Of a stretch of DNA of 64,000 bases, positions 1-64,000 are shown piece after piece. The notes below the pieces were generated by a model. That model searched no databases, was not told the DNA's origin, and saw nothing but the letters and a program-made list of their open reading frames with translations. Each line of letters opens with the position of its first letter. The stretch's first letter is position 1. The stretch comes from an uncultured bacterium (GTDB taxonomy: Bacteria > Cyanobacteriota > Vampirovibrionia > Gastranaerophilales > Gastranaerophilaceae): the NCBI GenBank assembly GCA_949283255.1, contig CASDRS010000009.1, positions 1 through 64,000 on the forward strand, given 5' to 3'. The translations under genes and the position numbers were made by a program.

Positions 1-160
1 TATCCGGACTAACTCACTTTGCTCGTGTCGTCCGTGCGGAAATCCGCTCGTCGTTCCCGCCATTTTAAAGACACCTTCGGGTGTCTTTTTTAGTATATTC
101 ACACCTCGGCTCTCACTACGTTTTCGCCTGTCTTGGATTTCTCCTCCACGCTTGAATAGT
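1..160. other. GC-rich non-coding segment, possible repeat
   Basis: No convincing gene is seen here. The segment is visibly richer in G and C than the surrounding DNA, especially 1-60 and 95-160, and holds short inverted pairs such as GCGGA/TCCGC near 36-48. It surrounds a strong terminator hairpin. It could be the tail of an upstream RNA operon or a dispersed intergenic repeat. A tRNA 3' end was considered because of a CGCCA at 58-62 but no T-arm is present. From 160 to 248 I see only AT-rich spacer. Confidence 0.3.
67..90 (+). terminator. Rho-independent terminator with UUCG tetraloop
   Basis: AAAGACACC and GGTGTCTTT form a 9 bp stem around a TTCG tetraloop, followed by a T run. It ends a plus-strand transcript that must come from beyond the left edge, because no plus-strand gene lies in positions 1-66. 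Confidence 0.8.
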
Positions 161-248
161 CTCATTATGTTTGTATTTTACAAAATGGCCATATTTTGCA
201 AGATATTTTTTCTGTCTCTTTTGTATAATTGTATTAAAGTTGTTAATT

Positions 249-815
249 TTATTTTATAATTTCGTCTTGCGGGGCGATTTTTACTTCGTTAAAACATCCT
301 TCCAGAGCGGTTTTTGAGTCGGCACCTTTTTTCATTAATCTGTCGATTTTTGGTGATGCAACAAGCCAAGAATCCGTTTGTGATGAATATGCAACGTCAA
401 TCCTGTCTTTGCCTATTTTTAATTCAGAAAATGGGATTGAATATTTTTTGAAAAATTCTAGAAATTTGTTATATATGTCTTGGCTGCGTTTGGTAGGTTT
501 TGAGCCAACTAATATCCCTTGCAGATCAGGGTTTTTCAAGTCCATTTTTTGTGCAATATATTGTGTGATTGAGAAAAAATGATGATTACTTTCATTCATT
601 GGTGTGAGATGTAACATTAAGATGTCTTTTCCATCCGTTAATCCCATCATCGTACAATCACAAATACCTTTTGTGTAAGCTGCAGGTGCCTTAATTGATT
701 CGTTTATTGTCCAAGGATAATTTACGCTGTTTTTTGAACCGATTTTTACGGCTGCCTCTCCAAATGCTTTTTGAGTTACGGCTTGTATTCCTGATGTAAA
801 TGAGATTTCTGTCAT
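249..815 (-). CDS. CheD-like putative cysteine hydrolase-fold protein
   Basis: This 188-residue protein was not recognised with certainty. The N terminus holds ISFTSG, close to the F-x-G signature of several other proteins in this window. Around residues 51-72 there is a Cys-x-Cys, then LTDGKD and LMLHLTP. Later comes ILVGSKP, an amphipathic helix, and YSIPFSELKIGKDRIDVAYS. The order Cys, then His in a strand, then G-rich strand, helix and an IP-x(n)-G-x(n) strand pair resembles CheD glutamine deamidase (about 160 residues), so a CheD/CNF1-like hydrolase fold is my inference. No chemotaxis genes are nearby. The start has a GGAAGG Shine-Dalgarno. It lies downstream of rimO on the same strand with a 74 nt gap. 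Confidence 0.6.
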   Translation of the reverse strand: MTEISFTSGIQAVTQKAFGEAAVKIGSKNSVNYPWTINESIKAPAAYTKGICDCTMMGLTDGKDILMLHLTPMNESNHHFFSITQYIAQKMDLKNPDLQGILVGSKPTKRSQDIYNKFLEFFKKYSIPFSELKIGKDRIDVAYSSQTDSWLVASPKIDRLMKKGADSKTALEGCFNEVKIAPQDEIIK

Positions 816-889
816 AACAAATTACCTTCCACATATCTAATGTGCAGGAATTTTCAAAATTGCTCCGAATTTCATGTTTGTAAAGTTAT

Positions 890-2203
890 TTAAATTACTT
901 TTCCAAACAAATCGTATTCATCCGCATTTTCGATTAATACGTTTTCGATATCCCCCGGAACTACAGGTTTTTCTGATTTTGCGTAAACAAGTCCGTCAAT
1001 TTCAGGTGCATCATGTTCCGATCTCATTATGATTACTCCATCATCAGTGAAGCTTTCTACTATGCAAGGTATTGTTTTGCCTATATAACCTTGATTTATT
1101 TCGTATGAAATCTGCTGTTGGAGTTCCATCAATTTTTTATATCTTTGGTGTTTTATTTTTTTCGGTACTTGATTTTGCATTGAATATGATGCGGTATTCT
1201 TTTCTCTCGAGTATTCAAAAACACCCATTCTGTCAAATCTTGCAAATTTTACAAAATCATAGAGCTCATTAAAATCTTTTTCCGTTTCGCCGGGATACCC
1301 TACGATAAATGCCGTTCTGATTGCTACGTGCGGTATCTTCTTCCTTAGTTTGTTTATCAAGTCTTTATAATCAAATGCGGGTCTTCTCATAGCTTCAAGA
1401 ATTTTCTTACTGTAATGTTGAAGCGGAATATCAATGTATTTTACAACTTTATCAAGTTTTGCTATCGCATTTATAAGTTCATCGTTCATCTGTGACGGGT
1501 AAGCATACATTATTCTTATCCAGCCTAATCCTTCTATTTTGTTTAATTCTTCCAAAAGTTTTGCAAGTGAAGGTTTGCCGTATATGTCTATGCCGTAACT
1601 TGTTGTGTCTTGAGCTATAAGGTCAATTTCCGTCACTCCTTTTTGAACAAGTTCTTTTGCTTCTTCTACAATATTTTCTATTGTTCTGGAATGGTATGCT
1701 CCACGTAGTTGAGGAATTATGCAGTACCCACAGTGGTAATTACATCCGTCTGCTATTTTGATATAAGAGCTTGAACCCATTGTAATCTGTTGTCTGTTAA
1801 CATTTTCAGGGTATATGTATTCCGGTTTTTCCGATATTTTTGCGATGTATTCGTCATTTTGTTGATTGAGTACTTGCTCAACGATAGGCACAATTTCCTT
1901 AAAATCAGTCGCTCCTACCATTGCACATACCTCTGGGATAGCTTTTTTTAACTCATCTTTGTGCTTTTGCGGCAGACATCCGGTAACAATAACTTTTTTA
2001 CCTGTTTCAACCATCTGTAATATTGATTGAACGGATTCTTTTTCTGCATCGTGGATAAATGAGCAGGTGTTTATTATTATTACATCAGCATCGTTTTCAT
2101 CCAGAGTGATTTCGTAACCCTTTTCTGCCAATAGTCCCAGCATAAGTTCTGAGTCTACTAGATTTTTTGCACAACCGTGATTTATTAAAGCTATTTTTTT
2201 CAT
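890..2203 (-). CDS. rimO: Ribosomal protein S12 methylthiotransferase RimO
   Basis: This radical-SAM methylthiotransferase adds a methylthio group to an aspartate of ribosomal protein S12 (Asp89 in E. coli). The 437-residue length is normal. The N-terminal domain has the family opening INHGCAKNLVDSE with Cys11, Cys47 and Cys76 as ligands of the auxiliary cluster. The radical-SAM motif CNYHCGYC (Cys154, 158, 161) follows, and a C-terminal TRAM domain begins near residue 375. The IPQLRG after the motif and AQDTTSYG near residue 200 favour RimO over the tRNA enzyme MiaB. The start has an AGAGGT ribosome binding site. Confidence 0.93.
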   Translation of the reverse strand: MKKIALINHGCAKNLVDSELMLGLLAEKGYEITLDENDADVIIINTCSFIHDAEKESVQSILQMVETGKKVIVTGCLPQKHKDELKKAIPEVCAMVGATDFKEIVPIVEQVLNQQNDEYIAKISEKPEYIYPENVNRQQITMGSSSYIKIADGCNYHCGYCIIPQLRGAYHSRTIENIVEEAKELVQKGVTEIDLIAQDTTSYGIDIYGKPSLAKLLEELNKIEGLGWIRIMYAYPSQMNDELINAIAKLDKVVKYIDIPLQHYSKKILEAMRRPAFDYKDLINKLRKKIPHVAIRTAFIVGYPGETEKDFNELYDFVKFARFDRMGVFEYSREKNTASYSMQNQVPKKIKHQRYKKLMELQQQISYEINQGYIGKTIPCIVESFTDDGVIIMRSEHDAPEIDGLVYAKSEKPVVPGDIENVLIENADEYDLFGKVI

Positions 2204-2302
2204 ATATTACCTCTTTGAAAGTAATATTAACATAAATATGATGAGTAAACTATCCCCTTTGGGAGAGTAAGTATCTTATTTCGTGAGTATAAAAATTTTT
2301 GC

Positions 2303-2331
2303 AAAAAAAACCTGATACTTTTGGTATCAGG
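2303..2331 (-). terminator. Terminator of the pilin-like gene
   Basis: Read on the minus strand, CCTGATACC-AAAA-GTATCAGG makes a perfect stem followed by eight T. It lies 48 nt beyond the stop codon of the pilin-like gene and separates it from rimO. Confidence 0.85.
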
Positions 2332-2378
2332 TGAAAAGATTCGTTTCGTTTTTACTTTGTGAAAAGTAAATCTTTTTA

Positions 2379-3050
2379 TTACTTACCGCCAAACAATACT
2401 GCTTTAGCAGCTTGAGAGTTTGGCACAATTGATTGATCAAACATTACTACAGGATAAACATCTGTAGGGTTTGTAACTTTACAATCGGCATCGTGATATG
2501 TATTTGCATCGCATTTTACAAGTTTGTTAGGATTTTTGCTGCCATTAACGTCTATTACACCTTTACATGGGTGTCTAGTAACGGTAGCATTACCTTCTGT
2601 ACATTCTTTTGCGTCAGCTGCAAAAGATAAAGCAATACCATCATTAAAGAAATAAGTATAGTTGGTATCGGTACCAAATTCTAAAGTTGCTGTGTTGGTA
2701 TCATCTGTGCTAACAGTCCATTTATCGCTGCCTACACAACCTTCATTTGCACCGCAAACTCTTGCTACGTTCATTCTGTTGTTAAACAAGTTGTAAAGTG
2801 ATGCAGCTCCTTCAGCTTGACCACTCTCACCTGAAGCTGTAGCTTGAGACAAGTCATAGTCATCAAGAGCTACGTTCAATACAACTGCTTGAGACAATAC
2901 AGACAATGCTTTTTTGTAAGCTGTTCTATACTGTGCACCTTGTGTTGAATTCAATAATGTTGGCATAGTCATTGCGGCTACAACACCGATAATACCAAGC
3001 GTAATCAATACTTCTGCAAGCGTAAAAGCTTTCTTTGTTCCATTAGTCAT
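2379..3050 (-). CDS. Type IV pilin / pseudopilin-like protein
   Basis: This 223-residue protein starts with a short basic leader, then the class III signal FTLAEVLITLGIIGVVAAMT. The Glu at +5 after Phe+1 is present, which prepilin peptidase substrates need for methylation and assembly. The residue before the cleavage site is Ala (KKA|F) rather than the usual Gly. After the single N-terminal helix comes a globular domain with six cysteines (for example VCGANEGC and VKCDANTYHDADC), suggesting disulfides outside the cell. The start has a GGAGG Shine-Dalgarno. The gene stands alone with its own terminator, about 29 kb from the pilus operon at 32379-38116. It could be a minor pilin or a type II secretion pseudopilin. 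Confidence 0.85.
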   Translation of the reverse strand: MTNGTKKAFTLAEVLITLGIIGVVAAMTMPTLLNSTQGAQYRTAYKKALSVLSQAVVLNVALDDYDLSQATASGESGQAEGAASLYNLFNNRMNVARVCGANEGCVGSDKWTVSTDDTNTATLEFGTDTNYTYFFNDGIALSFAADAKECTEGNATVTRHPCKGVIDVNGSKNPNKLVKCDANTYHDADCKVTNPTDVYPVVMFDQSIVPNSQAAKAVLFGGK

Positions 3051-3181
3051 TTCAAATCCTCCGTAAATTAGAATGGTTCCATTGTAATTATACGATACTT
3101 ATATCATCTTGTCAATATTATTGATATACATTTCATTATATATCTTTATTATCATTAATATACTTATGTAAAAAGGACGAG

Positions 3182-3502
3182 ATTTGGGATAAAAAGACAT
3201 TAGGTGCAAAGATAAGACAAGTACGAGTAACGAAGGGTTTTTCTCAAGAAAAACTCTCCGAGTCTGTTGACCTTTCTCCAAGGCAGATGTGCCTTATCGA
3301 GAATGGGAACTCTTATCCTTCTTTGGAAACTTTTGTCAAAATAGCACGCGTTCTTGAAATAAATATCAATGAATTTTTTAATATAGCTTCTAAGCCTGAA
3401 ACAGATGATGTAGTTGAAATTATTGATATGATAAAATCTATTGACCGAAAGAAATTACCCCTTGTTTACGATCTTTTGAGGGTGGTTGCCAAGCATAGGT
3501 AG
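3182..3502 (+). CDS. XRE-family helix-turn-helix regulator with no canonical start
   Basis: The in-frame sequence reads KTLGAKIRQVRVTKGFSQ, then EKLSESVDLSPRQM, then IENGNSYPSLETFVKIARVL, a complete five-helix HTH_3 domain, followed by an acidic C-terminal tail of about 40 residues. The only ATG in frame, at 3287, falls inside the recognition helix and would destroy the domain. The frame is open from 3125, yet no ATG, GTG or TTG lies in frame upstream. The best start is ATT at 3182, four bases after AAGGA (3173-3177), giving 106 residues. Either a rare ATT start is used, or an ATG has mutated and the gene is dying. It points toward nrdD and lies divergent from the pilin-like gene. Confidence 0.7.
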   Translation: MWDKKTLGAKIRQVRVTKGFSQEKLSESVDLSPRQMCLIENGNSYPSLETFVKIARVLEININEFFNIASKPETDDVVEIIDMIKSIDRKKLPLVYDLLRVVAKHR

Positions 3503-3529
3503 ATTATTAATATTCAATCTTTAGATAAA

Positions 3530-3558
3530 TTGACAAGTTATATATAAAGTTATAAAAT
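3530..3558 (+). promoter_or_regulatory. Sigma-70 promoter of nrdD
   Basis: A perfect -35 TTGACA (3530-3535) is followed by 17 bases and the -10 TAAAAT (3553-3558). Transcription would begin near 3565, just ahead of the riboswitch. Confidence 0.8.
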
Positions 3559-3564
3559 ATATTT

Positions 3565-3665
3565 ACTAACTTAAGGAAAGCATGGGTGAAATTCCCTCAC
3601 TGGTCCGCAGCCGTTATAGTCGGAATGCTTATTTTAGTTGTGTTACACCTCGAGACTAGGAGATT
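3565..3665 (+). promoter_or_regulatory. Cobalamin riboswitch, AdoCbl-variant type
   Basis: The leader holds the cobalamin-aptamer signature GGGTGAAATTCCC, then CACTGGTCCGCAGCCGTTATAGTCGGA, enclosed by an AAGCAT/ATGCTT stem (about 3578-3583 and 3624-3629). A TGTTACACCT loop and CGAGACTAGG follow. This fits the B12-box layout, with a shortened 3' part like the variant subclass. The final AGGAGA (3658-3663) is also the nrdD Shine-Dalgarno, 8 nt before the ATG. Ligand binding therefore probably blocks translation start. No terminator hairpin is seen. Control of a B12-independent reductase by B12 makes biological sense. Confidence 0.85.
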
Positions 3666-3671
3666 TGGTTT

Positions 3672-5543
3672 ATGGAAAAAACGATGGGTAAAGGTAGTGT
3701 AGTTGATTTGTCGACTACTCGTATGTTGACTGGAATGTCGATTGATGCTTATAACAGCATTCAAGCAAAGGTTGAAGAAGCTAATGTCAATTTGGTTGAC
3801 TCTTATTTAAGAAAGCTTGATTGGAAAGTTAATGAAAATTCCAATATGTCTTATTCTATTCAGGGTTTGAATAATTACATCGCTTCAGAAATCAGTAAAA
3901 CTTATTGGTTGAACAAGGTTTATCCTGAGCATATAAAGAATGCTCATGTAAATGGTGATATTCATATCCATGATTTGAATATTATATCTGTTTATTGTGT
4001 AGGTTGGGATTTGAAAGATCTACTTACGGAAGGGTTTAGAGGAGTTGTCGGAAAAATTGAGAGTGCTCCTGCAAAACACTTTAGAACTGCTTTAGGACAG
4101 ATAGTTAATTTTATGTACACAATGCAGGGTGAGGCCGCTGGTGCTCAGGCATTTTCAAATTTTGATACTCTTCTGGCACCGTTTATAAGATATGACAAAC
4201 TGAATTATGAACAGGTAAAACAAGCTATACAAGAGTTTGTGTTTAATATGAATGTTCCTACACGTGTTGGGTTTCAGACACCGTTTACGAATATAACTAT
4301 GGATTTGACTGTTCCTAGTTATTATGCGGATCAGGCTGTTATTATCGGTGGAGAATGTCAGGAAGAAACATACAAAGAATTCCAAAACGAGATGGATATG
4401 CTAAACAAGGCATTCTTTGAAGTTATGATGGCGGGAGACAGTGCAGGTAGAGTATTTACGTTCCCTATTCCTACTTACAATATTACAAAAGATTTTGACT
4501 GGGATAATAAAAATCTCGACGGATTGTGGGAGATGGCTGCAAAATACGGTATCCCTTATTTTTCTAACTTTATTAATTCTGATATGTCGCCTGAGGATGC
4601 GCGTTCTATGTGCTGCAGATTAAGAATTGACAATAGAGAGTTGGAATATAGAGGCGGCGGTCTGTTTGGCTCGAACCCTCTTACAGGTTCTGTTGGCGTT
4701 GTTACTATTAATTTGCCTAAAATTGCAGACAGTGTACAGAGTAAGGGTGAATTTCTTGAAAAACTTTCTAAAAATATGGAAATTGCTAAGGAAAGTTTGG
4801 AGATTAAGCGTAATTTGTTGGAAGATTTAACCGATAAGGATTTATATCCTTATACCAAGTTTTATTTGAGAGATATCAAGGCAAGGTTTGGAGTTTATTG
4901 GAAAAACCATTTTTCAACAATAGGGCTTATCGGTATGAATGAAGCTTGTATAAATTTGTTGGGCGATGATATCGGAAGCTTTAGAGGAAAACAATTTGCT
5001 CTGGAAGTTATGGACTTTATGCGTGCAAAAATTGTCGAATTCCAAGAAGAGACCGGCAATAACTATAACCTTGAGGCAACTCCCGGAGAAGGAACTTCAT
5101 ATAGGCTCGCTAAGTTGGATAAAAAACATAAGTATCCGTTTTATACAAATTCAACTCAATTGCCTGTAAATTATTCCGATGATATTTTTGAAGTCCTTGA
5201 TCATCAGGATGATTTGCAAACAAAATATACTGGCGGTACTGTTGTCCACATTTTTGCAGGTGAGAGAATTTCAAATATTGAGACAATGAAAAATCTTGTC
5301 AAAAAAGTTTGTAATAATTATAAACTTCCATATTTTACATTCTCACCTACATTCAGTACTTGCCCAAATCACGGTTATGTTGCGGGTGAACATTTTACTT
5401 GTCCTACTTGTGGTGCGGATTGTGAAGTGTATTCAAGAGTTGTAGGCTATATAAGACCGGTAAAACAGTGGAATAAGGGTAAAAAGATTGAGTTTAATAC
5501 AAGAAAAACATTTGTTGTAAAGGATGAAGCTTGCAAATGTTAA
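3672..5543 (+). CDS. nrdD: Anaerobic (class III) ribonucleoside-triphosphate reductase
   Basis: NrdD reduces ribonucleoside triphosphates to deoxy forms using an oxygen-sensitive glycyl radical. The 623-residue protein has the NGDIHIHDL motif near residue 97, a Cys pair in SMCCRLRIDN near 317, and a zinc-site region CPNHG / CPTCG (Cys564, His567, Cys577, Cys580). The glycyl radical loop RVVGYIRP holds Gly592. There is no N-terminal ATP-cone; the sequence starts close to the barrel, as in the shorter Thermotoga-type enzymes. The ATG has an AGGAGA Shine-Dalgarno that belongs to the riboswitch. It overlaps nrdG. Confidence 0.95.
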   Translation: MEKTMGKGSVVDLSTTRMLTGMSIDAYNSIQAKVEEANVNLVDSYLRKLDWKVNENSNMSYSIQGLNNYIASEISKTYWLNKVYPEHIKNAHVNGDIHIHDLNIISVYCVGWDLKDLLTEGFRGVVGKIESAPAKHFRTALGQIVNFMYTMQGEAAGAQAFSNFDTLLAPFIRYDKLNYEQVKQAIQEFVFNMNVPTRVGFQTPFTNITMDLTVPSYYADQAVIIGGECQEETYKEFQNEMDMLNKAFFEVMMAGDSAGRVFTFPIPTYNITKDFDWDNKNLDGLWEMAAKYGIPYFSNFINSDMSPEDARSMCCRLRIDNRELEYRGGGLFGSNPLTGSVGVVTINLPKIADSVQSKGEFLEKLSKNMEIAKESLEIKRNLLEDLTDKDLYPYTKFYLRDIKARFGVYWKNHFSTIGLIGMNEACINLLGDDIGSFRGKQFALEVMDFMRAKIVEFQEETGNNYNLEATPGEGTSYRLAKLDKKHKYPFYTNSTQLPVNYSDDIFEVLDHQDDLQTKYTGGTVVHIFAGERISNIETMKNLVKKVCNNYKLPYFTFSPTFSTCPNHGYVAGEHFTCPTCGADCEVYSRVVGYIRPVKQWNKGKKIEFNTRKTFVVKDEACKC

Positions 5544-6229
5544 TTGGCGGATTTCAAAAGACGTCATTGCTTGATTATCCCGAGAAGATAAGCGCAATAG
5601 TTTTTACTCAAGGGTGTAATTTCAGATGCCCGTATTGTCATAATCCTGAATTATTAAAAAATGGGAGTAATACTTCTGAGTGGAGTATTACTTCCGTTTT
5701 GGATTTTTTGAAAACTCGTGTCGGAAAACTTGACGGGGTTGTTGTAACAGGCGGGGAACCATGTTTACATAAGGATTTGACTAGTTTTTTGCGTGAAATA
5801 AAAAAGTTAGGTTTTCTTATAAAGCTTGATACAAACGGTAGTAATCCTGATATGTTGGAAAGCTTAATTAAGGAAAATTTAGTAGATTATATTGCAATGG
5901 ATATAAAAGCGCCTTTTAAAAAGTATAAAAATGTTGCAGGAGTTGACGTTAATGTTGATGATATAGCAAAAAGTATTAATATCGTTAAGTCCTGCGGGAT
6001 TGATTATGAATTCAGAACGACTGTATTAAAGTCTCTTCTTACAGTTGAGGATTTTGAGCAGATAGGAAAAGAAATCAGCGGGGCAAAAAGATATTATTTA
6101 CAAAAGTTTGTACCTTCAAAAACTTTGGATGAGAGATTGTTGAAGGATTTTTCTAATTATTCAGATGAAGAGTTTTTATCAATTTGTAAACTATTGCGCT
6201 TGCATATTAATTTTGTCGGTGTACGATGA
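5537..6229 (+). CDS. nrdG: Anaerobic ribonucleotide reductase activating protein
   Basis: This radical-SAM enzyme generates the glycyl radical on NrdD. The protein begins IGGFQKTSLLDYP and carries the cluster motif CNFRCPYC at Cys27, Cys31 and Cys34, then the GGEP motif (VVTGGEP). At 230 residues it is the longer activase form (NrdG2 type) rather than the roughly 155-residue E. coli form. I chose the ATG at 5537, which overlaps the nrdD stop by 7 nt, instead of a TTG 6 nt upstream; the overlap implies translational coupling. Expression should follow the B12 riboswitch. Confidence 0.92.
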   Translation: MLIGGFQKTSLLDYPEKISAIVFTQGCNFRCPYCHNPELLKNGSNTSEWSITSVLDFLKTRVGKLDGVVVTGGEPCLHKDLTSFLREIKKLGFLIKLDTNGSNPDMLESLIKENLVDYIAMDIKAPFKKYKNVAGVDVNVDDIAKSINIVKSCGIDYEFRTTVLKSLLTVEDFEQIGKEISGAKRYYLQKFVPSKTLDERLLKDFSNYSDEEFLSICKLLRLHINFVGVR

Positions 6230-6270
6230 TATAAGAAGTTAAGATTTCTTACAAAATTATGGTTTCTTTC

Positions 6271-6304
6271 TTCACTATTAAATTTTATGGGGTACAATGA
6301 TTTT
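6271..6304 (+). promoter_or_regulatory. Promoter giving a leaderless PlsC-like mRNA
   Basis: The -10 TACAAT (6293-6298) ends 6 nt before the ATG at 6305, and a weak -35 TTCACT (6271-6276) lies 16 nt upstream of it. The start point would fall on the ATG. Confidence 0.5.
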
Positions 6305-7126
6305 ATGACAGTAGAAGAACATTTATATTCTGACATTCCACCGACAAAACTTAGAAATAAGGAGGAGAAATTTACACCGGCAAAGACTAGTCGTTTTTGG
6401 CTTATGATTGCCAGTTTATTTTTCTTTAATATGGTCCAAAACAGATTCTATGCCTTTAGATATAAGGGTGATGAAGGTGTATTGGAAAAGGGTGTGCCTA
6501 CTATATTGTATGCTCCTCATAGCAATTGGTGGGATGGTAGTGTTTTGTATAATATAACTCACAGAATTTTTCATAAAGAAATTCGCTTGATGATTGAGGA
6601 ATTAAACAGATTTCCTCTATTGAGACGCGGGGGTGCTTATTCTGTTTGCAAAAAGTCTCCGCAGTCTGCAATGAAAGCTTTGCAATATTCTGTTGATGTT
6701 GTTGGAGATTTGAAAAATATGTTGTGTATTTTCCCGCAAGGTATTATTCGTCCGCCTCATTACAGACCTATTGTTTTCCAAACGGGTTTGGCTTATATCG
6801 CTCAAAAATCAGTTAAAAAATACGGTAAAGTTAACCTTGTTCCTGTGGCTCTTGATTATTGCTTCTTTAGAGATAATAGACCTGAAGTTGTTGTTACTTT
6901 TGGCGAAAAATTGACGTTGACAAAAGATAATATTATCTCAGACAGAAAAGAATTAACTCATTTGTTTGAAAAAGAAATGGTCAAAACTTGTGATAGTCAG
7001 TTTGAAGATATTTCTCATGGAAGAGTTGAAGATTACAAAATTTTGTTTAAACAGCATTTGAAGTGGTATCGCAGAATTGAACAGAGGTTAAAAAGAATAG
7101 ATATTCCGCCTGTTGCTGATGTATAG
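6305..7126 (+). CDS. PlsC-like lysophospholipid acyltransferase family protein
   Basis: The protein (273 residues) shows the LPLAT acyltransferase blocks: APHSNWWDG near residue 71, matching the catalytic H-x4-D, and later FPQGIIRPP, the counterpart of FPEGTR. Such enzymes move an acyl group onto lysophosphatidate or related lipids at the inner membrane. A hydrophobic stretch near residues 25-37 may anchor it. The substrate cannot be told. Gln replaces the usual Glu in block III. A start at 6287 is also possible, but the -10 box overlaps that region, so 6305 is preferred. Confidence 0.75.
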   Translation: MTVEEHLYSDIPPTKLRNKEEKFTPAKTSRFWLMIASLFFFNMVQNRFYAFRYKGDEGVLEKGVPTILYAPHSNWWDGSVLYNITHRIFHKEIRLMIEELNRFPLLRRGGAYSVCKKSPQSAMKALQYSVDVVGDLKNMLCIFPQGIIRPPHYRPIVFQTGLAYIAQKSVKKYGKVNLVPVALDYCFFRDNRPEVVVTFGEKLTLTKDNIISDRKELTHLFEKEMVKTCDSQFEDISHGRVEDYKILFKQHLKWYRRIEQRLKRIDIPPVADV

Positions 7127-7138
7127 GAGAGTTTGATT

Positions 7139-7450
7139 ATGGATGAAAATTGTATTTTTTGTAAAATTATAAGAGGAGATTTTAATACTGAGTTTGTTTA
7201 TGAGAATGAACATTTGGTAGTGTTTAAGGATATAAATCCTAAGGCTCCTGTTCACTTGCTGGTAGTTCCTAGATTACATGTTCCGTCTCTTAACGAGCTT
7301 GATGATAAAGATTTGCTCGGTGAGTTGATGTTAGGTGTTAAAGAGGCTGCCAAGAAAGTCGGTTTGAAGTCTTATCGTACCCAGATTAATACCGGTAAAG
7401 AAGCAGGTCAGGAAGTTTTCCACTTGCATATTCATGTTATGGGTAAATAA
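7139..7450 (+). CDS. hinT: HIT family purine nucleoside phosphoramidase (HinT-like)
   Basis: The 103-residue protein opens CIFCKIIRGD and ends with the histidine triad HLHIHVMG, the catalytic motif of HinT, which hydrolyses AMP-N bonds. QINTGKEAGQEV precedes the triad as in the family. The length is usual for HinT. The ATG at 7139 follows AGGAGAG at 7126-7131; a TTG 6 nt upstream was set aside. It follows the acyltransferase by 12 nt, so they are likely one operon. Confidence 0.9.
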   Translation: MDENCIFCKIIRGDFNTEFVYENEHLVVFKDINPKAPVHLLVVPRLHVPSLNELDDKDLLGELMLGVKEAAKKVGLKSYRTQINTGKEAGQEVFHLHIHVMGK

Positions 7451-7492
7451 TAAATTTTAGATTTACATAGTTCAGAATAAGGGAGAAAATAA

Positions 7493-8344
7493 ATGAAAAA
7501 CGGAATAGAAAACGGATATTATCACGAAATTACCCCATCGGGATTTGGTATCGCCATAAAAGCAGGAAAAGTTTTGTTTTCTGAACAATCCGAATTCCAA
7601 AAAGTAGAAGTATTTGAGACAGAAAGTTCATTAGGAAGAGTTTTGACTCTTGATGATTTGATGATGACAACTGAGGGTGATGAGTATCATTATCACGAAA
7701 TGATTGCTCATGTTCCGATGATGAACCATAAAAATCCGGAATCTGTTCTTGTTATAGGCGGCGGTGACGGTGGTACTGTCAGAGAAGTTTTGAAACACAA
7801 AACTGTTAAAAGAGTTGTATTATGCGAAATTGACGGAATGGTTATTGACGCTTGCAAAAAATATCTTCCAACTATAGCTTGTGAACTTGATAATCCTAAA
7901 GTAGAAATTCTTGTTCAGGATGCTATTGAGTATATTAAAGATAAGAAAAATGAGTTTGATATAGTTCTTATCGATTCTACCGATCCTATGGGACCGGGAG
8001 AAGGTTTGTTCACGGAAGAATTTTATACAAACGTTAAAAATTCCCTGAAAAAAGGCGGTATTGTTACGGCTCAGTCTGAGTCTCCGTTTGTTAACAAAGA
8101 GGAAATTAAAAAGATGTATAACCTTTTGAAAAAGGTATTCCCTGTTTGTGAAACTTATACATCAAATATTCCTACTTATCCTGGCGGATATTGGGCTTGG
8201 GCATTCTGCTCAGAGGATGTAAAACCGCTTTCTTATATAGATGATGAGAGATGTCGTGAAATTACGAAAACTTGTAAAATCTATAATAAGGATTACCATT
8301 TGGCACGTTTTGCTTTGCCTAATTATTTGAAAGAATTACTGTAA
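7493..8344 (+). CDS. speE: Spermidine synthase (polyamine aminopropyltransferase)
   Basis: SpeE moves an aminopropyl group from decarboxylated SAM to putrescine. The 283 residues include the opening YYHEITPSGFG, the DEYHYHEM substrate motif near residue 62, the nucleotide site VIGGGDGGTVREVLKH near 86 and the catalytic-loop DSTDPMGPGEGLF near 162. GGYWAWAFCS near 230 is also typical. A GGGAGA Shine-Dalgarno is present. No SpeD or SpeA lies nearby. The rseP-type gene follows after 18 nt. Confidence 0.93.
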   Translation: MKNGIENGYYHEITPSGFGIAIKAGKVLFSEQSEFQKVEVFETESSLGRVLTLDDLMMTTEGDEYHYHEMIAHVPMMNHKNPESVLVIGGGDGGTVREVLKHKTVKRVVLCEIDGMVIDACKKYLPTIACELDNPKVEILVQDAIEYIKDKKNEFDIVLIDSTDPMGPGEGLFTEEFYTNVKNSLKKGGIVTAQSESPFVNKEEIKKMYNLLKKVFPVCETYTSNIPTYPGGYWAWAFCSEDVKPLSYIDDERCREITKTCKIYNKDYHLARFALPNYLKELL

Positions 8345-8362
8345 AAATATAGGGAATATTTT

Positions 8363-9730
8363 ATGTCTATTATAATAATGATTTTGTTACTCAGTGTACT
8401 TATTCTTGTCCATGAGGCAGGTCACTTTTTGGCTGCTAAAATGTTTAAGATGAGAGTTTCAAAGTTCGGGTTTGGACTTCCTATCGGACCAACTTTGTGG
8501 AAAAAACAATTTGGTGATTTGGAAGTTTTAGTGCATGCTTTCCTGTTAGGCGGTTATGTCGCTTTTCCTGATGATGATAAGGATTTGGACCTGCCAGCGG
8601 ATTCTCCTGACAGGTTTATGAACAGACCTGTGTATCAACGTTTTGTTGTTGTGTCTGCGGGGGTTTTTGCAAATATCGTATGCGCTTTTGTTTTTGTAGT
8701 TTTGACGGCGTTTATCTGGGGACAGATGCCTTCCGGAAATTATAATATCTTTGTTAAAGATATTGTTGCTCCTAAGACGGAATCTATTTGGCAGTCAGGC
8801 ATGCAAAAAGGTGACAGAATTGTCGAAGTTAACGGTTCTAAAATTACCAATCCGAATGCGATTGTTACTTATGTTCAGTTGAGCAAGCAATTTGACGGTA
8901 AGGTTGATGAGCTTACAGTTGATCAGAATTACGATAAACTTAAGGCTGTTAACCCCGCTTTTACAAGAGAAGAGGTTATTCCGAAAGATATTATTATAAA
9001 GCTTCCTGCTATTGAACCGGAAACTCCTGCTAAATTGAGTGACAATGTCTTAAAAGGATTTGAAAAATACAAAGATTTAAGATTATCACTTAATGATAGT
9101 CAAAAAAGTCTTAGGGATAAAGTTCAGGGCAAATCTTATGTAGTTTCAGACGGAACTTTCTCTTTGAATGATTTGGCTTATGCTGTTACAGATAATGTTC
9201 GACCTGTCAATATCGTTGTTGAGCGAAATGGCAAAATGGTTGATCTGAAACCTATATATCCGAATAAAACAGGGGTTATGGGTATTCAGATGGAAGTTCG
9301 AGAAATTGTTATTCCGACTAAGGGCTTTAAGGCTGTTATGGTTACAAGCGGGAAGTATCTGTGGGAACAGACTTCTATGCTTTTGTACGGTCTATATCAA
9401 ATCTTTGCAGGCAAAATTCCTGTAAGTGATTTGCACGGAATTATTGCTATCACTAAAGTTGGCGGGGATGTAATTAATACAAGCGGTTTCTTCTCAGGAT
9501 TGCTGCTTACTGCAATTATTTCTCTTGATTTGGCGATAGTTAATTTCCTTCCGATCCCTGCGTTGGATGGCGGGCATGTTCTGTTCCTGATTATCGAAAA
9601 AATCAGGGGAAGAAGATTGAGCGATGAGACAGTAGACAAAATCGGAACGTTTTGTTTCTTGTTACTTATTGCTCTTATGATTCTGGTTTGCTTTAATGAT
9701 ATTTATGCTTTGATAACCCAGAAATTGTAA
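8363..9730 (+). CDS. rseP: Site-2 zinc metalloprotease, RseP/MmpA type
   Basis: An M50 intramembrane protease that cleaves transmembrane segments, for instance of anti-sigma factors. The zinc motif HEAGH sits in the first membrane helix near residue 17, and the second motif, LDGGH, lies near residue 398 in a later helix. The usual RFMNRPVYQR and the VVSAGVFANIVCAF helix follow the first. A PDZ region covers about residues 130-300 and is longer than a plain PDZ domain, holding an extra charged insertion near 200-255. At 455 residues it matches the RseP class. Substrates are unknown. A bidirectional terminator follows. Confidence 0.9.
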   Translation: MSIIIMILLLSVLILVHEAGHFLAAKMFKMRVSKFGFGLPIGPTLWKKQFGDLEVLVHAFLLGGYVAFPDDDKDLDLPADSPDRFMNRPVYQRFVVVSAGVFANIVCAFVFVVLTAFIWGQMPSGNYNIFVKDIVAPKTESIWQSGMQKGDRIVEVNGSKITNPNAIVTYVQLSKQFDGKVDELTVDQNYDKLKAVNPAFTREEVIPKDIIIKLPAIEPETPAKLSDNVLKGFEKYKDLRLSLNDSQKSLRDKVQGKSYVVSDGTFSLNDLAYAVTDNVRPVNIVVERNGKMVDLKPIYPNKTGVMGIQMEVREIVIPTKGFKAVMVTSGKYLWEQTSMLLYGLYQIFAGKIPVSDLHGIIAITKVGGDVINTSGFFSGLLLTAIISLDLAIVNFLPIPALDGGHVLFLIIEKIRGRRLSDETVDKIGTFCFLLLIALMILVCFNDIYALITQKL

Positions 9731-9750
9731 ATCTTTAAATTTAGATAAAT

Positions 9751-9781
9751 AAAAACCGCCTTATTTTTAAGGCGGTTTTTT
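9751..9781 (+). terminator. Bidirectional terminator between rseP and purine nucleoside phosphorylase
   Basis: AAAAACCGCCTTA and TAAGGCGGTTTTT form a nearly symmetrical hairpin with A and T runs on both sides, so it can end both the rseP transcript and the convergent phosphorylase transcript. Confidence 0.85.
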
Positions 9782-9786
9782 GTTGA

Positions 9787-10584
9787 TTATATATGTTTTA
9801 TTATTTCCAGAATTAATTCTTTAAATTTTACTTTTGCTTTGTTTGTGGTTTCAATAACCTCTTCATGCGAAAGTGCAGTTCCTCCAGCTTTGCTTGCTGC
9901 ATTTGAAATACAGCTTATTCCCAAAACTTTTAGACCGCAGTAGTTTGCAACTATCGCTTCAGGTACAGTAGACATTCCGACAGCGTCTGCTCCGAAGAGT
10001 CTTGCCATTCTGATTTCAGCAGGTGTCTCGTAGCTTGGTCCTGAATTTGCTAAGTAAACTCCCTGTTTGATGTTTATGTTTAAGTTTTTTGCGCAAGTTT
10101 TAGCAATATTTAATAAATCTTGTTTGTAGATTTCTGTCATATCTGGAAATCTTTCGCCTAAAGTATCATCGTTTGCGCCGATTAAAGGGTTTTGGCCCAT
10201 GCAATTGATATGATCCGTTATTAGCATCAAATCTCCGGGAGCAAAGCTTTCATTTACTGCTCCTGCTGCATTTGTCAGGATTATTGTCTTTACGCCGAGT
10301 TTTTTTAAAACTTTTATTGGATAAGTTATTTCTCCAAGTGTGTGGCCTTCATAAAAATGGTTTCTTCCTTGCATCATAACTACCTTTTTACCTGCTATAT
10401 CAGCAAATACAAGTCTGCCCTTGTGCCCTTTTACTGTAGATTTTATAAATCCCGGAATTTCCGCATAAGGAATTGCTATATCTGTATATTCATCAGCTAA
10501 TTCTCCGAGACCTGACCCAAGTACTATTGCAATTTCAGGATTAAAATTGCCTATTTTTTCTTTTATAAATTCTGAACTTTCCAT
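9787..10584 (-). CDS. punA: Purine nucleoside phosphorylase, class II (trimeric)
   Basis: The enzyme splits inosine and guanosine with phosphate to give base and ribose-1-phosphate. The 265-residue protein has the phosphate loop VLGSGLGELAD, GHKGRLV, MQGRNHFYEG, the LTNAAGAVN block, and SGPSYETPAEIR with VGMSTVPE. It belongs to the mammalian-like trimeric class. The ATG at 10584 follows a GGGGG Shine-Dalgarno; the longer frame adds 13 unlikely residues. It follows the omega gene on the same strand. Confidence 0.9.
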   Translation of the reverse strand: MESSEFIKEKIGNFNPEIAIVLGSGLGELADEYTDIAIPYAEIPGFIKSTVKGHKGRLVFADIAGKKVVMMQGRNHFYEGHTLGEITYPIKVLKKLGVKTIILTNAAGAVNESFAPGDLMLITDHINCMGQNPLIGANDDTLGERFPDMTEIYKQDLLNIAKTCAKNLNINIKQGVYLANSGPSYETPAEIRMARLFGADAVGMSTVPEAIVANYCGLKVLGISCISNAASKAGGTALSHEEVIETTNKAKVKFKELILEIIKHI

Positions 10585-10601
10585 ATTACCCCCTAAATAC
10601 A

Positions 10602-10664
10602 CAAAAAAACACAAGAACTGCAATTTTTAGCCTTAACCCTGACTATTCACGCAATTCTTGTGTT
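10602..10664 (-). terminator. Terminator of the omega gene
   Basis: On the minus strand ACACAAGAATTGC (10663-10651) pairs with GCAGTTCTTGTGT (10621-10609), with one G-T wobble, and a T run follows. The loop is long, about 29 nt, and may fold further. Confidence 0.65.
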
Positions 10665-10672
10665 AAACTTTA

Positions 10673-10912
10673 TTAACCGACTAATCTGTTGTCGTCTGCT
10701 TCTGAAGCTTTAACCATAATAGCATGTTCAACAGGGTTCTCTCTTGTATAACCTGTTTCGTAATTTTCTTCAAATGCAAATTCATCGTGAGCTTTTTTAG
10801 CTTGATTTTCATCAACTAGTTTTTTTGCTAATTCTGCAATTTCATATACTAATTGATATCTGTTATCTGTATTTTCATTCAATTCCCATGCTACTTTTAT
10901 TATTTGCTCCAT
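10673..10912 (-). CDS. rpoZ: Probable RNA polymerase omega subunit (cyanobacterial type)
   Basis: Omega helps RNA polymerase assemble by clamping the beta-prime C terminus. This 79-residue protein has DNRYQLVYEIAELAKKL, matching the NRY-x-L-x(4)-A-x-RAK block, and later ENPVEHAIMVKASEADDNRLVG. The latter resembles the cyanobacterial ending KPV-x-RAI-x-EMSDE...IIG. The match is short and partly from composition, so some doubt remains. The start has a GAGAGG Shine-Dalgarno. It stands alone between its own terminator and a divergent MCE gene. Confidence 0.6.
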   Translation of the reverse strand: MEQIIKVAWELNENTDNRYQLVYEIAELAKKLVDENQAKKAHDEFAFEENYETGYTRENPVEHAIMVKASEADDNRLVG

Positions 10913-11009
10913 TGTAAACCTCTCATTTCTGTTTCTTTTTTTATAATATAATATAAATTTTTTTTTCGCAAGTAGTAATATAACGATGTGTTTATGTAAT
11001 AATGTTATT

Positions 11010-11672
11010 ATGGATCCAAAAAGGAAAATACGGTTATATTTTTTATTAGAGTTAGTTGTTTGGCTTTTGGTTATAATAGTTGGAGTCAGTATTTTTCGTT
11101 ATCAGGCTATTAAAAAGCAAAGCGAATATAAGACTTATCAGGTTTTTTTACAGGATGTAGACGGCCTGATTGTTGGTTCTCCTGTTAGAATGATGGGTGT
11201 GCCTATTGGTTATATAAGCACAGTTAAGATTGTGCAGGATCATGTTTATGTAAAATTTCTTATTACTGAAAAAGATTTTCCGTTGCCAAAAGGTGTTATT
11301 GCAACAGTTGAATTTAACGGTATGGGCGGGTCAAAATCTTTGGAATTGTATCCTCCTGATGAAGTTTCAAAAGCTTCCGGCAATCTTATTGCTATTAAGC
11401 AGACGAATAGACTGGGAGCTGCATTAGGACTTTTGAATGATATGTTTGAAAAATTGGGTTCAATTCTTGTAAGATGTGAATATTTCAGCGATAATGTGGC
11501 GGGATTGATGCCTTCTCAGCAGAAGCCTCAAATAAAAGATCCTGTAGGGTATGTCTCAAATTCTGTAAATCAGGTTGGAAATTTGATTGATACTTTTAAT
11601 AGAAGACGTTTAGATGTAAAAAAGAAGGTGAAAGGGTTGTCAGATGAATCAAAAGAAAATAAGGGTGATTGA
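11010..11672 (+). CDS. MCE/MlaD family lipid-transport protein
   Basis: MCE proteins form hexameric rings that carry lipids between membranes. The 220 residues show one N-terminal membrane helix (residues about 8-29), then a single MCE domain: FLQDVDGLIVGSPVRMMGV, GYISTVKI and FNGMGGSKSLELYPP. The C-terminal 70 residues are helical. This is the single-MCE MlaD layout. No MlaE or MlaF partner is adjacent; instead upp overlaps its end by 29 nt. The ATG at 11010 is preferred to one 24 nt upstream because the protein then begins just before the membrane helix, but neither has a clear Shine-Dalgarno. Confidence 0.8.
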   Translation: MDPKRKIRLYFLLELVVWLLVIIVGVSIFRYQAIKKQSEYKTYQVFLQDVDGLIVGSPVRMMGVPIGYISTVKIVQDHVYVKFLITEKDFPLPKGVIATVEFNGMGGSKSLELYPPDEVSKASGNLIAIKQTNRLGAALGLLNDMFEKLGSILVRCEYFSDNVAGLMPSQQKPQIKDPVGYVSNSVNQVGNLIDTFNRRRLDVKKKVKGLSDESKENKGD

Positions 11673-12294
11673 AAATCCTGTTGTTTTGCAGAACCTTTGT
11701 ACTATGAGAAATAAGGATACTGATAGTCAGGGGGTTCGTATTGCTACAAGAAAGATTACCAGATGTTTGTTGTATGAAGCAGCGAAGTCTTTACCGCTTG
11801 TGGAAACTGAGGTTACTACTCCGCTTACAACCTTTAAGGCAAAAACTATTGATCCTGATATAAATTTGATTATATCTCCAATTTTGAGAGCCGGACTTAT
11901 TTTTACCGATGAAGCTATTGATATTCTTCCTCAAGCTTGCATTAGACATATTGGTATGTACAGGGATGAAAAAACTTTAAAACCTATTTGGTATTATAAC
12001 AAAGTTCCTATGGAAGCTCCAAATCCTGAAAAATTCCATATCTTTATTACAGATCCAATGCTTGCTACAGGAAATTCTCTTCTTGAGGCTATTAAGCTTT
12101 ATGCTGATAAAGGGATTCCTGTGAATAATATAAAATGTATTTGTATTATTGCCGCTCCTGAGGGGTTGGAGAATATCCATAAGCATTTCCCTGATATTGA
12201 AATTATAACTGCGGCTATTGATGAAGGATTAAATGATAAGGGTTATATTGTTCCTGGGATGGGAGATGCTGGCGATAGAATTTTTAATACGTAA
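11644..12294 (+). CDS. upp: Uracil phosphoribosyltransferase
   Basis: Upp salvages uracil with PRPP to give UMP. The 216 residues include ISPILRAGL near 80, the PRPP loop ITDPMLATGNSLLEAI near 135 and the closing DEGLNDKGYIVPGMGDAGDR near 195, all diagnostic. The start lies 29 nt inside the MCE gene, so the two are translationally linked. A strong terminator follows. Confidence 0.95.
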   Translation: MNQKKIRVIENPVVLQNLCTMRNKDTDSQGVRIATRKITRCLLYEAAKSLPLVETEVTTPLTTFKAKTIDPDINLIISPILRAGLIFTDEAIDILPQACIRHIGMYRDEKTLKPIWYYNKVPMEAPNPEKFHIFITDPMLATGNSLLEAIKLYADKGIPVNNIKCICIIAAPEGLENIHKHFPDIEIITAAIDEGLNDKGYIVPGMGDAGDRIFNT

Positions 12295-12311
12295 TTCAGT
12301 CATTATAAAAT

Positions 12312-12343
12312 AAAAAAAGCCTCTTTTATAAGAGGCTTTTTTT
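12312..12343 (+). terminator. Bidirectional terminator between upp and pit
   Basis: AAAAAAAGCCTCTT-TTATA-AGAGGCTTTTTTT forms a strong stem with A and T runs on both sides and serves the convergent upp and phosphate-transporter genes. Confidence 0.88.
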
Positions 12344-12370
12344 ACTACGTAAATTTTATTTAAAAGATTT

Positions 12371-13381
12371 TTATTTAAAGCTTTCAACTATAAAATAAAT
12401 GGTAGCAGATAATATCATACACGCAGGAATAGTTACAACCCAAGCTGTTACAATGTTTCCTACTATTCTCCATTTTACGGCATGTGCGTGAAGAGTAGAG
12501 CCGACACCCATAATTGCCGTTGATACAATGTGTGTTGTACTTAACGGAATCCCGAAATGAGATGCCATCAAAATTAATGATGCTGCTGATGTTTCAGCTG
12601 CAAAACCATGTACAGGTTTTAATTTGATAATTTTGTGTCCCATTGTTTTTATGATTTTATATCCGCCATTCATAGTTCCGGCAGCCATTGTCATAGCACA
12701 TATAATGATTACAAAAAGTGGAATATCAAAGTCTCCTGTCGGGGATTTTTGTAAATATCCGACAGACAATAATGCCAATGTTATAATACCCATTGTCTTT
12801 TGTGCATCATTTGAACCATGGCTCAGTGCGATTAGTCCGGATGAGAAAAGCTGTAATTTTCTAAATTTTTTGTTTACAACTTGCGGGTTTGTTCTCCACA
12901 AAATTCTTATCATAATAAGCATTACGGTAAACCCAACGCAAAATCCTAATACAGGAGATGCAAACATCGGAATAATAACTTTATCTACCAAAGTCGCAAC
13001 ATGTACACATCCGACTCCTGCCTTAACTATTGCGGCTCCGAGAAGTCCTCCTATAAGTGCGTGAGATGAACTTGACGGTAAGCCTAAGTACCAGGTAAAT
13101 AAATTCCATATTACCGCTCCTAGAAGAGCACTGAATATGACTGTAAGTGTTACCATCTCAGCATTAACGATTCCTGCTCCGATTGTTTTTGCTACGTGTG
13201 TACCTGTTAGGGCTCCTATAAATTCTAATGTTGCTCCGTATAAAACTGCTTGCTTTGGTGATAAGACTTTTGTAGAAACTACTGTGGCAATTGCATTTGC
13301 ACAATCGTGAAATCCGTTTATAAATTCAAAAGCCAATGCAACTAAAATTACAGCTATTAGTATTAATAATGTTAATGACAT
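12371..13381 (-). CDS. pit: Low-affinity inorganic phosphate transporter, PiT family
   Basis: The 336-residue membrane protein has the PiT signature NGFHDCANAIATVVSTKVL near residue 22 and its inverted repeat counterpart SHGSNDAQKTMGI near 188. It is mostly hydrophobic with about ten membrane segments. It carries metal-phosphate with protons or sodium. It lies 22 nt downstream of the PhoU-like gene, the usual pairing in which the PhoU-like protein modulates the transporter. AAGGGAAAA precedes the ATG. Confidence 0.93.
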   Translation of the reverse strand: MSLTLLILIAVILVALAFEFINGFHDCANAIATVVSTKVLSPKQAVLYGATLEFIGALTGTHVAKTIGAGIVNAEMVTLTVIFSALLGAVIWNLFTWYLGLPSSSSHALIGGLLGAAIVKAGVGCVHVATLVDKVIIPMFASPVLGFCVGFTVMLIMIRILWRTNPQVVNKKFRKLQLFSSGLIALSHGSNDAQKTMGIITLALLSVGYLQKSPTGDFDIPLFVIIICAMTMAAGTMNGGYKIIKTMGHKIIKLKPVHGFAAETSAASLILMASHFGIPLSTTHIVSTAIMGVGSTLHAHAVKWRIVGNIVTAWVVTIPACMILSATIYFIVESFK

Positions 13382-13403
13382 AAATTTTCCCTTATTGTGA
13401 CAA

Positions 13404-14045
13404 CTAACTCTGTTTTAATACAACGTTCAAGATTGTATCTGATACGTTAAAGCATGCATCAAGAGCGTTTTCAATTTCTTTGTACATATCGCGGAGCTTG
13501 ATTACTTCCAAGGCCTCATATTTACCTGAGAATAATTGATACATTGCTCTATGGTGAATTTCATCCCCATGTGTTTCAAGTTCTTTCATTGCGATATTTG
13601 TTTTTGTTATATCTTCAACATCTGATACTTTTTTGAATTTTTTAATAATTTCGCCCATCTGTTCTGTAGCTTGTACCAAAGTTAAAGCCTGTTCTTTCAT
13701 CTCTTCAGTGTATGATGTTAAATGATACACATCTAAGTTTAGACAGGCTTTTATAATTTTTTTGTTGATTTTATTTAATTGTGAAGCAATATATTGTATA
13801 TCTTCTCTTTCTATTGGAGTTATAAAACTTTTGTTTAATTGTTTTAATACCAATTTATATGATAGCTTTCCTTTTTTTCTGAATTTTAGAGCTTTTTCTT
13901 TTTGCTCTTCCGTAAGCTGTGTGTGCATTACTTCATCATAAAGTTTTGCTGATTGCAAACAGATTTCTGCGCTATCCTGAAAGAGCTGGAAAAACATCTT
14001 ATCTTCAGGAGGCATTATATACGACATCAAATTAAATTTTGGCAT
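13404..14045 (-). CDS. PhoU-like DUF47 phosphate transport regulator
   Basis: A 213-residue all-helical protein of the DUF47/PhoU-like family (TIGR00153 type), recognised by the opening MPPEDKMFFQLFQDSAE, by MKELETHGDEIHH, and by the final KLRDMYKEIENALDACFNVSDTI. The E-x-x-x-D pattern binds metal in PhoU relatives. The ATG at 14045 follows AAAGGAGA; the longer frame adds 12 residues without support. It is the first gene of the pit operon. Confidence 0.88.
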   Translation of the reverse strand: MPKFNLMSYIMPPEDKMFFQLFQDSAEICLQSAKLYDEVMHTQLTEEQKEKALKFRKKGKLSYKLVLKQLNKSFITPIEREDIQYIASQLNKINKKIIKACLNLDVYHLTSYTEEMKEQALTLVQATEQMGEIIKKFKKVSDVEDITKTNIAMKELETHGDEIHHRAMYQLFSGKYEALEVIKLRDMYKEIENALDACFNVSDTILNVVLKQS

Positions 14046-14199
14046 TATTGTTTCTCCTTTCCATACACACACATCATACAAAAAAGGATATGTTTTTGAA
14101 AGTATTTATTTACATTTTGTAAAATTGCCTTTAACTTGAAATGTAGTAATGATTATGTTAGGATTTGTTCTCACCTGTTTTATGTTTAAAGAGGTATAT

Positions 14200-15191
14200 A
14201 TGACGAACCCAAAGATTAGTGTTATAGTTCCTGTTTATAATGTGGCTGAATTTTTGCCTGATTGCTTGGATAGTCTCTTGTCGCAGAATTTTGATGCAAT
14301 GGAGATAATTTGTGTTGATGATAAGTCAACTGATAATTCATTAGAAATTTTGGAAGATTATGCTTCTAAAGATAAATGTATTAGGGTTATAAAACATGAG
14401 CAAAACAGGGGACTGGGAGAGGCGAGAAATAGCGGGTTGAAAGTGGCAACCGGTGAATATATACATTTTCTTGATTCTGATGATTGGATTGACAACAGTG
14501 TATATGAAAAACTTATTCCTATAATTGAGGAAAATAAGCTTGGTTTCTTAAGTTTTACATTAAAAAAAATGATGAATTTTCAAAAGAACCTTTTGAGATT
14601 TTTGCTTGGGATAATAATATTTGTGAAAAAGTACTTGATCCTATGGAAAACTCTATAGTTTTTAAATTTATTGAAGCTGCTTGTTTGAGAATATATAGCA
14701 GCAGTTTTTTAAGCAAAAATAACTTGATGTTCAAAAGCTTGAGAAATGAGGATACTCCTTTTTATATCGAATGTTTGCTAAAAGCTAAACGAATAATGTT
14801 TATTAATGAGCCTTTTTATAATTATAGAATACGTAAAAATTCCATCATGAACACGAGGTTTGATTGTTTTGAAAGTTATTTTAAGTGGTTTGAAGTGCTG
14901 CAAGAGATAAGTAGAGGCTGTGAAAATAAATCTATTGGCGATGAAATAAGCCGAAATGCGTTAGCGGTGTTATATGATGCTTTTAATGACTTTTTGAGTG
15001 AGAGGTTCCTTAAAGCATTATTATTTTCTCCAAGATTAAATCATTTTATTAAGAGTTATCCGTCTTTTAGCAATGAAAAATTTTATCGTAATGTCATCAA
15101 ATTGTATTTGAAAACTCATTGCCAAAAGTTGTTTATTTGTTGTATAAAATTAAAGAAAGCTTGTGGTAAAATACTCTCATGTACGAAATAA
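14200..15191 (+). pseudogene. Family 2 glycosyltransferase with a frameshift in an A8 tract
   Basis: The first part (14200 onward) is a clear GT-A family 2 domain: ISVIVPVYNVAEFL, VDDKSTDNSLEIL, NRGLGEARNSGLKVATG and LDSDDWID with the DxD-like metal site. The frame breaks at AAAAAAAA (14562-14569). A -1 shift continues as KNDEFSKEPFEIFAWDN and joins the downstream frame (MENSIVFKFIEAACLRIYSS), giving about 330 residues, normal for the family. The sequence TTA AAA AAA ATG offers a slippery site, so the break may be a one-base loss, an on/off switch, ribosomal slippage, or a sequencing error. GAGG precedes the ATG. Confidence 0.75.
15164..15178 (+). promoter_or_regulatory. Extended -10 promoter for the 15179 gene
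   Basis: TGG-TAAAAT (15164-15172) is an extended -10 element ending 6 nt before the ATG at 15179, with no clear -35. It lies inside the end of the glycosyltransferase. Confidence 0.5.
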
Positions 15192-15706
15192 AAAAACGGA
15201 TTTATCTTAATTTTACAAAAAATCAAAAATCTGCATTGTGTAATTTTTTGAGAGCTTTGGTTAAAAAGACGCCTGATGTGTCTGTAGAAAAAATTTTGGA
15301 TAATTTTGTTGAAGATGAAAAATATTATCTTGAAATTAATGCTTCAAGATTTGAATTTCTGGCTGATATTATCGATGATGAACAGTTTCTTTCTGATACC
15401 ATACTTTATTTGAAAGAATGCAGAAAATATTATGACTATAAAAAGAAGCAAGAACCTCTGATCCAAGCGCAAAAAGAGTACGAAAAGAAAAAGAGAAAGT
15501 TTTTGCAGGAAGTGAAAATGAGTAAGGAGCTTCCTACCAAAAAACAGCTTTATTATTATGACAGGCTTTGTAAAAAATATAATCTGGAAAAGCAGGAATT
15601 GTCATCAAAACTTGAAGCCAGAGATGAGATAGACAGAATTTTAACACTTTATTCAGAGCCGGAATTAAAAGAATTAAATTTGCCTAAAGGCGAAAGTTCT
15701 GATTAA
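15179..15706 (+). CDS. Hypothetical charged, coiled-coil protein
   Basis: This 175-residue protein was not recognised. It is rich in Lys, Glu and Tyr and has no signal peptide. Residues 75-125 look like a long charged coiled coil. They are followed by LPTKKQLYYYDRLCKKYNL, which resembles the short T-x-KQ-x-YY helical motif seen in some nucleic-acid-associated proteins; that link is weak. The start overlaps the glycosyltransferase end by 13 nt but has its own extended -10 box, so it may be expressed as a leaderless message. Confidence 0.7.
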   Translation: MYEIKKRIYLNFTKNQKSALCNFLRALVKKTPDVSVEKILDNFVEDEKYYLEINASRFEFLADIIDDEQFLSDTILYLKECRKYYDYKKKQEPLIQAQKEYEKKKRKFLQEVKMSKELPTKKQLYYYDRLCKKYNLEKQELSSKLEARDEIDRILTLYSEPELKELNLPKGESSD

Positions 15707-15735
15707 TCCCAAAAATTTTGGTTATTTTTTTTTAC
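15707..15735 (+). terminator. Weak terminator after the 15179 gene
   Basis: CCAAAAATTTTGG followed by TTA and a long T run. The stem is AT-rich and short, so confidence is modest. Confidence 0.45.
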
Positions 15736-15749
15736 AAAACTGCAAAATT

Positions 15750-17735
15750 CTAAATTGTTGTAGACAAAGATGGTGCAATTGCAATGAAATGTCTAACCAA
15801 ATCTGCATCCCAAAGTTTGCCTGCGCCTTCTTGAAGAATTTCACAAGCTTTTTCTACTGACATTCCTTTTCTGTAAGGTCTGTCGCTTATTAATGCGTGA
15901 TAAGTGTCTGCAACAGCGACAATCCTTGCCGATAACGGTATCTCATCACCTTTTAAGTGCTCAGGGTAGCCGCTTCCGTCAATGTGTTCGTGGTGGTATT
16001 TTACAATAGGTATCAAGTGGCTCAGCGCTTCATTTGGCGCAAGAACTTTTTCAACACCGATAACAGGGTGTTGTTTCATAATTTCCCACTCTTCGCTTTC
16101 CAATTTGCCCGGTTTTCTTAGAACATTTTCAGGTATTCCAATTTTACCTACATCGTGTAAAAGTCCGCCGAGTGTAATTTTCTGGACTTCTTCTTCAGGA
16201 AGATTTATTGCTCTTGCAAGAGCTTCGGCATAACGAGATACACTTGTAGAGTGACCTTTTGTATATGGGTCTTTTGCATCTATTGCGCCTGCAAGTGATG
16301 TTACCAATTCTACAAGGTGGTTGTGCGAGATAACTTCTTCATTGTTAAATTTATGAACAAGTTCATCTTCAAAGTTTATTCCAAGCTGAGCATGGCGTTT
16401 TGCAACAACTTCAGCGAATGAATTGAGTGCGGCATCATCCCAGAAATTGAAATCTGATGAGCTTACGATAGCAGACATGCCTTCCTTATAGCCTCTTGCT
16501 CTCGATATATACATTGCTTGTTCAGCAAGGATAAGTAGTTTTTCTTGATCTTTTGTGTTGTCAGGGTATGTAGAAATACCTACAGAAACTTTTACCGGCC
16601 CTACATCATCTACAAAACAGCATGACAAGCAGTATGTAATATATTCTGCAAGATATTTTGCATCGTTTGTATTTGTGTTTGGCAAGATTACGGCGATTTC
16701 ATCTCCGCCATATCTGCCTGCTTTATCGTTTGAACGGATATTTTGTTTGATTTTTTCCGCAAGTAATTTGATTACTTCATCACCTTTGGCATGCCCTAAC
16801 TCTCTGTTTATTTTTGAGATGTTGTTTATGTCAAACATTACAATTGAAAGAGGGGTTGAAGTCTCTTCGCTAGTGTTGATTTCACTGGCCAAAACTTCTT
16901 GAAATCCTCTGTGATTGTATAATGTTGTTAGGGTGTCAGTGTTTGCGTATTTGTTAGTTTTTTCCCTCAAATCTATGTTTTGCATAAATATTGCAGCATA
17001 GTTTGCAATAAAGGATAACAAACCGATATTATAATCTTCGTCTTCTTTACCTAATGCCATTATTCCGACAGTTTGCCCAAGTGATACCAGTGGCAATAAT
17101 ATTGTCGGAGTGTTTTTCAGATATGGTATATTTAAGAACTTATTATCCTTTTGCATTACGGCAGAAGAATTTGAAAAGCACTCTATAACAGGATTGTCTG
17201 TTTCTGATAAAAATATTTTTGAAGAATAAGTGCTTCCCATTGTGTTTGTCAGTTTCAGATTTATGCATTTCGATTTTTCGTGGTATGTTCCAAATGCCGT
17301 GAAACAAGAATGCAATTTCTCGGTAAATACTCCGTGAATGGCTGAGAATAATTCATTCAGAGTTTTTTTATTCTGCAAAGATGTGTTCAAATCTTTCACC
17401 ACTTCAGAATAGTCTATAACCTTTCTCTTTGCGGTTAAAGAGTTGTTTAAATATCCTCCGTACATTTTATTAGAGGATTTTACCGTGTTAATCTGATTTA
17501 TCCGAGCAACAATTTCTCTGTTCTTTTTAAGCGGATTTTCGACAGGTGCTGCATCTTTAGCAGGTGCATTTATTTTGGTAACTTTTTTAGTAGTACTGCT
17601 CTTACTTCTCGTTGTTTTTTTTGCAACAGGCGGAGTATTTTTGGCAACAGGATTTGTTACCGTACTGACCTTACGGCTGTTTTCAGGTTGTCCTGTTTCT
17701 AATTGAGCGTTGTTTATGTCTAATTTATTTTCCAA
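15750..17735 (-). CDS. GAF-GGDEF-HD-GYP cyclic-di-GMP turnover protein
   Basis: This 661-residue protein is built as follows. Residues 1-100 are a Lys/Thr/Pro-rich low-complexity region. A GAF-like sensor domain spans about 110-245. A GGDEF domain spans about 255-420 with RYGGDEIAVIL, keeping the catalytic GGDE. An HD-GYP domain spans about 475-650 with HDVGKIG and HHEHIDGSGYP. Both enzymatic motifs look intact, so it could make and degrade cyclic di-GMP, the GAF domain tipping the balance. No membrane segment is seen. The first codon is TTG with an AGGTAG Shine-Dalgarno. It stands alone. Confidence 0.9.
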   Translation of the reverse strand: MENKLDINNAQLETGQPENSRKVSTVTNPVAKNTPPVAKKTTRSKSSTTKKVTKINAPAKDAAPVENPLKKNREIVARINQINTVKSSNKMYGGYLNNSLTAKRKVIDYSEVVKDLNTSLQNKKTLNELFSAIHGVFTEKLHSCFTAFGTYHEKSKCINLKLTNTMGSTYSSKIFLSETDNPVIECFSNSSAVMQKDNKFLNIPYLKNTPTILLPLVSLGQTVGIMALGKEDEDYNIGLLSFIANYAAIFMQNIDLREKTNKYANTDTLTTLYNHRGFQEVLASEINTSEETSTPLSIVMFDINNISKINRELGHAKGDEVIKLLAEKIKQNIRSNDKAGRYGGDEIAVILPNTNTNDAKYLAEYITYCLSCCFVDDVGPVKVSVGISTYPDNTKDQEKLLILAEQAMYISRARGYKEGMSAIVSSSDFNFWDDAALNSFAEVVAKRHAQLGINFEDELVHKFNNEEVISHNHLVELVTSLAGAIDAKDPYTKGHSTSVSRYAEALARAINLPEEEVQKITLGGLLHDVGKIGIPENVLRKPGKLESEEWEIMKQHPVIGVEKVLAPNEALSHLIPIVKYHHEHIDGSGYPEHLKGDEIPLSARIVAVADTYHALISDRPYRKGMSVEKACEILQEGAGKLWDADLVRHFIAIAPSLSTTI

Positions 17736-17898
17736 ATTCTACCTGCCTGACACATTTTTAAAACTCGTGAAACTTTTAAGTTGTCAAAATTTCTATCAAT
17801 TTTAACATTCCTTAAAACATTTTACTCTTTCACTAACATTTTACAATCCGCCATTTAGATGGCAATTAATGTAAACATAACCTTTTTGAATTTCTTAC

Positions 17899-17914
17899 TA
17901 CTACAATTGTAGTA
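17899..17914. promoter_or_regulatory. Perfect 16 bp palindrome, possible operator
   Basis: TACTACAATTGTAGTA is its own reverse complement and lies in the gap between the GGDEF gene and the zinc-ribbon gene, about 95 bp ahead of the latter and 165 bp ahead of the former. It could bind a dimeric regulator. The rest of 17736-17972 is AT-rich spacer with a TTGACA on the minus strand at 17782-17787. Confidence 0.4.
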
Positions 17915-17972
17915 TAAATCATTTTTTATATTATTTTAACCCCAAATAGCGATATTTTTACATAAGTTAATC

Positions 17973-18001
17973 TTGAAAAATGCAGAAAAATATATTAAAA
18001 T
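17973..18001 (+). promoter_or_regulatory. Promoter giving a leaderless zinc-ribbon mRNA
   Basis: TTGAAA (17973-17978), 17 bases, then TAAAAT (17996-18001). The -10 ends 6 nt before the ATG at 18008, so transcription should start at the start codon. Confidence 0.65.
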
Positions 18002-18007
18002 GTATAT

Positions 18008-18199
18008 ATGTACAGATGCAAAGTATGTAAAAAGATTTACCCGAATAAAGTTCAATATTGCGATTGCGGAAACGACGAGTTTGAACAAATTGTTCAGCAA
18101 GTATCTTCAACAAGAAAAAGTTTTGATAAAAGGAACTTTTTATCTTGGGTGATTTTTTCACTTTGTATAATAGCTGCGGTCTTGGTTTGGTTTATTTAA
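18008..18199 (+). CDS. Small zinc-ribbon membrane protein
   Basis: A 63-residue protein. The N-terminal YRCKVCKKIY and YCDCGNDEFE form a four-Cys zinc ribbon. A linker follows, then one C-terminal membrane helix (about residues 44-62). It is a tail-anchored zinc-ribbon protein of unknown role. There is no Shine-Dalgarno; a sigma-70 promoter is placed for a leaderless message. The antisense frame over the same bases is low-complexity and rejected. Confidence 0.75.
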   Translation: MYRCKVCKKIYPNKVQYCDCGNDEFEQIVQQVSSTRKSFDKRNFLSWVIFSLCIIAAVLVWFI

Positions 18200-18282
18200 T
18201 TTTGTAACAAAAAGTCGAAAATTCTAAAGTTTTTATACAAGTTTTCCGTATTGAAACTTGTGAGGTTTATAAGGAGATACGT

Positions 18283-18447
18283 ATGAAATATGAAGAATTA
18301 ATTACAGAAAACAAAAAGGAAGTTAATTACGAAACATTGCAGAATGAATTAAGTGCTGTTGAAGCATTTATTGATAAATGCCTAAAATTCGTATGCGAAT
18401 GCACCGGTTCGGTTGCAGAGCGTGATTATAATGTAACATCTCTATAG
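18283..18447 (+). CDS. Small 54-residue hypothetical protein with CxxxxCxC
   Basis: A short frame starts at ATG 18283 after a strong AAGGAG (18271-18276) and ends at TAG 18447. It encodes MKYEELITENKKEVNYE, then a helix LQNELSAVEAFIDKC, then KFVCECTGSVAERD. Three close cysteines (residues 33, 38 and 40) could bind a metal. The strong Shine-Dalgarno with correct spacing and the ordinary codon use support a real gene. It was not recognised. Confidence 0.6.
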   Translation: MKYEELITENKKEVNYETLQNELSAVEAFIDKCLKFVCECTGSVAERDYNVTSL

Positions 18448-18504
18448 ATTGTATAATACTATTATTTAATTGTAAGAAGTTTTCCGTGCTATTATGTTTT
18501 TAGC

Positions 18505-19353
18505 ATGGAAAACTTTTTGCTTAGTATAAGAAAATTTATTTTATCCAAAATTCTTGGAAGAAAATATTATCGAGTTGGCAAATGCAAGGCTTGCGGCAAG
18601 TGTTGCACTAAGATTTATGTAAAACATTTTAAGCACGTTATAAAAGATGAAGAAGAGTTTAAAAAATTACAGTATTTGCATAGGTTCTATACGTATTTGA
18701 AAGTAATCGATAAGGATGAAACAGGGTTGGTATTTGAATGTACTAATCTGGATCCGGTTACACACAAATGTAAAATCCATAAGACTCGTCCGGGAATTTG
18801 CCGCAGATATCCGCAAGAAGAATTATTTTCTATGGGAGGAGCTTTGTCTGAGGATTGCGGGTATAAAATGCTTCCTATTGTTCCTTTTGAGAAAGTTCTA
18901 AAGAAATTAGCAAAGAAAAAGTCTTTGATCATATTTATTGCCGCTCTTGGACTGTCAATTGCAGGTGTAAGAGCGGAAAACGGTTTTTCTGATAAATTTA
19001 TTGAGAAATTCAGGACTTGTTCTATATATGCTGAAACTAATGATTTGAATAATCAGGGGACTGTATTTCACGATTTGAAATTTATCTTCAAAGATTACGA
19101 TAATAAATGTAATTATTCGCAAATTATTACTACGTCTTACGGGTCACTAAAAGTAAATTGCAGATTTAACGACGAGCAGGTTTTTAATCTATACAATACT
19201 ATGGTTGTTTTTAACAAAAAATATGTGTACGATCCAACTGCTGAAAAGCTTTGGAATTCTTATGTTAATAATCCTTCCGTGTGTAAAATGACATCAGACC
19301 CAGTTGTTTTTGAATCTTCTCCTCTTCCAAAGCGTTATTTGCCATGGAATTAA
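18505..19353 (+). CDS. YkgJ-type Cys cluster domain fused to a membrane/secreted domain
   Basis: The first half (about residues 1-140 of 282) is a YkgJ/CxxCxxCC zinc- or iron-chelating domain: CKACGKCCTKIY near 31, then HKCKIHKTRPGICRRYP near 87. At residues about 144-168 comes KKKSLIIFIAALGLSIAGVRAE, which looks like a signal peptide or membrane anchor. A 115-residue domain with four cysteines follows and ends KRYLPWN. YkgJ proteins normally stop before this point, so this looks like a fusion of a cytoplasmic and an exported protein. No Shine-Dalgarno is obvious; a TATTAT lies 9 nt upstream. Confidence 0.75.
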   Translation: MENFLLSIRKFILSKILGRKYYRVGKCKACGKCCTKIYVKHFKHVIKDEEEFKKLQYLHRFYTYLKVIDKDETGLVFECTNLDPVTHKCKIHKTRPGICRRYPQEELFSMGGALSEDCGYKMLPIVPFEKVLKKLAKKKSLIIFIAALGLSIAGVRAENGFSDKFIEKFRTCSIYAETNDLNNQGTVFHDLKFIFKDYDNKCNYSQIITTSYGSLKVNCRFNDEQVFNLYNTMVVFNKKYVYDPTAEKLWNSYVNNPSVCKMTSDPVVFESSPLPKRYLPWN

Positions 19354-19551
19354 TATTGCGCGAAATTTTTTGCAAAAAATAGGTCTGTTTGTTTTAGTGT
19401 AAAGTTTTGTAAATGTTCGGAACGTATTAGGCAAATATTTATATTCAGGGGTATTTGTACAAGTGGAAATTCTGAAATTAATTAAGCATACTAAATATAA
19501 ACGAACATATAACCATAACAATACTATAACATAACCAAAATAACCAACCTT

Positions 19552-19587
19552 GACCTCTTGATAACAAAAATAAAGAGGTCTTTTTTT
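19552..19587 (+). terminator. Terminator after the YkgJ-fusion gene
   Basis: GACCTCTT and AAGAGGTC pair across a 13 nt loop and are followed by seven T. The rest of 19354-19551 shows nothing but AT-rich spacer. Confidence 0.75.
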
Positions 19588-19653
19588 GCGTTTATAAATT
19601 CATGTAGCAAAAAAAAATTTTTTATGTTTTAAGATAGTCACAGGAGATAAAAT

Positions 19654-20199
19654 ATGCAAGTAAGTTTTACAGGTTTTAAAAATGCGTCGTCATTGAAGTT
19701 AGTGGATCCTAGGAATGGAGATACTGCTATTGGTATAAATGTCCAGCTTACAGATGACAGCTATGGAAAAGAATTAAGTGAGTTTAAGGATGTTTTAAAA
19801 AAGAATGAAAATACAAAAATTTATAGAAATCCTATAAATTCATCATTCTTAAATGTTGCAGCACTCATAGCAACAGATGGCAACGAAAGACAAAGTATAT
19901 TGGTATTGAATGGTAAGCCGTTAAATCCTAGTGACGAAACTTTGGGGTTGTATTCGTTTATTGCTAAATTAACAAGAGAACTCGTATCAACAAAACCAGA
20001 AAAGTTTGTAGTGAACAGGGATTTTCTAGACAGTGAAGATTTACGTTATGGCTTGATAGTAGGGCAAGATATGAAGGCGTTTTGTGGTGATAAGTACGAT
20101 GAAGTAGTTTCCCGTATTCACGATCCGGCGCAAGTTAAAATCGGTGCAAAAGTGGTTAACGACACTGTGCAAGATGTAATGGTGGATTATTTAGCATAA
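19654..20199 (+). CDS. Hypothetical protein with N-terminal F-x-G signature
   Basis: This 181-residue protein was not recognised. It starts MQVSFTGFKNASSLKL, the clearest case here of the hydrophobic-x-F-x-G signature also seen near the N terminus of proteins at 249, 29210, 52051 and 52540. There is no signal peptide or membrane helix. The body is mixed alpha/beta with ILVLNGKPL near residue 89 and YGLIVGQDM near 133. The start has a CAGGAG Shine-Dalgarno. It stands alone with its own terminator. Confidence 0.75.
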   Translation: MQVSFTGFKNASSLKLVDPRNGDTAIGINVQLTDDSYGKELSEFKDVLKKNENTKIYRNPINSSFLNVAALIATDGNERQSILVLNGKPLNPSDETLGLYSFIAKLTRELVSTKPEKFVVNRDFLDSEDLRYGLIVGQDMKAFCGDKYDEVVSRIHDPAQVKIGAKVVNDTVQDVMVDYLA

Positions 20200-20233
20200 A
20201 GGCTTAATTTACACTTAAAATTTTTATTAAAAT

Positions 20234-20258
20234 CTCCTCCGTTTGGAGGAGTATTTTT
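20234..20258 (+). terminator. Terminator of the 19654 gene
   Basis: CTCCTCC-GTTT-GGAGGAG forms a 7 bp stem followed by TATTTTTT. Confidence 0.8.
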
Positions 20259-20313
20259 TGTTTGTTATAGTTTAAGTTTAGAGTATAAATAAGCTTGTAC
20301 ATTGAAGGCAGAA

Positions 20314-20405
20314 AACTTAGATGGCATGCTAAGTTAACATAGTATTAATAAATATTACTAAAGTTTAAGAAATGTAAAAACGCTCGAAAGCATGGTTAAA
20401 CCATG
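20314..20405. other. Structured intergenic stretch upstream of yggS
   Basis: AACTTAG and CTAAGTT (20314-20335) form a 7 bp hairpin with an 8 nt loop. Further on, CATGGTTAAACCATG (20391-20405) is a 7 bp inverted repeat around one base. Both lie upstream of the yggS promoter and in no gene, so they could be operators or part of a small RNA. A G-rich run (TTTTGGGGG) follows. Confidence 0.4.
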
Positions 20406-20453
20406 GTTTTGGGGGTAAGGTGGTAGGGATAATAAGTGTAAAAAATAAAATAG

Positions 20454-20482
20454 TTGTCCATATCAGCCATATAAGATAAAAT
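20454..20482 (+). promoter_or_regulatory. Sigma-70 promoter of yggS
   Basis: TTGTCC (20454-20459), 17 bases, then TAAAAT (20477-20482). The message would start near 20489 inside a hairpin formed by TATACTCA (20488-20495) and TGGGTATA (20501-20508), leaving the AGGGGT Shine-Dalgarno free. Confidence 0.6.
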
Positions 20483-20531
20483 TAATATATACTCAAATTT
20501 TGGGTATATTCTTGTAGGGGTAAGATTATTT

Positions 20532-21194
20532 ATGCAGAGTAGAATTAAGGAAAATCTTTTACGAATACAGGAAGAAATCGCACCTTGTAAACCAAATATA
20601 ATCGCTGTAACAAAGTATTTTGACGAAAATGCAATGATAGCAGCTTATGATGCAGGTCTTAGGGATTTTGGGGAATCCAGAGTGATCGAGGCAAGTGAAA
20701 AAATTAGTCGTTTGCCTGAAGTTATCAGAAAAAATTCAAAATTCCACTTTATAGGTCATTTGCAGAGTAATAAAGTAAGAAAGGCTATGGAGCATTTCGA
20801 TGTTATTCATTCTGTAGACACTTTAAAGCTTGCATCAAAGATTTCTGAAGTTGCTGTTGAGTTTGGAAAAGAACAAAGTATTTTGTTGCAATTGAATAAC
20901 GCGGGGGAAGTTCAAAAATCAGGATTTTCAAAGACGGAACTGTTTGACTCATTTGGTCAAATTAAAGATTTAAAGAATTTGAAAATTTTAGGGTTGATGA
21001 ATATGGCTCCGCTAGGCGCATCTGAGGATGTGTTGAGAACTTTGTTTGCAGAAGTTCGAAATGTTAGAGATGAACTTAACAGAGTTTTTGGTTGTTCAAT
21101 GAGCGAGTTATCCATGGGGATGAGTCAAGATTACAAAATCGCGGCGCAAGAAGGTGCAACGATGCTTCGAATAGGCAGAAAATTGTTTAGTTAG
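20532..21194 (+). CDS. YggS family pyridoxal-phosphate homeostasis protein
   Basis: A single-domain protein with the alanine-racemase N-terminal fold that holds PLP and keeps amino-acid and vitamin B6 pools balanced. The 220 residues include IIAVTKYF with the PLP lysine near residue 27, FGESRVIEA, FHFIGHLQSNKV near 76, HSVDTLKLA, and MSMGMSQDYKIAAQEG near 197. The length is usual. sepF starts about 50 nt later, a pairing common in Cyanobacteria and Firmicutes. Confidence 0.93.
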   Translation: MQSRIKENLLRIQEEIAPCKPNIIAVTKYFDENAMIAAYDAGLRDFGESRVIEASEKISRLPEVIRKNSKFHFIGHLQSNKVRKAMEHFDVIHSVDTLKLASKISEVAVEFGKEQSILLQLNNAGEVQKSGFSKTELFDSFGQIKDLKNLKILGLMNMAPLGASEDVLRTLFAEVRNVRDELNRVFGCSMSELSMGMSQDYKIAAQEGATMLRIGRKLFS

Positions 21195-21244
21195 TAGTAG
21201 TTAGTTATTAAAGTAAAATTAAATAAAAGGACGGAGGAAATACG

Positions 21245-21748
21245 GTGGCAGCAGTTACAGACAAAATCAGATCGGTTGTAGATTTTTTGGTTAAAGGTTT
21301 TGAGCCTAAAGAAACTATATTTGATGAAATGGGTGAAGAGATTGTAGATGATGATTATGAAGTTGAAGATAATTTGGCTTTAGATCCTGCATATTCTTAT
21401 CAGCCAAAACAAGAAAAAACAAGTGAATTAAAAGTTGTAAATCATCCTAACTACAGAGGATATGAAGTTTTGGTTATGGAACCTCGTTCTTTTGATGATG
21501 CTGCTCAAATCGTACAACACTTGAAAGATAGAAAAACTGTTGTTCTTAATCTTCATTTATTAGATAAAGAACAATCACAAAGAACAATAGATTTCGTTTG
21601 CGGTGCTGCCCACGCGCTTAACGGAAAACCTCAAAAGGTTGGAGATTTAGTTTTTGTATTTACCCCAAGTAATGTAACTTTATCAGTTGATATGAATCAA
21701 ACTCAAACTAAGTTTAGTGATTCATTGTGGAGAGCTCCTTTACAATAA
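21245..21748 (+). CDS. sepF: Cell division protein SepF
   Basis: SepF binds FtsZ bundles and anchors them to the membrane. The 167-residue protein has an N-terminal helix (AVTDKIRSVVDFLVKGF), an acidic linker to about residue 65, then the SepF core: NHPNYRGYEVLVMEPRSFDDA, VVLNLHLLD and RTIDFVCGAAHALNG. The C-terminal FVFTPSNV is typical. The start is GTG after GGAGG. It lies between yggS and nadK, with ftsZ next, which fits a division role. Confidence 0.93.
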   Translation: MAAVTDKIRSVVDFLVKGFEPKETIFDEMGEEIVDDDYEVEDNLALDPAYSYQPKQEKTSELKVVNHPNYRGYEVLVMEPRSFDDAAQIVQHLKDRKTVVLNLHLLDKEQSQRTIDFVCGAAHALNGKPQKVGDLVFVFTPSNVTLSVDMNQTQTKFSDSLWRAPLQ

Positions 21749-21783
21749 TCACGCTTGAGAGTAAGAAGAGAGGATAGTTTAAT

Positions 21784-21809
21784 AAAGCCGGTGAAAGCCG
21801 GCTTTTTGT
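21784..21809 (+). terminator. Terminator of sepF
   Basis: AAAGCCGG-TGAAAG-CCGGCTTT followed by TTG forms an 8 bp stem. The nadK promoter begins just after it. Confidence 0.75.
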
Positions 21810-21812
21810 TTC

Positions 21813-21841
21813 TTGCATAAAGATTGGAGTCGTGGTATTTT
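21813..21841 (+). promoter_or_regulatory. Promoter giving a near-leaderless nadK mRNA
   Basis: TTGCAT (21813-21818), 17 bases, then TATTTT (21836-21841) with an upstream TGG extension. The -10 ends 7 nt before the nadK ATG. Confidence 0.55.
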
Positions 21842-21848
21842 ACATTGT

Positions 21849-22652
21849 ATGAAAAATAAGAAGTTTGGAATTTGTTACAATCCTCAGATAGATAGGGCCT
21901 CTGAAGTGGGCTGTATGTTAGGAAGTCAGCTTGCAAGTTACGGGGCTGAATTTGAGACTGTAAATATAGATAATTTTAACCCGAATTTTGATTTTGTATT
22001 TGTTGTAGGCGGTGACGGTACGATATTGAAAGCTGCCAGATTTTATGCGAAATTCGGAACTCCTATTTTTGGGGTTAACTTAGGGCGTTTGGGTTTTTTA
22101 TCTCAGACATCCGTAAATAGGCTTGGAGATGCGGTTGCAAAGATTATGTCCGGAGATTATGTTGTAGAAGACAGGGTAATGCTTGAATCAGGCGGTTCTG
22201 TAGCGTTAAATGATATTGTAATAAAAGGTTCTTCTACCGGCAGAACTTCAAGATTTTCTTTAAAAATAAATGACAGGCCTGTATGTGATTATTTGGCGGA
22301 TGGAATAATTGTCGCAACACCTACTGGTTCTACGGCTTACGGCTTATCAGCAGGTGGGCCTGTAGTTACTCCTGGATTGAAAACTTTTGTTATTGTTCCT
22401 ATATGTCCGCATACTCTTACGGCTCGCCCGCTTGTTGTTCCTGATAGTGAAAAAATTGTGGTTTGTAGCTCTGAAAAAGATAGAAAATATGTTATATCAG
22501 CAGATGGTCAGGAATTTTATGAAGCAGCCTCAGTTATAGAAATAAAAAAATCCACTTATTGCGCAAAACTTGCTCTGCTGGACGATTTCGACTTTTATAC
22601 GATACTGAGAGATAAACTTCATTGGGGTGAATCTCCTGCATTTTGTTCCTAA
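21849..22652 (+). CDS. nadK: NAD kinase
   Basis: NadK makes NADP from NAD with ATP or polyphosphate. The 267 residues have the diagnostic VVGGDGTILKAARF near residue 50, NLGRLGFLS near 77, and VATPTGSTAYGLSAGGPV near 157. I chose the ATG at 21849 (MKNKKFGICYNP), because the longer frame from 21813 runs through the promoter. There is no Shine-Dalgarno, in keeping with a leaderless start. It sits between sepF and ftsZ. Confidence 0.93.
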   Translation: MKNKKFGICYNPQIDRASEVGCMLGSQLASYGAEFETVNIDNFNPNFDFVFVVGGDGTILKAARFYAKFGTPIFGVNLGRLGFLSQTSVNRLGDAVAKIMSGDYVVEDRVMLESGGSVALNDIVIKGSSTGRTSRFSLKINDRPVCDYLADGIIVATPTGSTAYGLSAGGPVVTPGLKTFVIVPICPHTLTARPLVVPDSEKIVVCSSEKDRKYVISADGQEFYEAASVIEIKKSTYCAKLALLDDFDFYTILRDKLHWGESPAFCS

Positions 22653-22693
22653 AATCAATATCTTAACTTTTGTTCATAATTGAGCTTAAATTA

Positions 22694-22722
22694 TTGTACA
22701 TTTTTTTTCTTTAAAATACTAT
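22694..22722 (+). promoter_or_regulatory. Sigma-70 promoter of ftsZ
   Basis: TTGTAC (22694-22699), 17 bases, then TACTAT (22717-22722). The 5' untranslated region would be about 80 nt and ends with an AGAGGT Shine-Dalgarno. Confidence 0.6.
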
Positions 22723-22807
22723 GTTATTATATTATTGATGAATTCTAATGTATATTAGGGTTGATGTATGGAGATCAAGTAATATTTAATATAAAGAGGT
22801 AAAACTA

Positions 22808-23989
22808 GTGGAAAATTTCGTATCAGATATCTTTGCGAAAAAAGATGAAACGGCAACAAGTCAGGCACCTGCCGCAAGATCAAGTGTTAACCCGACAAAA
22901 ATTAAAGTAGTTGGTGTTGGCGGTGGCGGCGGCAACGCAGTAAACAGAATGATTAAGTCAGGACTTTCAGGTGTAGAGTTCTGGTTGATGAATACAGACT
23001 TACAAGTGTTAGAGTATGGTCAGACAAAAAATAAGATCCAGTTAGGTGCTAAATCTACAGAAGGTCTTGGTGCCGGCGGTGATCCTTCAGTTGGTGAAAA
23101 GGCTGCTGAAGAAGCTCAACAAGAGATTACTGAAGCATTAGATGGTGCTGATATGGTATTTATAACAGCAGGTATGGGTGGTGGAACCGGTACAGGTGCA
23201 GCTCCTATCGTTGCTAAGATTGCTAAGGAATTGGGTATTTTAACAATTGCCGTTGTTACAAAGCCATTCTCTTGGGAAGGTCGTAAGAGACAAAATCAAG
23301 CTAACCAAGGGCTTGAAAAATTAAGAGAATCTGTTGATGCTGTTATCGTTGTTCCTAATGATAAATTGCTTCAAGTTGTAGACAGACAAGTTTCATTAAC
23401 AGAATCTTTCTTAATTGTTGATGAAGTTCTACTTCGTGGTGTTCAAGGTATTTCAGATATCATCACTATCCCTGGTATGATAAATGTAGACTTTGCTGAT
23501 GTTAAGAGCGTTATGCAGGGTTCAGGTTCTGCTTTGATGGGTATTGGTCGTGCTCAGGGTGAAGGCAGAGCTGTTAAAGCTGCTGAAATCGCTATTAATT
23601 CACAGTTGTTGGAATCTTCAATCAATGGTGCAACTGGTGTTATTGTTAATATTACAGGTGGTCCTGATATGACTTTACACGAAATTTCTGATGCTGCTAA
23701 TATTATTCACGATGCAGTTACAGAAGATGCTACTGTTATTATCGGTACTGCTGTTAACGAAAATATTCAAAACGAAATTAATGTTACGGTTATTGCTACC
23801 GGTTTTGAAGTTAAGAAAAATGTTGATATGCCAAAAACTGATGTTAAGCAGTTGAGCGCATCTGACTTCTTTGCCGGAACATTTACTTCTGCAACTCCTT
23901 CTAATCTTACAACTCCTAGAAGAAGTTCAATGCCGGAAGTTTCTTCAGGATTTTCTAATATCGAAATTCCTGATTTCTTAAAGAAGTAA
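22808..23989 (+). CDS. ftsZ: Cell division GTPase FtsZ
   Basis: FtsZ polymerises into the division ring. The 393-residue protein carries [15 protein letters not shown] near residue 35, the tubulin signature [10 protein letters not shown] near 124, and the T7 loop [11 protein letters not shown] near 225. A short linker then leads to the C-terminal peptide IEIPDFLKK, which binds partners such as SepF. The start is GTG with AGAGGT upstream. It ends in a strong terminator. No ftsA or ftsQ is adjacent, in keeping with SepF as the anchor. Confidence 0.97.
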
Positions 23990-24014
23990 CAGGTAAGTGT
24001 TAGTGTAGTGTATA

Positions 24015-24047
24015 AAAGTCTCATCCAAAAAAGGATGAGACTTTTTA
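24015..24047 (+). terminator. Terminator of ftsZ
   Basis: AAAGTCTCATCC and GGATGAGACTTT form a 12 bp perfect stem around A6, followed by T. Confidence 0.88.
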
Positions 24048-24151
24048 TTATGCTTATTGCTTATAATCTTGTGTCCAGTAAAAGGAATTTGTCTTTTGTG
24101 TGTAGTTTGTTGCTCAATTGATAACTAAGTGTCATAAATAAAGTAAAAAAT

Positions 24152-24186
24152 AAGCGGGTCTAAATTTTTAGGCCCGCTTGTTTTTT
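24152..24186 (-). terminator. Terminator of the ispH-rpsA operon
   Basis: AAGCGGGTCTAAA and TTTAGGCCCGCTT pair with one G-T and are flanked by A and T runs, so it can work on both strands; the minus-strand operon is the likely user. Confidence 0.8.
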
Positions 24187-24203
24187 AAATTTTATCTTAA
24201 GTC

Positions 24204-25277
24204 TTATGCATCTTTGTTGATATCTTTGATGCTAAGAGCGATTCTGTGTTCTTGTGGTGTGAACTTCTTGATTAGAACTTCAACGCTGTCACCAACTTTG
24301 AACTCATTAAACGGATTTACGTTTTCGTCGCTCATTTCAGAAACAGGAAGCAAAGCTTCTACTCCAGGGAAGATATTGATGAAAGCACCAAATCCTGTTA
24401 CTTTGTTAACTGTACCTGTGATAATTTGACCTTCTTCGAATTGACCTTCAATTTGCTGCCAAGGATCTTCACCCATTCTCTTTAGAGAAAGTGAAATTCT
24501 TTTCAATTCGTTATCGATCTTGATAATCTTAACTTCAACAGTTTCACCCAATGAAATAACATCTGAAGGATGTTTAATTCTTTGCCAAGAAATTTCTGAA
24601 ATAGGAAGAAGTCCATCTATACCGTTGATATCGATGAATGCACCGAAATCAGCAATTCTTACAACTTCACCTTTTACAACCATTCCTTCTTCAAGTGTTG
24701 CAAGAATATTGTCAACAACTTGATCTCTTTGTTCAGCTACTGCTAATCTTTGAGAAAGGATAAGTTTGTTTTTCTTAGGATCAGCTTCAAGAACTTTTAC
24801 TTCTATCTTAGTATTGATTAGGCCGTCAAACGGAGTTCCTGTTCTTAATTGGCTAGAAGGAATAAATCCTTTTAAGTCAGCAACGTCAACAAGAACACCA
24901 CCCTTAACTACAGAAACAACTTTAGCCAAGATAGTATCGCCTTGAACTTTTGCATCATTAAGTTGAGCCCAAGCTTGAGCAAATGCAAGTCTTTTCAATG
25001 ATAAAAGCATTCCTTCATCATCATTTTCTTCTTTCAATACGTAGAATTCTTTTTCATCACCAATTTGTAATTCTTCTTCAGTATCAGCTGATGATAATTC
25101 TTTGTTAGGTAAGAAAGCTTCTGTTTTTGCTCCTCTAACGCTAACTAAGTAGCCATCGTTATCTTTCTTAATGATTGTACCTTCAACGATATCTGCTACT
25201 GAGTATGATTTTGAAAAAGATTCTTCTAATAATTTTTCAAATTCATCTAAATTAGTTTTTTCTAATGTCGCTGTCAT
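24204..25277 (-). CDS. rpsA: Ribosomal protein S1 (four S1 domains)
   Basis: S1 helps the ribosome load mRNA. This 357-residue form has four OB-fold S1 repeats beginning near residues 27, 112, 195 and 280, with repeated motifs such as GGVLVDVADLKGFIPSSQ, FGAFIDINGIDGLLPISE and FGAFINIFPGVEALLPVSE. Gammaproteobacterial S1 has six repeats and about 557 residues, so this is the shorter form common in other phyla. It follows ispH after 5 nt, a linkage also known from Clostridia where the two can be fused. The start has AAGGAG overlapping the ispH end. Confidence 0.9.
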   Translation of the reverse strand: MTATLEKTNLDEFEKLLEESFSKSYSVADIVEGTIIKKDNDGYLVSVRGAKTEAFLPNKELSSADTEEELQIGDEKEFYVLKEENDDEGMLLSLKRLAFAQAWAQLNDAKVQGDTILAKVVSVVKGGVLVDVADLKGFIPSSQLRTGTPFDGLINTKIEVKVLEADPKKNKLILSQRLAVAEQRDQVVDNILATLEEGMVVKGEVVRIADFGAFIDINGIDGLLPISEISWQRIKHPSDVISLGETVEVKIIKIDNELKRISLSLKRMGEDPWQQIEGQFEEGQIITGTVNKVTGFGAFINIFPGVEALLPVSEMSDENVNPFNEFKVGDSVEVLIKKFTPQEHRIALSIKDINKDA

Positions 25278-25282
25278 GTTTT

Positions 25283-26161
25283 TTATTTCTCCTTTTCTAT
25301 ATTTTTTATTTTTTCAACAACTTTTTCTATGATATTTTGAGGAGTTGATGCTCCTGCTGTAATTGAAATCTTTTCTGATGCCAAAATTAAGTCCTTAAAT
25401 TCCTTAAGTTCAGTATCATTTTCGATATGGATAGTTTTGGTAATTGATTTGAGAATTTCCGCCAAATGAGAAGTGTTTGCACTTTTTTTAGACCCAACAA
25501 CTATCATTAAATCACTTTCTTGTGCTAATTCTTTAGCTTCAGCTTGTCTCATTGCGGTACTTTGGCAGATTGTGTTTGCTATATGCAGTTCTTTTGAGAT
25601 TGCCGTTAAGTACTCTACAATAGAATTAAGGGTTGATAGCATTTGTGTTGTTTGAACAACTACTCCAACTCTTTTGTGGCTTTTGATTTCTTTTTCATAT
25701 TGTCGTAATTGTTCGACTGAGCTTGCTACGACTACTTTATCGCTCCATAGTTTTGCGTTAGCTTTTATACCTATAACTTCAGGGTGTTCTGATTTCCCAA
25801 CTATTACAAGATAGTATCCGTCTTTGGCAAGTTCGATAGCTTTTTGCTGTACTTTTTTTACGTCAGGACAGGTCAAATCTACAAGAGTAAAGCCTGCTTG
25901 TTGTATTTTTTCAATAATTTCAGGGCTTTCTCCGTGACTTCTTACAACACAAATTCCGTTCCCAACTTCAGGAACTTCTGTTATTGTTTTTATACCAAGA
26001 GTTTCAAGCTCATTTATAACATCTGTATTATGTATAAGCTCTCCAAGTACAAATACATTTTTATCAGGATTTTCTGCTTTTAATTTTTTTGCTGTTTCAA
26101 CGGCTCTTTTTACACCGTAACAGAACCCTGCAAATTTCGCTAGTTTAATATCTTTAGGCAA
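25283..26161 (-). CDS. ispH: 4-hydroxy-3-methylbut-2-enyl diphosphate reductase
   Basis: IspH (LytB) makes the last step of the MEP isoprenoid pathway, giving IPP and DMAPP. The 292 residues begin IKLAKFAGFCYGVKRAVE with cluster Cys13, then LTCPDV near 97 and TICQST near 193, the three ligands of the iron-sulfur cluster. VVRSHGE and GKSEHPEVIG are also conserved. The first codon read is TTG. It forms an operon with rpsA. Confidence 0.93.
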   Translation of the reverse strand: MPKDIKLAKFAGFCYGVKRAVETAKKLKAENPDKNVFVLGELIHNTDVINELETLGIKTITEVPEVGNGICVVRSHGESPEIIEKIQQAGFTLVDLTCPDVKKVQQKAIELAKDGYYLVIVGKSEHPEVIGIKANAKLWSDKVVVASSVEQLRQYEKEIKSHKRVGVVVQTTQMLSTLNSIVEYLTAISKELHIANTICQSTAMRQAEAKELAQESDLMIVVGSKKSANTSHLAEILKSITKTIHIENDTELKEFKDLILASEKISITAGASTPQNIIEKVVEKIKNIEKEK

Positions 26162-26251
26162 TTAATATTGTCTTCTTTCTTAATGGACTCGCAAGAAAAA
26201 TCTCTCACTGTACTTCTATTGGACCATAAACATCTCCTAAAATCAAGTACT

Positions 26252-26282
26252 AAAAAAGCTGACAAAGTTTAAATTGTCAGCT
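26252..26282 (-). terminator. Terminator of the 931-residue protein gene
   Basis: On the minus strand AGCTGACAA and TTGTCAGCT pair over a 7 nt loop and end in T6. Confidence 0.85.
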
Positions 26283-26309
26283 CTTTTGTAATTATTATTA
26301 TTGATTTGT

Positions 26310-29105
26310 TTACCCTATGAAATTGCCGTATTTATCTCTTTTCCAGAAAGTTAAATCGCTTTTGTTATTATAGTATTCGCGATTTGAAACTTTTCCTCCT
26401 GATAAAGTGTCAGGTTCTGACATAAAGTATAATTCTGCTCTTAGAACTTCTTGCATTGTAGGAGATTCAAGTTTTGGATCTTTTCTTGCAATCATTAATT
26501 CCGCACAAGTAGATTTTATACTGCTGCTAAAGTTGTTAGGGTTATCCTTGAAATATTCAAGAGCATTAGCTTGCATATCAGGAATATTAAGCATTTCTTT
26601 CATTATTTGGTTTTTAATTTCAGGTGTGAGCTGTAATTGGAATAAATCAGGGCCCATAGATGAAATTAATGATGAAAGTAATTCAGGACAGTATGTTGCA
26701 ATATGTGTGATTATTTCTTTTTGCCATACACCTTGAAGTTTGCTTATCATTCTGAATTTTGTTGCAGCATCAGCTTTCATGAAGATTTGCTTATATTCTT
26801 CTCTTCTTGAAGTCTTCTCTGCTGCAGACCATTTATCTGACGCTTCCGGATCTTTTGCTGCGTCCATCTGAGTTAAGTAATTACCAACATTTTCAGAAAC
26901 TTCTTCTGAGTGGCGTTCTTCCATAGCTTTTATTTGAGCTTTAACTTCGTTTTCTATTGATTTAACAGCTTCCGGATCGCATTTGTCTATTTGAGCATTT
27001 GCTGCTTCTATTGCTTTTTGGTTTCCTGAGTTATATGTTTCTTTTAAAGCTTCAGCTTGTACTGATTTATCGTACTTGTGAATGTTAGAAGCTGCATATT
27101 CTTGTAATTCTTCGTATTTACCGTTAGTGATTGATTTGTGCATGTCTAATTGGTTTGAGGCATCACATTTTTCAATCTGGTCAGCTAATGTTTTTAAAGT
27201 ATTAATAGCTTCATCTTTTGGTAAGAATTTTTCAACGCTTGTCTGTAAGGTTTTGAAACCTTCAGTTTGGGCTTTAACTGCCATCCTTGTTACTGTCTCA
27301 TTTTCAATAACAAGTTTTGCCCTTCTTCCGTTTTCATCAACAAATAAATGCAAAGTTTCATTCTGTATATCTTCGTGAGCTCTATCAACATTTACTGCTG
27401 CATAATCTTTCATTGTCTCACTACCAAAATTATTGATGGCATTGATACTTTTTCTTTGATTATCTACGTCTTTTATTGCATACGTTCTGTCAACTCCGGC
27501 TTCATTAACTTCTTGAACATCAACGTTACCAATACCTTTAATGATTGCAGCTACATTTTCATCGTTTACTGTGTTGTATGCTACTTTGGCAAGTTTTGTT
27601 CCGGCAGCAGGATCAAGTTCTATTTTAGCCGCAATCGAACCACCGATATTTTCTCCAAAGTTGTTACAGATATCTTGATCTTTTACGTTGTATGCAATTT
27701 GGTCATCAATTTGTTTTGATAACATTTGTGTAAGTTTCGGATTGCGTTTTACCACTTTTCTTAATGCAACAACATTCTCAATTTGACCACATTCGTTGGC
27801 ATCTTTTATTAATTGAAGAATATACTCTGGATTTGTATTAATGTATTTCTCGTAAACGTGGTTTGCCATTATTTGAGCTTTTGTTGCAGTAGATGTTGTT
27901 GAATCTATTGAGTCTGCAAAGTCGGAATTGTTAAATTCTTTCTCCATTAATGAAATTTCGCCATAGCGTTTACCAAACTCTTTAAGAGCTTCAGGTGATA
28001 CATGTTTTCTTAACATGTCAAGTTGGCGTTGTTCAGCAGGTGTTATACTCTTATCTTGTTCTTTTGTTTCAAGATAGTCTTGTATGGCTACTCCAAGATT
28101 GATTTTGTTTTCTTTTATTTTTTCGGAGATATCTCCATAGCAAACATTATCATAGTAAGCGTAACCTTGTTCTTTTAACTTGCCTTTTACTGCATTTAAC
28201 GTTGTTTCTGCTACGGCAAAATATGCCTGTTCTGCTTTTGACATACTTCCAGGGCTCATTGCTTTGACAACGTTAAGGTATTCTGCTACAGATTCATATT
28301 GTTGAGCTGGTCGCATTGCATAAAATTCTTTAATGCTAATACCCAAATTATGTGCAGCTTGTAACTCTGTCATTTTTCGTTCAAAAAATGCTTTTTTCTT
28401 TGTATCTGATGTTTGATATTCTTTTTTTAATTCTTTTTTTGCGTCTTTTATTAAACTTTTGCGCTCTTTGTCACTTAAGTTATCCCATTCGTCAATTGAT
28501 CTCGGTTGATCTGAGTCTTGGTATAAGAATTTGTTTTTAGCATATTCTTCCGCGTAAATTTTATACATTTTGTCTGCCGGAAGTTTGCTGTATTCTTTAG
28601 AATTGAAAAACTCATCAAGTGTTGTATCTTCTGTAACTTCATATTTTTCAGTATCAGAAGACACTACAGTATTTTCTTCAGCTTTATTTGCGTTTTCTGC
28701 CGCTACATTTTGCTGTTGTGTCTCAGCTTCCATAGAAGCAGCTGGTGCTGTCGTTTGGGTTTGTGTTGCAGTTGCAGCTACTGGAACTGTATTTGCGGTT
28801 TGTGTTTCACCTTGTTGTGCGACTGCAGCTCCGGCCTGTTTATCAGCTTTATATTGTTTAATAAAATTAACTTTTTCTTCTTCTGTTTTCAGTGCTAAAA
28901 ATGCAGGATTATTTAAAAGATTTAGGTATTCTTCTTTAGTTAATCCTAACTTTTTTGCATTTTCTTCTGCGTTGGTTCCTTCAAATACTGTGTTTACGCT
29001 TGTGGTAGTTGCAGCTGATGAAGTAGTTGCAGAAGTAGATTGCACTGATGTCCCATCACTATTAATGTAAATCTTCTTTGTTGTTACATCTCCATCAATC
29101 GACAT
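26310..29105 (-). CDS. Very large lineage-type helical protein of unknown function
   Basis: This 931-residue protein was not recognised. It starts MSIDGDVTTKKIYINSDGTS, then a Ser/Thr/Ala-rich stretch. A short conserved-looking helix pair, LGLTKEEYLNLLNNPAFLAL, lies near residues 50-70. A Gln/Thr/Ala linker follows to about 160. The remaining 770 residues are strongly helical and charged without evident repeats. There is no signal peptide or membrane helix. The ATG at 29105 follows AGAGGATAG. It could be a scaffold or secreted effector, but no evidence decides. Its own terminator shows it is a single-gene unit. Confidence 0.8.
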   Translation of the reverse strand: MSIDGDVTTKKIYINSDGTSVQSTSATTSSAATTTSVNTVFEGTNAEENAKKLGLTKEEYLNLLNNPAFLALKTEEEKVNFIKQYKADKQAGAAVAQQGETQTANTVPVAATATQTQTTAPAASMEAETQQQNVAAENANKAEENTVVSSDTEKYEVTEDTTLDEFFNSKEYSKLPADKMYKIYAEEYAKNKFLYQDSDQPRSIDEWDNLSDKERKSLIKDAKKELKKEYQTSDTKKKAFFERKMTELQAAHNLGISIKEFYAMRPAQQYESVAEYLNVVKAMSPGSMSKAEQAYFAVAETTLNAVKGKLKEQGYAYYDNVCYGDISEKIKENKINLGVAIQDYLETKEQDKSITPAEQRQLDMLRKHVSPEALKEFGKRYGEISLMEKEFNNSDFADSIDSTTSTATKAQIMANHVYEKYINTNPEYILQLIKDANECGQIENVVALRKVVKRNPKLTQMLSKQIDDQIAYNVKDQDICNNFGENIGGSIAAKIELDPAAGTKLAKVAYNTVNDENVAAIIKGIGNVDVQEVNEAGVDRTYAIKDVDNQRKSINAINNFGSETMKDYAAVNVDRAHEDIQNETLHLFVDENGRRAKLVIENETVTRMAVKAQTEGFKTLQTSVEKFLPKDEAINTLKTLADQIEKCDASNQLDMHKSITNGKYEELQEYAASNIHKYDKSVQAEALKETYNSGNQKAIEAANAQIDKCDPEAVKSIENEVKAQIKAMEERHSEEVSENVGNYLTQMDAAKDPEASDKWSAAEKTSRREEYKQIFMKADAATKFRMISKLQGVWQKEIITHIATYCPELLSSLISSMGPDLFQLQLTPEIKNQIMKEMLNIPDMQANALEYFKDNPNNFSSSIKSTCAELMIARKDPKLESPTMQEVLRAELYFMSEPDTLSGGKVSNREYYNNKSDLTFWKRDKYGNFIG

Positions 29106-29144
29106 GGCTATTCTATCCTCTGTTATACTCTCATATACACATGT

Positions 29145-29181
29145 AAAAACATGCCACATCTCTCGATTGCGGCATGTTTTT
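29145..29181 (-). terminator. Terminator of the 29210 gene
   Basis: On the minus strand AACATGCC and GGCATGTT pair over a long loop, followed by TTT. It separates the 29210 gene from the downstream 931-residue gene. Confidence 0.7.
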
Positions 29182-29209
29182 AAATTTTTACAAAAATTTA
29201 CATTAAAGA

Positions 29210-29911
29210 TTATTCACTTTCCATGAAACTTCTCAATTTCATTCTCATAGTTCGTACTTCTTTGGCACTAAGACAATCTTGCAAAGTTCCAAGTTTGAAA
29301 GCGCCATTATTGTATTTTTTGTCATTATCAAAAACTTTTAGGAAGGATATTAATATATCCATAGCAGCTCCGTTATTACCCGGAGATTTTGTTTCTCTTG
29401 CAATACTGTTCCCTGGTGTATAATCCTTAGTAAATTCGTCTGATAAAGGTACTCCTGCCATTGTCAGGCTTTCCTCATTTGCAGCATTCTTCAATATTGC
29501 AGCATTTGTAATAATCATTCTTCTCATTACATCCTTGTTAGCATTACTATATTTTACAAGTTCAATAGCTTCGTATGTGTTATCATCGTCGTCTAAGCTA
29601 AGTTTGTTTATACCATAGCAAGCTTTTCCTCTTTCGCCAAGGTCAAAATGCTGAATAATTTTAGGCTGTTTTTCAGGTAACGGGTTGCTTTGTATTAGTT
29701 CCGTTACAACGTGTTGTGGTTCCATAGGCTCTGTTGCATTAATTTTATTAAGCGGACTCATTGCCATCAATACTACGACAGGAACAGCTTTTACTTGTGC
29801 TGGAATTCTCTGGTACAAGCTAGGTGATTCATTGTTGTTGTTTCTTCTGCCACTAAATGAAACTTTTGCGGTGCTAAGCGGCGTCACACCTGATACTGGT
29901 TGCAAAGCCAT
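29210..29911 (-). CDS. Hypothetical protein with F-x-G signature
   Basis: A 233-residue protein, not recognised. After MALQPVSGVTPLSTA it has KVSFSGRRNNNN, the F-x-G signature at residues about 18-22, followed by an Asn-rich spacer. A short hydrophobic segment (VKAVPVVVLMAMS) near 41-53 could be a membrane or signal-like helix. The rest is polar and helical. The ATG at 29911 follows AAGGAG; an upstream TTG is unlikely. It lies about 100 nt upstream of the 931-residue gene on the same strand. Confidence 0.7.
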   Translation of the reverse strand: MALQPVSGVTPLSTAKVSFSGRRNNNNESPSLYQRIPAQVKAVPVVVLMAMSPLNKINATEPMEPQHVVTELIQSNPLPEKQPKIIQHFDLGERGKACYGINKLSLDDDDNTYEAIELVKYSNANKDVMRRMIITNAAILKNAANEESLTMAGVPLSDEFTKDYTPGNSIARETKSPGNNGAAMDILISFLKVFDNDKKYNNGAFKLGTLQDCLSAKEVRTMRMKLRSFMESE

Positions 29912-30110
29912 AATTTTCAATACTCCTTTTTGTTATGATATGACAAAACACAGACAAAACTTTTTTTGCCATATTTTTTTTATTCATTTCCCCTTTTTCC
30001 TGCATTATATCAAACGAACAGGCAATTTGTAAAAATGTATATACTATTTTAATAAATGTTTACATTCTCTTTTTGTATATCTATATTAGTGCTTGTATTC
30101 TCATTTTTTT

Positions 30111-30119
30111 TGTTATATT
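30111..30119 (+). promoter_or_regulatory. Extended -10 promoter of the aldolase gene
   Basis: TGT-TATATT (30111-30119) has the TGn extension, with TTGTAT at 30093-30098 as a close-spaced -35. The leader would be about 35 nt. Confidence 0.45.
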
Positions 30120-30163
30120 TTCATGTTGTGTAATATTTGTTTACAAAAAGAAGGAGAACTCAC

Positions 30164-31123
30164 ATGAGTGAAAGAAAATTAGTTGGAACAGGAGAAATGT
30201 TTAAAAAAGCACTAGCTGGCGGATATGCTATTGGTGCTTACAACGTTAACAACATGGAAATTTTGCAAGGTATTGCAGAAGCAGCTGAAGAAACTCAATC
30301 ACCTATTATTTTGCAGGTTTCAGCAGGTGCAAGAAAATATGCTAACCAAACATACTTGATTAAATTAGTTGAAGCAGCTTTGGCTACAACTACTATTCCT
30401 ATTGCTTTACACTTAGATCACGGTGCTGATTTTGATATTTGTAAAGCTTGTATCGATGGCGGATTTTCATCTGTAATGATTGATGGATCAAGATTCCCAT
30501 TGGAAGAAAACATTAAGGTTACAAAACAAGTTGTTGATTATGCTCACGCTCATGGCGTATCTGTTGAAGCTGAACTTGGTAAATTGGCAGGTGTAGAAGA
30601 TGATGTAAAAGTTCATGCTAAGGATTCTACATATACAGATCCTGAAGAAGCAGCAAGATTTGTTAAAGAAACTGGTTGTGATTCATTAGCAGTTGCAATC
30701 GGTACTTCTCACGGTGCTTATAAATTCAAAGGTGAAGCAAAATTAGACTTTGAAAGATTGGCTGAAATTAAAAAAGCAGTTAACGATGTTGTAGGTTTTG
30801 ATTATCCGTTAGTATTGCACGGATCTTCATCAGTACCAAAAGAATTTGTTGCTAAATGTAATAAATACGGTGGTAACCTACCTGATGCACAAGGTGTTCC
30901 AGAAGATATGCTTAACTACGCTTCTAAGCACGGTGTAGCTAAAATCAACATCGATACAGACTTGAGATTGGCTATGACTTCTACTATCAGAGAATTCTTT
31001 ATTGAACATCCTGAAAAATTCGATCCAAGAGAATATATGGGTCCTGGTAGAACAGCTGTTAAAGAAATGGTTATGCACAAGATGAGAGATGTTCTTGGAA
31101 CAGCTGGTCACGCAAAAGATTAA
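30164..31123 (+). CDS. fba: Fructose-bisphosphate aldolase, class II
   Basis: The zinc-dependent aldolase of glycolysis and gluconeogenesis. The 319 residues include AYNVNNMEILQGI, the zinc and substrate block LHLDHGADFD near 85, SVMIDGSRFPLEENI, VEAELGKLAGVED, AVAIGTSHGAYKF and LVLHGSSSVP, then INIDTDLRLA. The ATG at 30164 has a strong AAGGAG; the frame to 30137 is rejected. A strong terminator follows. Confidence 0.95.
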   Translation: MSERKLVGTGEMFKKALAGGYAIGAYNVNNMEILQGIAEAAEETQSPIILQVSAGARKYANQTYLIKLVEAALATTTIPIALHLDHGADFDICKACIDGGFSSVMIDGSRFPLEENIKVTKQVVDYAHAHGVSVEAELGKLAGVEDDVKVHAKDSTYTDPEEAARFVKETGCDSLAVAIGTSHGAYKFKGEAKLDFERLAEIKKAVNDVVGFDYPLVLHGSSSVPKEFVAKCNKYGGNLPDAQGVPEDMLNYASKHGVAKINIDTDLRLAMTSTIREFFIEHPEKFDPREYMGPGRTAVKEMVMHKMRDVLGTAGHAKD

Positions 31124-31144
31124 TTCTTATAATTAATTTAACCG

Positions 31145-31173
31145 AAAGTGCCCGATATTATCGGGCACTTTTT
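31145..31173 (+). terminator. Terminator of fba
   Basis: AAGTGCCCGATA and TATCGGGCACTT form a 12 bp stem followed by T5. Confidence 0.88.
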
Positions 31174-31288
31174 CTATGTGTTAATAAATTTTAATAAATC
31201 AATTCATCGATAGCAATTTTTTTTTTTCTGATGTATTATTCTAAACATCACCTTATTTTATATAAATAAAGTGTTGGAAAGTGAAAAT

Positions 31289-32164
31289 ATGAAATTATTA
31301 ATAGAAAAAGAATTAAATTCTACGGATAAGATTCTAAAACCGGATTTTAACTCCAAAACAGGGCGTGAATTGTTGGTTTTCTATTTACAAACTAAGTTCC
31401 GACAGATTTTGGCTTATGACAGACGCTGTGATTCCCCAATATTTATTGATGTAAACCCCGCTTTTATAAATCGCTTTTCTAAACGATTGATTAATAATCC
31501 GTCCAAACGCCTTTTAATTGGTATTACGGGTGAGTCAGCATCAGGGAAATCTACAATATGTACTGAAATTAAGAAAACAATAGAGATGCTTTCGATGCCG
31601 GTTTCTATTTTGAGTACAGATAATTATTTTAATGATATTTCAGATTTAATAGCAAAGTATGGCAGTTTTGATAATTTGCGTGATAATGGTTATGATATTG
31701 ATGCTCCAACGAGTTTCCAGCTGGATACTTTAAAAGGAGATTTGATTAGTTTAGCTTCAGGAGAAGATATTAAGGCACCTATGTATTTACCTAACGGAAC
31801 AGGAGTTTCTGTTCCAAATGCTCAGGATGTATTTTCTCGTAAGGTTATTGTTGTTGAAGGAATAGCAACAATGTATCAAGATGTTCAAGATATTTTTGAT
31901 ATAAAAATTTATGTAGAAGCTAATAATGAATTGAGAAAAAATCGTTTTCTTTCCCGTGCAATAAGTGAGAGAAATCAGAGTGAAGAAAATGCTCTAAAAC
32001 ATTGGGATTATATTACAAGTGCCGGTGAAAAATATGTAAAACCGTTTAGAAGTCAGGCTGATTTGATACTAAACGGGAATGCTGATTTAGGTTATTTCGC
32101 TGAGATACTAAGATATATACATGCTATAACAAATAATTTTGAGCAATTCCCTGTAGAAGCTTAA
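31289..32164 (+). CDS. Uridine kinase / phosphoribulokinase family protein
   Basis: The 291-residue protein has an N-terminal extension of about 75 residues, then the P-loop GITGESASGKST and STDNYFNDI, as in uridine kinases and phosphoribulokinases. DIDAPTSFQ follows. VVEGIATM is the usual Walker B-like strand, and SRAISERNQS corresponds to the lid region. The substrate is uncertain; uridine is the first guess. The ATG at 31289 follows GGAAAGTG; a GTG 18 nt upstream is possible. It stands alone after the aldolase terminator. Confidence 0.75.
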   Translation: MKLLIEKELNSTDKILKPDFNSKTGRELLVFYLQTKFRQILAYDRRCDSPIFIDVNPAFINRFSKRLINNPSKRLLIGITGESASGKSTICTEIKKTIEMLSMPVSILSTDNYFNDISDLIAKYGSFDNLRDNGYDIDAPTSFQLDTLKGDLISLASGEDIKAPMYLPNGTGVSVPNAQDVFSRKVIVVEGIATMYQDVQDIFDIKIYVEANNELRKNRFLSRAISERNQSEENALKHWDYITSAGEKYVKPFRSQADLILNGNADLGYFAEILRYIHAITNNFEQFPVEA

Positions 32165-32263
32165 TGAAACTTAATATTACTGATATTTTTGCCAAAATTT
32201 CAGATATATGATATGATTTTATAAAATATTTAATGGTATATTGTAAATAAATACATTAAAAGA

Positions 32264-32295
32264 TTGATACGTAATTTTGAATGTTTTTATATAAT
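32264..32295 (+). promoter_or_regulatory. Possible promoter of the pilus/secretion operon
   Basis: TTGATA (32264-32269) and a TATATAAT run (32288-32295), spacing 18-20 bases. The spacing is loose, so confidence is modest. Confidence 0.4.
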
Positions 32296-32378
32296 CAATA
32301 TGTCGATAGAGTAACTTTAAAGTGAAGAGAGAAATTGGATAGAAAAATAGTATGAAAAATATAACAGGGATGCCTATT

Positions 32379-32999
32379 ATGAAAAAAAGAATTAAGATGC
32401 TATTTGTGTTGGTGTGTGTGGCTACGCTGACATTTAGTCTTGTTGGTTGTGGTCAAAAATCTGATACGGATGATGTGTTAGGAGATCTTCCGGAACAAGC
32501 AGGAACTGAAATCCCTATGGATGAAAGCTCAAATGATAATGTTGTAGATATACCTGCTGAGGAAGATACAGATAAGATGGTGTCTATCCCTGTAGAAGAT
32601 TTAGGAAGGGCAAATCCGTTTTTGCCGCCAAATGAGGCAAGTATGATGGCTTCAGCCCCACACGAAAGATTACAATATGATTTGTTAGAGCCTTTAGAGT
32701 CTCCGAGTGTGGATTCGACAGCACAGAGAGTTGTCACAACAAAAGTCTCAGGTATAATGTATGATAGAAACAATCCGTCAGCAATATTAAATATAGAAGG
32801 ATCAGATTATTTGGTAAGATCCGGAGATGTAATTAACGGTTACAAGGTATTATCAATAGGTAAAAATAGTGTAACTGTTCAAATGGGTTCAAATGTATAT
32901 AAGGCTGGAGTTGGTCAGTTAGTGACTAGTGGTCAGGCTGATGTAAATTACAATAAGGTCGCAAATTTGAATAAAAAATTTGGCGGAGCTAACAGGTAG
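32379..32999 (+). CDS. PilP-like lipoprotein of the pilus/secretion operon
   Basis: A 206-residue lipoprotein. The signal MKKRIKMLFVLVCVATLTF ends with the lipobox LVGC, so Cys24 would be lipidated. An acidic linker holds ANPFLPP, a motif common in PilP/GspC-like proteins. The C-terminal domain (about 125-195) reads VSGIMYDRNNPSAILNIEG, DYLVRSGDVINGYKVLSIG and SVTVQMG, a PilP-type beta domain that docks to the secretin. The ATG at 32379 has an AGGGA Shine-Dalgarno; an ATG 27 nt upstream is less likely. It is the first gene of a four-gene operon. Confidence 0.75.
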   Translation: MKKRIKMLFVLVCVATLTFSLVGCGQKSDTDDVLGDLPEQAGTEIPMDESSNDNVVDIPAEEDTDKMVSIPVEDLGRANPFLPPNEASMMASAPHERLQYDLLEPLESPSVDSTAQRVVTTKVSGIMYDRNNPSAILNIEGSDYLVRSGDVINGYKVLSIGKNSVTVQMGSNVYKAGVGQLVTSGQADVNYNKVANLNKKFGGANR

Positions 33000-33032
33000 A
33001 GTAATAAAATAAGAAGATAAGCAGGAGCAGCG

Positions 33033-34826
33033 ATGAAAAATACGATTAAAAAAATTACAGTATGTACGATGTTGTTAGCGTTTGCGTTAACAGCGCCGGT
33101 TTCATCATCATTGGCAATTGGGACTGATAGTAACCTATTGGCGTACAGTGCAGATTATATGCCATCAATCAGAGGTAGTGAGCCTTCAATTGTTAAATTG
33201 GAAGGGGATACCGGCATTACCAGAAAAAATACAATTATAAACCTGAGTTTAAGAGATTCTGATGTTCAGCAGGTATTAAGAATGTTTGCTGATAAGGCAG
33301 GTTTAAATATTATATTTAAGGGTGACATCAAGGACAAAGTTACAATGGATTTGGTAAATGTTCCTTTGAATTCTGCTTTTAATATGGTATTGACTACAAC
33401 AGATTTGTCATACACTCTTCAGGATAACACTTTAATAATTACCAAGAATGATGACAAATCAAGTGTTGCAAAGCAGGAAATGGCAGTTATTCCTGTTAAG
33501 TATGTTGACGCTACCGCTGTTGCAAAATTTTTGAATACAAACATTTACGGAATGAAGAAACCTGGTTTGTCAGGTTCTGATATTGCAACAACAAATCCTG
33601 CAACAAACGAAGTTTTAATATTCGGAAATAATAATGATGTAGCTATAGCACGAAAGGTAATAAGCCAATTTGATAAAAAGCCTGTAGTAACATCTTTCAA
33701 AGTTAATCACACAACTCCTGCTCAAATGGCAGATATGATTTGTAAGATTTTATTGCCAAGCGCTGGTGCTTCAACAGGTGGTGCAGCCGGAATAATGACA
33801 GGTGCTGCTGCTGAAAGCGATATTACTTTAGGTGAAGGTACAGTTGCTTGTTCAGGCAGTGCAGGGGATGCAGGCGGTAAAAATACAGCTCCGCTTAATT
33901 TAAAAAGCTTATCTGTTGCTTATTATACTCAGTTAGGAACCGTAAACTTAATAGGTGGTTCTCCTCAGCAAATCGAGATGGTTAGAGATTTTATCGCATC
34001 TAACGATAAACGTCAACCTCAGGCTTACATTGAATTCTCAATTATCGAGTTGACAGAAACCGGTTCAAGAGAGTTCAACAATGCTTGGAGCTACACAAGC
34101 AGACACTTCTCTGTAAATACAGATAACAACGGAAATACATCATTTGGTGATAAAGGTGTTGGTATTTTTGGCGGTCAAAACAGACCTACATATAGTACGG
34201 GTGCTACAGGATCCGCTTCACTTGTTTATACTCTTAATATGATGATTAAAAATGGTAAGGGTCGTACAATATCAAATCCTAGAATTATTGCAACAAACGG
34301 ACAAGAATCTACGATTGATATGACGGGTGATTACGTTAAAACTGTAACATCTCAGGTTGTACAAGGTACTTATTCAAGTAATGCTACAACTCAAAGAACA
34401 TACGAAATCGGTGATGATGAAGGTATAAAGATTACCGTTACTCCTTTCATTTCTCCTGACGGTTATGTATATTTGAACTTGAAACCTGATTATACAACTA
34501 TTAAGGAAAAAATTTATGCAGCTGCTGCTGATGAAGAGGCTGCTGCACAAGGATTGCAAGATTTGCAAGCTACATTGCTTCAAAAGAGAAACCTTGAATT
34601 GAAGAATGTAAGAATTAAGGACGGTGATACTTTAGTTATCGGTGGTATGATGAGAGAAACAGAAACTAAGACAGTTTATAAAGTTCCGTTCTTAGGAGAC
34701 ATTCCTGGATTGGGTGCTCTTTTCAGAAGCTCTAATGTTGAAAAAGAAAGATCTGAGTTGGTTATCTTGATTACACCAAAGATTATCGTTGATTCAGATA
34801 CATCTTCAGCAGGCGATTCACTATAA
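33033..34826 (+). CDS. Secretin, type IV pilus PilQ / type II GspD family
   Basis: The outer-membrane ring through which pili or proteins pass. The 597-residue protein has a signal peptide (KKITVCTMLLAFALTAPVSS), N-domains with IINLSLRDSDVQQVLRMFA and DKVTMDLVNVPLNSAF near 70-110, and the secretin core after about residue 330. GKGRTISNPRIIATNGQ, VTPFISPDGYV and the final KVPFLGDIPGLGALFR are diagnostic. A Gly/Ala-rich insertion with Cys residues lies near 245-290. It shares an operon with the lipoprotein, ATPase and platform protein. Confidence 0.93.
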   Translation: MKNTIKKITVCTMLLAFALTAPVSSSLAIGTDSNLLAYSADYMPSIRGSEPSIVKLEGDTGITRKNTIINLSLRDSDVQQVLRMFADKAGLNIIFKGDIKDKVTMDLVNVPLNSAFNMVLTTTDLSYTLQDNTLIITKNDDKSSVAKQEMAVIPVKYVDATAVAKFLNTNIYGMKKPGLSGSDIATTNPATNEVLIFGNNNDVAIARKVISQFDKKPVVTSFKVNHTTPAQMADMICKILLPSAGASTGGAAGIMTGAAAESDITLGEGTVACSGSAGDAGGKNTAPLNLKSLSVAYYTQLGTVNLIGGSPQQIEMVRDFIASNDKRQPQAYIEFSIIELTETGSREFNNAWSYTSRHFSVNTDNNGNTSFGDKGVGIFGGQNRPTYSTGATGSASLVYTLNMMIKNGKGRTISNPRIIATNGQESTIDMTGDYVKTVTSQVVQGTYSSNATTQRTYEIGDDEGIKITVTPFISPDGYVYLNLKPDYTTIKEKIYAAAADEEAAAQGLQDLQATLLQKRNLELKNVRIKDGDTLVIGGMMRETETKTVYKVPFLGDIPGLGALFRSSNVEKERSELVILITPKIIVDSDTSSAGDSL

Positions 34827-34853
34827 TTAATATCAATTATTTAAGAAAATAAA

Positions 34854-36881
34854 ATGAACGAATTACAAAACAGATTAAAAAATAGTATTAATAAACAAAT
34901 AATAAATCAAGTTGATAAGGCACTGATGGAACAATATAAATTTGTTCCTATCAGTGTCAAAGACAAGTATTTGTTTGTTGCTATTAATTCAAAATCTGAT
35001 AAAGATACTGTAAATGAAAAGTTAAAACAAACCCTAAACTATCCTATTAAATTTATTCAGGTTCCGGATAAGGATTTGGATGAACTTATTGTTGATGTAG
35101 TTGGCAGTATGTCACCTTCCGCAACAGAAGATAAAGTTGTACCTAATGTAGTACCCCAACCTCAATCTAAGTTGGGTGAACTGTTTATCGAAAAAGGTTA
35201 TATTACTGATGTTCAGTTATTGCAGGCCTTAGCCGAAAGTAAACGTCAAAAAGTGCCGGTTGGTTCAATGTTATTTAAGCTTGGTTTCATAACATTGGAA
35301 CAATTGAAGGAAGTTTTACACGGACAGACCGGATTTGAGATGGTTACGTCCGAGCAGCTTGCAAAGCAGAGTGCTTTTATAAATATTTTGCCTGAAGATT
35401 TTATTAAGAATAACAAGGTTGTTCCTATTTCTTCTGATGGCAAGACTCTTGTTTTAGGTGTTGTGGCACCTGTTAAACCGGATGTTTTAAAAGAAATTAT
35501 CTATTTGACCGGTCAAAATCCTAAACAATTGTTGATGACTCACTACGAGTTTACCAATTGTATGGAAACCTTCTTCTCTGAGCAGAAGAAAGAGACTCAA
35601 AAAATTATAAACCAAATTGAGGATGAAGCTGCAACTTTGCAGGTGGAAAGCTCTCTTTGGGAACAGGTTGATAATGAGTTACAAGATTCCAGCGGTTCTA
35701 TAGCAAAGTTTGTAAATCAGATTATTACAACAGCTATTGATACTCATGTTTCAGATATTCACATTGAGCCAAGACTTCAGGGGTATATTGTTCGTTACAG
35801 AAAAGACGGTATGCTTTCAAAAGTTTTGAATATTCCTTCAAAGGTAGAGACTTCCGTAATCTCTCGTTTTAAAGTTTTGTCAAGAATGAATATCGCAGAA
35901 CACAGAAGACCTCAAGATGGTACTTTTTCAATCAAGTATAAGAACCAATCTTATGATTTCCGTATCAATACCCTTCCTGTTGCTGGTAAAGAAAAGGTTT
36001 GTATCCGTGTATTGGCACCTGCTGTTTCATTGAATGCTGCGGATAAAAATATTCATCTTGTTGGCGGTACTCCGGAAGATATTGAAAAGATTAAGATTAT
36101 GACTTGCTGTCCGAATGGTATTATATTGACATCAGGTCCTACCGGTTCAGGTAAAACAACAACTTTGTATTCAGTTCTGAAGAGCTTAAACAATGAAGAT
36201 GTAAATATTACAACAATTGAAGACCCTATAGAAATTAAGTTGGAGGGTATTAACCAATCTCAAATTAATGCGAAGGCGGGTATTACGTTTGCATCTTGTA
36301 TGAGAGCTATCTTACGTCAGGACCCTGATATTATCCTTGTCGGTGAAATTCGTGACTATGAAACATTGGAAATTGCGATTTCCGCTGCGTTAACAGGTCA
36401 CCTTGTATTGAGTACTGTTCACACGAACTCAGCAGCAGCGACTGTCACCCGTATGGTAGAAATGGGTGCAAAAGATTATTTGGTTGCTTCTACATTATCA
36501 GGCGTTATTGCTCAGCGTTTGGTAAGAAAACTTTGTGATGATTGCAAGGAAGAGTATTATCCGACACGTGAAGAAGTTTCACAGATTACGGTTGACGAAG
36601 AAGAAATTGAAAGAATTATGAAAACACCTATATATCGCGCAAAAGGATGTAATAAATGCGGATTTTCGGGATATAAAGGCCGATTGGGTGTATATGAAAT
36701 TATGTCCATTAACAAGGGTATTAGAAAATTAATTGCAGCAGGAGCCCATGATATAGAAATTGAGGAACTTGCTATAAAGAATGGAATGAGAACGTTGAAT
36801 CAATCTTGTATCGGACATATTTTGAACGGTCAGACTACAATAGAAGAGTTTGTCCGAGTTCTGGGTATTGTAAATGAATAG
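34854..36881 (+). CDS. pilB: Type IV pilus/type II secretion assembly ATPase, PilB/GspE family
   Basis: The hexameric motor for pilus or pseudopilus extension. At 675 residues it has two N-terminal MshEN-like modules (about 1-85 and 105-240), HVSDIHIEPRLQG near 298, the Walker A TSGPTGSGKTTTL near 425, the Asp box IEDPIEIKLEGINQ, Walker B ILVGEIRD near 496, the His box HLVLSTVHTNSA near 518 and a zinc knuckle CDDC / CNKCGFSG near 560-605. The last fits PilB and GspE and excludes the retraction ATPase PilT. The ATG has only a weak ribosome site. Confidence 0.93.
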   Translation: MNELQNRLKNSINKQIINQVDKALMEQYKFVPISVKDKYLFVAINSKSDKDTVNEKLKQTLNYPIKFIQVPDKDLDELIVDVVGSMSPSATEDKVVPNVVPQPQSKLGELFIEKGYITDVQLLQALAESKRQKVPVGSMLFKLGFITLEQLKEVLHGQTGFEMVTSEQLAKQSAFINILPEDFIKNNKVVPISSDGKTLVLGVVAPVKPDVLKEIIYLTGQNPKQLLMTHYEFTNCMETFFSEQKKETQKIINQIEDEAATLQVESSLWEQVDNELQDSSGSIAKFVNQIITTAIDTHVSDIHIEPRLQGYIVRYRKDGMLSKVLNIPSKVETSVISRFKVLSRMNIAEHRRPQDGTFSIKYKNQSYDFRINTLPVAGKEKVCIRVLAPAVSLNAADKNIHLVGGTPEDIEKIKIMTCCPNGIILTSGPTGSGKTTTLYSVLKSLNNEDVNITTIEDPIEIKLEGINQSQINAKAGITFASCMRAILRQDPDIILVGEIRDYETLEIAISAALTGHLVLSTVHTNSAAATVTRMVEMGAKDYLVASTLSGVIAQRLVRKLCDDCKEEYYPTREEVSQITVDEEEIERIMKTPIYRAKGCNKCGFSGYKGRLGVYEIMSINKGIRKLIAAGAHDIEIEELAIKNGMRTLNQSCIGHILNGQTTIEEFVRVLGIVNE

Positions 36882-36892
36882 TAGGATATAGT

Positions 36893-38116
36893 ATGGCAAT
36901 ATATAACTATGAAGCGTTAAAAAACGGAAAAGAAGTTGTTAAAGGAAAAGTAGAGGCCGAGGATATTCGTGAGGCCCGTGATAATGTCCGTAAACTTGGT
37001 TTTTTGCCGACAAAAGTATATGAAGAAAAGATTGGTAAAGAGGCAAAAACTGAGGCTTCTAGTGGTGTAAACCCAGGTCAAATGAAAGCATTAGGTTTGA
37101 CTGATAAGATGGAATTTACATCAACGCTTCAAATTTTGGCATCATCCGGTATTCCAATGATTGAATCTTTGATGTTTATCGAAAATGATGCAGCAAAGTT
37201 AAAGATTAGATTAGTTGCCAAAGAGCTCAGACGTCAGATTATGGCTGGTGCTACGTTTGCAGATACGTTGGCAAAATATCCTGAACAGTTTGGACAGATA
37301 TATATCGGTTTGTGTAAGGCCGGTGAAGATTCCGGTGAATTGGAAAAGACATTGGATCGTTTGTTGGAAATTTTGACCAAACAGTCAAATATCAGAAGTA
37401 AGGTTATTGGTACATTGATGTATCCTTGCTTTGTAATTTGTTTGGCTGTAATTATTGTCCTTGTCATGTTGATGTTTGTATTCCCTGTATTTAAAGATAT
37501 GTTTGATAATATGGGAAAATCTTTGCCGTGGATTACTCAGACATTGATGGATGCAGGCTTATTTTTAAGAAAATATTGGTTGTTTGTACCTTTAATGTTA
37601 GGTGGTGCTGTATTTTCAATAGTCTATCTTTTCAAATGGCCGACCAGCCGTAAACAGATTGATAAAATTTCGTTAGAAATACCTTTGTTAAAGGATTTGG
37701 TTCAATTTTCCAACTTTGCAAACTTCATTGCCGTAATGCAAGTTGCTTATGAAGCAGGTGTTCCTATTGTAGAATGTTTGTATTTGGCAAATTTAACACT
37801 TACAAATTTTACGCTTCAGCAAAAAATAGAGCATGCGACATCTTTGGTTCAGCAAGGTCAGCATTTGTCAGTTGCTTTGAGAACTACAGAATCAGTTCCG
37901 AAGATGATATTATTTATGATTGCAACAGGTGAGCAGTCAGGTCGTTTGGGCGAAATGTTAGATCAGGCCACTAAATATATTGATAAAAAGCTTGATGCAA
38001 TTGTTGATACTATGACAAAAATGATTGAACCTTTGATGTTGATTGTAATCGGTAGTATTGTATTAACATTGGCTCTTGCGTTATATCTGCCATTGTTTGG
38101 ATCTTATGTAGAATAG
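36893..38116 (+). CDS. pilC: Inner-membrane platform protein, PilC/GspF family
   Basis: The 407-residue platform protein on which the ATPase acts. It has two T2SSF domains (about residues 70-195 and 275-397), each beginning with short helices (FTSTLQILASSGIPMIESL and FANFIAVMQVAYEAGVPIVECL) and ending in a membrane segment. Three membrane helices are seen near 175-200, 220-245 and 375-400. The C terminus YLPLFGSYVE matches the family. It follows the ATPase after 11 nt. Confidence 0.93.
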   Translation: MAIYNYEALKNGKEVVKGKVEAEDIREARDNVRKLGFLPTKVYEEKIGKEAKTEASSGVNPGQMKALGLTDKMEFTSTLQILASSGIPMIESLMFIENDAAKLKIRLVAKELRRQIMAGATFADTLAKYPEQFGQIYIGLCKAGEDSGELEKTLDRLLEILTKQSNIRSKVIGTLMYPCFVICLAVIIVLVMLMFVFPVFKDMFDNMGKSLPWITQTLMDAGLFLRKYWLFVPLMLGGAVFSIVYLFKWPTSRKQIDKISLEIPLLKDLVQFSNFANFIAVMQVAYEAGVPIVECLYLANLTLTNFTLQQKIEHATSLVQQGQHLSVALRTTESVPKMILFMIATGEQSGRLGEMLDQATKYIDKKLDAIVDTMTKMIEPLMLIVIGSIVLTLALALYLPLFGSYVE

Positions 38117-38118
38117 GT

Positions 38119-38940
38119 ATGAAAAAAAGAGTTATCGTAATTACAGGTGCTACATCAGGTATAGGGAAAGCCCTTGTTGAGAGTTTTTCTGAGGATTGCC
38201 TTGTTTTTGCCGGATATAGAAATCCTAATTATGAAATTCCATTGAGAAAAATTTCATCAAATGTTATACCGTTTTTTATAGATATGGAAAAAACATCTAT
38301 AATAGATGGTGCTGCGGTTTTATTAAAGCGTCAGGTGGAACATATTGATTTGTTGATAAATGTAGCGGGTTGCGTAATGGCAGGGCCTATGGAGACGATG
38401 TCTCTTGGCAAATTGAGGACGCAATTCGAGGTTAATACATTTTCTCATCTTCGTTTTACTCAGAAGCTTATGCCAGTTCTAGAGGGGGCAAAAGTTATAA
38501 ATATAAGCTCAATGGCAAGTTTTGGTATTTTCCCGTTTGTAGCTCCTTATTGTGCGTCAAAGAGAGCTTTGGATATTTTGTTTAATGCGCTCGAGCTTGA
38601 ATCTAATCATAAGATAAGAGTGATTTCGATTAAGCCTGGTGTGATTGCTACTCCTTTGTGGGGAAAATCAATTGCGCTAAACCGTGATAGCATCGAGGGT
38701 TGTAAAACTTATGAGAAGGAAATGCTTTATATGGCTCAAAATGCTATGAAAAATGAAGAAAAAGGCTTACCTGTCTCAAAGGTTGTTCAATTAATCAGAA
38801 AGGTTGATGCTCTTAAAAATCCAAAACCATCATATACTGTTGGAGGGGATGCATTTTTTGCGGAACTAATTTCAAAACTCCCTCAGGGTATAGTAAACGG
38901 GCTTATAGAATTTGGGATGAAGAAGAAGGGGCTTAGATAG
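38119..38940 (+). CDS. Short-chain dehydrogenase/reductase
   Basis: An NAD(P)-dependent SDR of 273 residues. The nucleotide site ITGATSGIGKALVESF lies near residue 6, NVAG near 80, the catalytic Ser in NISSMASFG near 128, and the YCASK active motif near 144. It ends with a basic tail after IKPGVIATPLWG. It starts only 3 nt after the pilC stop and so is probably cotranscribed, though a functional link to pili is not evident. The substrate is unknown. Confidence 0.85.
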   Translation: MKKRVIVITGATSGIGKALVESFSEDCLVFAGYRNPNYEIPLRKISSNVIPFFIDMEKTSIIDGAAVLLKRQVEHIDLLINVAGCVMAGPMETMSLGKLRTQFEVNTFSHLRFTQKLMPVLEGAKVINISSMASFGIFPFVAPYCASKRALDILFNALELESNHKIRVISIKPGVIATPLWGKSIALNRDSIEGCKTYEKEMLYMAQNAMKNEEKGLPVSKVVQLIRKVDALKNPKPSYTVGGDAFFAELISKLPQGIVNGLIEFGMKKKGLR

Positions 38941-38962
38941 CTTAACATTCAGAAAAAAACTA

Positions 38963-38991
38963 TCGACAAAAGGTTATCTTTGTTGTAGTAT
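38963..38991 (+). promoter_or_regulatory. Promoter of rplI
   Basis: TCGACA (38963-38968), 17 bases, then TAGTAT (38986-38991). The leader is about 36 nt and ends with AAAGGAG. Confidence 0.5.
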
Positions 38992-39033
38992 TCTCTTACA
39001 GTAAGAAATATAAATAGAAAAAGGAGAATTATT

Positions 39034-39525
39034 ATGCAAGTTATATTAAAAAAAGACGTTCAAAATTTGGGCGAAGCTGGTGATATGGTAAATGTAAAAG
39101 ACGGTTATGCCAGAAACTTCCTTCTTCCTCAGAATGTCGCTGAAGTAGCTACTGATGGAGCTGTAAAAAATAGAGAACAAAATATCGCAAGAATTAAAGC
39201 TAAACAAGAAAAACTTCATCAAGAAGCTCTTGCTACTGCTGAAAAGATTGAAAAATTTGCTGAATTGAAATTAAGTGCAAAAGCAGGTGAATCAGGCAAA
39301 TTGTTCGGTACTATTACTACTAAGAAATTGGCTGAAGAATTGCTTGCTCAATCAGGTATTGAAGTTGATAGAAAGAATGTATCTTTGAATGCTCCTATCA
39401 ACAAAGTTGGTTCTTACACTATGCTTATCAAGTTGACTTCTAAGGTAAAATGCGAATTGGCAGTTACTGTTACAGCTTCTGAAATATTGAAAGAATCAGT
39501 TGAAGAAGTTTCTGAAGAAGCGTAG
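39034..39525 (+). CDS. rplI: Ribosomal protein bL9
   Basis: The 163-residue L9 has the N-terminal RNA-binding domain with MQVILKKDVQNLGEAGD and VNVKDGYARNFLLPQ, the long connecting helix about residues 40-75, and the C-terminal domain with SGKLFGTITTKKLAEEL. Its length slightly exceeds the usual 148-150 because of an acidic tail (EESVEEVSEEA). AAGGAG precedes the ATG. Confidence 0.95.
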   Translation: MQVILKKDVQNLGEAGDMVNVKDGYARNFLLPQNVAEVATDGAVKNREQNIARIKAKQEKLHQEALATAEKIEKFAELKLSAKAGESGKLFGTITTKKLAEELLAQSGIEVDRKNVSLNAPINKVGSYTMLIKLTSKVKCELAVTVTASEILKESVEEVSEEA

Positions 39526-39543
39526 TTTTTAAAAGAGGGGTTG

Positions 39544-40617
39544 ATGGGTACAGATTTAAATAAATTAAAGCTTGAATGTTTAGCAATAGGTTCTGTCCCA
39601 CACAATTCCGTTAATGAAGCTATAAATTTAATAAGAAAGACTTTCAATGAGGTTCCGTTTTGGCCTCAGATGGTAAAAGTTAGTAAAAATGAAGACATGA
39701 TCTTGCAGTATTTGGAAGGTATGCCTTCATTTTTTTCTGATAAGTCATATTTGGATACGGATTATGAAGAGTTTTATGATGATTTGGAGCAGTTTTTTAC
39801 TGATTATGAAAGTGTAATTTCCAAAGATAGTAAAGCTACTGTAATGAAATATGGTATATCAGAAAAGTCTGCTTGTGCATTTCAGAGTTTTTTGAATACC
39901 GTAAAGACAACAAAACCGTGTTTTGCAAAAGGACAGATTGTCGGACCTTTTACTTTGGCTACTACGCTTGTTGATAAAGATGGTCGTTGCGTAATATATG
40001 ATGAAACTTTGAAAGAAATTATAGTAAAAACACTTACTTTAAAAGCAATTTGGCAGATAGAGAAGATGAAGAGTGTAAATCCTGCTGTTACGCCTGTTAT
40101 TTTTATTGATGAGCCTTCAATTTCTCAGTTGGGAACTTCAGCTTATGTAACCATTTCTGATGAAGATGTAAAAAGTATGCTCAGTGAGATATCAGATGTA
40201 ATCAAAGATTTTGGCAGTTTGAGTGCTATTCACTGTTGTGGGAAATGTGATTGGACTGTTCCTATTTTTAGCGGAGTTAATATGATTAATCTTGATGCAT
40301 ACAGTTTTGCTGAAAATTTGAGTTTGTTTTCAGATGATGTGGCAAAATTTTTGATAAACGGAGGTAAGATTGTCTGGGGGGTTGTTCCTACATTAGATAA
40401 AAATGCTCTTGAAAAGATGACTTTGGAAGATGCAATCAGAAAATTTCAGGAGTCTGTAAATTATTTGACTAAAAGAGGTATTGATGAGAAACTTGTGATA
40501 GATAATTCTCTGATATCGACTTCTTGTGGTGCCGGCAGTCTTTCCGTTGAACTTGCCGCGAAGGCGTTTGAGCTGACTAAAGAATTGTCGTTGAAGCTAA
40601 AAGAGATGTATAGATAA
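39544..40617 (+). CDS. UroD/MetE-like methyltransferase-fold protein
   Basis: This 357-residue protein resembles the UroD/MetE C-terminal TIM-barrel superfamily. It begins ECLAIGSVPH-NS, then GQIVGPFTLATTL near 125, VIFIDEPSISQLG near 183, and AIHCCGKCDWTVP near 222, where His and two Cys may bind zinc as in MetE and corrinoid methyltransferases. GGKIVWGVVPT and NSLISTSCGAGSL follow. It could transfer a methyl group between a corrinoid or thiol and another acceptor; no partner corrinoid protein is adjacent. The ATG at 39544 has AGAGGGG. The next two genes are a CooC-like ATPase and folD. Confidence 0.7.
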   Translation: MGTDLNKLKLECLAIGSVPHNSVNEAINLIRKTFNEVPFWPQMVKVSKNEDMILQYLEGMPSFFSDKSYLDTDYEEFYDDLEQFFTDYESVISKDSKATVMKYGISEKSACAFQSFLNTVKTTKPCFAKGQIVGPFTLATTLVDKDGRCVIYDETLKEIIVKTLTLKAIWQIEKMKSVNPAVTPVIFIDEPSISQLGTSAYVTISDEDVKSMLSEISDVIKDFGSLSAIHCCGKCDWTVPIFSGVNMINLDAYSFAENLSLFSDDVAKFLINGGKIVWGVVPTLDKNALEKMTLEDAIRKFQESVNYLTKRGIDEKLVIDNSLISTSCGAGSLSVELAAKAFELTKELSLKLKEMYR

Positions 40618-40636
40618 ATTAGACAAAAGAGGTATT

Positions 40637-41392
40637 ATGACATTTAAGCTTGCTATAACAGGAAAAAGCGGAAGCGGAAAAACAACTATAACAAAGGCGT
40701 TTTTAAGAATATTTCAGGAATTGTTTCCTGAAAAATCTATATTGCTGTTTGATAATGATTTGGCAAGTGAGTTAGGCCATAGTTTCGGGCTTGACGTAAG
40801 AAATACGATTTATGGTATAAGAAGCGGTAAGCACGAGTATAAAACGGGTATTCCTGAAAATATGACAAAACAAGAGTTCATCGAGTGGGCTATGGAAGAT
40901 ATTTTGGTTCCTATAGATGAAAATGTCGATTTGATTGTTTCTTGGTTTGTAGGTTCAAAGGATTGCAGGTGCCCTATTACAGGTCAGATAAATGATGCGT
41001 GCCAAAAGCTTATTGAAAGGTATGATATAGTAATTTTTGATTGCGAATTTGATTTGAAATATCTAAATCAGCTGGTAGATACCGAAATAGACACTACATT
41101 GATAGTTGCAAACCCTATTGAGGAGTCTGCACATCTCGCAAAGCGTATTGAGGAATTTAGTGCAAAATATGCTGCAGGAAACCAGCTTGGTGTTGTAATC
41201 AATAAAGTTGATAATAATGATTTGACAGCAGTGTACGATTTGTTGAAGAAATACGACTTGGACGTATTAGGTGTAATTCCTTTTGATAAGGAGTTGTTAA
41301 AAAATTCTATAACTAGAGATTCTAAGGTTGTTCAAGACGCGATTAAACAGTTTTATTTCAGGCTAAATCTGCCTCAGAGTGGAGAGAATTAA
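40637..41392 (+). CDS. CooC/MinD-like P-loop ATPase
   Basis: A 251-residue SIMIBI-class ATPase. The P-loop KSGSGKTTITKAF near residue 9 lacks the second Lys of classical MinD. It carries LLFDNDLASELGHSFGL near 36, IVIFDCEFDLKYLNQL near 134, and VVINKVDNND near 190 as the base-recognition site. The nearest family is CooC, the carbon monoxide dehydrogenase maturation ATPase, whose relatives load metal or reactivate corrinoid proteins. The paired Cys of CDCRCPITG near 113 is notable. The link with the UroD/MetE-like gene upstream suggests a helper for that enzyme, which is inference. Confidence 0.7.
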   Translation: MTFKLAITGKSGSGKTTITKAFLRIFQELFPEKSILLFDNDLASELGHSFGLDVRNTIYGIRSGKHEYKTGIPENMTKQEFIEWAMEDILVPIDENVDLIVSWFVGSKDCRCPITGQINDACQKLIERYDIVIFDCEFDLKYLNQLVDTEIDTTLIVANPIEESAHLAKRIEEFSAKYAAGNQLGVVINKVDNNDLTAVYDLLKKYDLDVLGVIPFDKELLKNSITRDSKVVQDAIKQFYFRLNLPQSGEN

Positions 41393-41393
41393 T

Positions 41394-42242
41394 ATGGTAG
41401 TAATTTTGGATGGTAAAAGATTAAGAAATAAGATTTTAGAAGGTTTGAAGTTTGAAGTTGAATGTTTCGATAAAAAGCCTTCACTTGCAGTAATTTTGGT
41501 TGGGAATGATACTGCAAGCCAAATTTACGTGAATAGCAAGAAGAAAACAGCAGAAGGATTGGGTATTGAATCAAAAGTGTATACTTATCCGGACGATGTT
41601 TTAGAAGATACTATCCTTGAAAAGATAAAAGAATTGAACGAAGATAGCACTGTTAATGCAATCTTGGTGCAGCTTCCTCTTCCGGAGCATATAAACAAGC
41701 AAAAAGTAATAAATGCTATTGCACCGGAAAAGGATGTTGATTGCTTTACGCTTGAGAATACGGGCAAATTGTTTGCAGGGTTAGAGCCAAATGCTTATCC
41801 TTGTACTCCTCAAGGGGTGTTATTTCTATTGGACGAGTACGGAATAAATCTTGACGGAAAACACGTAGTAGTTATCGGAAGATCAAATCTGGTAGGTCGC
41901 CCTATGGGACAGATGGCGCTGATGCGTAATGCAACAGTGACTATATGTCACAGTCATACAAAAAATCTTGAAAGTATAACAAAAACTGCAGATGTTTTAA
42001 TTTCTGCAGTAGGGGAAGTATTAATAGAAGATGATATGATGAAAGATGATTGTGTAGTCATTGATGTAGGAATTTCCCGTGGTGAAAATGGGAAAATTCG
42101 CGGAGATGTAAACTTTGAGACTGTATCAAAGAAGGTTGCATATATTTCTCCGGTTCCCGGAGGGGTAGGTCCTATGACTATCGCTTCTTTGATGGTTAAT
42201 ACTGTTAAGTTGTATAAAGAACAAATAAAAAGAAGTTTGTAG
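41394..42242 (+). CDS. folD: Methylenetetrahydrofolate dehydrogenase/cyclohydrolase
   Basis: FolD interconverts 5,10-methylene-, methenyl- and 10-formyl-tetrahydrofolate with NADP. The 282 residues include YVNSKKKTAEGLGI with catalytic Lys near residue 50, LVQLPLPEHIN near 88, PEKDVDCF, CTPQGV, VVIGRSNLVGRPM and VSPVPGGVGPMT-type YISPVPGGVGPMT near 255. The ATG at 41394 overlaps nothing and follows GGAGAG; a GTG 15 nt upstream was set aside. Together with the two genes before it, it forms a C1 operon. Confidence 0.95.
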   Translation: MVVILDGKRLRNKILEGLKFEVECFDKKPSLAVILVGNDTASQIYVNSKKKTAEGLGIESKVYTYPDDVLEDTILEKIKELNEDSTVNAILVQLPLPEHINKQKVINAIAPEKDVDCFTLENTGKLFAGLEPNAYPCTPQGVLFLLDEYGINLDGKHVVVIGRSNLVGRPMGQMALMRNATVTICHSHTKNLESITKTADVLISAVGEVLIEDDMMKDDCVVIDVGISRGENGKIRGDVNFETVSKKVAYISPVPGGVGPMTIASLMVNTVKLYKEQIKRSL

Positions 42243-42294
42243 TATGAGCAAGAAATTTCTATCTTGCACACATCACTACAAACTTCTTTTTTTA
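42231..42294 (+). terminator. Terminator overlapping the folD stop codon
   Basis: AGAAGTTTGTAGT (42231-42243), which includes the stop codon, pairs over 13 bp with ACTACAAACTTCT (42275-42287), and T7 follows. An inner hairpin GCAAGA/TCTTGC sits in the loop. Confidence 0.8.
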
Positions 42295-42330
42295 TTTTAG
42301 ATTGTTTTTGTTGTTTGTATGGACTATTTA

Positions 42331-42672
42331 TTAGCTGCCAAGTAAGTTCAAGCCACAAGAAGATTTGATGTTGTTGTTGATCATAGTCTTGCTTGAGTTG
42401 ATTTCTTCATTTAACAGTGATATTTGTGAATCCAGATTTGATTTTCTGGTTTGCAACTGTTCTTCGGTTTGTTGCAATTCAATGAAGTATGGATCATCTT
42501 CCGGATCTTTATCAGAATCATCACCATATAATTCACTGTATTGTTGTGTAACATAATTCATTTGTTTTGTGCACCAGTTAACTTGGTTTAAAACTAGCAT
42601 CTGCTCAAATTCAAGTTGGCTTTTTTGCAGAGTGAATAAACTTTTTTGTGCATCAATGGCTAGGAATGTCAT
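42331..42672 (-). CDS. Hypothetical small coiled-coil protein
   Basis: A 113-residue helical protein, not recognised. It begins MTFLAIDAQKSLFTLQKSQLE, with two long amphipathic helices (about residues 8-46 and 65-100) split by an acidic turn (DDSDKDPEDDP). Cys34 and Cys105 could cross-link. There is no signal peptide. AAGGAGAG precedes the ATG. The size and helical hairpin form recall secretion-needle or fibre subunits, but this is weak. Confidence 0.7.
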   Translation of the reverse strand: MTFLAIDAQKSLFTLQKSQLEFEQMLVLNQVNWCTKQMNYVTQQYSELYGDDSDKDPEDDPYFIELQQTEEQLQTRKSNLDSQISLLNEEINSSKTMINNNIKSSCGLNLLGS

Positions 42673-42774
42673 TTTGCTCTCTCCTTAAATTATACTCTTC
42701 TTATATACATAAAGTATTTAGGAGAGGTCCGATTTCAAGAGTTGTATTTTTTGTTACAAAAGTTAATATATATC

Positions 42775-43101
42775 TTAAGATGCCCATTTTTTAGTATCAA
42801 AGCGCAGGTCTTTTACATTTATTTTTAGGGATTCCAGATATGGTTTAAGCTTTACAAGCAGTTGGGTCTTTTTTAACATAAGCTCTTGAGCGACAACAGG
42901 GTTTTCGCAAGCAATAACCATAATGCTCCCGCCAATCATAGAATAAGGTTTGGATTTCCCAGCCAACTTAGATCCCGCAACTTTTCCCCAGAATTTGTAG
43001 AGGTTAGAACGTTTCATAGCTTTTTGAAAATCTTTCTGTTCTAAAAGTTCAGCTATAAGTTCTTCAGTGGAGACAAAGTCTGTGTATAAGATTTTTTTCA
43101 A
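42775..43101 (-). CDS. DciA/DUF721-like protein
   Basis: The 108-residue protein resembles DUF721/DciA, which loads the replicative helicase in bacteria lacking DnaC. It shows LYKFWGKVAGSKLAGKSKPYSM near 44, ENPVVAQELMLKKTQLLVKL near 73 and INVKDLRF near the end, all typical. I chose the TTG at 43101 because GGGGAAG lies 6 nt before it. The longer frame runs across the nrnA promoter. It is divergent from nrnA. Confidence 0.7.
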   Translation of the reverse strand: MKKILYTDFVSTEELIAELLEQKDFQKAMKRSNLYKFWGKVAGSKLAGKSKPYSMIGGSIMVIACENPVVAQELMLKKTQLLVKLKPYLESLKINVKDLRFDTKKWAS

Positions 43102-43103
43102 AT

Positions 43104-43131
43104 TTGCTTCCCCGTAATTTTGTGCTAAAAT
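43104..43131 (+). promoter_or_regulatory. Promoter giving a leaderless nrnA mRNA
   Basis: TTGCTT (43104-43109), 16 bases, then TAAAAT (43126-43131), which ends 6 nt before the ATG at 43138. Confidence 0.6.
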
Positions 43132-43137
43132 AAGACA

Positions 43138-44103
43138 ATGGACTGGATACAATTAAATGATATCATAAAAGAGTCAAAAAATATACTTATTATTTCGCAT
43201 ATAAACCCTGATGGAGATACTCTTGGCAGTATGTGCGGTTTGTATTCTGCGATAAAGGATAATTTTAGGAAAAAAGCTGAGATGCTTTTGATGTCGAAAT
43301 GTCCTGCTACATTTGACTTTTTGCCATACATTGAAGAAGCAAAACATATTTCTGAATATGATAAATCCAGAGAGTATGATTTGGTGATAAATGTAGACGT
43401 AGCTTCAGATAGCAGAATGTTTGATTCGTCAATTCTGTTTGAAAAGGCAAAACATACGGTTAATATTGATCATCATATAACTAATGAGAATTATGCTGAA
43501 CTCAATTTTGTAGTGCCGTCTGCAAGTTCTACCGGCGAAGTTTTGTACTCATTGATGTCTAAGATGAAATGGAAGATTTCATTACAGAGTGCAAAGTGTT
43601 TGTATACTGCAATTCTTACGGACACAGGAGCTTTCAGGTATGGTAATACCTCATCAACAGCTTTAAAAATTGCAGGATCCCTTATTGATATAGGAGTTGT
43701 TCCTACTGATATATATAAAGCTTGTTACGAAACCAGCTCAAAGGAGCTTGTTTTGTTTCAAGCATATTGTATAACGAATGCTGTTTTTTCCGAGGATAAT
43801 AAAGTTGCATATATTTCGGTCTATAAGAAGGATATGGAACGATTTAAAGTTGGAGAAGATTGTACGGAAGGGTTGGCTGAGAAGTTAAGAGCAATAAAAT
43901 CTGTTGAGATTGCTTTTATTGTAAAACAAATCTCAAGTACATCTTCAAAAGTTTCAATGCGCAGCGAGCGCGCAGATATTTCTAAGATATGTGCCAAATT
44001 TGGTGGCGGCGGACATAAGCTTGCTGCAGGATGTTTGATAAAGGCATGTGTTAAGGAAACTGTAAGACGAGTGCTGGAAGAAGTTAATAATTTAAAATTA
44101 TGA
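43138..44103 (+). CDS. nrnA: DHH-DHHA1 nanoRNase/pAp phosphatase
   Basis: NrnA degrades 2-5 nt RNA and dephosphorylates pAp. The 321 residues have SHINPDGDTLGSMCGL near 19 (the DHH-family D-x-D motif), NVDVASDSRMF near 83, NIDHHITNENYAELNF near 106, SSTGEVLY and DTGAFRYGN, and the C-terminal DHHA1 motif GGGGHKLAAGC near 288. There is no Shine-Dalgarno; the -10 box is placed for a leaderless start. The end overlaps the BrkB gene by 4 nt (ATGA). Confidence 0.9.
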   Translation: MDWIQLNDIIKESKNILIISHINPDGDTLGSMCGLYSAIKDNFRKKAEMLLMSKCPATFDFLPYIEEAKHISEYDKSREYDLVINVDVASDSRMFDSSILFEKAKHTVNIDHHITNENYAELNFVVPSASSTGEVLYSLMSKMKWKISLQSAKCLYTAILTDTGAFRYGNTSSTALKIAGSLIDIGVVPTDIYKACYETSSKELVLFQAYCITNAVFSEDNKVAYISVYKKDMERFKVGEDCTEGLAEKLRAIKSVEIAFIVKQISSTSSKVSMRSERADISKICAKFGGGGHKLAAGCLIKACVKETVRRVLEEVNNLKL

Positions 44104-44996
44104 GAAAAAAGGGAAATTTTAGATTTATAGAACTTTTAAAAAAACTTATTTTATCAGTTATAGAAAACGATTTTTTCGGAATGGCTGCTGAAATGGGGTT
44201 TATGCTTGTTATAGGGATATTCCCGTTTATGCTGTTTTTGATGGCTGTTTTTGGCTGGATGGGAAATAAGTCTTTAATGGATCCTATAATCATATTTTTA
44301 GCTAATTTTATGCCTGATCAGGCAATGAATTTAATAATAACTGTACTGTCTGAGGTGATGATATTTTCTCAAGGCGGGATTATGGCTGTCGGTGGTCTTA
44401 TTGCAACATTGTTTTTGTCTATGAATGGTATGGCCGTTGTTTTAAAAGGCTTAAACAGAGCTTACAAGGTTAAAGAAACTAGAAATCTTATATACACAAG
44501 AGTTTTATCGTTATTGATGGTTTTTGTCGATATTATGGTATTGTTTCTTTCTATAAACTTGATTATTTTTGGTAAGGTTATTATAAGTTTTCTTGTAAAA
44601 CACATGTTTATATCGAAAGTTGTTGCAATAATTCTTTTGACGTTACGTTGGCCAATTGCATTTGCGGCTCTGTTTTTAATGGCATTTTTGAGCTATTATA
44701 TTTTGCCTGATTTGCGCGGAAACGAGAGATTTAAGCGGAGAAGTGCGATTCCTGGGTCGTTTTTCTTTGTAATATTTTGGTTAGTTGCGTCTTGGGGATT
44801 TTCTATTTACGTCAATAATTTGAAGACTTATAATATGGTTTACGGAACGATAGGTGCCTTTGCTGTGCTTATGGTTTGGTTATATTATACTTCTATTTTG
44901 ATATTAATTGGCGGCGAAATTAATTCACAGACGTATAATAAATTGAGTGAAAAGGCCAAAGAAATTCAAAATGACTTTGATGCTTTGAAATCATAA
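44100..44996 (+). CDS. YihY/BrkB family inner-membrane protein
   Basis: A 298-residue membrane protein with about six helices. It includes FGMAAEMGFMLVIGIFPFML near residue 25, where the family has A-x-x-x-A-Y/F-x-x-x-x-x-x-x-P, then PDLRGNERFKRRSAIPGSFF near 204 and WGFSIYVNNLKTYNMVYGTIGAF near 240, both diagnostic for BrkB/YihY. The role is unclear. It is translationally coupled to nrnA through an ATGA overlap. Confidence 0.88.
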   Translation: MRKKGNFRFIELLKKLILSVIENDFFGMAAEMGFMLVIGIFPFMLFLMAVFGWMGNKSLMDPIIIFLANFMPDQAMNLIITVLSEVMIFSQGGIMAVGGLIATLFLSMNGMAVVLKGLNRAYKVKETRNLIYTRVLSLLMVFVDIMVLFLSINLIIFGKVIISFLVKHMFISKVVAIILLTLRWPIAFAALFLMAFLSYYILPDLRGNERFKRRSAIPGSFFFVIFWLVASWGFSIYVNNLKTYNMVYGTIGAFAVLMVWLYYTSILILIGGEINSQTYNKLSEKAKEIQNDFDALKS

Positions 44997-45026
44997 ATAT
45001 ATATTAAAAATATGCTCTCTGATTTG

Positions 45027-45055
45027 TTGACAATTGGGCTGCACATGGCTATAAT
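45027..45055 (+). promoter_or_regulatory. Consensus promoter giving a leaderless hisS mRNA
   Basis: A perfect TTGACA (45027-45032), 17 bases, then a perfect TATAAT (45050-45055), ending 6 nt before the hisS ATG at 45062. This is the clearest leaderless start in the window. Confidence 0.85.
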
Positions 45056-45061
45056 GACTTT

Positions 45062-46297
45062 ATGAGTAAGATAATTAACGTAATTAAGGGGACAAAAGAT
45101 ATATTGCCAAAGGATATACCTTCTTGGCACAGGTTGGAATCAGTTGCACTGGACGTATTTAGTCGTTACGGATATAAGGAAATCAGAACTCCTATATTTG
45201 AGGCGACAGAGTTGTTTGCAAGAGGTGTTGGCGATACTACCGATATTGTTAATAAGGAAATGTACACTTTTGAGAAAAGTGACAGGTCTCTGACATTACG
45301 TCCTGAAAATACTGCAGGTGTTGTTCGTTCTTTTATTGAAAATGGTATGTCAAGGCTTTCCGCACCTGTTAAGCTTTGGTATCATGGTCCAATGTTTAGA
45401 TATGAACGTCCTCAGGCAGGAAGACAAAGACAGTTCCATCAGGTTGGTGTGGAGATGTTCGGTATCGAGCAACCTACTGCTGATGCGGAAGTTATTCTGT
45501 TGGCGGTTAATTATTTGAAATCTTTGGGTTTGAATGATTTAACTGTAGAGATTAACTCTTTGGGTTGTCCTACTTGTCGTGAAGCTTATAAGGCTAAAAT
45601 TAAAGAGGTTTTGAAACCTGAGTTTGATAATTTATGCGAGGATTGTCAGAACAGGTATGAAAGAAATCCGCTGAGACTGCTTGATTGTAAAGTAGAATCT
45701 TGCAAAGAAATTTTTGAAAAACCTGAGATTAAAAAAGTTATACAGTCTGATTTTATATGTGAAGATTGCGCTGAGCATTTTTCTCAATTGAAATCTTACC
45801 TTGATACAATGGGTGTAAGATATAGTGAAAACAAATTGTTGGTAAGAGGCTTGGATTATTATAACAGAACAGTTTTTGAGATTAAGTCTAACAATTTGGG
45901 TTCTCAAAATGCGGTATGCGGCGGTGGCCGATATGACAGGCTTGTCAGAAACTTAGGCGGTGAAGATACTCCGGCTGTCGGTTGGGCTATGGGTATGGAA
46001 AGATTGAATTCTTTGTTACCTGAAGTTGAAGCTGAAAAATTGGATGCATACGTTGTTTCTAATTTCCCTAAAGAGGCTTTCATGTTGGCTGAAAAGCTCC
46101 GTGCAGAAGGTAAGTCTGTTGAATTTGATTTAACAAACAAAAAGTTTACAAAGCAATTAGAAAAGGCATCAAAGGTTGCCAATTTCGCTCTTATATTGGG
46201 CGAGGATGAAATAAAAAGTGGTACAGTCTCTGTAAAAAATTTGGCAACGTCTGAACAAAATACAGTAAAAGAAAATGAAGTTTTGGCGTTGTTATAA
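45062..46297 (+). CDS. hisS: Histidyl-tRNA synthetase
   Basis: A class II synthetase of 411 residues. Motif 1 lies near residues 37-50 (YKEIRTPIFEATELF), motif 2 near 105-120 (MFRYERPQAGRQRQFHQ), and the histidine-specific LVRGLDYYNRTVFE near 259. GGGRYDRLV near 279 and the motif 3 GWAMGMERL near 304 follow. The C-terminal anticodon domain begins near 320 (DAYVVSN). A four-Cys insert (CPTC / CEDC / CKVESC / CEDC near 170-230) may bind zinc, which is unusual for many HisRS. There is no Shine-Dalgarno, so translation should be leaderless. Confidence 0.95.
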   Translation: MSKIINVIKGTKDILPKDIPSWHRLESVALDVFSRYGYKEIRTPIFEATELFARGVGDTTDIVNKEMYTFEKSDRSLTLRPENTAGVVRSFIENGMSRLSAPVKLWYHGPMFRYERPQAGRQRQFHQVGVEMFGIEQPTADAEVILLAVNYLKSLGLNDLTVEINSLGCPTCREAYKAKIKEVLKPEFDNLCEDCQNRYERNPLRLLDCKVESCKEIFEKPEIKKVIQSDFICEDCAEHFSQLKSYLDTMGVRYSENKLLVRGLDYYNRTVFEIKSNNLGSQNAVCGGGRYDRLVRNLGGEDTPAVGWAMGMERLNSLLPEVEAEKLDAYVVSNFPKEAFMLAEKLRAEGKSVEFDLTNKKFTKQLEKASKVANFALILGEDEIKSGTVSVKNLATSEQNTVKENEVLALL

Positions 46298-46313
46298 TAA
46301 AGGGTGTTAAATT

Positions 46314-46649
46314 ATGTCTGGAAAAGTTTATGAAGCAATAAAGCTTTTGTCTGCGGCATTTAGAAAAAAATTTGACGATTATAAGGGATTATATCTTTTC
46401 GGGGCGTTTCTTGACGGAAAAGATCATGAAGATGAAGACATCGAAATTGTTGCTTTGTTTGATGCTCAGGATAAATCTAAACGAGAAGAAATTTGGCCGA
46501 TTGTAGGTAAGATAGAAACCGAGTTGGAGGTTTGTATAGACTTATATCCATATACGGAAGATGAATTTAAAAAAGATGAGGATTTGTATAATGAAGTCAT
46601 AGAAGACGGAGTTTTTTATAATCCTTTGGGTATTACAAAAAGAATGTAG
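46314..46649 (+). CDS. Nucleotidyltransferase-fold protein, degenerate
   Basis: A 111-residue protein resembling minimal nucleotidyltransferase (MNT-type) domains: KFDDYKGLYLFGAFLDGK then DEDIEIVALFD. The classical G-S-x-A-R-G is reduced to FGAFLDGK, and the metal pair D-x-D appears as D-I-E, so activity is uncertain. A domain partner (HEPN) is not adjacent. AAAGGGTG precedes the ATG. It follows hisS by 16 nt and is probably in its operon. Confidence 0.65.
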   Translation: MSGKVYEAIKLLSAAFRKKFDDYKGLYLFGAFLDGKDHEDEDIEIVALFDAQDKSKREEIWPIVGKIETELEVCIDLYPYTEDEFKKDEDLYNEVIEDGVFYNPLGITKRM

Positions 46650-46681
46650 ATGTTATATATTAAAAAAAAGAAAGGGAAAAA

Positions 46682-46870
46682 ATGAACAAAGTTACTATTC
46701 GTTCAGACAGAAAAGATGATTACAAATTCATGTACAAAGGTGAAGATGTAGTATTGGAAGCCGGCAAAATTATTAGTATTGCAGACGGCTTGGAACACGT
46801 AGTGTTACCTACTTGTGCAATGAAAATCATGAATAATCTGATAGTAATAAAAGATGATGTGAAAAAATAA
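46682..46870 (+). CDS. Small hypothetical beta-rich protein
   Basis: A 62-residue protein, not recognised. MNKVTIRSDRKDDYKFMYKGEDVV and later VLPTCAMKIMNNLIVIKD suggest a small beta-barrel or strand-rich fold. It has an AAAGGG Shine-Dalgarno and follows the nucleotidyltransferase-like gene by 32 nt. A terminator begins 27 nt after it. Confidence 0.6.
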   Translation: MNKVTIRSDRKDDYKFMYKGEDVVLEAGKIISIADGLEHVVLPTCAMKIMNNLIVIKDDVKK

Positions 46871-46896
46871 CGAATACTAAAAAAGTTTATATTGAA

Positions 46897-46927
46897 GAAA
46901 AGAGCAGACTTGTTAGGTCTGCTCTTT
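46897..46927 (+). terminator. Bidirectional terminator between the hisS operon and aquaporin
   Basis: AAAGAGCAGACC-like and GGTCTGCTCTTT arms form a 10-11 bp stem. It overlaps the end of the aquaporin gene and can end both convergent transcripts. Confidence 0.7.
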
Positions 46928-47554
46928 GATTATTCTGTAAACAAGTGCAGCTGCCAGACCTCCTGCAAGATTTGCAAGAATAGTAATGATTGCAATTTTT
47001 ATACAACAGCTGCTCATAATTGTTGCACATAGAGCAACAACAGGGTTAAATGCTCCCATACAAATAGTCCCTCCTACGGCGCAAGCTCCTGCGGTTACTG
47101 TCGAGCCGATAGCAAGCCCGAAGTATGAATTTCCTTGAGTTTGTTCATCAGTGGCCGTGAACAATACAACGTAGCATAGTGCAAAAGTAAATAAAAATTC
47201 TGCAAGTATCATAAGAGGAAGATAATAGCCTGTGAGTGAAGGTATAGAAGGCCCGTCGGCAAAGTAGTTGACACATATTGCAGCAATGATTCCGCCCGCA
47301 AACTGTGCAATCATATAAGGCATTAATTGTTTAACTGGAAGAGCCTTCCTGATAGTGGCTGAAAGAGACACTGCAGGGTTGTAGTGCCCTCCTGAGATAT
47401 GTCCTCCTGCATAAACCATAACCATTAATGTAAAGCCTATTGCTATTGCATTAATAAAACTTGTACTGCTAAGAGTTGCGCTGCAACCTATTACAAGTAC
47501 CAAAAAGAATGTTCCAATGAATTCTACAATGTATTTCCCAAAATTTTTTGACAT
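46913..47554 (-). CDS. Aquaporin / MIP family channel
   Basis: A 213-residue six-helix channel. The first NPA box is intact (GGHYNPAVSLSA near 58) and the second is NPV (GAFNPVVALCA near 168). This change at the pore box occurs in some MIP members and may alter selectivity. The AQP family opening VEFIGTFFLVLVIG near residue 10 is clear. AAGGAGAAG precedes the ATG. It may conduct water or small solutes such as glycerol; the selectivity cannot be assigned. Confidence 0.9.
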   Translation of the reverse strand: MSKNFGKYIVEFIGTFFLVLVIGCSATLSSTSFINAIAIGFTLMVMVYAGGHISGGHYNPAVSLSATIRKALPVKQLMPYMIAQFAGGIIAAICVNYFADGPSIPSLTGYYLPLMILAEFLFTFALCYVVLFTATDEQTQGNSYFGLAIGSTVTAGACAVGGTICMGAFNPVVALCATIMSSCCIKIAIITILANLAGGLAAALVYRIIKEQT

Positions 47555-47605
47555 GAACTTCTCCTTTTATGTATAAATTATTTACTCTTTTTTCAATTTA
47601 TGAAT

Positions 47606-47635
47606 TAGACATATTTATATTTTTTGATGTAATAT
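47606..47635 (+). promoter_or_regulatory. Promoter giving a leaderless pgeF mRNA
   Basis: TAGACA (47606-47611), 18 bases, then TAATAT (47630-47635), which ends 6 nt before the ATG at 47642. Confidence 0.6.
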
Positions 47636-47641
47636 TATTTT

Positions 47642-48367
47642 ATGTTTTATTTTGATGAAATCTTTGGGAAGAAAATTTTAAAATCAGATCTGTTGGGAGC
47701 AGAGCATTTTTTTACCACTCGAGAAAGCTTTATTAAAACAAAAGATCCCGAGGAGGAACGAGTTGTTGCAGATAACTATAAAAGTATCTGTGAATATTTG
47801 AATGTGGATAAGCTTATAAGCCCTTCTCAAACTCATACTTCGCATATAGAAATTGCAGAAAAGTCAAAACAGGATTATCCTGATACAGACGGTTTGATAG
47901 TTAAAGATAAAGGGGTTGCGATTTTTCTCAATTTTGCGGACTGTACCCCTGTTATTTTATATGATGAAACATTGAAAATAGGCGCAGTATCGCACGCCGG
48001 TTGGAGAGGTACAGCCGGAAGGATTGCTGCAAAAACCGTAAATAAAATGACGGATTGTTTTGGGAGCCAACCTAAAAATATTGTAGCACTAATAGGTCCG
48101 GCAATTTCTATGTGTTGTTATGATGTCGGGGAAGAAGTTCTTTCTAAGTTAAAGGCTACAGTGGATGATTTTAGCGGGCTTTCTGAAGTCCGAGATGGTA
48201 GAATTTATGTTGATTTAAAAGGAATAAATCGTCAGCAGCTTATTGAAACAGGTGTTTCAAATATTGATGTATGTCCTTATTGCACTTGTTGTGATAATGA
48301 TATGTTTTTTTCATACAGAAAAGAAAACGCTACAACTAATCGTCATAGCGCAATCTTAAAACTTTAA
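47642..48367 (+). CDS. pgeF: YfiH/PgeF family purine nucleosidase, laccase domain
   Basis: A 241-residue protein of the YfiH family, which in some bacteria has purine-nucleoside phosphorylase/deaminase or peptidoglycan-editing activity. It carries SQTHTSHIEIA near 59, DGLIVKDKGVAIFLNFADCTPVILYD near 82, SHAGWRGTAGRI near 120, and IGPAISMCCYDVGEEV near 155, with the zinc-binding His, Cys and His. There is no Shine-Dalgarno, so the start is probably leaderless. Confidence 0.9.
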   Translation: MFYFDEIFGKKILKSDLLGAEHFFTTRESFIKTKDPEEERVVADNYKSICEYLNVDKLISPSQTHTSHIEIAEKSKQDYPDTDGLIVKDKGVAIFLNFADCTPVILYDETLKIGAVSHAGWRGTAGRIAAKTVNKMTDCFGSQPKNIVALIGPAISMCCYDVGEEVLSKLKATVDDFSGLSEVRDGRIYVDLKGINRQQLIETGVSNIDVCPYCTCCDNDMFFSYRKENATTNRHSAILKL

Positions 48368-48380
48368 AATCCCAATGTTA

Positions 48381-48995
48381 TTAATTATTTGTTTGGATAA
48401 ACAAGCTGATAATATCATTAACGGCTGCAAACTGGCGTTGATATTTTTGAGCTTGTACTTCAAGGATATTAATCTGTTTTTTGTGCTCAAGTACACTTGT
48501 CTGGCATTCTCTTACTGATTGTGTAAGGTTTTCTTGTACCTGTTGAGCTTCTTGCAAAACACTTGTCATTGATATTCCAAGAGCTTCCATTGTTTGTTTT
48601 ATAATCATAGCACCTGTTTGTTTTGAAACACTTGGCGGAATTTTGGTTATCAACTGTCTCAAAACCGCTACATTCGGAGGTAACTCCATTTCCTCAACTG
48701 CAGGAATACTAGGTTCAGGGTTTTGGAAATTTAACATTGTGTTTTTTAGTGCAGCGTCAACTTCTTCTGCTTGAGTATTAAATTGAAATGTAGAAGCAGG
48801 TTTTTGTTGATTTTGAGGCATAACCATTTCATCAATCAAATTGTTATTGTTATTTTGAGTTAAAGAATTCAAGTTTGTAAGTTCTTTATTATTTGCAGGA
48901 GTTTCTGTAACCGGAATAATTTCAATATCTGATTGCTGTTTTAAAGCTTCTACTATTTTTTTACCTACGCCTTCAGGCATTTTATTGCTATTCAT
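48381..48995 (-). CDS. Hypothetical protein with C-terminal coiled coil
   Basis: A 204-residue protein, not recognised. The N-terminal half is polar and Asn/Gln-rich without clear structure (residues 1-90). The C-terminal half from about 100 is helical and ends in a coiled coil with LEVQAQKYQRQFAAVNDII. No signal peptide is seen. The start has an AGGAT Shine-Dalgarno. It lies convergent to pgeF with a 13 nt gap. The composition recalls the other minus-strand coiled-coil proteins at 42331 and 53069. Confidence 0.7.
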   Translation of the reverse strand: MNSNKMPEGVGKKIVEALKQQSDIEIIPVTETPANNKELTNLNSLTQNNNNNLIDEMVMPQNQQKPASTFQFNTQAEEVDAALKNTMLNFQNPEPSIPAVEEMELPPNVAVLRQLITKIPPSVSKQTGAMIIKQTMEALGISMTSVLQEAQQVQENLTQSVRECQTSVLEHKKQINILEVQAQKYQRQFAAVNDIISLFIQTNN

Positions 48996-49087
48996 ACTAT
49001 TAAATCCTATGTTATTTGAACAGAAATATTATAAAAGGAACATAAAATTATTTCAACACTATTAAAATTTACATGCGGGGTTTTTTA

Positions 49088-49096
49088 TGGTAAATT
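49088..49096 (+). promoter_or_regulatory. Extended -10 promoter upstream of the AICARFT-like gene
   Basis: TGG-TAAATT (49088-49096) is an extended -10 box, the same motif as before the genes at 15179 and 58234. Here a GAGGG Shine-Dalgarno follows, so the leader is short but present. Confidence 0.45.
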
Positions 49097-49119
49097 AGTA
49101 GAAAAAAAGAGGGTATGGC

Positions 49120-50115
49120 ATGAGCAAAAGAGTTGAGTTAAGAGTTTTTGATAATTCTAATGATTCAGAAAATTTTGAATTGCAAAGTGAGAGAGTTTTT
49201 GAACCAATGTGGGATTTGAAATACGGAGAAAATCCTCAACAGGCTGCTATGGCTTTTAAAACCGATGGTATGGCAGATTTTGAAGTTTTAAACGGTGAGT
49301 CTCTCTCTTATAATGAAATTATGAGTGTTACTGAGATTGCAAACATTGTTAGTGAATTTTTTGATGTTTGCGCAGTTACCATAGTAAAGCATGCTGCTCC
49401 TTGCGGGGTTGCTTTGGGATATAATGTTGCAGAAGCTTATACAAAAGCTTTTGATTGTGATCCTGTAGCTTCATTTTTTGGTGCTATCGGGGCTTCTCAA
49501 AAAATAAATTTTGAGGTTGCAAAGCATATTAATTCTATGTCAGTTAAACTTGTTTTTGCACCTGATTATGATAAAGACGCAATTGCACTTTTAAAGGATA
49601 ATCCGCTTATAAAAGTTGTAAAATTGAATACTCCTTTGAGAGAGTACAGGTCGCTTATACAGAAAGATATTCACGTAACGCCTTTTGGAACATTGTATCA
49701 AGACTTTAATAACAGTTACTTGGGTAAAAATTCATTCCAAATAGTAACAAAGAAAAAACCTACAAAAGAACAGATTGAAGATGCGGTTTTTGCTTGGAAA
49801 ATATCAAAATATGCTCGTTCAAATTCTATTGTAGTTGCGAAGGATTTTAAAACTTCAGCTATAGCTCAAGGTCACGTTTCACCGCTTACTGCGGTTGAGG
49901 ATGCGATGAAATGGGCTTGTGATAACGGTAAGGATGCTGTAATGGCTTCGGATAACACGTTGCCAACAGTGGATTGTATCCAACTTGCAGCTCAGAGTAG
50001 AATTTCAATGATTATTCAACCTGGCGGTTCGATGAATGACGAGAGTATGATTGAGCTTGCTGACAGGTATAATATTGCGATGGTATTTACCGGAATTAAA
50101 AATTATAAACACTAG
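49120..50115 (+). CDS. Stand-alone AICAR formyltransferase-like protein (PurH C-terminal domain)
   Basis: The 331-residue protein matches the transformylase half of PurH: KYGENPQQAA near 35, LNGESLSYNEIM, VKHAAPCGVALGYNVAEAY near 90, DPVASFFGAIG, SNSIVVAKD, and the closing IIQPGGSMNDESMIELAD and GIKNYKH. The catalytic Lys-His pair is present in VKH. The N-terminal IMP cyclohydrolase domain of a normal PurH (about 200 residues) is missing. It would make the ninth step of purine synthesis only, and IMP cyclisation must come from another gene. HAAP replaces the more usual HNNP. Confidence 0.8.
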   Translation: MSKRVELRVFDNSNDSENFELQSERVFEPMWDLKYGENPQQAAMAFKTDGMADFEVLNGESLSYNEIMSVTEIANIVSEFFDVCAVTIVKHAAPCGVALGYNVAEAYTKAFDCDPVASFFGAIGASQKINFEVAKHINSMSVKLVFAPDYDKDAIALLKDNPLIKVVKLNTPLREYRSLIQKDIHVTPFGTLYQDFNNSYLGKNSFQIVTKKKPTKEQIEDAVFAWKISKYARSNSIVVAKDFKTSAIAQGHVSPLTAVEDAMKWACDNGKDAVMASDNTLPTVDCIQLAAQSRISMIIQPGGSMNDESMIELADRYNIAMVFTGIKNYKH

Positions 50116-50136
50116 TTATAAAAAGGATTATGAAAT

Positions 50137-50583
50137 ATGGAAATTAAAAGCTGGGAAGATTATTTTTTGGACTTGGCTAAAACTTGTGCGAGCCGTTCAA
50201 ATTGTATTAGAGCGCAAGTAGGTGCCGTAATTGTCGGAGATGATAAAAAAATCAAGGCGACAGGTTATAACGGAACACCTTCAAAGGTTGAATCTTGTTA
50301 TGAAAGAGGTAAGTGCTACAGGATTGAACATAATATCGAGTCTGGTACTCGTTATGAAACTTGTCGTTCTATCCACGCTGAACAAAATGCTATTATTCAG
50401 GCAGGACAGGATAGATGTAAAGGGTCGACAATGTATATTTGGGGTCATAACTTTATATGTATTCTTTGCAAGAGATTTATTGTTCAGTCCGGAATTAAAG
50501 ACGTTTATTTGAAAAAAGACGAAAATTCTCCTGTTCTTCACGTTACAGTTGAGGATATTAGAAGAGAACTAAACGAAGCATAA
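50137..50583 (+). CDS. Deoxycytidylate deaminase family protein (ComEB-type)
   Basis: The 148-residue zinc deaminase acts on dCMP or a related nucleotide. It holds CASRSNCIRAQVGAVIVG near 17, GYNGTPS near 47, the catalytic HAEQNAI near 87 with the proton-shuttle Glu, and CILCKRFIV near 108 with the zinc Cys pair. The usual PC-x-x-C is altered to IC-I-L-C. AAAGGA precedes the ATG. It lies 21 nt after the transformylase-like gene, suggesting a nucleotide operon. Confidence 0.88.
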   Translation: MEIKSWEDYFLDLAKTCASRSNCIRAQVGAVIVGDDKKIKATGYNGTPSKVESCYERGKCYRIEHNIESGTRYETCRSIHAEQNAIIQAGQDRCKGSTMYIWGHNFICILCKRFIVQSGIKDVYLKKDENSPVLHVTVEDIRRELNEA

Positions 50584-50587
50584 CAAA

Positions 50588-50615
50588 AGGAGCCGTTTTA
50601 TCGGCTCTTTTTTTT
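50588..50615 (+). terminator. Terminator after the deaminase gene
   Basis: GAGCCG-TTTTAT-CGGCTC followed by T8. Confidence 0.85.
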
Positions 50616-50688
50616 ATTTGCTAATAGATTTTGTTTTTTGTAAAATAATCATGCAAAGATTTTTGTGATTTTAAATAAGGAGAAAATT

Positions 50689-51891
50689 ATGAAAAAATCA
50701 ATTAACGATTTAGGTGACGTTAAGGGAAAAAGAGCGTTAGTAAGAGTTGACGTAAACGTTCCTCTTGACGCAGACAAAAATGTAACAGATGACACTAGAA
50801 TTCAGGCTATTGTTCCTACAATCAAGGCTTTGAAAGAAAAGGGTGCAAAAATTATATTAATGGCTCACTTGGGACGTCCAAAGGGTGAATGGAATATGGA
50901 ATTTTCATTGGCTCCTGTAGCTAAATATATGTCAAAAGTTTTGGGCGAAGATGTTTTATTTGTATCAGAACCTGTAGGTAAAGGTGCAGAAAAAGCATTA
51001 GAAGGTTTGAAAGACGGACAGGTTGCTTTGTTGGAAAACATCCGTTTCTACAAGGCTGAAGAAGCTAAAGATGATGATATGACATTTGCAAACGAACTTG
51101 CAAAATTGGGTGATTTCTATGTAAATGATGCATTTGGTGCAGCTCACAGAAACCACACATCAACTGCAAAATTGGCTAAAGTTTTGAAACCGGCAGTTGC
51201 AGGTTTGTTAATGGAAAAAGAAATCAGATGTCTATCTCAAGCTTTGGATAACCCAACAAGACCATTCACAGCTGTTGTAGGTGGTGCTAAAGTTTCATCT
51301 AAAATCGGTGTTTTGGAAAACTTGTTAGACAAAGTTGATAACATGATTATCGGTGGTGGTATGGCTTATACATTCGTAAAAGCTAACGGCGGCAAAATCG
51401 GTAACTCTATTTGTGAAGATGATCAGTTAGAAGTAGCTAAAGCTATCGAAAAGAAAGCTGCTGATAAGGGTGTAAAACTTGTTATGGCAACTGATGTTTT
51501 AGTAACTGATGACTTCTCCGGTAATGGTACAAACAAATTCGTTAAAATTAACGAAATTCCTGACGGATTTGAAGGTGTTGACGCTGGTCCTGATTCAAGA
51601 AAAGCTTTTGCTGAAGTTATCAAATCTTCTAAAACAATCTTGATGAACGGTCCTGTAGGTGCTTTTGAAAATCCTAAGTTTGCTGAAGGTACTAAGGAAG
51701 TATTGAATGCAATTGTTGAAGCAACAAAAGCCGGTGCTGTATCAGTTATCGGTGGTGGTGATTCAGTTTCTGCAGCTAAGAAATTCTGCAATGCAGCTGA
51801 CTTTACTCACGTATCAACAGGTGGTGGAGCTTCTCTTGAATTTATTGAAGGAAAAGTTCTTCCTGGTGTTGCTGCTTTGGATGAAAAGTAG
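50689..51891 (+). CDS. pgk: Phosphoglycerate kinase
   Basis: Glycolytic Pgk makes ATP from 1,3-bisphosphoglycerate. The 400 residues begin with GKRALVRVDVNVPLD, then ILMAHLGRPKGE near 64, LLENIRFYKAEE near 112, NDAFGAAHRNH near 152, VVGGAKVSSKIGVL near 196, GPVGAFE near 323, and STGGGASLEFIEGK near 378. The ATG at 50689 has AAGGAG; the longer frame is rejected. A TAAAAT box lies upstream near 50641-50646. Confidence 0.96.
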   Translation: MKKSINDLGDVKGKRALVRVDVNVPLDADKNVTDDTRIQAIVPTIKALKEKGAKIILMAHLGRPKGEWNMEFSLAPVAKYMSKVLGEDVLFVSEPVGKGAEKALEGLKDGQVALLENIRFYKAEEAKDDDMTFANELAKLGDFYVNDAFGAAHRNHTSTAKLAKVLKPAVAGLLMEKEIRCLSQALDNPTRPFTAVVGGAKVSSKIGVLENLLDKVDNMIIGGGMAYTFVKANGGKIGNSICEDDQLEVAKAIEKKAADKGVKLVMATDVLVTDDFSGNGTNKFVKINEIPDGFEGVDAGPDSRKAFAEVIKSSKTILMNGPVGAFENPKFAEGTKEVLNAIVEATKAGAVSVIGGGDSVSAAKKFCNAADFTHVSTGGGASLEFIEGKVLPGVAALDEK

Positions 51892-51907
51892 ACTGATTAA
51901 TTATAGA

Positions 51908-51935
51908 AAAGCGAGACTTCGGTCTCGCTTTTTTT
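51908..51935 (+). terminator. Terminator of pgk
   Basis: GCGAGAC-TTCG-GTCTCGC forms a 7 bp stem with a UUCG tetraloop, followed by T7. Confidence 0.9.
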
Positions 51936-52050
51936 ATGCTTTTTGGGGTATTTTTGGTAACAATAAGTTAATAAATTTAAAAATATGTGCAAATATAAAA
52001 ATTTTTGGTTTTTAATATAGGAAAGTGTAGTTAATTTTAAGGTGTATATT

Positions 52051-52458
52051 ATGACAGTAGATGCAGTAAATTCAGTAAATTTTCAAGGTAGAAAAGGTTC
52101 TTATACTAAGAATGGTAACGAATACAATAAAACACATGCCGGTAAATATGTTGGTATGGGTTTAGGTGCTATTGTTGGTGCGGGATATCCTTTATATATC
52201 CTGCGTGAGGTTCAAAAAGATAAGCCTTTCTTTAAAAAAGTATTAGTAAGATGTCGTCAGGAATTTAAAAACGGATTGGCACAGTCAGGTGTGGATGTTT
52301 CAAACCTTAAGATGTCTGCGAAGTCAGTTTCAAAAGTTCTTAAGGGTATTCCTGTAGTTACAGGTGCGATTACATTATTAGTAGGCTTAGGAGTTGGTGC
52401 TATTGTAGATGGTATTATTAACCACGTAAAAGCCAAAAAAGCTGATAAAGCTGCTTAG
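52051..52458 (+). CDS. Lineage-type F-x-G membrane protein, first of a tandem pair
   Basis: A 135-residue protein, not recognised. It begins VDAVNSVNFQGRKGSYTKNG with the F-x-G signature. Two glycine-rich hydrophobic segments follow: KYVGMGLGAIVGAGYPLYI (about residues 31-51) and GIPVVTGAITLLVGLGVGAIVDG (about 100-125), with a basic stretch between and a Lys-rich tail. It shares the layout and several motifs with the next gene. The ATG at 52051 follows AAGGTG; a GTG 9 nt upstream is possible. Confidence 0.75.
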   Translation: MTVDAVNSVNFQGRKGSYTKNGNEYNKTHAGKYVGMGLGAIVGAGYPLYILREVQKDKPFFKKVLVRCRQEFKNGLAQSGVDVSNLKMSAKSVSKVLKGIPVVTGAITLLVGLGVGAIVDGIINHVKAKKADKAA

Positions 52459-52484
52459 TTGAGAAGGAAGTATGAATAGAGGAT

Positions 52485-52515
52485 GCAATGTGCAAAATTT
52501 TCTTTTGCACATTGC
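52485..52515 (+). other. Hairpin between the paired F-x-G genes
   Basis: GCAATGTGCAAAA (52485-52497) and TTTTGCACATTGC (52503-52515) form a perfect 13 bp stem with a 5 nt loop. No T run follows, so it is more likely an mRNA processing or stabilising hairpin than a full terminator. Confidence 0.65.
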
Positions 52516-52539
52516 TTATAAAAGAAAAAGGTTTTATAT

Positions 52540-52983
52540 ATGGCTATTACAGCAATAAATACAATTAATTTTAAAGGGAATGAGAATTCTACAGTAAAAG
52601 ATTCAAAAAATTCTGAAAAAAGCTATAAACAATCCAATATCGGAAAATATGTTGGACTTGGTGCTGGGGCTATTATTCCGGGCGGTTATGGGCTTCGTTT
52701 CGTAAATAACGTAAATAAGTCTGTTTCTTTGAAAAAGATTTTGGTAAAATATTTGGACTTTGGGGTTACTTCTTTTTCTTCTAATAGTTCTGTTAAGGAT
52801 TTTTTGGAGAGTATTGAGGTTTCCAGACAAGACTATAGAAAATCTAGGTATAAAGTGATATCAAGAGGATTGAAAATTTTACCTGTGGTACTGGCTGCTG
52901 CCGGTATGCTTGTCGGGCTCGGTATAGGTGCTGTTGCGGATTGCATAATTGATAAATTTCACGCTAAAAAAAACAAAAACTGA
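52540..52983 (+). CDS. Lineage-type F-x-G membrane protein, second of a tandem pair
   Basis: A 147-residue protein with the same layout as the 52051 product: TAINTINFKGNENS near the N terminus (F-x-G signature), KYVGLGAGAIIPGGYGLRF near residue 37, LPVVLAAAGMLVGLGIGAVADC near 118, and a Lys-rich tail. The matches to the first copy in both glycine-rich segments suggest gene duplication. Function is unknown. The start has AAAAGG. A terminator follows shared with the opposite strand. Confidence 0.75.
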   Translation: MAITAINTINFKGNENSTVKDSKNSEKSYKQSNIGKYVGLGAGAIIPGGYGLRFVNNVNKSVSLKKILVKYLDFGVTSFSSNSSVKDFLESIEVSRQDYRKSRYKVISRGLKILPVVLAAAGMLVGLGIGAVADCIIDKFHAKKNKN

Positions 52984-53025
52984 TAAGGTAGCATAAAAAT
53001 TTTTTATAAAAAGTGTGTATAAAAA

Positions 53026-53053
53026 AAGCCCTTTTTTAAAAGGACTTTTTTGT
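53026..53053 (-). terminator. Terminator between the convergent 52540 and 53069 genes
   Basis: AAGTCCTTTT and AAAAGGGCTT on the minus strand pair with a G-U and end in T7. It may act in both directions, though one mismatch weakens the plus-strand form. Confidence 0.65.
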
Positions 53054-53068
53054 TATTGTATCTGAGGA

Positions 53069-53437
53069 TTATTGTTTTAATTGAGCATCAATTTGTGCTT
53101 TTGTCATTTCCATTTGATTGATTTTCATTTCTCGTTGTAGAATCATTTGGTTTGTTGTATTAATTTTTGCTTCGAGTACTTTTTTCTGATCAGAATCTTT
53201 TTCTTCTTTTAAAGTTTTTGCAAGATCAACCAAAATGTCATTTAATCTTGTAACCGCACTATACTCAGCTGCTATATCTGAGGTAATCGCCATACTTTGT
53301 TCTCTAAGAACAGTTTTGTCATTATTTGACGGTTGTGGTGCAGGTTGAGCCTGTACTTGCATAGGTTGAGGTTGTATATTTTGAACCGGTTGCCCATTAT
53401 TATAGCCCATAACCGGTTGAATAGGTGAATTTAACAT
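53069..53437 (-). CDS. Hypothetical small coiled-coil protein with Pro/Gln head
   Basis: A 122-residue protein, not recognised. It starts MLNSPIQPVMGYNNGQPV and has a Pro/Gln-rich head to about residue 40, then two helices with coiled-coil character (SDIAAEYSAVTRLNDILVDLA and MILQREMKINQMEMTKAQID). No signal peptide. The ATG at 53437 follows AAAGGAGAAAAG; the longer frame is unlikely. Confidence 0.7.
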   Translation of the reverse strand: MLNSPIQPVMGYNNGQPVQNIQPQPMQVQAQPAPQPSNNDKTVLREQSMAITSDIAAEYSAVTRLNDILVDLAKTLKEEKDSDQKKVLEAKINTTNQMILQREMKINQMEMTKAQIDAQLKQ

Positions 53438-53574
53438 AAACTTTTCTCCTTTATACACACACTATTGATATTAAAACAAAGTAAAAACATTTTTAAAATT
53501 GCTTTTTTCTTTGAAAATATTGCAAATTGTTAAGCATTGGATTATACTAGAGGTGAAAGAAAGGAGAGTTTATT

Positions 53575-54786
53575 ATGTGGGAAAACGACATAGATATTCA
53601 TGAAGTAAGAGAAATTAGAACTCGTACATCTGTATTTTTCGGTGTTGGTGCAATAAAAAAGATTGATGATATAGCAAAAACATTGAAAGATAAGGGAATT
53701 GATAAAGTTATTGTAATGTCAGGTAGAAATGCTTACAAGGCAACAGGTGCTTGGGATTACGTAGAAAAAGCATTAAAAGATCACGGTATTGGTTATGTAA
53801 ATTATGCACAAGTTACTCCAAACCCAACAACACATCATGTTAATGAAGCAGCTAAGTTGGCAAGAGAATTCGGAGCAAAGGCTGTAATAGCAATTGGTGG
53901 TGGATCTCCTACAGATGCCGGTAAGTCTGTTGCAATATTGCTTGAATATCCTGACAAGAATGCAGAACAGATTTTCGATTTTGAATTCACTCCAGAAAAG
54001 GCTGCACCTATTGTTTCAATCAACTTGACTCATGGTACAGGTACAGAAACTAACAGATTTGCAGTTGTAACAAATCTTGAAAAGAATTTTAAGCCTGCAA
54101 TTGCTTATGATTGTATTTATCCTATGTTTGCAATTGATGATCCTCAGTTGATGACAAAATTATCACCAAAGCAAACAAGATATGTTTCAATTGATGCTGT
54201 TAACCACGTTGTAGAAGCTGCTACATCTAAAGTTTTATCACCATATTGCGTAACATTGGCAAGAGAAGTTATCGCACTAGTTGCAAGATATTTGCCAAAA
54301 GCTATTGAAAATCCTGATGATTTAGAAGCAAGATATTTCTTGGCTTATGCTGCAATGATGGGTGGTGTATGTTTCGATAACGGTTTGTTACATTATACTC
54401 ACGCTCTTGAACATCCGTTGAGTGCTGTAAAACCTGAATTATCTCATGGTTTAGGTCTTGCAATATTGTTACCTTCTGTTATCAAGACAATTTATGCGTC
54501 AAAAGCTAATATTTTAGCTGACATCTTAGCTCCTATTGTTCCTGGTTTAAAGGGTGAAGCTTGTGATGCTGAGAAGGCTGCTAAGGGTGTTGAAAAATGG
54601 CTTCAATCTGTTGGAGTTTCTGAAAAACTTCTTGATGAAGGATTTGCTGAAGCTGATGTAGAAAAACTTGTTAACCTTGTTTATACTACACCATCACTTG
54701 ACGGATTGCTTGCAATTGCACCTACCGGTAACGGAAGAGATATCGTAGAAAGAATCTACAGAGAATCTTTGAAACCGTTAGCATAA
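53575..54786 (+). CDS. Iron-containing alcohol dehydrogenase
   Basis: A 403-residue group III dehydrogenase that uses NAD(P) to interconvert alcohols and aldehydes. It has FFGVGAIKKIDD, the nucleotide block AIGGGSPTDAGKS near 106, HGTGTETNRFAVV near 150, DAVNHVVEA near 208 and HALEHPLSAVKPELSHGLG near 275. The Asp/His set D-H-H-H for the metal is present (DAVNH, EHPLS, SHGLG). AGGAG precedes the ATG. Ethanol or butanol formation in fermentation is likely. Confidence 0.9.
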   Translation: MWENDIDIHEVREIRTRTSVFFGVGAIKKIDDIAKTLKDKGIDKVIVMSGRNAYKATGAWDYVEKALKDHGIGYVNYAQVTPNPTTHHVNEAAKLAREFGAKAVIAIGGGSPTDAGKSVAILLEYPDKNAEQIFDFEFTPEKAAPIVSINLTHGTGTETNRFAVVTNLEKNFKPAIAYDCIYPMFAIDDPQLMTKLSPKQTRYVSIDAVNHVVEAATSKVLSPYCVTLAREVIALVARYLPKAIENPDDLEARYFLAYAAMMGGVCFDNGLLHYTHALEHPLSAVKPELSHGLGLAILLPSVIKTIYASKANILADILAPIVPGLKGEACDAEKAAKGVEKWLQSVGVSEKLLDEGFAEADVEKLVNLVYTTPSLDGLLAIAPTGNGRDIVERIYRESLKPLA

Positions 54787-54813
54787 GCATAGTGCTTAAG
54801 CTTAATAAACTTG

Positions 54814-54854
54814 AAAAGGGTCTTTTGTCTTAATTGGCAGAAGACTCTTTTTTA
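54814..54854 (+). terminator. Terminator of the iron alcohol dehydrogenase
   Basis: AAAAGGGTCTTTTG and CAGAAGACTCTTTT pair with one G-U and mismatches, followed by T. Confidence 0.7.
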
Positions 54855-54868
54855 TTTTCTTAATCATT

Positions 54869-56293
54869 TTATTTTTTTACTAGGATAACGAAGTTTTCTT
54901 CCTCTAACGGATGACCTTTTGCGTAAAGATATCCGTTAAAGAAATATGAATTATGACTGTTTTGTAAATTATTGATTATGTTAATAAAGTTGTTATTATT
55001 TCTTGTATCGAGGATAATAACAGAGGCTTCTGCCAGTCCATTTTCTTTTTGGTGTTGATAGAAGCCTTTGCTCCAAACCCAATAGGCAGATTTTTTACCG
55101 TAATTTGAATATAGATTATTATTGAAATATGGTTGTATTGCAGTAATTTTATAGCCAAGACCTGTTATATTTTTAGTTTCAAGATTGTTGGATTTTATAA
55201 ATTCTGCGGCAGCTTTTGCAGCTGAATAGTTGTTATGAATATCGTATAGTGCACTTTTATAACTCCAACAAATCTGATTAGAAAAAATGATTAATATAAT
55301 AATGTAAAATATTTTATTGGAAGAAAAATCATATTTGTTTTGTGGATTTTCATTTGCAAGTGTAGCGCAAATAGATATTAAAGTTATTATGAAATATGCT
55401 ATGTGCCAAGGTTTGCAAACCAGAGCTGTTATTGCTATTGCCAATGTCAGATTAGTCAAGGTGAAAAACATGACTTGTTGTTTTGATTTGCAAAATGTTT
55501 TTGCACTGTATATATATAGTGCTAAAACAGTAATCATTTTTACTAATAGAATAAAAGATAAAGGTGGAGTATTAAAATATCCTCTTGTTGTAATATATAG
55601 TATTCTTAACGGGTTAAGTCTAATTAAATCTATGTCAGGATATGATGTATAATCGGCAGGTTTAATTAAATATAATGCTGTAAATAGCATGTATATAAGT
55701 ATAATTATAGGCGGAATAAAAGTTTTTAATGAATATTTTTTAGATTGAAAAATTTCAATGATAAAGAACGTTAAAAATATGAGCATAATGACAAAACTGT
55801 ATACGCTTATACTTGCTGTCAAAATTATCAGTAAAGAATACCAATAAGGGTGTTTAAATCTGTCTTTATAAAGTATTGCAATACCTGTGAACATTGGAAA
55901 TAAAAGAGAGTGGTTTCTGGCAATTACTGCTGATTGATAAAAAATAAAATATGTAAACGGGAATAAATATTTTATTATGCCAGGTAATTTAGATTTAAAA
56001 ACAAGCAAGTAAACGCCTATACAGGAGGCAATCCAAGGAAGAAGAAAAAATAACTTGTATGGGTAATGAATAAAATGTAAAATTCTCAATATAGCAAACC
56101 ATAATATCGGATGACCTTCGTATTTTAGAACATGAAGTATCATATCAGGAATGGTACAATCTCTTGCAATAAGCCAAGCTTGAGCTTCATCTGCCCACGG
56201 CTCGTGATGAAGCCCTACAAAAAATGTTAAAATCCCAAAAATTGCGAGTACGATAATATTTAATATTGTATGTTTATTTATTCTCAGTTCCAT
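54869..56293 (-). CDS. Multi-pass membrane protein, GT-C-like
   Basis: A 474-residue integral membrane protein with about ten to twelve helices. Near residue 30 it has HHEPWADEAQAWLIARD. The WADEAQAW motif sits in the first loop after helix 1, as in GT-C glycosyltransferases of the GT39/ArnT-like type, where an Asp-Glu binds metal. HVLKYEGHPILWF near 58 also fits that family. The C-terminal 120 residues lie outside the membrane. It may move sugars from lipid carriers. On the minus strand a TATAAT lies 8 nt before the ATG, so the mRNA is nearly leaderless. Confidence 0.7.
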   Translation of the reverse strand: MELRINKHTILNIIVLAIFGILTFFVGLHHEPWADEAQAWLIARDCTIPDMILHVLKYEGHPILWFAILRILHFIHYPYKLFFLLPWIASCIGVYLLVFKSKLPGIIKYLFPFTYFIFYQSAVIARNHSLLFPMFTGIAILYKDRFKHPYWYSLLIILTASISVYSFVIMLIFLTFFIIEIFQSKKYSLKTFIPPIIILIYMLFTALYLIKPADYTSYPDIDLIRLNPLRILYITTRGYFNTPPLSFILLVKMITVLALYIYSAKTFCKSKQQVMFFTLTNLTLAIAITALVCKPWHIAYFIITLISICATLANENPQNKYDFSSNKIFYIIILIIFSNQICWSYKSALYDIHNNYSAAKAAAEFIKSNNLETKNITGLGYKITAIQPYFNNNLYSNYGKKSAYWVWSKGFYQHQKENGLAEASVIILDTRNNNNFINIINNLQNSHNSYFFNGYLYAKGHPLEEENFVILVKK

Positions 56294-56364
56294 AATTGCT
56301 AATTATACAAAAATGCAATGCAAATGTCTTTTTATTAATCAAAATTTATGATATTTTAGATGTT

Positions 56365-56892
56365 ATGGATATAGGTTTTGATAAAATTTATGAGGATATG
56401 CTCACTCAATTCCCAAAAGAGGAGCTCAAAAGTTATGACGAATTTAAAACTCTTCTCAAATTGCCTCAATATTCATTGCATATTTTTGTTCCGCAAAATC
56501 AGATAGCGGGATATTCACTTTGGTATATTGATGATGAGTTGAGCTTTTTGTGGCTGGATTATATCGCTATTTTAAAAGAATTTCACTCAAAGGGATATGG
56601 CAGCTTTTACCTAAAAGAATTTCTTAAAGAACATTCTGATAAAAAATATTGCTTTTTTGAAGTAGAAAAACCTACAAATGAACAAGCTATAAGACGTCAA
56701 AAATTCTACGAAAAACTCGGATGTAAAAACACAGGAATAAAATATTATTTCCCGAATAAGTATAAAAAACTTGAGATGGATTTATTGTATATGGGAATTA
56801 ACACAAAAGAGGCTCCAAGCGAAGAATACTTGAATAAAGTAATTTCAAAAGTTCATAAAATCCTTCATAATTCTGATTGGAAAGCCTTATAA
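56365..56892 (+). CDS. GNAT family acetyltransferase
   Basis: A 175-residue N-acetyltransferase domain. It shows FVPQNQIAGYSLWYIDDELSFLWLDYIAI near 46-75, then KEFHSKGYGSFYLKEFL near 80-95, where the acetyl-CoA loop Q/R-x-x-G-x-G/A appears as HSKGYGS. FYEKLGCKNTG near 117 follows. The substrate is unknown. The ATG at 56365 is preferred, because the longer frame from 56296 lies over the divergent promoter of the membrane protein. A TATTTT box lies 7-8 nt ahead. Confidence 0.75.
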   Translation: MDIGFDKIYEDMLTQFPKEELKSYDEFKTLLKLPQYSLHIFVPQNQIAGYSLWYIDDELSFLWLDYIAILKEFHSKGYGSFYLKEFLKEHSDKKYCFFEVEKPTNEQAIRRQKFYEKLGCKNTGIKYYFPNKYKKLEMDLLYMGINTKEAPSEEYLNKVISKVHKILHNSDWKAL

Positions 56893-56928
56893 TCTTTTTC
56901 CATTGAATAGTTTTAGAAAATATTGTCG

Positions 56929-57714
56929 TTATAATGTGTTAAAAATCGGTTTCATTTTATCAAAAGTACAGAAGTACTTATATCCCATATTTTTAAGCTC
57001 ATCTCTTACATAAGGAATCATTGATCCAACTTGTTCCGCTCTATGAGAATCCGAGCCGATTGTAATAATTTCTCCGCCAAGTTCTCTATATAATTTTAAA
57101 ATGTCTCTGGATGGAGTCAAGTCTTCTAACTTATATCTAAAAGAAGAAGTATTTACTTCAATACCCTTACCTCTTTTAATAATTAATCTAAGGATTTCTT
57201 CAACCTGATCTTTTATATACTTAAAAGGATATTCTCCAAATCTGTCATATCTTCTCATCAAGTCCATGTGCGCAAGTACGCTAAAGTTGTCAAAAACTTG
57301 TACAGTTTTAAGCATTTCCTCAAAATAAATTCTATTGTATTCTGCCTGGCTTTTACCTGTTTGAAAATCTTGATTCCAAAGCTCTTTATCTTGAACTTGA
57401 TGGAAAGATAATAGGGCAAAATCAAAAGGGTATTTGCTAAAAATCTCATCAAAATATTTTTTATGATGAGCCTGCGCTCCAAATTCTATCCCAAATTTTA
57501 GAGTAATATCTTTTTCAAATTGCTTTTTATACATTTCATAGGCTTTATAGTACTCTTCACAGTTGCAGCAATATGAAGTGTGACAGCCGTGGTCTATATG
57601 TTCTGTAAAACAAATTTCATCAAATCCTAAACTTATTGCTCGCTCAATGCAATCCTTCATTGGGTAATTTGAATCGTCACTAAAACTTGTGTGCATGTGG
57701 TAATCTGCCAGCAT
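56929..57714 (-). CDS. PHP-family histidinol phosphatase
   Basis: A 261-residue PHP metallophosphatase, likely HisK, which removes phosphate from histidinol phosphate. It has the N-terminal DYHMHTSFSDDS, CFTEHIDHG near residue 36, HMDLMRRYDRFG near 148, VNTSSFR near 198 and GSDSHRAEQVG near 227. These provide the clustered His/Asp metal ligands. Other PHP phosphatases cannot be excluded. GAGGAG precedes the ATG. Confidence 0.83.
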   Translation of the reverse strand: MLADYHMHTSFSDDSNYPMKDCIERAISLGFDEICFTEHIDHGCHTSYCCNCEEYYKAYEMYKKQFEKDITLKFGIEFGAQAHHKKYFDEIFSKYPFDFALLSFHQVQDKELWNQDFQTGKSQAEYNRIYFEEMLKTVQVFDNFSVLAHMDLMRRYDRFGEYPFKYIKDQVEEILRLIIKRGKGIEVNTSSFRYKLEDLTPSRDILKLYRELGGEIITIGSDSHRAEQVGSMIPYVRDELKNMGYKYFCTFDKMKPIFNTL

Positions 57715-57762
57715 TTTTATTTCTCCTCAATCCCATTATATAACAATAATAAGTTTATTGTC

Positions 57763-58152
57763 TTAATTGAGGCGTAATATTTCAAAATTTAAGTATAGTG
57801 CAAACGATACCCAAAGAAAGTATGGTATCAATAGTATAGCTGCAACTTTAGAACATTTGTAGAAAGCTCTTATCGTCAGCAATATTGTTGCCCATAGTGC
57901 AAATACTATTATGAACCCAAGTTTGATGTTTTGAAAATAGAAAAATGCAGGAGTCCACATCAAATTTAATATTAGTTGAGTGGCAAAGAGAATTATTGGC
58001 TTTACTTTGTTTTTGCAGACTTTGTTGAATAGCAATATTATAAAAGCTACTAATATTAATACATACAAAATTGTCCATACCGGCGTAAAAATCCAGTCCG
58101 GCGGGTTTAGGAACGGTTTATTTAAGTTGTGATACCAATCAAGATTCATCAT
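57763..58152 (-). CDS. TspO/MBR family membrane protein
   Basis: A 129-residue five-helix tryptophan-rich sensory protein. It contains WYHNLNKPFLNPPDWIFTPVWTILY near residues 6-30, NLMWTPAFFYF near 63-73 and PYFLWVSFALYLN near 107-120. The family binds porphyrins or tetrapyrroles. Its -10 TACAAT (58159-58164) ends 6 nt before the ATG on the minus strand, so it should be leaderless. It is divergent from hydE. Confidence 0.9.
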   Translation of the reverse strand: MMNLDWYHNLNKPFLNPPDWIFTPVWTILYVLILVAFIILLFNKVCKNKVKPIILFATQLILNLMWTPAFFYFQNIKLGFIIVFALWATILLTIRAFYKCSKVAAILLIPYFLWVSFALYLNFEILRLN

Positions 58153-58158
58153 ATTTAT

Positions 58159-58164
58159 ATTGTA
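58159..58164 (-). promoter_or_regulatory. -10 box for a leaderless tspO mRNA
   Basis: TACAAT on the minus strand ends exactly 6 nt before the tspO ATG (58152). No good -35 is seen. Confidence 0.45.
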
Positions 58165-58218
58165 ACCTTTTTTTTATAAATTTAATTACCGAATGTGATA
58201 TAAAAAAATGCTGTTTTA

Positions 58219-58227
58219 TGGTAAATT
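58219..58227 (+). promoter_or_regulatory. Extended -10 box for a leaderless hydE mRNA
   Basis: TGG-TAAATT (58219-58227) ends 6 nt before the hydE ATG at 58234. No Shine-Dalgarno is present. Confidence 0.5.
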
Positions 58228-58233
58228 TGGGTT

Positions 58234-59253
58234 ATGTTCGATTTGACCTTAAAAGATGAATATAATTTTTCTAAAGATGAGCTTGTTGAAATTCTGCAAA
58301 GTGATGGCAAAAAATTGTTTGAAGTTGCTAATGAAGTTCGCAGGCGTAAGGTAGGGGATGAAATTTATTTAAGAGGTTTGATAGAGTTTTCTAATATCTG
58401 TAAAAATAATTGTCAATATTGCGGTTTACAGGCTGTGAACCGGCATGTTGAAAGATATAGATTGAGTGAAGATGAAATAATAAAGTTTGCCAAAGACGGT
58501 GTGAATGCTGGGTTTAAAACAATAGTTCTTCAATCAGGTGAAGATTTTTATTTTAACACTGATAGAATGTGTAGGATTATTGAAGCAATAAAAAAGAATG
58601 ATGTAGCTTTAACATTGAGCATCGGGGAGCGTTCTTATAATGATTATAAGGCTTTTAAAGATGCTGGTGCTGACAGGTACCTAATTCGAATTGAGACAAC
58701 TGACAGAGACTTGTATGCCAGAATGCATCCGAATATGAGCTATGATAACAGGATTGAATGCTTGTATAATTTGAAAGAACTCGGATACGAGACAGGAACA
58801 GGTTGTCTTGTTGGATTGCCAAATCAAAGTGTAGAGTCTTTGGCTGATGATATATTGTTTTTCAAAAAATTAGATGCGGACATGGTTGGGATAGGACCTT
58901 TTATTCCTCATCCTGATACTCCTCTTGCAGGAAAATTAAACCCTGATAATTTTAGTATGGCATTAAAAGTAATGGCTTTAACACGATTAATGCTTGGAGA
59001 TATAAACATTCCTGCCACAACTGCGATGGAGACTATTGATCCAAACGGCCGTATTACAGCTCTTTTGAGTGGGGCAAATGTAATAATGCCTAACATTACT
59101 CAAGGTAATTATAAAGCAAAATATGAAATTTATCCTAATAAGAGTGGTGCTGATAAAGAAGCTTTGGTATATTTAGATTCTTTGATAGCTAAAATAACTT
59201 CTATTCAGCGTTTTGTGTCGAATAGCAAGGGGTTTCGGACTCGACAACATTAG
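58234..59253 (+). CDS. hydE: [FeFe]-hydrogenase maturase HydE
   Basis: HydE is a radical-SAM enzyme that helps build the diiron subcluster of [FeFe]-hydrogenase. The 339 residues include GDEIYLRGLIEFSNICKNN and the cluster motif CKNNCQYC (Cys56, 60, 63), then GLQAVNRHVERYRLS. RIETTDRDLYARMHPNMSYDNR near 150, GCLVGLPNQ near 188 and PFIPHPDTPLAG near 227 are family features. HydF, HydG and the hydrogenase are not in the window. The 3' end overlaps the convergent PQ-loop gene by 53 nt. Biotin synthase or PylB was considered; the GLIEFSNICKNNCQYCG block fits HydE best. Confidence 0.88.
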   Translation: MFDLTLKDEYNFSKDELVEILQSDGKKLFEVANEVRRRKVGDEIYLRGLIEFSNICKNNCQYCGLQAVNRHVERYRLSEDEIIKFAKDGVNAGFKTIVLQSGEDFYFNTDRMCRIIEAIKKNDVALTLSIGERSYNDYKAFKDAGADRYLIRIETTDRDLYARMHPNMSYDNRIECLYNLKELGYETGTGCLVGLPNQSVESLADDILFFKKLDADMVGIGPFIPHPDTPLAGKLNPDNFSMALKVMALTRLMLGDINIPATTAMETIDPNGRITALLSGANVIMPNITQGNYKAKYEIYPNKSGADKEALVYLDSLIAKITSIQRFVSNSKGFRTRQH

Positions 59254-59542
59254 GTATTTCTCTTATCGGAATTTTGACAGGAACAGGTGCAGGATTGTTT
59301 TTGTACCTGAACCATAGAGCCATATCCAGCAGTAGAAACAGTGTATTTAACAAATATAAAATAATTACTAAATCTCTGCTGTATAAAAGTTTATGAGCTA
59401 TACCGCACGCATATCCTACTAGGATTAATATTGAAAAATAAATGCTCTTACCTTGTACACATTTACATTTGTATGTTTTATATGCTGCAAGCGGCCAGCT
59501 TACACCAAAACAAACTAACATTCCTGCTTCAAATATGCTCAT
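59201..59542 (-). CDS. PQ-loop family membrane protein
   Basis: A 113-residue protein with three membrane helices (about residues 4-24, 34-50, 58-78). It carries GVSWPLAAYKTYKCKCVQGKS, which matches the PQ-loop/SWEET-like opening with the P-x-x-x-K-x-x-x-x-K-S pattern, and ends in a polar tail. Such proteins can act as sugar or amino-acid transporters when duplicated. It overlaps hydE tail to tail. The start has AAGGAG. Confidence 0.75.
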   Translation of the reverse strand: MSIFEAGMLVCFGVSWPLAAYKTYKCKCVQGKSIYFSILILVGYACGIAHKLLYSRDLVIILYLLNTLFLLLDMALWFRYKNNPAPVPVKIPIREIPNVVESETPCYSTQNAE

Positions 59543-59553
59543 TTTTTCTCCTT

Positions 59554-60186
59554 TTAAGCTTTTGCGTTAATTTTATTTGTATTTTGGGTTTCATTTTGCG
59601 TTTGAACATTGTCTTTTTTCGCTTTTTTAGGTTCGAAACCCAGAGTTTTCATTATAGGGTGGATTACAAGATTGCTTAACTCTGATGCAAACAATGCAAG
59701 TCCCAATATTGTTCCGACCAAATAACTAAGCTCGATTACACCTTTTTCGGTTTTATATAAATTTGGATGCTCAAGAGTAAGTAAATCTTTGTGCAAGTTT
59801 GTCGGAACTTTTTCTAATAATGCGTGATTTTGTCTGTTTTTTAGCGGCATTAGAGCTAATTTTCTGTAACTTTCATATTCTCCAACATTTTTGAACTTAG
59901 GAAGGTCTTTTTCATTTTTTAGAATTTTCTGTGCTGCTTTAAATATCGGCTTCTTAAAAACAGGGCCGACTATTCCTAAGTAAATTCCAAGACATAACAT
60001 TTGATAGACAGCTTCTTTTGTTGCGGTATATTTTTTTGTTTTGTCATCGATAGATTTATCGTGCATTATGAAAAATGGTCTTCCGGTTGCTTTGAATAAA
60101 GATTCCGTGGTAACTGTTGCTCTTGTGTTTTGCGCAAATCTTACAAATGTTGGATTGGTTAATATATTTGTTATTTGTCCTATCAT
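59554..60186 (-). CDS. Lineage-type membrane protein, second of a paralogous pair
   Basis: A 210-residue protein, not recognised. It shares a layout with the 60191 gene: TGRPFFIMHDKSIDDKTKKYTATKEAV (near 39-65), a glycine-rich first hydrophobic segment (YLGIVGPVFKK), then KAAQKILKNEKDLPKF, and a final hydrophobic segment near 160-185 (YLVGTILGLALFASEL) with IHPIMKTLGF. The Lys/Asn-rich tail is disordered. The ATG at 60186 has GGAGGATAG. It lies 11 nt from the PQ-loop gene. Confidence 0.7.
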   Translation of the reverse strand: MIGQITNILTNPTFVRFAQNTRATVTTESLFKATGRPFFIMHDKSIDDKTKKYTATKEAVYQMLCLGIYLGIVGPVFKKPIFKAAQKILKNEKDLPKFKNVGEYESYRKLALMPLKNRQNHALLEKVPTNLHKDLLTLEHPNLYKTEKGVIELSYLVGTILGLALFASELSNLVIHPIMKTLGFEPKKAKKDNVQTQNETQNTNKINAKA

Positions 60187-60190
60187 TTGC

Positions 60191-60712
60191 CTATCCTCCA
60201 ATCCTTAAGCCGCTATTGTATCTAGGATACGTCTGGATAGGCGTAATTTTATTTATTTTTCCTGTGAAATTCGGGCTTTTTTGTTGTTTTGGATTAACCG
60301 GATTTGAAGGTTTTGTTTGCGGTAAAAATGTGTGCATTAGAGGAGTCGTGATTTTATTGCAGATAAGCGGGATTAAAAATAATGCGGTAATACTTACTGA
60401 CACAAGTGTAGATGTAGCTTTGATTTGCGGAAGCTTTTCTTCTGCGTGTGCAGCATGTGCAAGTGCCTGTGCTGCTTTTTGGGTTATTGCATTTGTTCCT
60501 ATATAACTTGCAAAGGCTACAGCTCCTGTTGTCCCTTCTCTGAATGCTGTGTATTGTCTTGATCTTTTATCCTGTTTTTTGTCCATCATCGTTATTACAG
60601 GACGCAATACTCCCTTCGAAACGGCTATTGTTAATGCTCCGTATAGAGAGTTATTTTTGTTGCCTAAAAAATCACAAACGCTTCTGAAATATTTGGGGAA
60701 TGTATTATTCAT
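60191..60712 (-). CDS. Lineage-type membrane protein, first of a paralogous pair, with F-x-G near the C terminus
   Basis: A 173-residue protein related to the 59554 product. RPVITMMDKKQDKRSRQYTAFREG parallels RPFFIMHDKSIDDKTKKYTATKE, and ITALFLIPLICNKITTPLMHTF parallels the final segment of the other. The tail holds SPNFTGKINK, the F-x-G signature at the C terminus instead of the N terminus. Two hydrophobic segments are seen. The start has GAAGGTG. The two genes are 5 nt apart and evidently a duplicated pair. Confidence 0.7.
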   Translation of the reverse strand: MNNTFPKYFRSVCDFLGNKNNSLYGALTIAVSKGVLRPVITMMDKKQDKRSRQYTAFREGTTGAVAFASYIGTNAITQKAAQALAHAAHAEEKLPQIKATSTLVSVSITALFLIPLICNKITTPLMHTFLPQTKPSNPVNPKQQKSPNFTGKINKITPIQTYPRYNSGLRIGG

Positions 60713-60810
60713 TTTTCACCTTCGAATATCCATTATCTATTATCGTCCCTGACTTTGCGTTGTAAAATATTCATTTATTATAAGCTCTATAGTTTTTAGT
60801 TATAATTATC

Positions 60811-60838
60811 TTGTTTTGTTATAAGTTTAATGTATAAT
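60811..60838 (+). promoter_or_regulatory. Promoter giving a leaderless LysR mRNA
   Basis: TTGTTT (60811-60816), 16 bases, then a perfect TATAAT (60833-60838), which ends 6 nt before the ATG at 60845. Confidence 0.65.
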
Positions 60839-60844
60839 TAAATT

Positions 60845-61735
60845 ATGAATTTAAATCAGTTACAGTATGTTATAACTTTGGCTCAAGAACTGAATTTTTC
60901 TCGTGCTGCTGAAAAATTGTATATTTCTCAGCCATCTTTGAGTCAAAGTATTCAGCTCTTAGAGGAAGAGTTTGGCGTTCTGCTTTTTGAGAGGAAACCG
61001 CTGAAATTGACTTATGCCGGTGAAATCTTTTTGGATTGGGCAAAAAATGTTTTATACTCCGAAGAGCAGATGCAAAATATGATATCTGATGTTGCCAGTG
61101 AAAAAAGAGTGAAATTTACTATAGGAATATCACCTTACAGAGCAACTTTTCTGCTGCCAAGATTAATTGAGAAGTTTAAGAACAAATATCCGATGGCGCA
61201 TCTTATTATTGAAGAATTTCCGACTGATACTTTGCATGAAATGTTGGAAGAAGATCGGTTGGATATTTTAATAGAGTCACCTATGGCGGATAATGAGAGA
61301 TTTGAGAGCGTTTATTTGTGTAAGGAGAGAATATTACTAGGAATTCCGAATTCTCTTGCTGATAAATTTAATCTTGATGAAGAAATTGATTTATCCTTGC
61401 TTAAGGATGTTCCGTTTATATTACTTACGGATAAGCAATATATAGGTAAGTTGACCAGAAAATTATGCAAGCGTGCAGGCTTTTTACCAAAAAATTATAT
61501 TGAATGTCATAATATAGAAACTGTTCAAGCTATGATATCAAGAGGTTTAGGGGTGTCATTAATTCCTGAATTTTATGCGAAATATTTGGTCTCTAAAGGT
61601 AGTATGTCGTTTGGCAAAATAAAGGATTTGGATTTGTCTCGTGATATTGCTGTGATATACAGCAAGAAGAAATATATGTCTGCACCTGTTGATTATTTTA
61701 TAAAACTTTTGGCAGAGGAGATTAATTCTTTATAA
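60845..61735 (+). CDS. LysR family transcriptional regulator
   Basis: A 296-residue regulator with the N-terminal winged helix-turn-helix (LNQLQYVITLAQELNFSRAAEKLYISQPSLSQSIQ in two parts) and a periplasmic-binding-type effector domain from about residue 90. The SISPYRA-like ISPYRATFLLP opens the effector domain. The effector and targets are unknown. It could control the UDG gene or the EmrB-type gene further on, but no divergent partner is adjacent. Leaderless start as noted for its promoter. Confidence 0.9.
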   Translation: MNLNQLQYVITLAQELNFSRAAEKLYISQPSLSQSIQLLEEEFGVLLFERKPLKLTYAGEIFLDWAKNVLYSEEQMQNMISDVASEKRVKFTIGISPYRATFLLPRLIEKFKNKYPMAHLIIEEFPTDTLHEMLEEDRLDILIESPMADNERFESVYLCKERILLGIPNSLADKFNLDEEIDLSLLKDVPFILLTDKQYIGKLTRKLCKRAGFLPKNYIECHNIETVQAMISRGLGVSLIPEFYAKYLVSKGSMSFGKIKDLDLSRDIAVIYSKKKYMSAPVDYFIKLLAEEINSL

Positions 61736-61812
61736 AAACTTTCTTAATAAATGTTTGATAAACGTCTTAATTTGTGTTAATTTCAAACTTGAAGATTAAG
61801 GATTTATAGCAA

Positions 61813-62403
61813 ATGGGTGTTCAGGAAGATTTAGAAGAAGTAAGACAGTTGTGTGAGCTTTGTGACAATTGTCCTCTTTCCAAAACTCGAACAAATATAG
61901 TTTTTTCCGGCGGAGTACCAAATTCAAAATTAATGCTTATCGGTGAAGCTCCCGGATATTATGAAGATCAGCAGGGAGAACCTTTTGTCGGAAAAGCAGG
62001 TCAGTTATTAGATAGAATTTTTGCCTCAGTAGGACTGTCTAGACAAAAAGATATTTATATTTGCAATACCCTGAAGTGCAGGCCTCCTAACAACAGAGAT
62101 CCTTTGCCTGAAGAAAAAGAAGCTTGCAGGGCATTTTTGGATGCGCAAATTGAAATTCTTAAACCAAGAATAATCCTTTTGTGCGGGAAAGTTGCACTTA
62201 ATTCAATGCTTAATACAAATGTTGGGATTTCACGAGTTCGTGGTCAGTGGTTTGATGGTCCTTTCGGCAGCAAGATGATGCCTATATTTCACCCATCTTA
62301 TCTTTTGAGAAATGAATCTCACGAGAAAGGTAGCCCAAAATGGCTGATGTGGCAGGATATTAAAGCTGTAAAACACGCTTATGACGAACTAACTGATCAG
62401 TAG
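61813..62403 (+). CDS. Uracil-DNA glycosylase, family 4
   Basis: The 196-residue enzyme removes uracil from DNA and holds an iron-sulfur cluster. CELCDNCPLSKTRTN near residue 15, motif A GEAPGYYEDQQGEPFVGKAGQLLD near 43, ICNTLKCRPPNNRDPLPEE near 77 and HPSYLLR near 157 are diagnostic. Four cysteines for the cluster are available. The start has a modest AAGGA. It is convergent with the exporter gene. Confidence 0.9.
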   Translation: MGVQEDLEEVRQLCELCDNCPLSKTRTNIVFSGGVPNSKLMLIGEAPGYYEDQQGEPFVGKAGQLLDRIFASVGLSRQKDIYICNTLKCRPPNNRDPLPEEKEACRAFLDAQIEILKPRIILLCGKVALNSMLNTNVGISRVRGQWFDGPFGSKMMPIFHPSYLLRNESHEKGSPKWLMWQDIKAVKHAYDELTDQ

Positions 62404-62410
62404 TTAAAAA

Positions 62411-63967
62411 TTAATTTTGTTGAGTACTAGCTTTTCTTGTAGTTTTTAAAATCCATATAATAGGAATTACTAAGATACAAGTTGTAGCTATAGCGATAAA
62501 TACATCAAAGAATGCTCCCAGTCTGGATTGCGAAAGTAACTGGTTATAAAGCATTCCGTTAGCTTTTCTTGCAGCAAGCACTTCAGGGTAGTGCATAAGG
62601 AATTTACTCTTTAATGCCGCGAATTTTATTTGATACATAGGGTTATGTGCGGATAAATTCCCTACAAAATAATTTTGGTAAACTTGTGAAACTCTTGCAA
62701 TAAAAGTTGCAGATGCAGATGTTGCAATTGCGGTTATAATGTTTTTAAACAACGCGTGTAGTGATGCAGCATCAGCGTTTTTGCTTGCAGGCAAGGTCGC
62801 AAATGATAGTGCAGTAACAGGAACGAATGCTGTTGGAACTCCTATACATAGTAAAATATTTGGTAAAACTATGCTTTCTATTGATGAAGTCGGATTCATT
62901 TGTGTAAGCATTAATAACGAAGCAGCCATGATCAAAAATCCTGTGGTTGCAAGTATTTTGCTGCTTACATATTTAGAAATTTCACCAACAGCCAGAAGAC
63001 AAACAAGACATATAATTGCTCTTGGAAACATTGTCAATCCTGATTTAGAAGGGCTATATCCGATTAAACTTTGTACAAACATTGGAACCAGTAATAATGT
63101 TGAATATATTACAACATTGATAAAGGAGCTTGTAAATGTCCCGAATAAAAAGTTTTTGTCCTTAAAAACTCTTATATCAATGACAGGATATTTATACTCT
63201 AATTCCCAAACGTAAAACAACACGAATGAGAATATACAAATTCCCGTTAACCAGCAAATCCAAGGAGTATCAAACCAGTTGAATTGTTGTCCTTTATCTA
63301 ACACAATTTGCATACAAGCCATCGCAACGACGATTGAGATATATCCGACATAATCAAAACGTTTGTTGTATTTTTGTTTTGGCGGTTTGTCACTAGGCAA
63401 GAATATTTTAATAAGTAAAAATGAAATCATACAAAGAGGTATATTAACAATAAATACCCATTGCCAAGAGTAATTATCCGTCAAATACCCGCCGAAGAAA
63501 GGTCCTGCCAGCGGTGAAAACATTGCCGCAACCCCGAACAGACCCATTGCTACGCCTCTTTGCTCAGGCGGGAATACTTCCAATAAAACCGCTTGACATA
63601 GAGGTAATATACTACCACTTCCGATACCTTGAACTATTCTGGCTCCGATTAAGGCTTGCAAGTTCGGAGAAATGATACACAACAAGCACCCTAGCATAAA
63701 TAAAAATATACTATAGTACATTAGAAGTTTTTTACCAATTCTTCTAACTAAATAGCCCGTTACAGGTAACATCAAACCACCTGATATGATGTAACACGTA
63801 ATAACAGTGTTTGTTTCATATTGTGTTGCACCGTAAAACCCTGCAATATGAGCTTGGCTTACGTTTGTAGCAGAGGATGCTGCCAATGCCAAAAACGCAG
63901 GCAGCAATACTGCTATTGCAATTATATACGGATTTACTTTTTTTGTTTGTGGGGTAGTATTTTCCAT
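62411..63967 (-). CDS. MFS multidrug exporter, DHA2/EmrB family
   Basis: A 518-residue 14-helix drug-proton antiporter. It carries YETNTVITCYIISGGLMLPVTGYL near 52-75, RRIGKKLLMYY (motif A), GARIVQGIGSGSILP near 108 and GLFGVAAMFSPLAGPFFGGYL near 142 (motif C), then the middle two extra helices. The full range of helices and the length match EmrB. The start has AAAGGTAAAAG, so the protein appears complete at the right edge. No EmrA membrane-fusion partner is inside the window. Confidence 0.9.
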   Translation of the reverse strand: MENTTPQTKKVNPYIIAIAVLLPAFLALAASSATNVSQAHIAGFYGATQYETNTVITCYIISGGLMLPVTGYLVRRIGKKLLMYYSIFLFMLGCLLCIISPNLQALIGARIVQGIGSGSILPLCQAVLLEVFPPEQRGVAMGLFGVAAMFSPLAGPFFGGYLTDNYSWQWVFIVNIPLCMISFLLIKIFLPSDKPPKQKYNKRFDYVGYISIVVAMACMQIVLDKGQQFNWFDTPWICWLTGICIFSFVLFYVWELEYKYPVIDIRVFKDKNFLFGTFTSSFINVVIYSTLLLVPMFVQSLIGYSPSKSGLTMFPRAIICLVCLLAVGEISKYVSSKILATTGFLIMAASLLMLTQMNPTSSIESIVLPNILLCIGVPTAFVPVTALSFATLPASKNADAASLHALFKNIITAIATSASATFIARVSQVYQNYFVGNLSAHNPMYQIKFAALKSKFLMHYPEVLAARKANGMLYNQLLSQSRLGAFFDVFIAIATTCILVIPIIWILKTTRKASTQQN

Positions 63968-64000
63968 AATTATCTAACTTTTACCTTTGGAACTACTGAC

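What the first reader, a model, noticed from the sequence alone, without database searches (positions are those of the whole stretch)
19654..20199. A shared F-x-G peptide signature on unrelated small proteins
Six otherwise dissimilar proteins share hydrophobic-x-F-x-G: VSFTG (19654), VSFSG (29210), VNFQG (52051), INFKG (52540), ISFTSG (249, slightly changed) and PNFTG near the C terminus (60191). In most it lies within the first 25 residues and is followed by Arg/Lys/Asn-rich sequence. None has a classical signal peptide; several have glycine-rich membrane segments. This looks like a sorting, docking or processing tag for a dedicated system, possibly lineage-specific. The function is inference.
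Basis: partly seen in the sequence, partly recalled or inferred. Interest (0 to 1): 0.75.

Follow-up and report, generated by a model that had tools for sequence, protein, structure and literature searches.

The report
N-terminal F-x-G tag, likely export signal
A short peptide tag near the start of dozens of unrelated, fast-changing proteins in a gut relative of cyanobacteria is real, and it most likely marks them for export, perhaps through a filament-less flagellum-like pump that these bacteria keep.

Summary
Plain F-x-G is near chance (120 vs 107), but [VIP]-[SNATQ]-F-x-G in residues 2-70 occurs in 28 of 1237 sampled ORFs against 5.7 expected (26 vs 5.7 families). It is not enriched further in, at C termini, reversed, or with F replaced by Y, L, W, M or A. 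About 45 tagged ORFs fall into 41 unrelated families: orphans, membrane proteins, DSP phosphatase, mTERF, AAA, CheR, DEAD helicase. Orthologues keep the F (12/12, 9/9, 11/11, 13/13; 7/9 in a fifth family) while bodies diverge. AlphaFold leaves the tag outside the fold in two families. Leaders are Asn/Ser-rich and acid-poor, without signal peptide. Three tagged window proteins are 37-47% identical to a close relative where most syntenic neighbours are 70-99%.

The genome has no flagellin yet keeps a flagellum-type export apparatus; its FlhA is a separate clade, found in 34 of 38 genomes of the order (the other four are 75-90% complete). Best explanation: an N-terminal type-III-like export signal for an effector-like protein set. 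The tag is shown; the link to the pump is inferred.

The parts
19654..20199 (+). Tagged orphan protein, 181 aa; tag MQVSFTG at residues 1-7 (19654-19674)
   Evidence: F and G kept in 12/12 members; tag lies before the predicted fold, which starts at residue 8; 47% identity to the G006 orthologue where neighbours are 72-97%
19660..19674 (+). Core motif V-S-F-T-G
   Evidence: F, T and G invariant in the 9-member alignment; rest of the protein averages 51% column identity
29210..29911 (-). Tagged protein, 233 aa from the ATG; leader MALQPVSGVTPLSTAKVSFSG
   Evidence: F kept in 13/13 members including the query, G in 4/13; 37% identity to G006 where the fructose-bisphosphate-aldolase-like neighbour is 99.4%
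29849..29863 (-). Core motif V-S-F-S-G
52051..52458 (+). Tagged glycine-rich membrane protein, 135 aa; paralogue of 52540
52075..52089 (+). Core motif V-N-F-Q-G
52540..52983 (+). Tagged glycine-rich membrane protein, 147 aa
   Evidence: 7 of 9 family members keep the motif; L093 and L094 lost it
52564..52578 (+). Core motif I-N-F-K-G
249..815 (-). Possible member, 188 aa; MTEISFTSG (motif 792-806)
   Evidence: fits the looser motif with S at +2; orthologues not examined, membership uncertain
60191..60712 (-). NOT a member: C-terminal PNFTG (60260-60274)
   Evidence: C-terminal motif frequency equals chance, 4 vs 4.1; paralogue L072:8567 lacks it

Best explanation
The motif is a short N-terminal sorting signal, roughly M-[KRQN]-[IV]-(0 to 55 Asn/Ser/Thr-rich, acid-poor residues)-[VIP]-[SN]-F-[TKGQS]-[G/A]. 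It sits on a large, fast-evolving, patchily distributed set of proteins in Gastranaerophilales (a non-photosynthetic gut lineage related to cyanobacteria). Shown here: the tag is N-terminal, acts at the peptide level, is shared by unrelated proteins, is conserved against diverging bodies, and lies outside the predicted fold of two members. Inferred: it is an export signal, read in the cytoplasm as an unfolded leader, for the non-flagellar, flagellum-type type III export apparatus that nearly every genome of the order keeps. Tagged proteins would be threaded out through the FliPQR/FlhB/FlhA gate and short rod of a basal body without filament, to the cell surface or into a partner cell.
For: N-terminal enrichment 28 vs 5.7 ORFs (0/200) with none elsewhere; 26 vs 5.7 families; F replaced by Y/L/W/M/A or reversed order not enriched; 45 tagged ORFs in 41 body families. 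Codons vary. Orthologue conservation. AlphaFold: fold of 19654 starts at residue 8, residues 1-3 pLDDT <50; DSP phosphatase residues 1-6 <50 although F6 is invariant. Uncurated leaders: acidic 5.1% vs 10.7%, N/S/T/P/Y/Q 43% vs 28%, 0/2000 length-matched draws; curated set 0/45 with a hydrophobic N-terminal segment vs 19% of other ORFs. Ser/Thr/Pro/Asn coil enrichment is also described for type III signals (PMC3617162). Export apparatus: FliE, FliF, FliH, FlhA; FliP, FliQ, FliR, FliO, FliN-like, FlhB; FliI; rod proteins. Flagellin is absent from 20 of 38 genomes, own included, while the second FlhA is in 34 of 38, including 19 of those 20, and 87-99% identical in 46 of 47 other same-family genomes of a wider draw, a separate clade. 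Tagged proteins diverge much faster than most syntenic neighbours. Cyanobacterial homologues of the DSP phosphatase lack the tag. A tagged ORF (L035:12231) lies 2.3 kb from flhB.
Against: No genetic or physical link between tag and apparatus is shown: nearly all genomes have the apparatus, so co-variation could not be tested. The apparatus's own rod proteins carry no such tag. Several tagged domains (DEAD/DSHCT helicase, AAA, HD-GYP-like) are usually cytoplasmic. Known type III signals have no common linear motif (PMC3617162). Replication in relatives is weaker: 12 vs 6.4 (p=0.03) for the tuned G motif, 9 vs 2.8 (p=0.0025) for P-x-F-x-[GA], 3 vs 1.0 (p=0.08) untuned. The residue classes were tuned on the same genome, and the list of about 45 was partly chosen by eye.
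Confidence: 0.45

Rival explanations
1. The tag is a real short linear motif that docks proteins inside the cell (a membrane domain, a scaffold or an internal compartment), not an export signal.
For: Several tagged domains are typically cytoplasmic and many tagged proteins have internal hydrophobic segments; terminal, unstructured, aromatic-centred motifs are also typical of docking peptides (general knowledge).
Against: Fast divergence and patchy distribution of tagged proteins are not typical of internal housekeeping cargo; no shell or scaffold system was identified (not searched for systematically).
Confidence: 0.25
2. The tag is an export signal, but for another route (the PulD/GspE/GspF-like system in the window at 32352-38116, or an unrecognised secretion system).
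For: The window encodes proteins that read as a secretin, a GspE-type ATPase and GspF (my reading of the translations). The leader lacks a Sec-type hydrophobic core, as a non-Sec route would need.
Against: Type II secretion normally needs a Sec or Tat signal first (general knowledge), and no Sec-like core is present in the tagged set. Other secretion systems were not searched one by one.
Confidence: 0.15
3. A processing or retention signal: the leader is cut near the F, or lets a partner hold the protein until release.
For: Conserved unstructured N-terminal peptide followed by a variable body.
Against: Residues right after the motif are not conserved across families; no protease candidate was identified or searched for.
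Confidence: 0.1
4. Compositional accident: AT-rich N termini give Asn/Ser/Ile/Phe-rich leaders, and the motif is picked from them by tuning.
For: Plain F.G is near chance; classes were tuned on this genome; replication in relatives is modest.
Against: Composition-preserving shuffles, internal-position controls, the family-level count, the untuned motif and orthologue conservation all exceed chance.
Confidence: 0.05

Closest known systems
Type III secretion N-terminal signals of effectors (injectisome)
   Same: N-terminal, unstructured, Ser/Thr/Asn/Pro-rich, leucine- and acid-poor leader with no signal peptide, on unrelated proteins (PMC3617162)
   Different: Known signals share no common linear motif according to PMC3617162; here an F-centred motif recurs. 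Secretion is untested.
Flagellar type III export apparatus retained by non-flagellated bacteria (Lysobacter enzymogenes, PMC9927559; Buchnera, from memory)
   Same: Export gate and basal-body genes kept without flagellin; in Lysobacter it still secretes FlgD
   Different: Here a separate FlhA clade exists beside the true flagellar FlhA in flagellated relatives, so it is a second system, not only a remnant. Di Rienzi 2013 (PMC3787301) and Soo 2014 (PMC4040986) read the partial gene set of gut Melainabacteria as flagellar loss.
PEP-CTERM / LPXTG-type sorting tags (from memory)
   Same: Short shared tag on many otherwise unrelated proteins of one lineage
   Different: Those are C-terminal with a hydrophobic stretch and follow Sec export; this one is N-terminal with neither

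Membership tests
Type III secretion substrate | Unstructured N-terminal leader without a Sec-type signal | tested here: met
   Curated set: 0/45 with hydrophobic N-terminal segment; leader outside the fold in the two families modelled. Cleavage not testable.
Type III secretion substrate | Ser/Thr/Asn/Pro enrichment and Leu/acid depletion in the leader | tested here: met
   compared with PMC3617162
Type III secretion substrate | Secretion depends on the export apparatus | not testable with these tools
   Needs an experiment
Type III export apparatus (SctRSTUV core) | FliP/SctR, FliQ/SctS, FliR/SctT, FlhB/SctU, FlhA/SctV all present | tested here: met
   FliP and FlhB pass their NCBIfam equivalog cut-offs; FliQ, FliR and FlhA fall below theirs but match over most of the model (FliQ E 1e-14, FliR 1e-47, FlhA 1e-212); FlhA is over the Pfam cut-off
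Type III export apparatus (SctRSTUV core) | Dedicated ATPase FliI/SctN | tested here: met
   G000:C14:73454-74740, 554 bits, over cut-off
Flagellum | Flagellin filament | tested here: not met
   No Flagellin_N in the own genome or its genus; present in 18 of 38 genomes
Injectisome (non-flagellar T3SS) | Secretin SctC and needle SctF | not tested
   Not searched; rod proteins of flagellar type are present instead
Sec signal peptide | Hydrophobic core in first 40 residues | tested here: not met

The most novel reading that the evidence does not exclude
Gastranaerophilales carry a second, non-flagellar type III system that recognises a readable N-terminal linear motif and exports a large, rapidly evolving effector repertoire, including enzymes with eukaryote-like domains such as mTERF, towards neighbouring cells or the host.
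Probability: 0.35. Interest if true: 0.9.

Novelty: new variant of a known kind. Interest (0 to 1): 0.78.

Why it matters
If right, dozens of orphan proteins per genome in a common, mostly uncultured gut lineage become a predicted secretome, and the leftover flagellar genes of non-motile Melainabacteria get a function. A type III-like signal with a visible linear motif would also bear on the open question of what such signals have in common. The motif is simple enough to test with one leader-reporter fusion and one F-to-A change.

Tried and rejected
Plain F-x-G and broad hydrophobic-x-F-x-G: near chance. An unbiased triple search was swamped by general N-terminal composition. A self-training weight matrix overfitted and was not used for statistics. 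A nucleotide-level cause was rejected because codons vary. A C-terminal version of the tag was rejected. Pfam gave no family above cut-off for the window proteins. Foldseek found no PDB match with E <= 0.001 for the 19654 fold. Samples of 100-200 kb from G017, G047, G046 and G038 were too thin to decide presence or absence. Literature searches found no description of this tag; three papers hold both Melainabacteria and type III secretion, none on this subject by title and abstract.

Full report
Setting. The window is contig C9:1-64000 of a 1.82 Mb genome. Relatives of 19654 in named records are Candidatus Gastranaerophilales, Melainabacteria or unnamed bacteria, so the source is most likely a gut Gastranaerophilales, of the non-photosynthetic sister lineage of cyanobacteria.

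Observation. 52051 and 52540 are paralogues, so they count as one. To test chance I took 60 stretches of the own genome plus the window (about 1.26 Mb), called 1237 non-overlapping ORFs with a simple caller, and compared motif counts with within-segment shuffles that keep composition. Plain F.G in residues 2-40 is near chance, but [VI][NSTQ]F.G is 11 vs 3.2 with 0 of 300 shuffles as high. Reading the hits showed that proline also serves at -2; [VIP][SNATQ]F[polar/small]G gives 28 vs 5.7 and P[SNATQ]F[..][GA] 19 vs 2.3 in residues 2-70. Neither is clearly enriched at 71-140, 141-210 or the C-terminal 69 residues. Counting families instead of proteins gives 26 vs 5.7, highest shuffle 12 of 200. 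Replacing F by Y, L, W, M or A, or reversing the motif, removes the excess; I and V at the F position show a slight one (17 vs 10.2 and 14 vs 8.5). Because those classes were tuned here, I also used the untuned window motif [VI][SN]F[TSQK]G on the genome outside the window: 5 vs 0.9, p=0.002. In relatives the same motif gives 3 vs 1.0 (p=0.08), the tuned one 12 vs 6.4 (p=0.03), P-x-F-x-[GA] 9 vs 2.8 (p=0.0025). So the class is firm in this genome and present but less certain in density elsewhere. False hits remain among the 28 (by my reading a thymidylate kinase, ribosomal protein S6, and two signal peptides ending in PAFAG), about as many as chance predicts.

The class. I curated 45 tagged ORFs, which fall into 41 groups by body homology. 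Pfam recognises a DSP phosphatase, an HD-domain protein (and a second at borderline), a DEAD/DSHCT helicase, two CheR methyltransferases, an mTERF protein, a starch-synthase-domain protein and two AAA ATPases; many have no match. Consensus around the motif: I/P/V at -2, S/N at -1, F, T/G/K/Q at +1, G (27 of 43) or A/N/S at +2. Codons are used synonymously, so selection is on the peptide. About nine tagged ORFs cluster in C4:80-91 kb.

Conservation. Orthologues of 19654 found with the whole protein keep F and G in 12 of 12 while the body falls to about 30% identity. In the DSP phosphatase family F is invariant in 9 aligned members and G kept in 7; cyanobacterial homologues start without the leader. 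Eleven mTERF-domain proteins all carry a motif-like x-F near the N terminus, with G, S, A, N or K at +2. In the 29210 family F is kept in 13 of 13 and G in 4. In the 52540 family two of nine lost the motif. The core is therefore the F, usually with a hydrophobic residue or proline two before it; the G is a preference. AlphaFold models of two families (mean pLDDT 87.5 and 87.7) place the tag before the first structural element, in low-confidence tails. Strong conservation of a segment that takes no part in the fold points to recognition by something else.

Leader. Between the start and the motif, tagged proteins are rich in N (2.3-fold), S, Q, R, Y and T and poor in E (0.23-fold) and L (0.45-fold) relative to other N termini; none of the 45 has a hydrophobic N-terminal segment (19% of others do). 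That set was chosen partly by eye, so I repeated the test without curation on 35 ORFs: acidic 5.1% vs 10.7%, N/S/T/P/Y/Q 43% vs 28%, 0 of 2000 length-matched draws as extreme. An analysis of known type III signals reports serine enrichment and exposed coil with Thr, Pro and Asn, and says no common motif is known (PMC3617162).

Evolution. Compared with the same-genus genome G006, whose FlhA is 99.1% identical, the tagged proteins 19654, 29210 and 52051 are 47, 37 and 46% identical while conserved syntenic neighbours are mostly 70-99%. Their distribution is patchy (15, 14 and 9 of 38 genomes). This is how effectors and surface proteins often behave (general knowledge).

Candidate machine. The own genome has no flagellin, like 19 others of the 38, but keeps FliE, FliF, FliH and FlhA in one locus (L009), FliO, FliP, FliQ, FliR and a FliN/SctQ-like protein in another (L014), FlhB (L035), FliI and three flagellar-type rod proteins (L216). 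By score, this second FlhA type (about 685-731 bits, one truncated copy) is in 34 of 38 genomes; the four without it (G009, G015, G026, G036) are 75-90% complete. Flagellated relatives have an additional FlhA near 870-890 bits. Nineteen of the 20 flagellin-less genomes keep the second FlhA. The two types are separate clades with full support, though long branches warn against reading the deep order. In a phylum-wide draw the second FlhA is 87-99% identical in 46 of 47 other same-family genomes, 47% in another order of the class, 37-40% in flagellated members elsewhere, and no match was found in many genomes of the phylum, including the sampled control G046. Earlier papers read the partial flagellar gene sets of gut Melainabacteria as flagellar loss; one noted two flhA genes in the groundwater genome ACD20 (PMC3787301, PMC4040986). 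The conservation seen here argues for a working second system. In 35 of 38 genomes there is also a soluble FlhA cytoplasmic-domain paralogue without the membrane half (L250, own C9:88918-90015). In FlhA that domain is a docking platform for substrates (general knowledge), so it is an obvious candidate reader of the tag, but nothing here shows it.

Judgement. That the motif is a genuine N-terminal sorting-type signal I hold at about 0.9. That it is an export signal for this apparatus I hold at about 0.45: signal position, leader composition, lack of a Sec signal, effector-like evolution and the conserved apparatus agree, but there is no direct link, the apparatus's own rod proteins lack the tag, some tagged domains are usually cytoplasmic, and presence of the apparatus hardly varies within the order, so correlation could not be used.

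Noticed in passing
Own contig C9:88918-90015 (L250), about 25 kb right of the window: Soluble FlhA cytoplasmic-domain paralogue (492 aa, no membrane half, extra N-terminal region) in 35 of 38 genomes of the order; possible dedicated substrate receptor.
   Followed up: partly
L009:8918-14997, L014:12700-16398, L035:8850-9935, L216:386-1926: Flagellum-type export core and short rod in a genome without flagellin, with an FlhA clade separate from the true flagellar FlhA of relatives.
   Followed up: partly
L048:5667-7412 and loci L152-L165: mTERF-domain proteins, otherwise known mainly from eukaryotic organelles (general knowledge), in 9 of 117 class genomes over the cut-off and none of 14 controls; all start with a tag-like leader.
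   Followed up: partly
L043:173-11194 (own C4:80-91 kb): Cluster of about nine tagged ORFs, including two CheR-like methyltransferases.
   Followed up: no
L035:10603-12216: 5'-nucleotidase-family protein without a signal peptide but with an Asn/Pro-rich leader, lying between flhB and a tagged ORF.
   Followed up: no
window 59554-60201 and 60191-60712; L072:8567-9738: Pair of adjacent, mutually related membrane proteins of unknown function, with a second copy of the pair elsewhere in the genome.
   Followed up: no
window 32352-38116: Operon that reads as secretin, GspE-type ATPase and GspF-like proteins (type II secretion or type IV pili), with a pilin-like ORF at 2379-3050.
   Followed up: no
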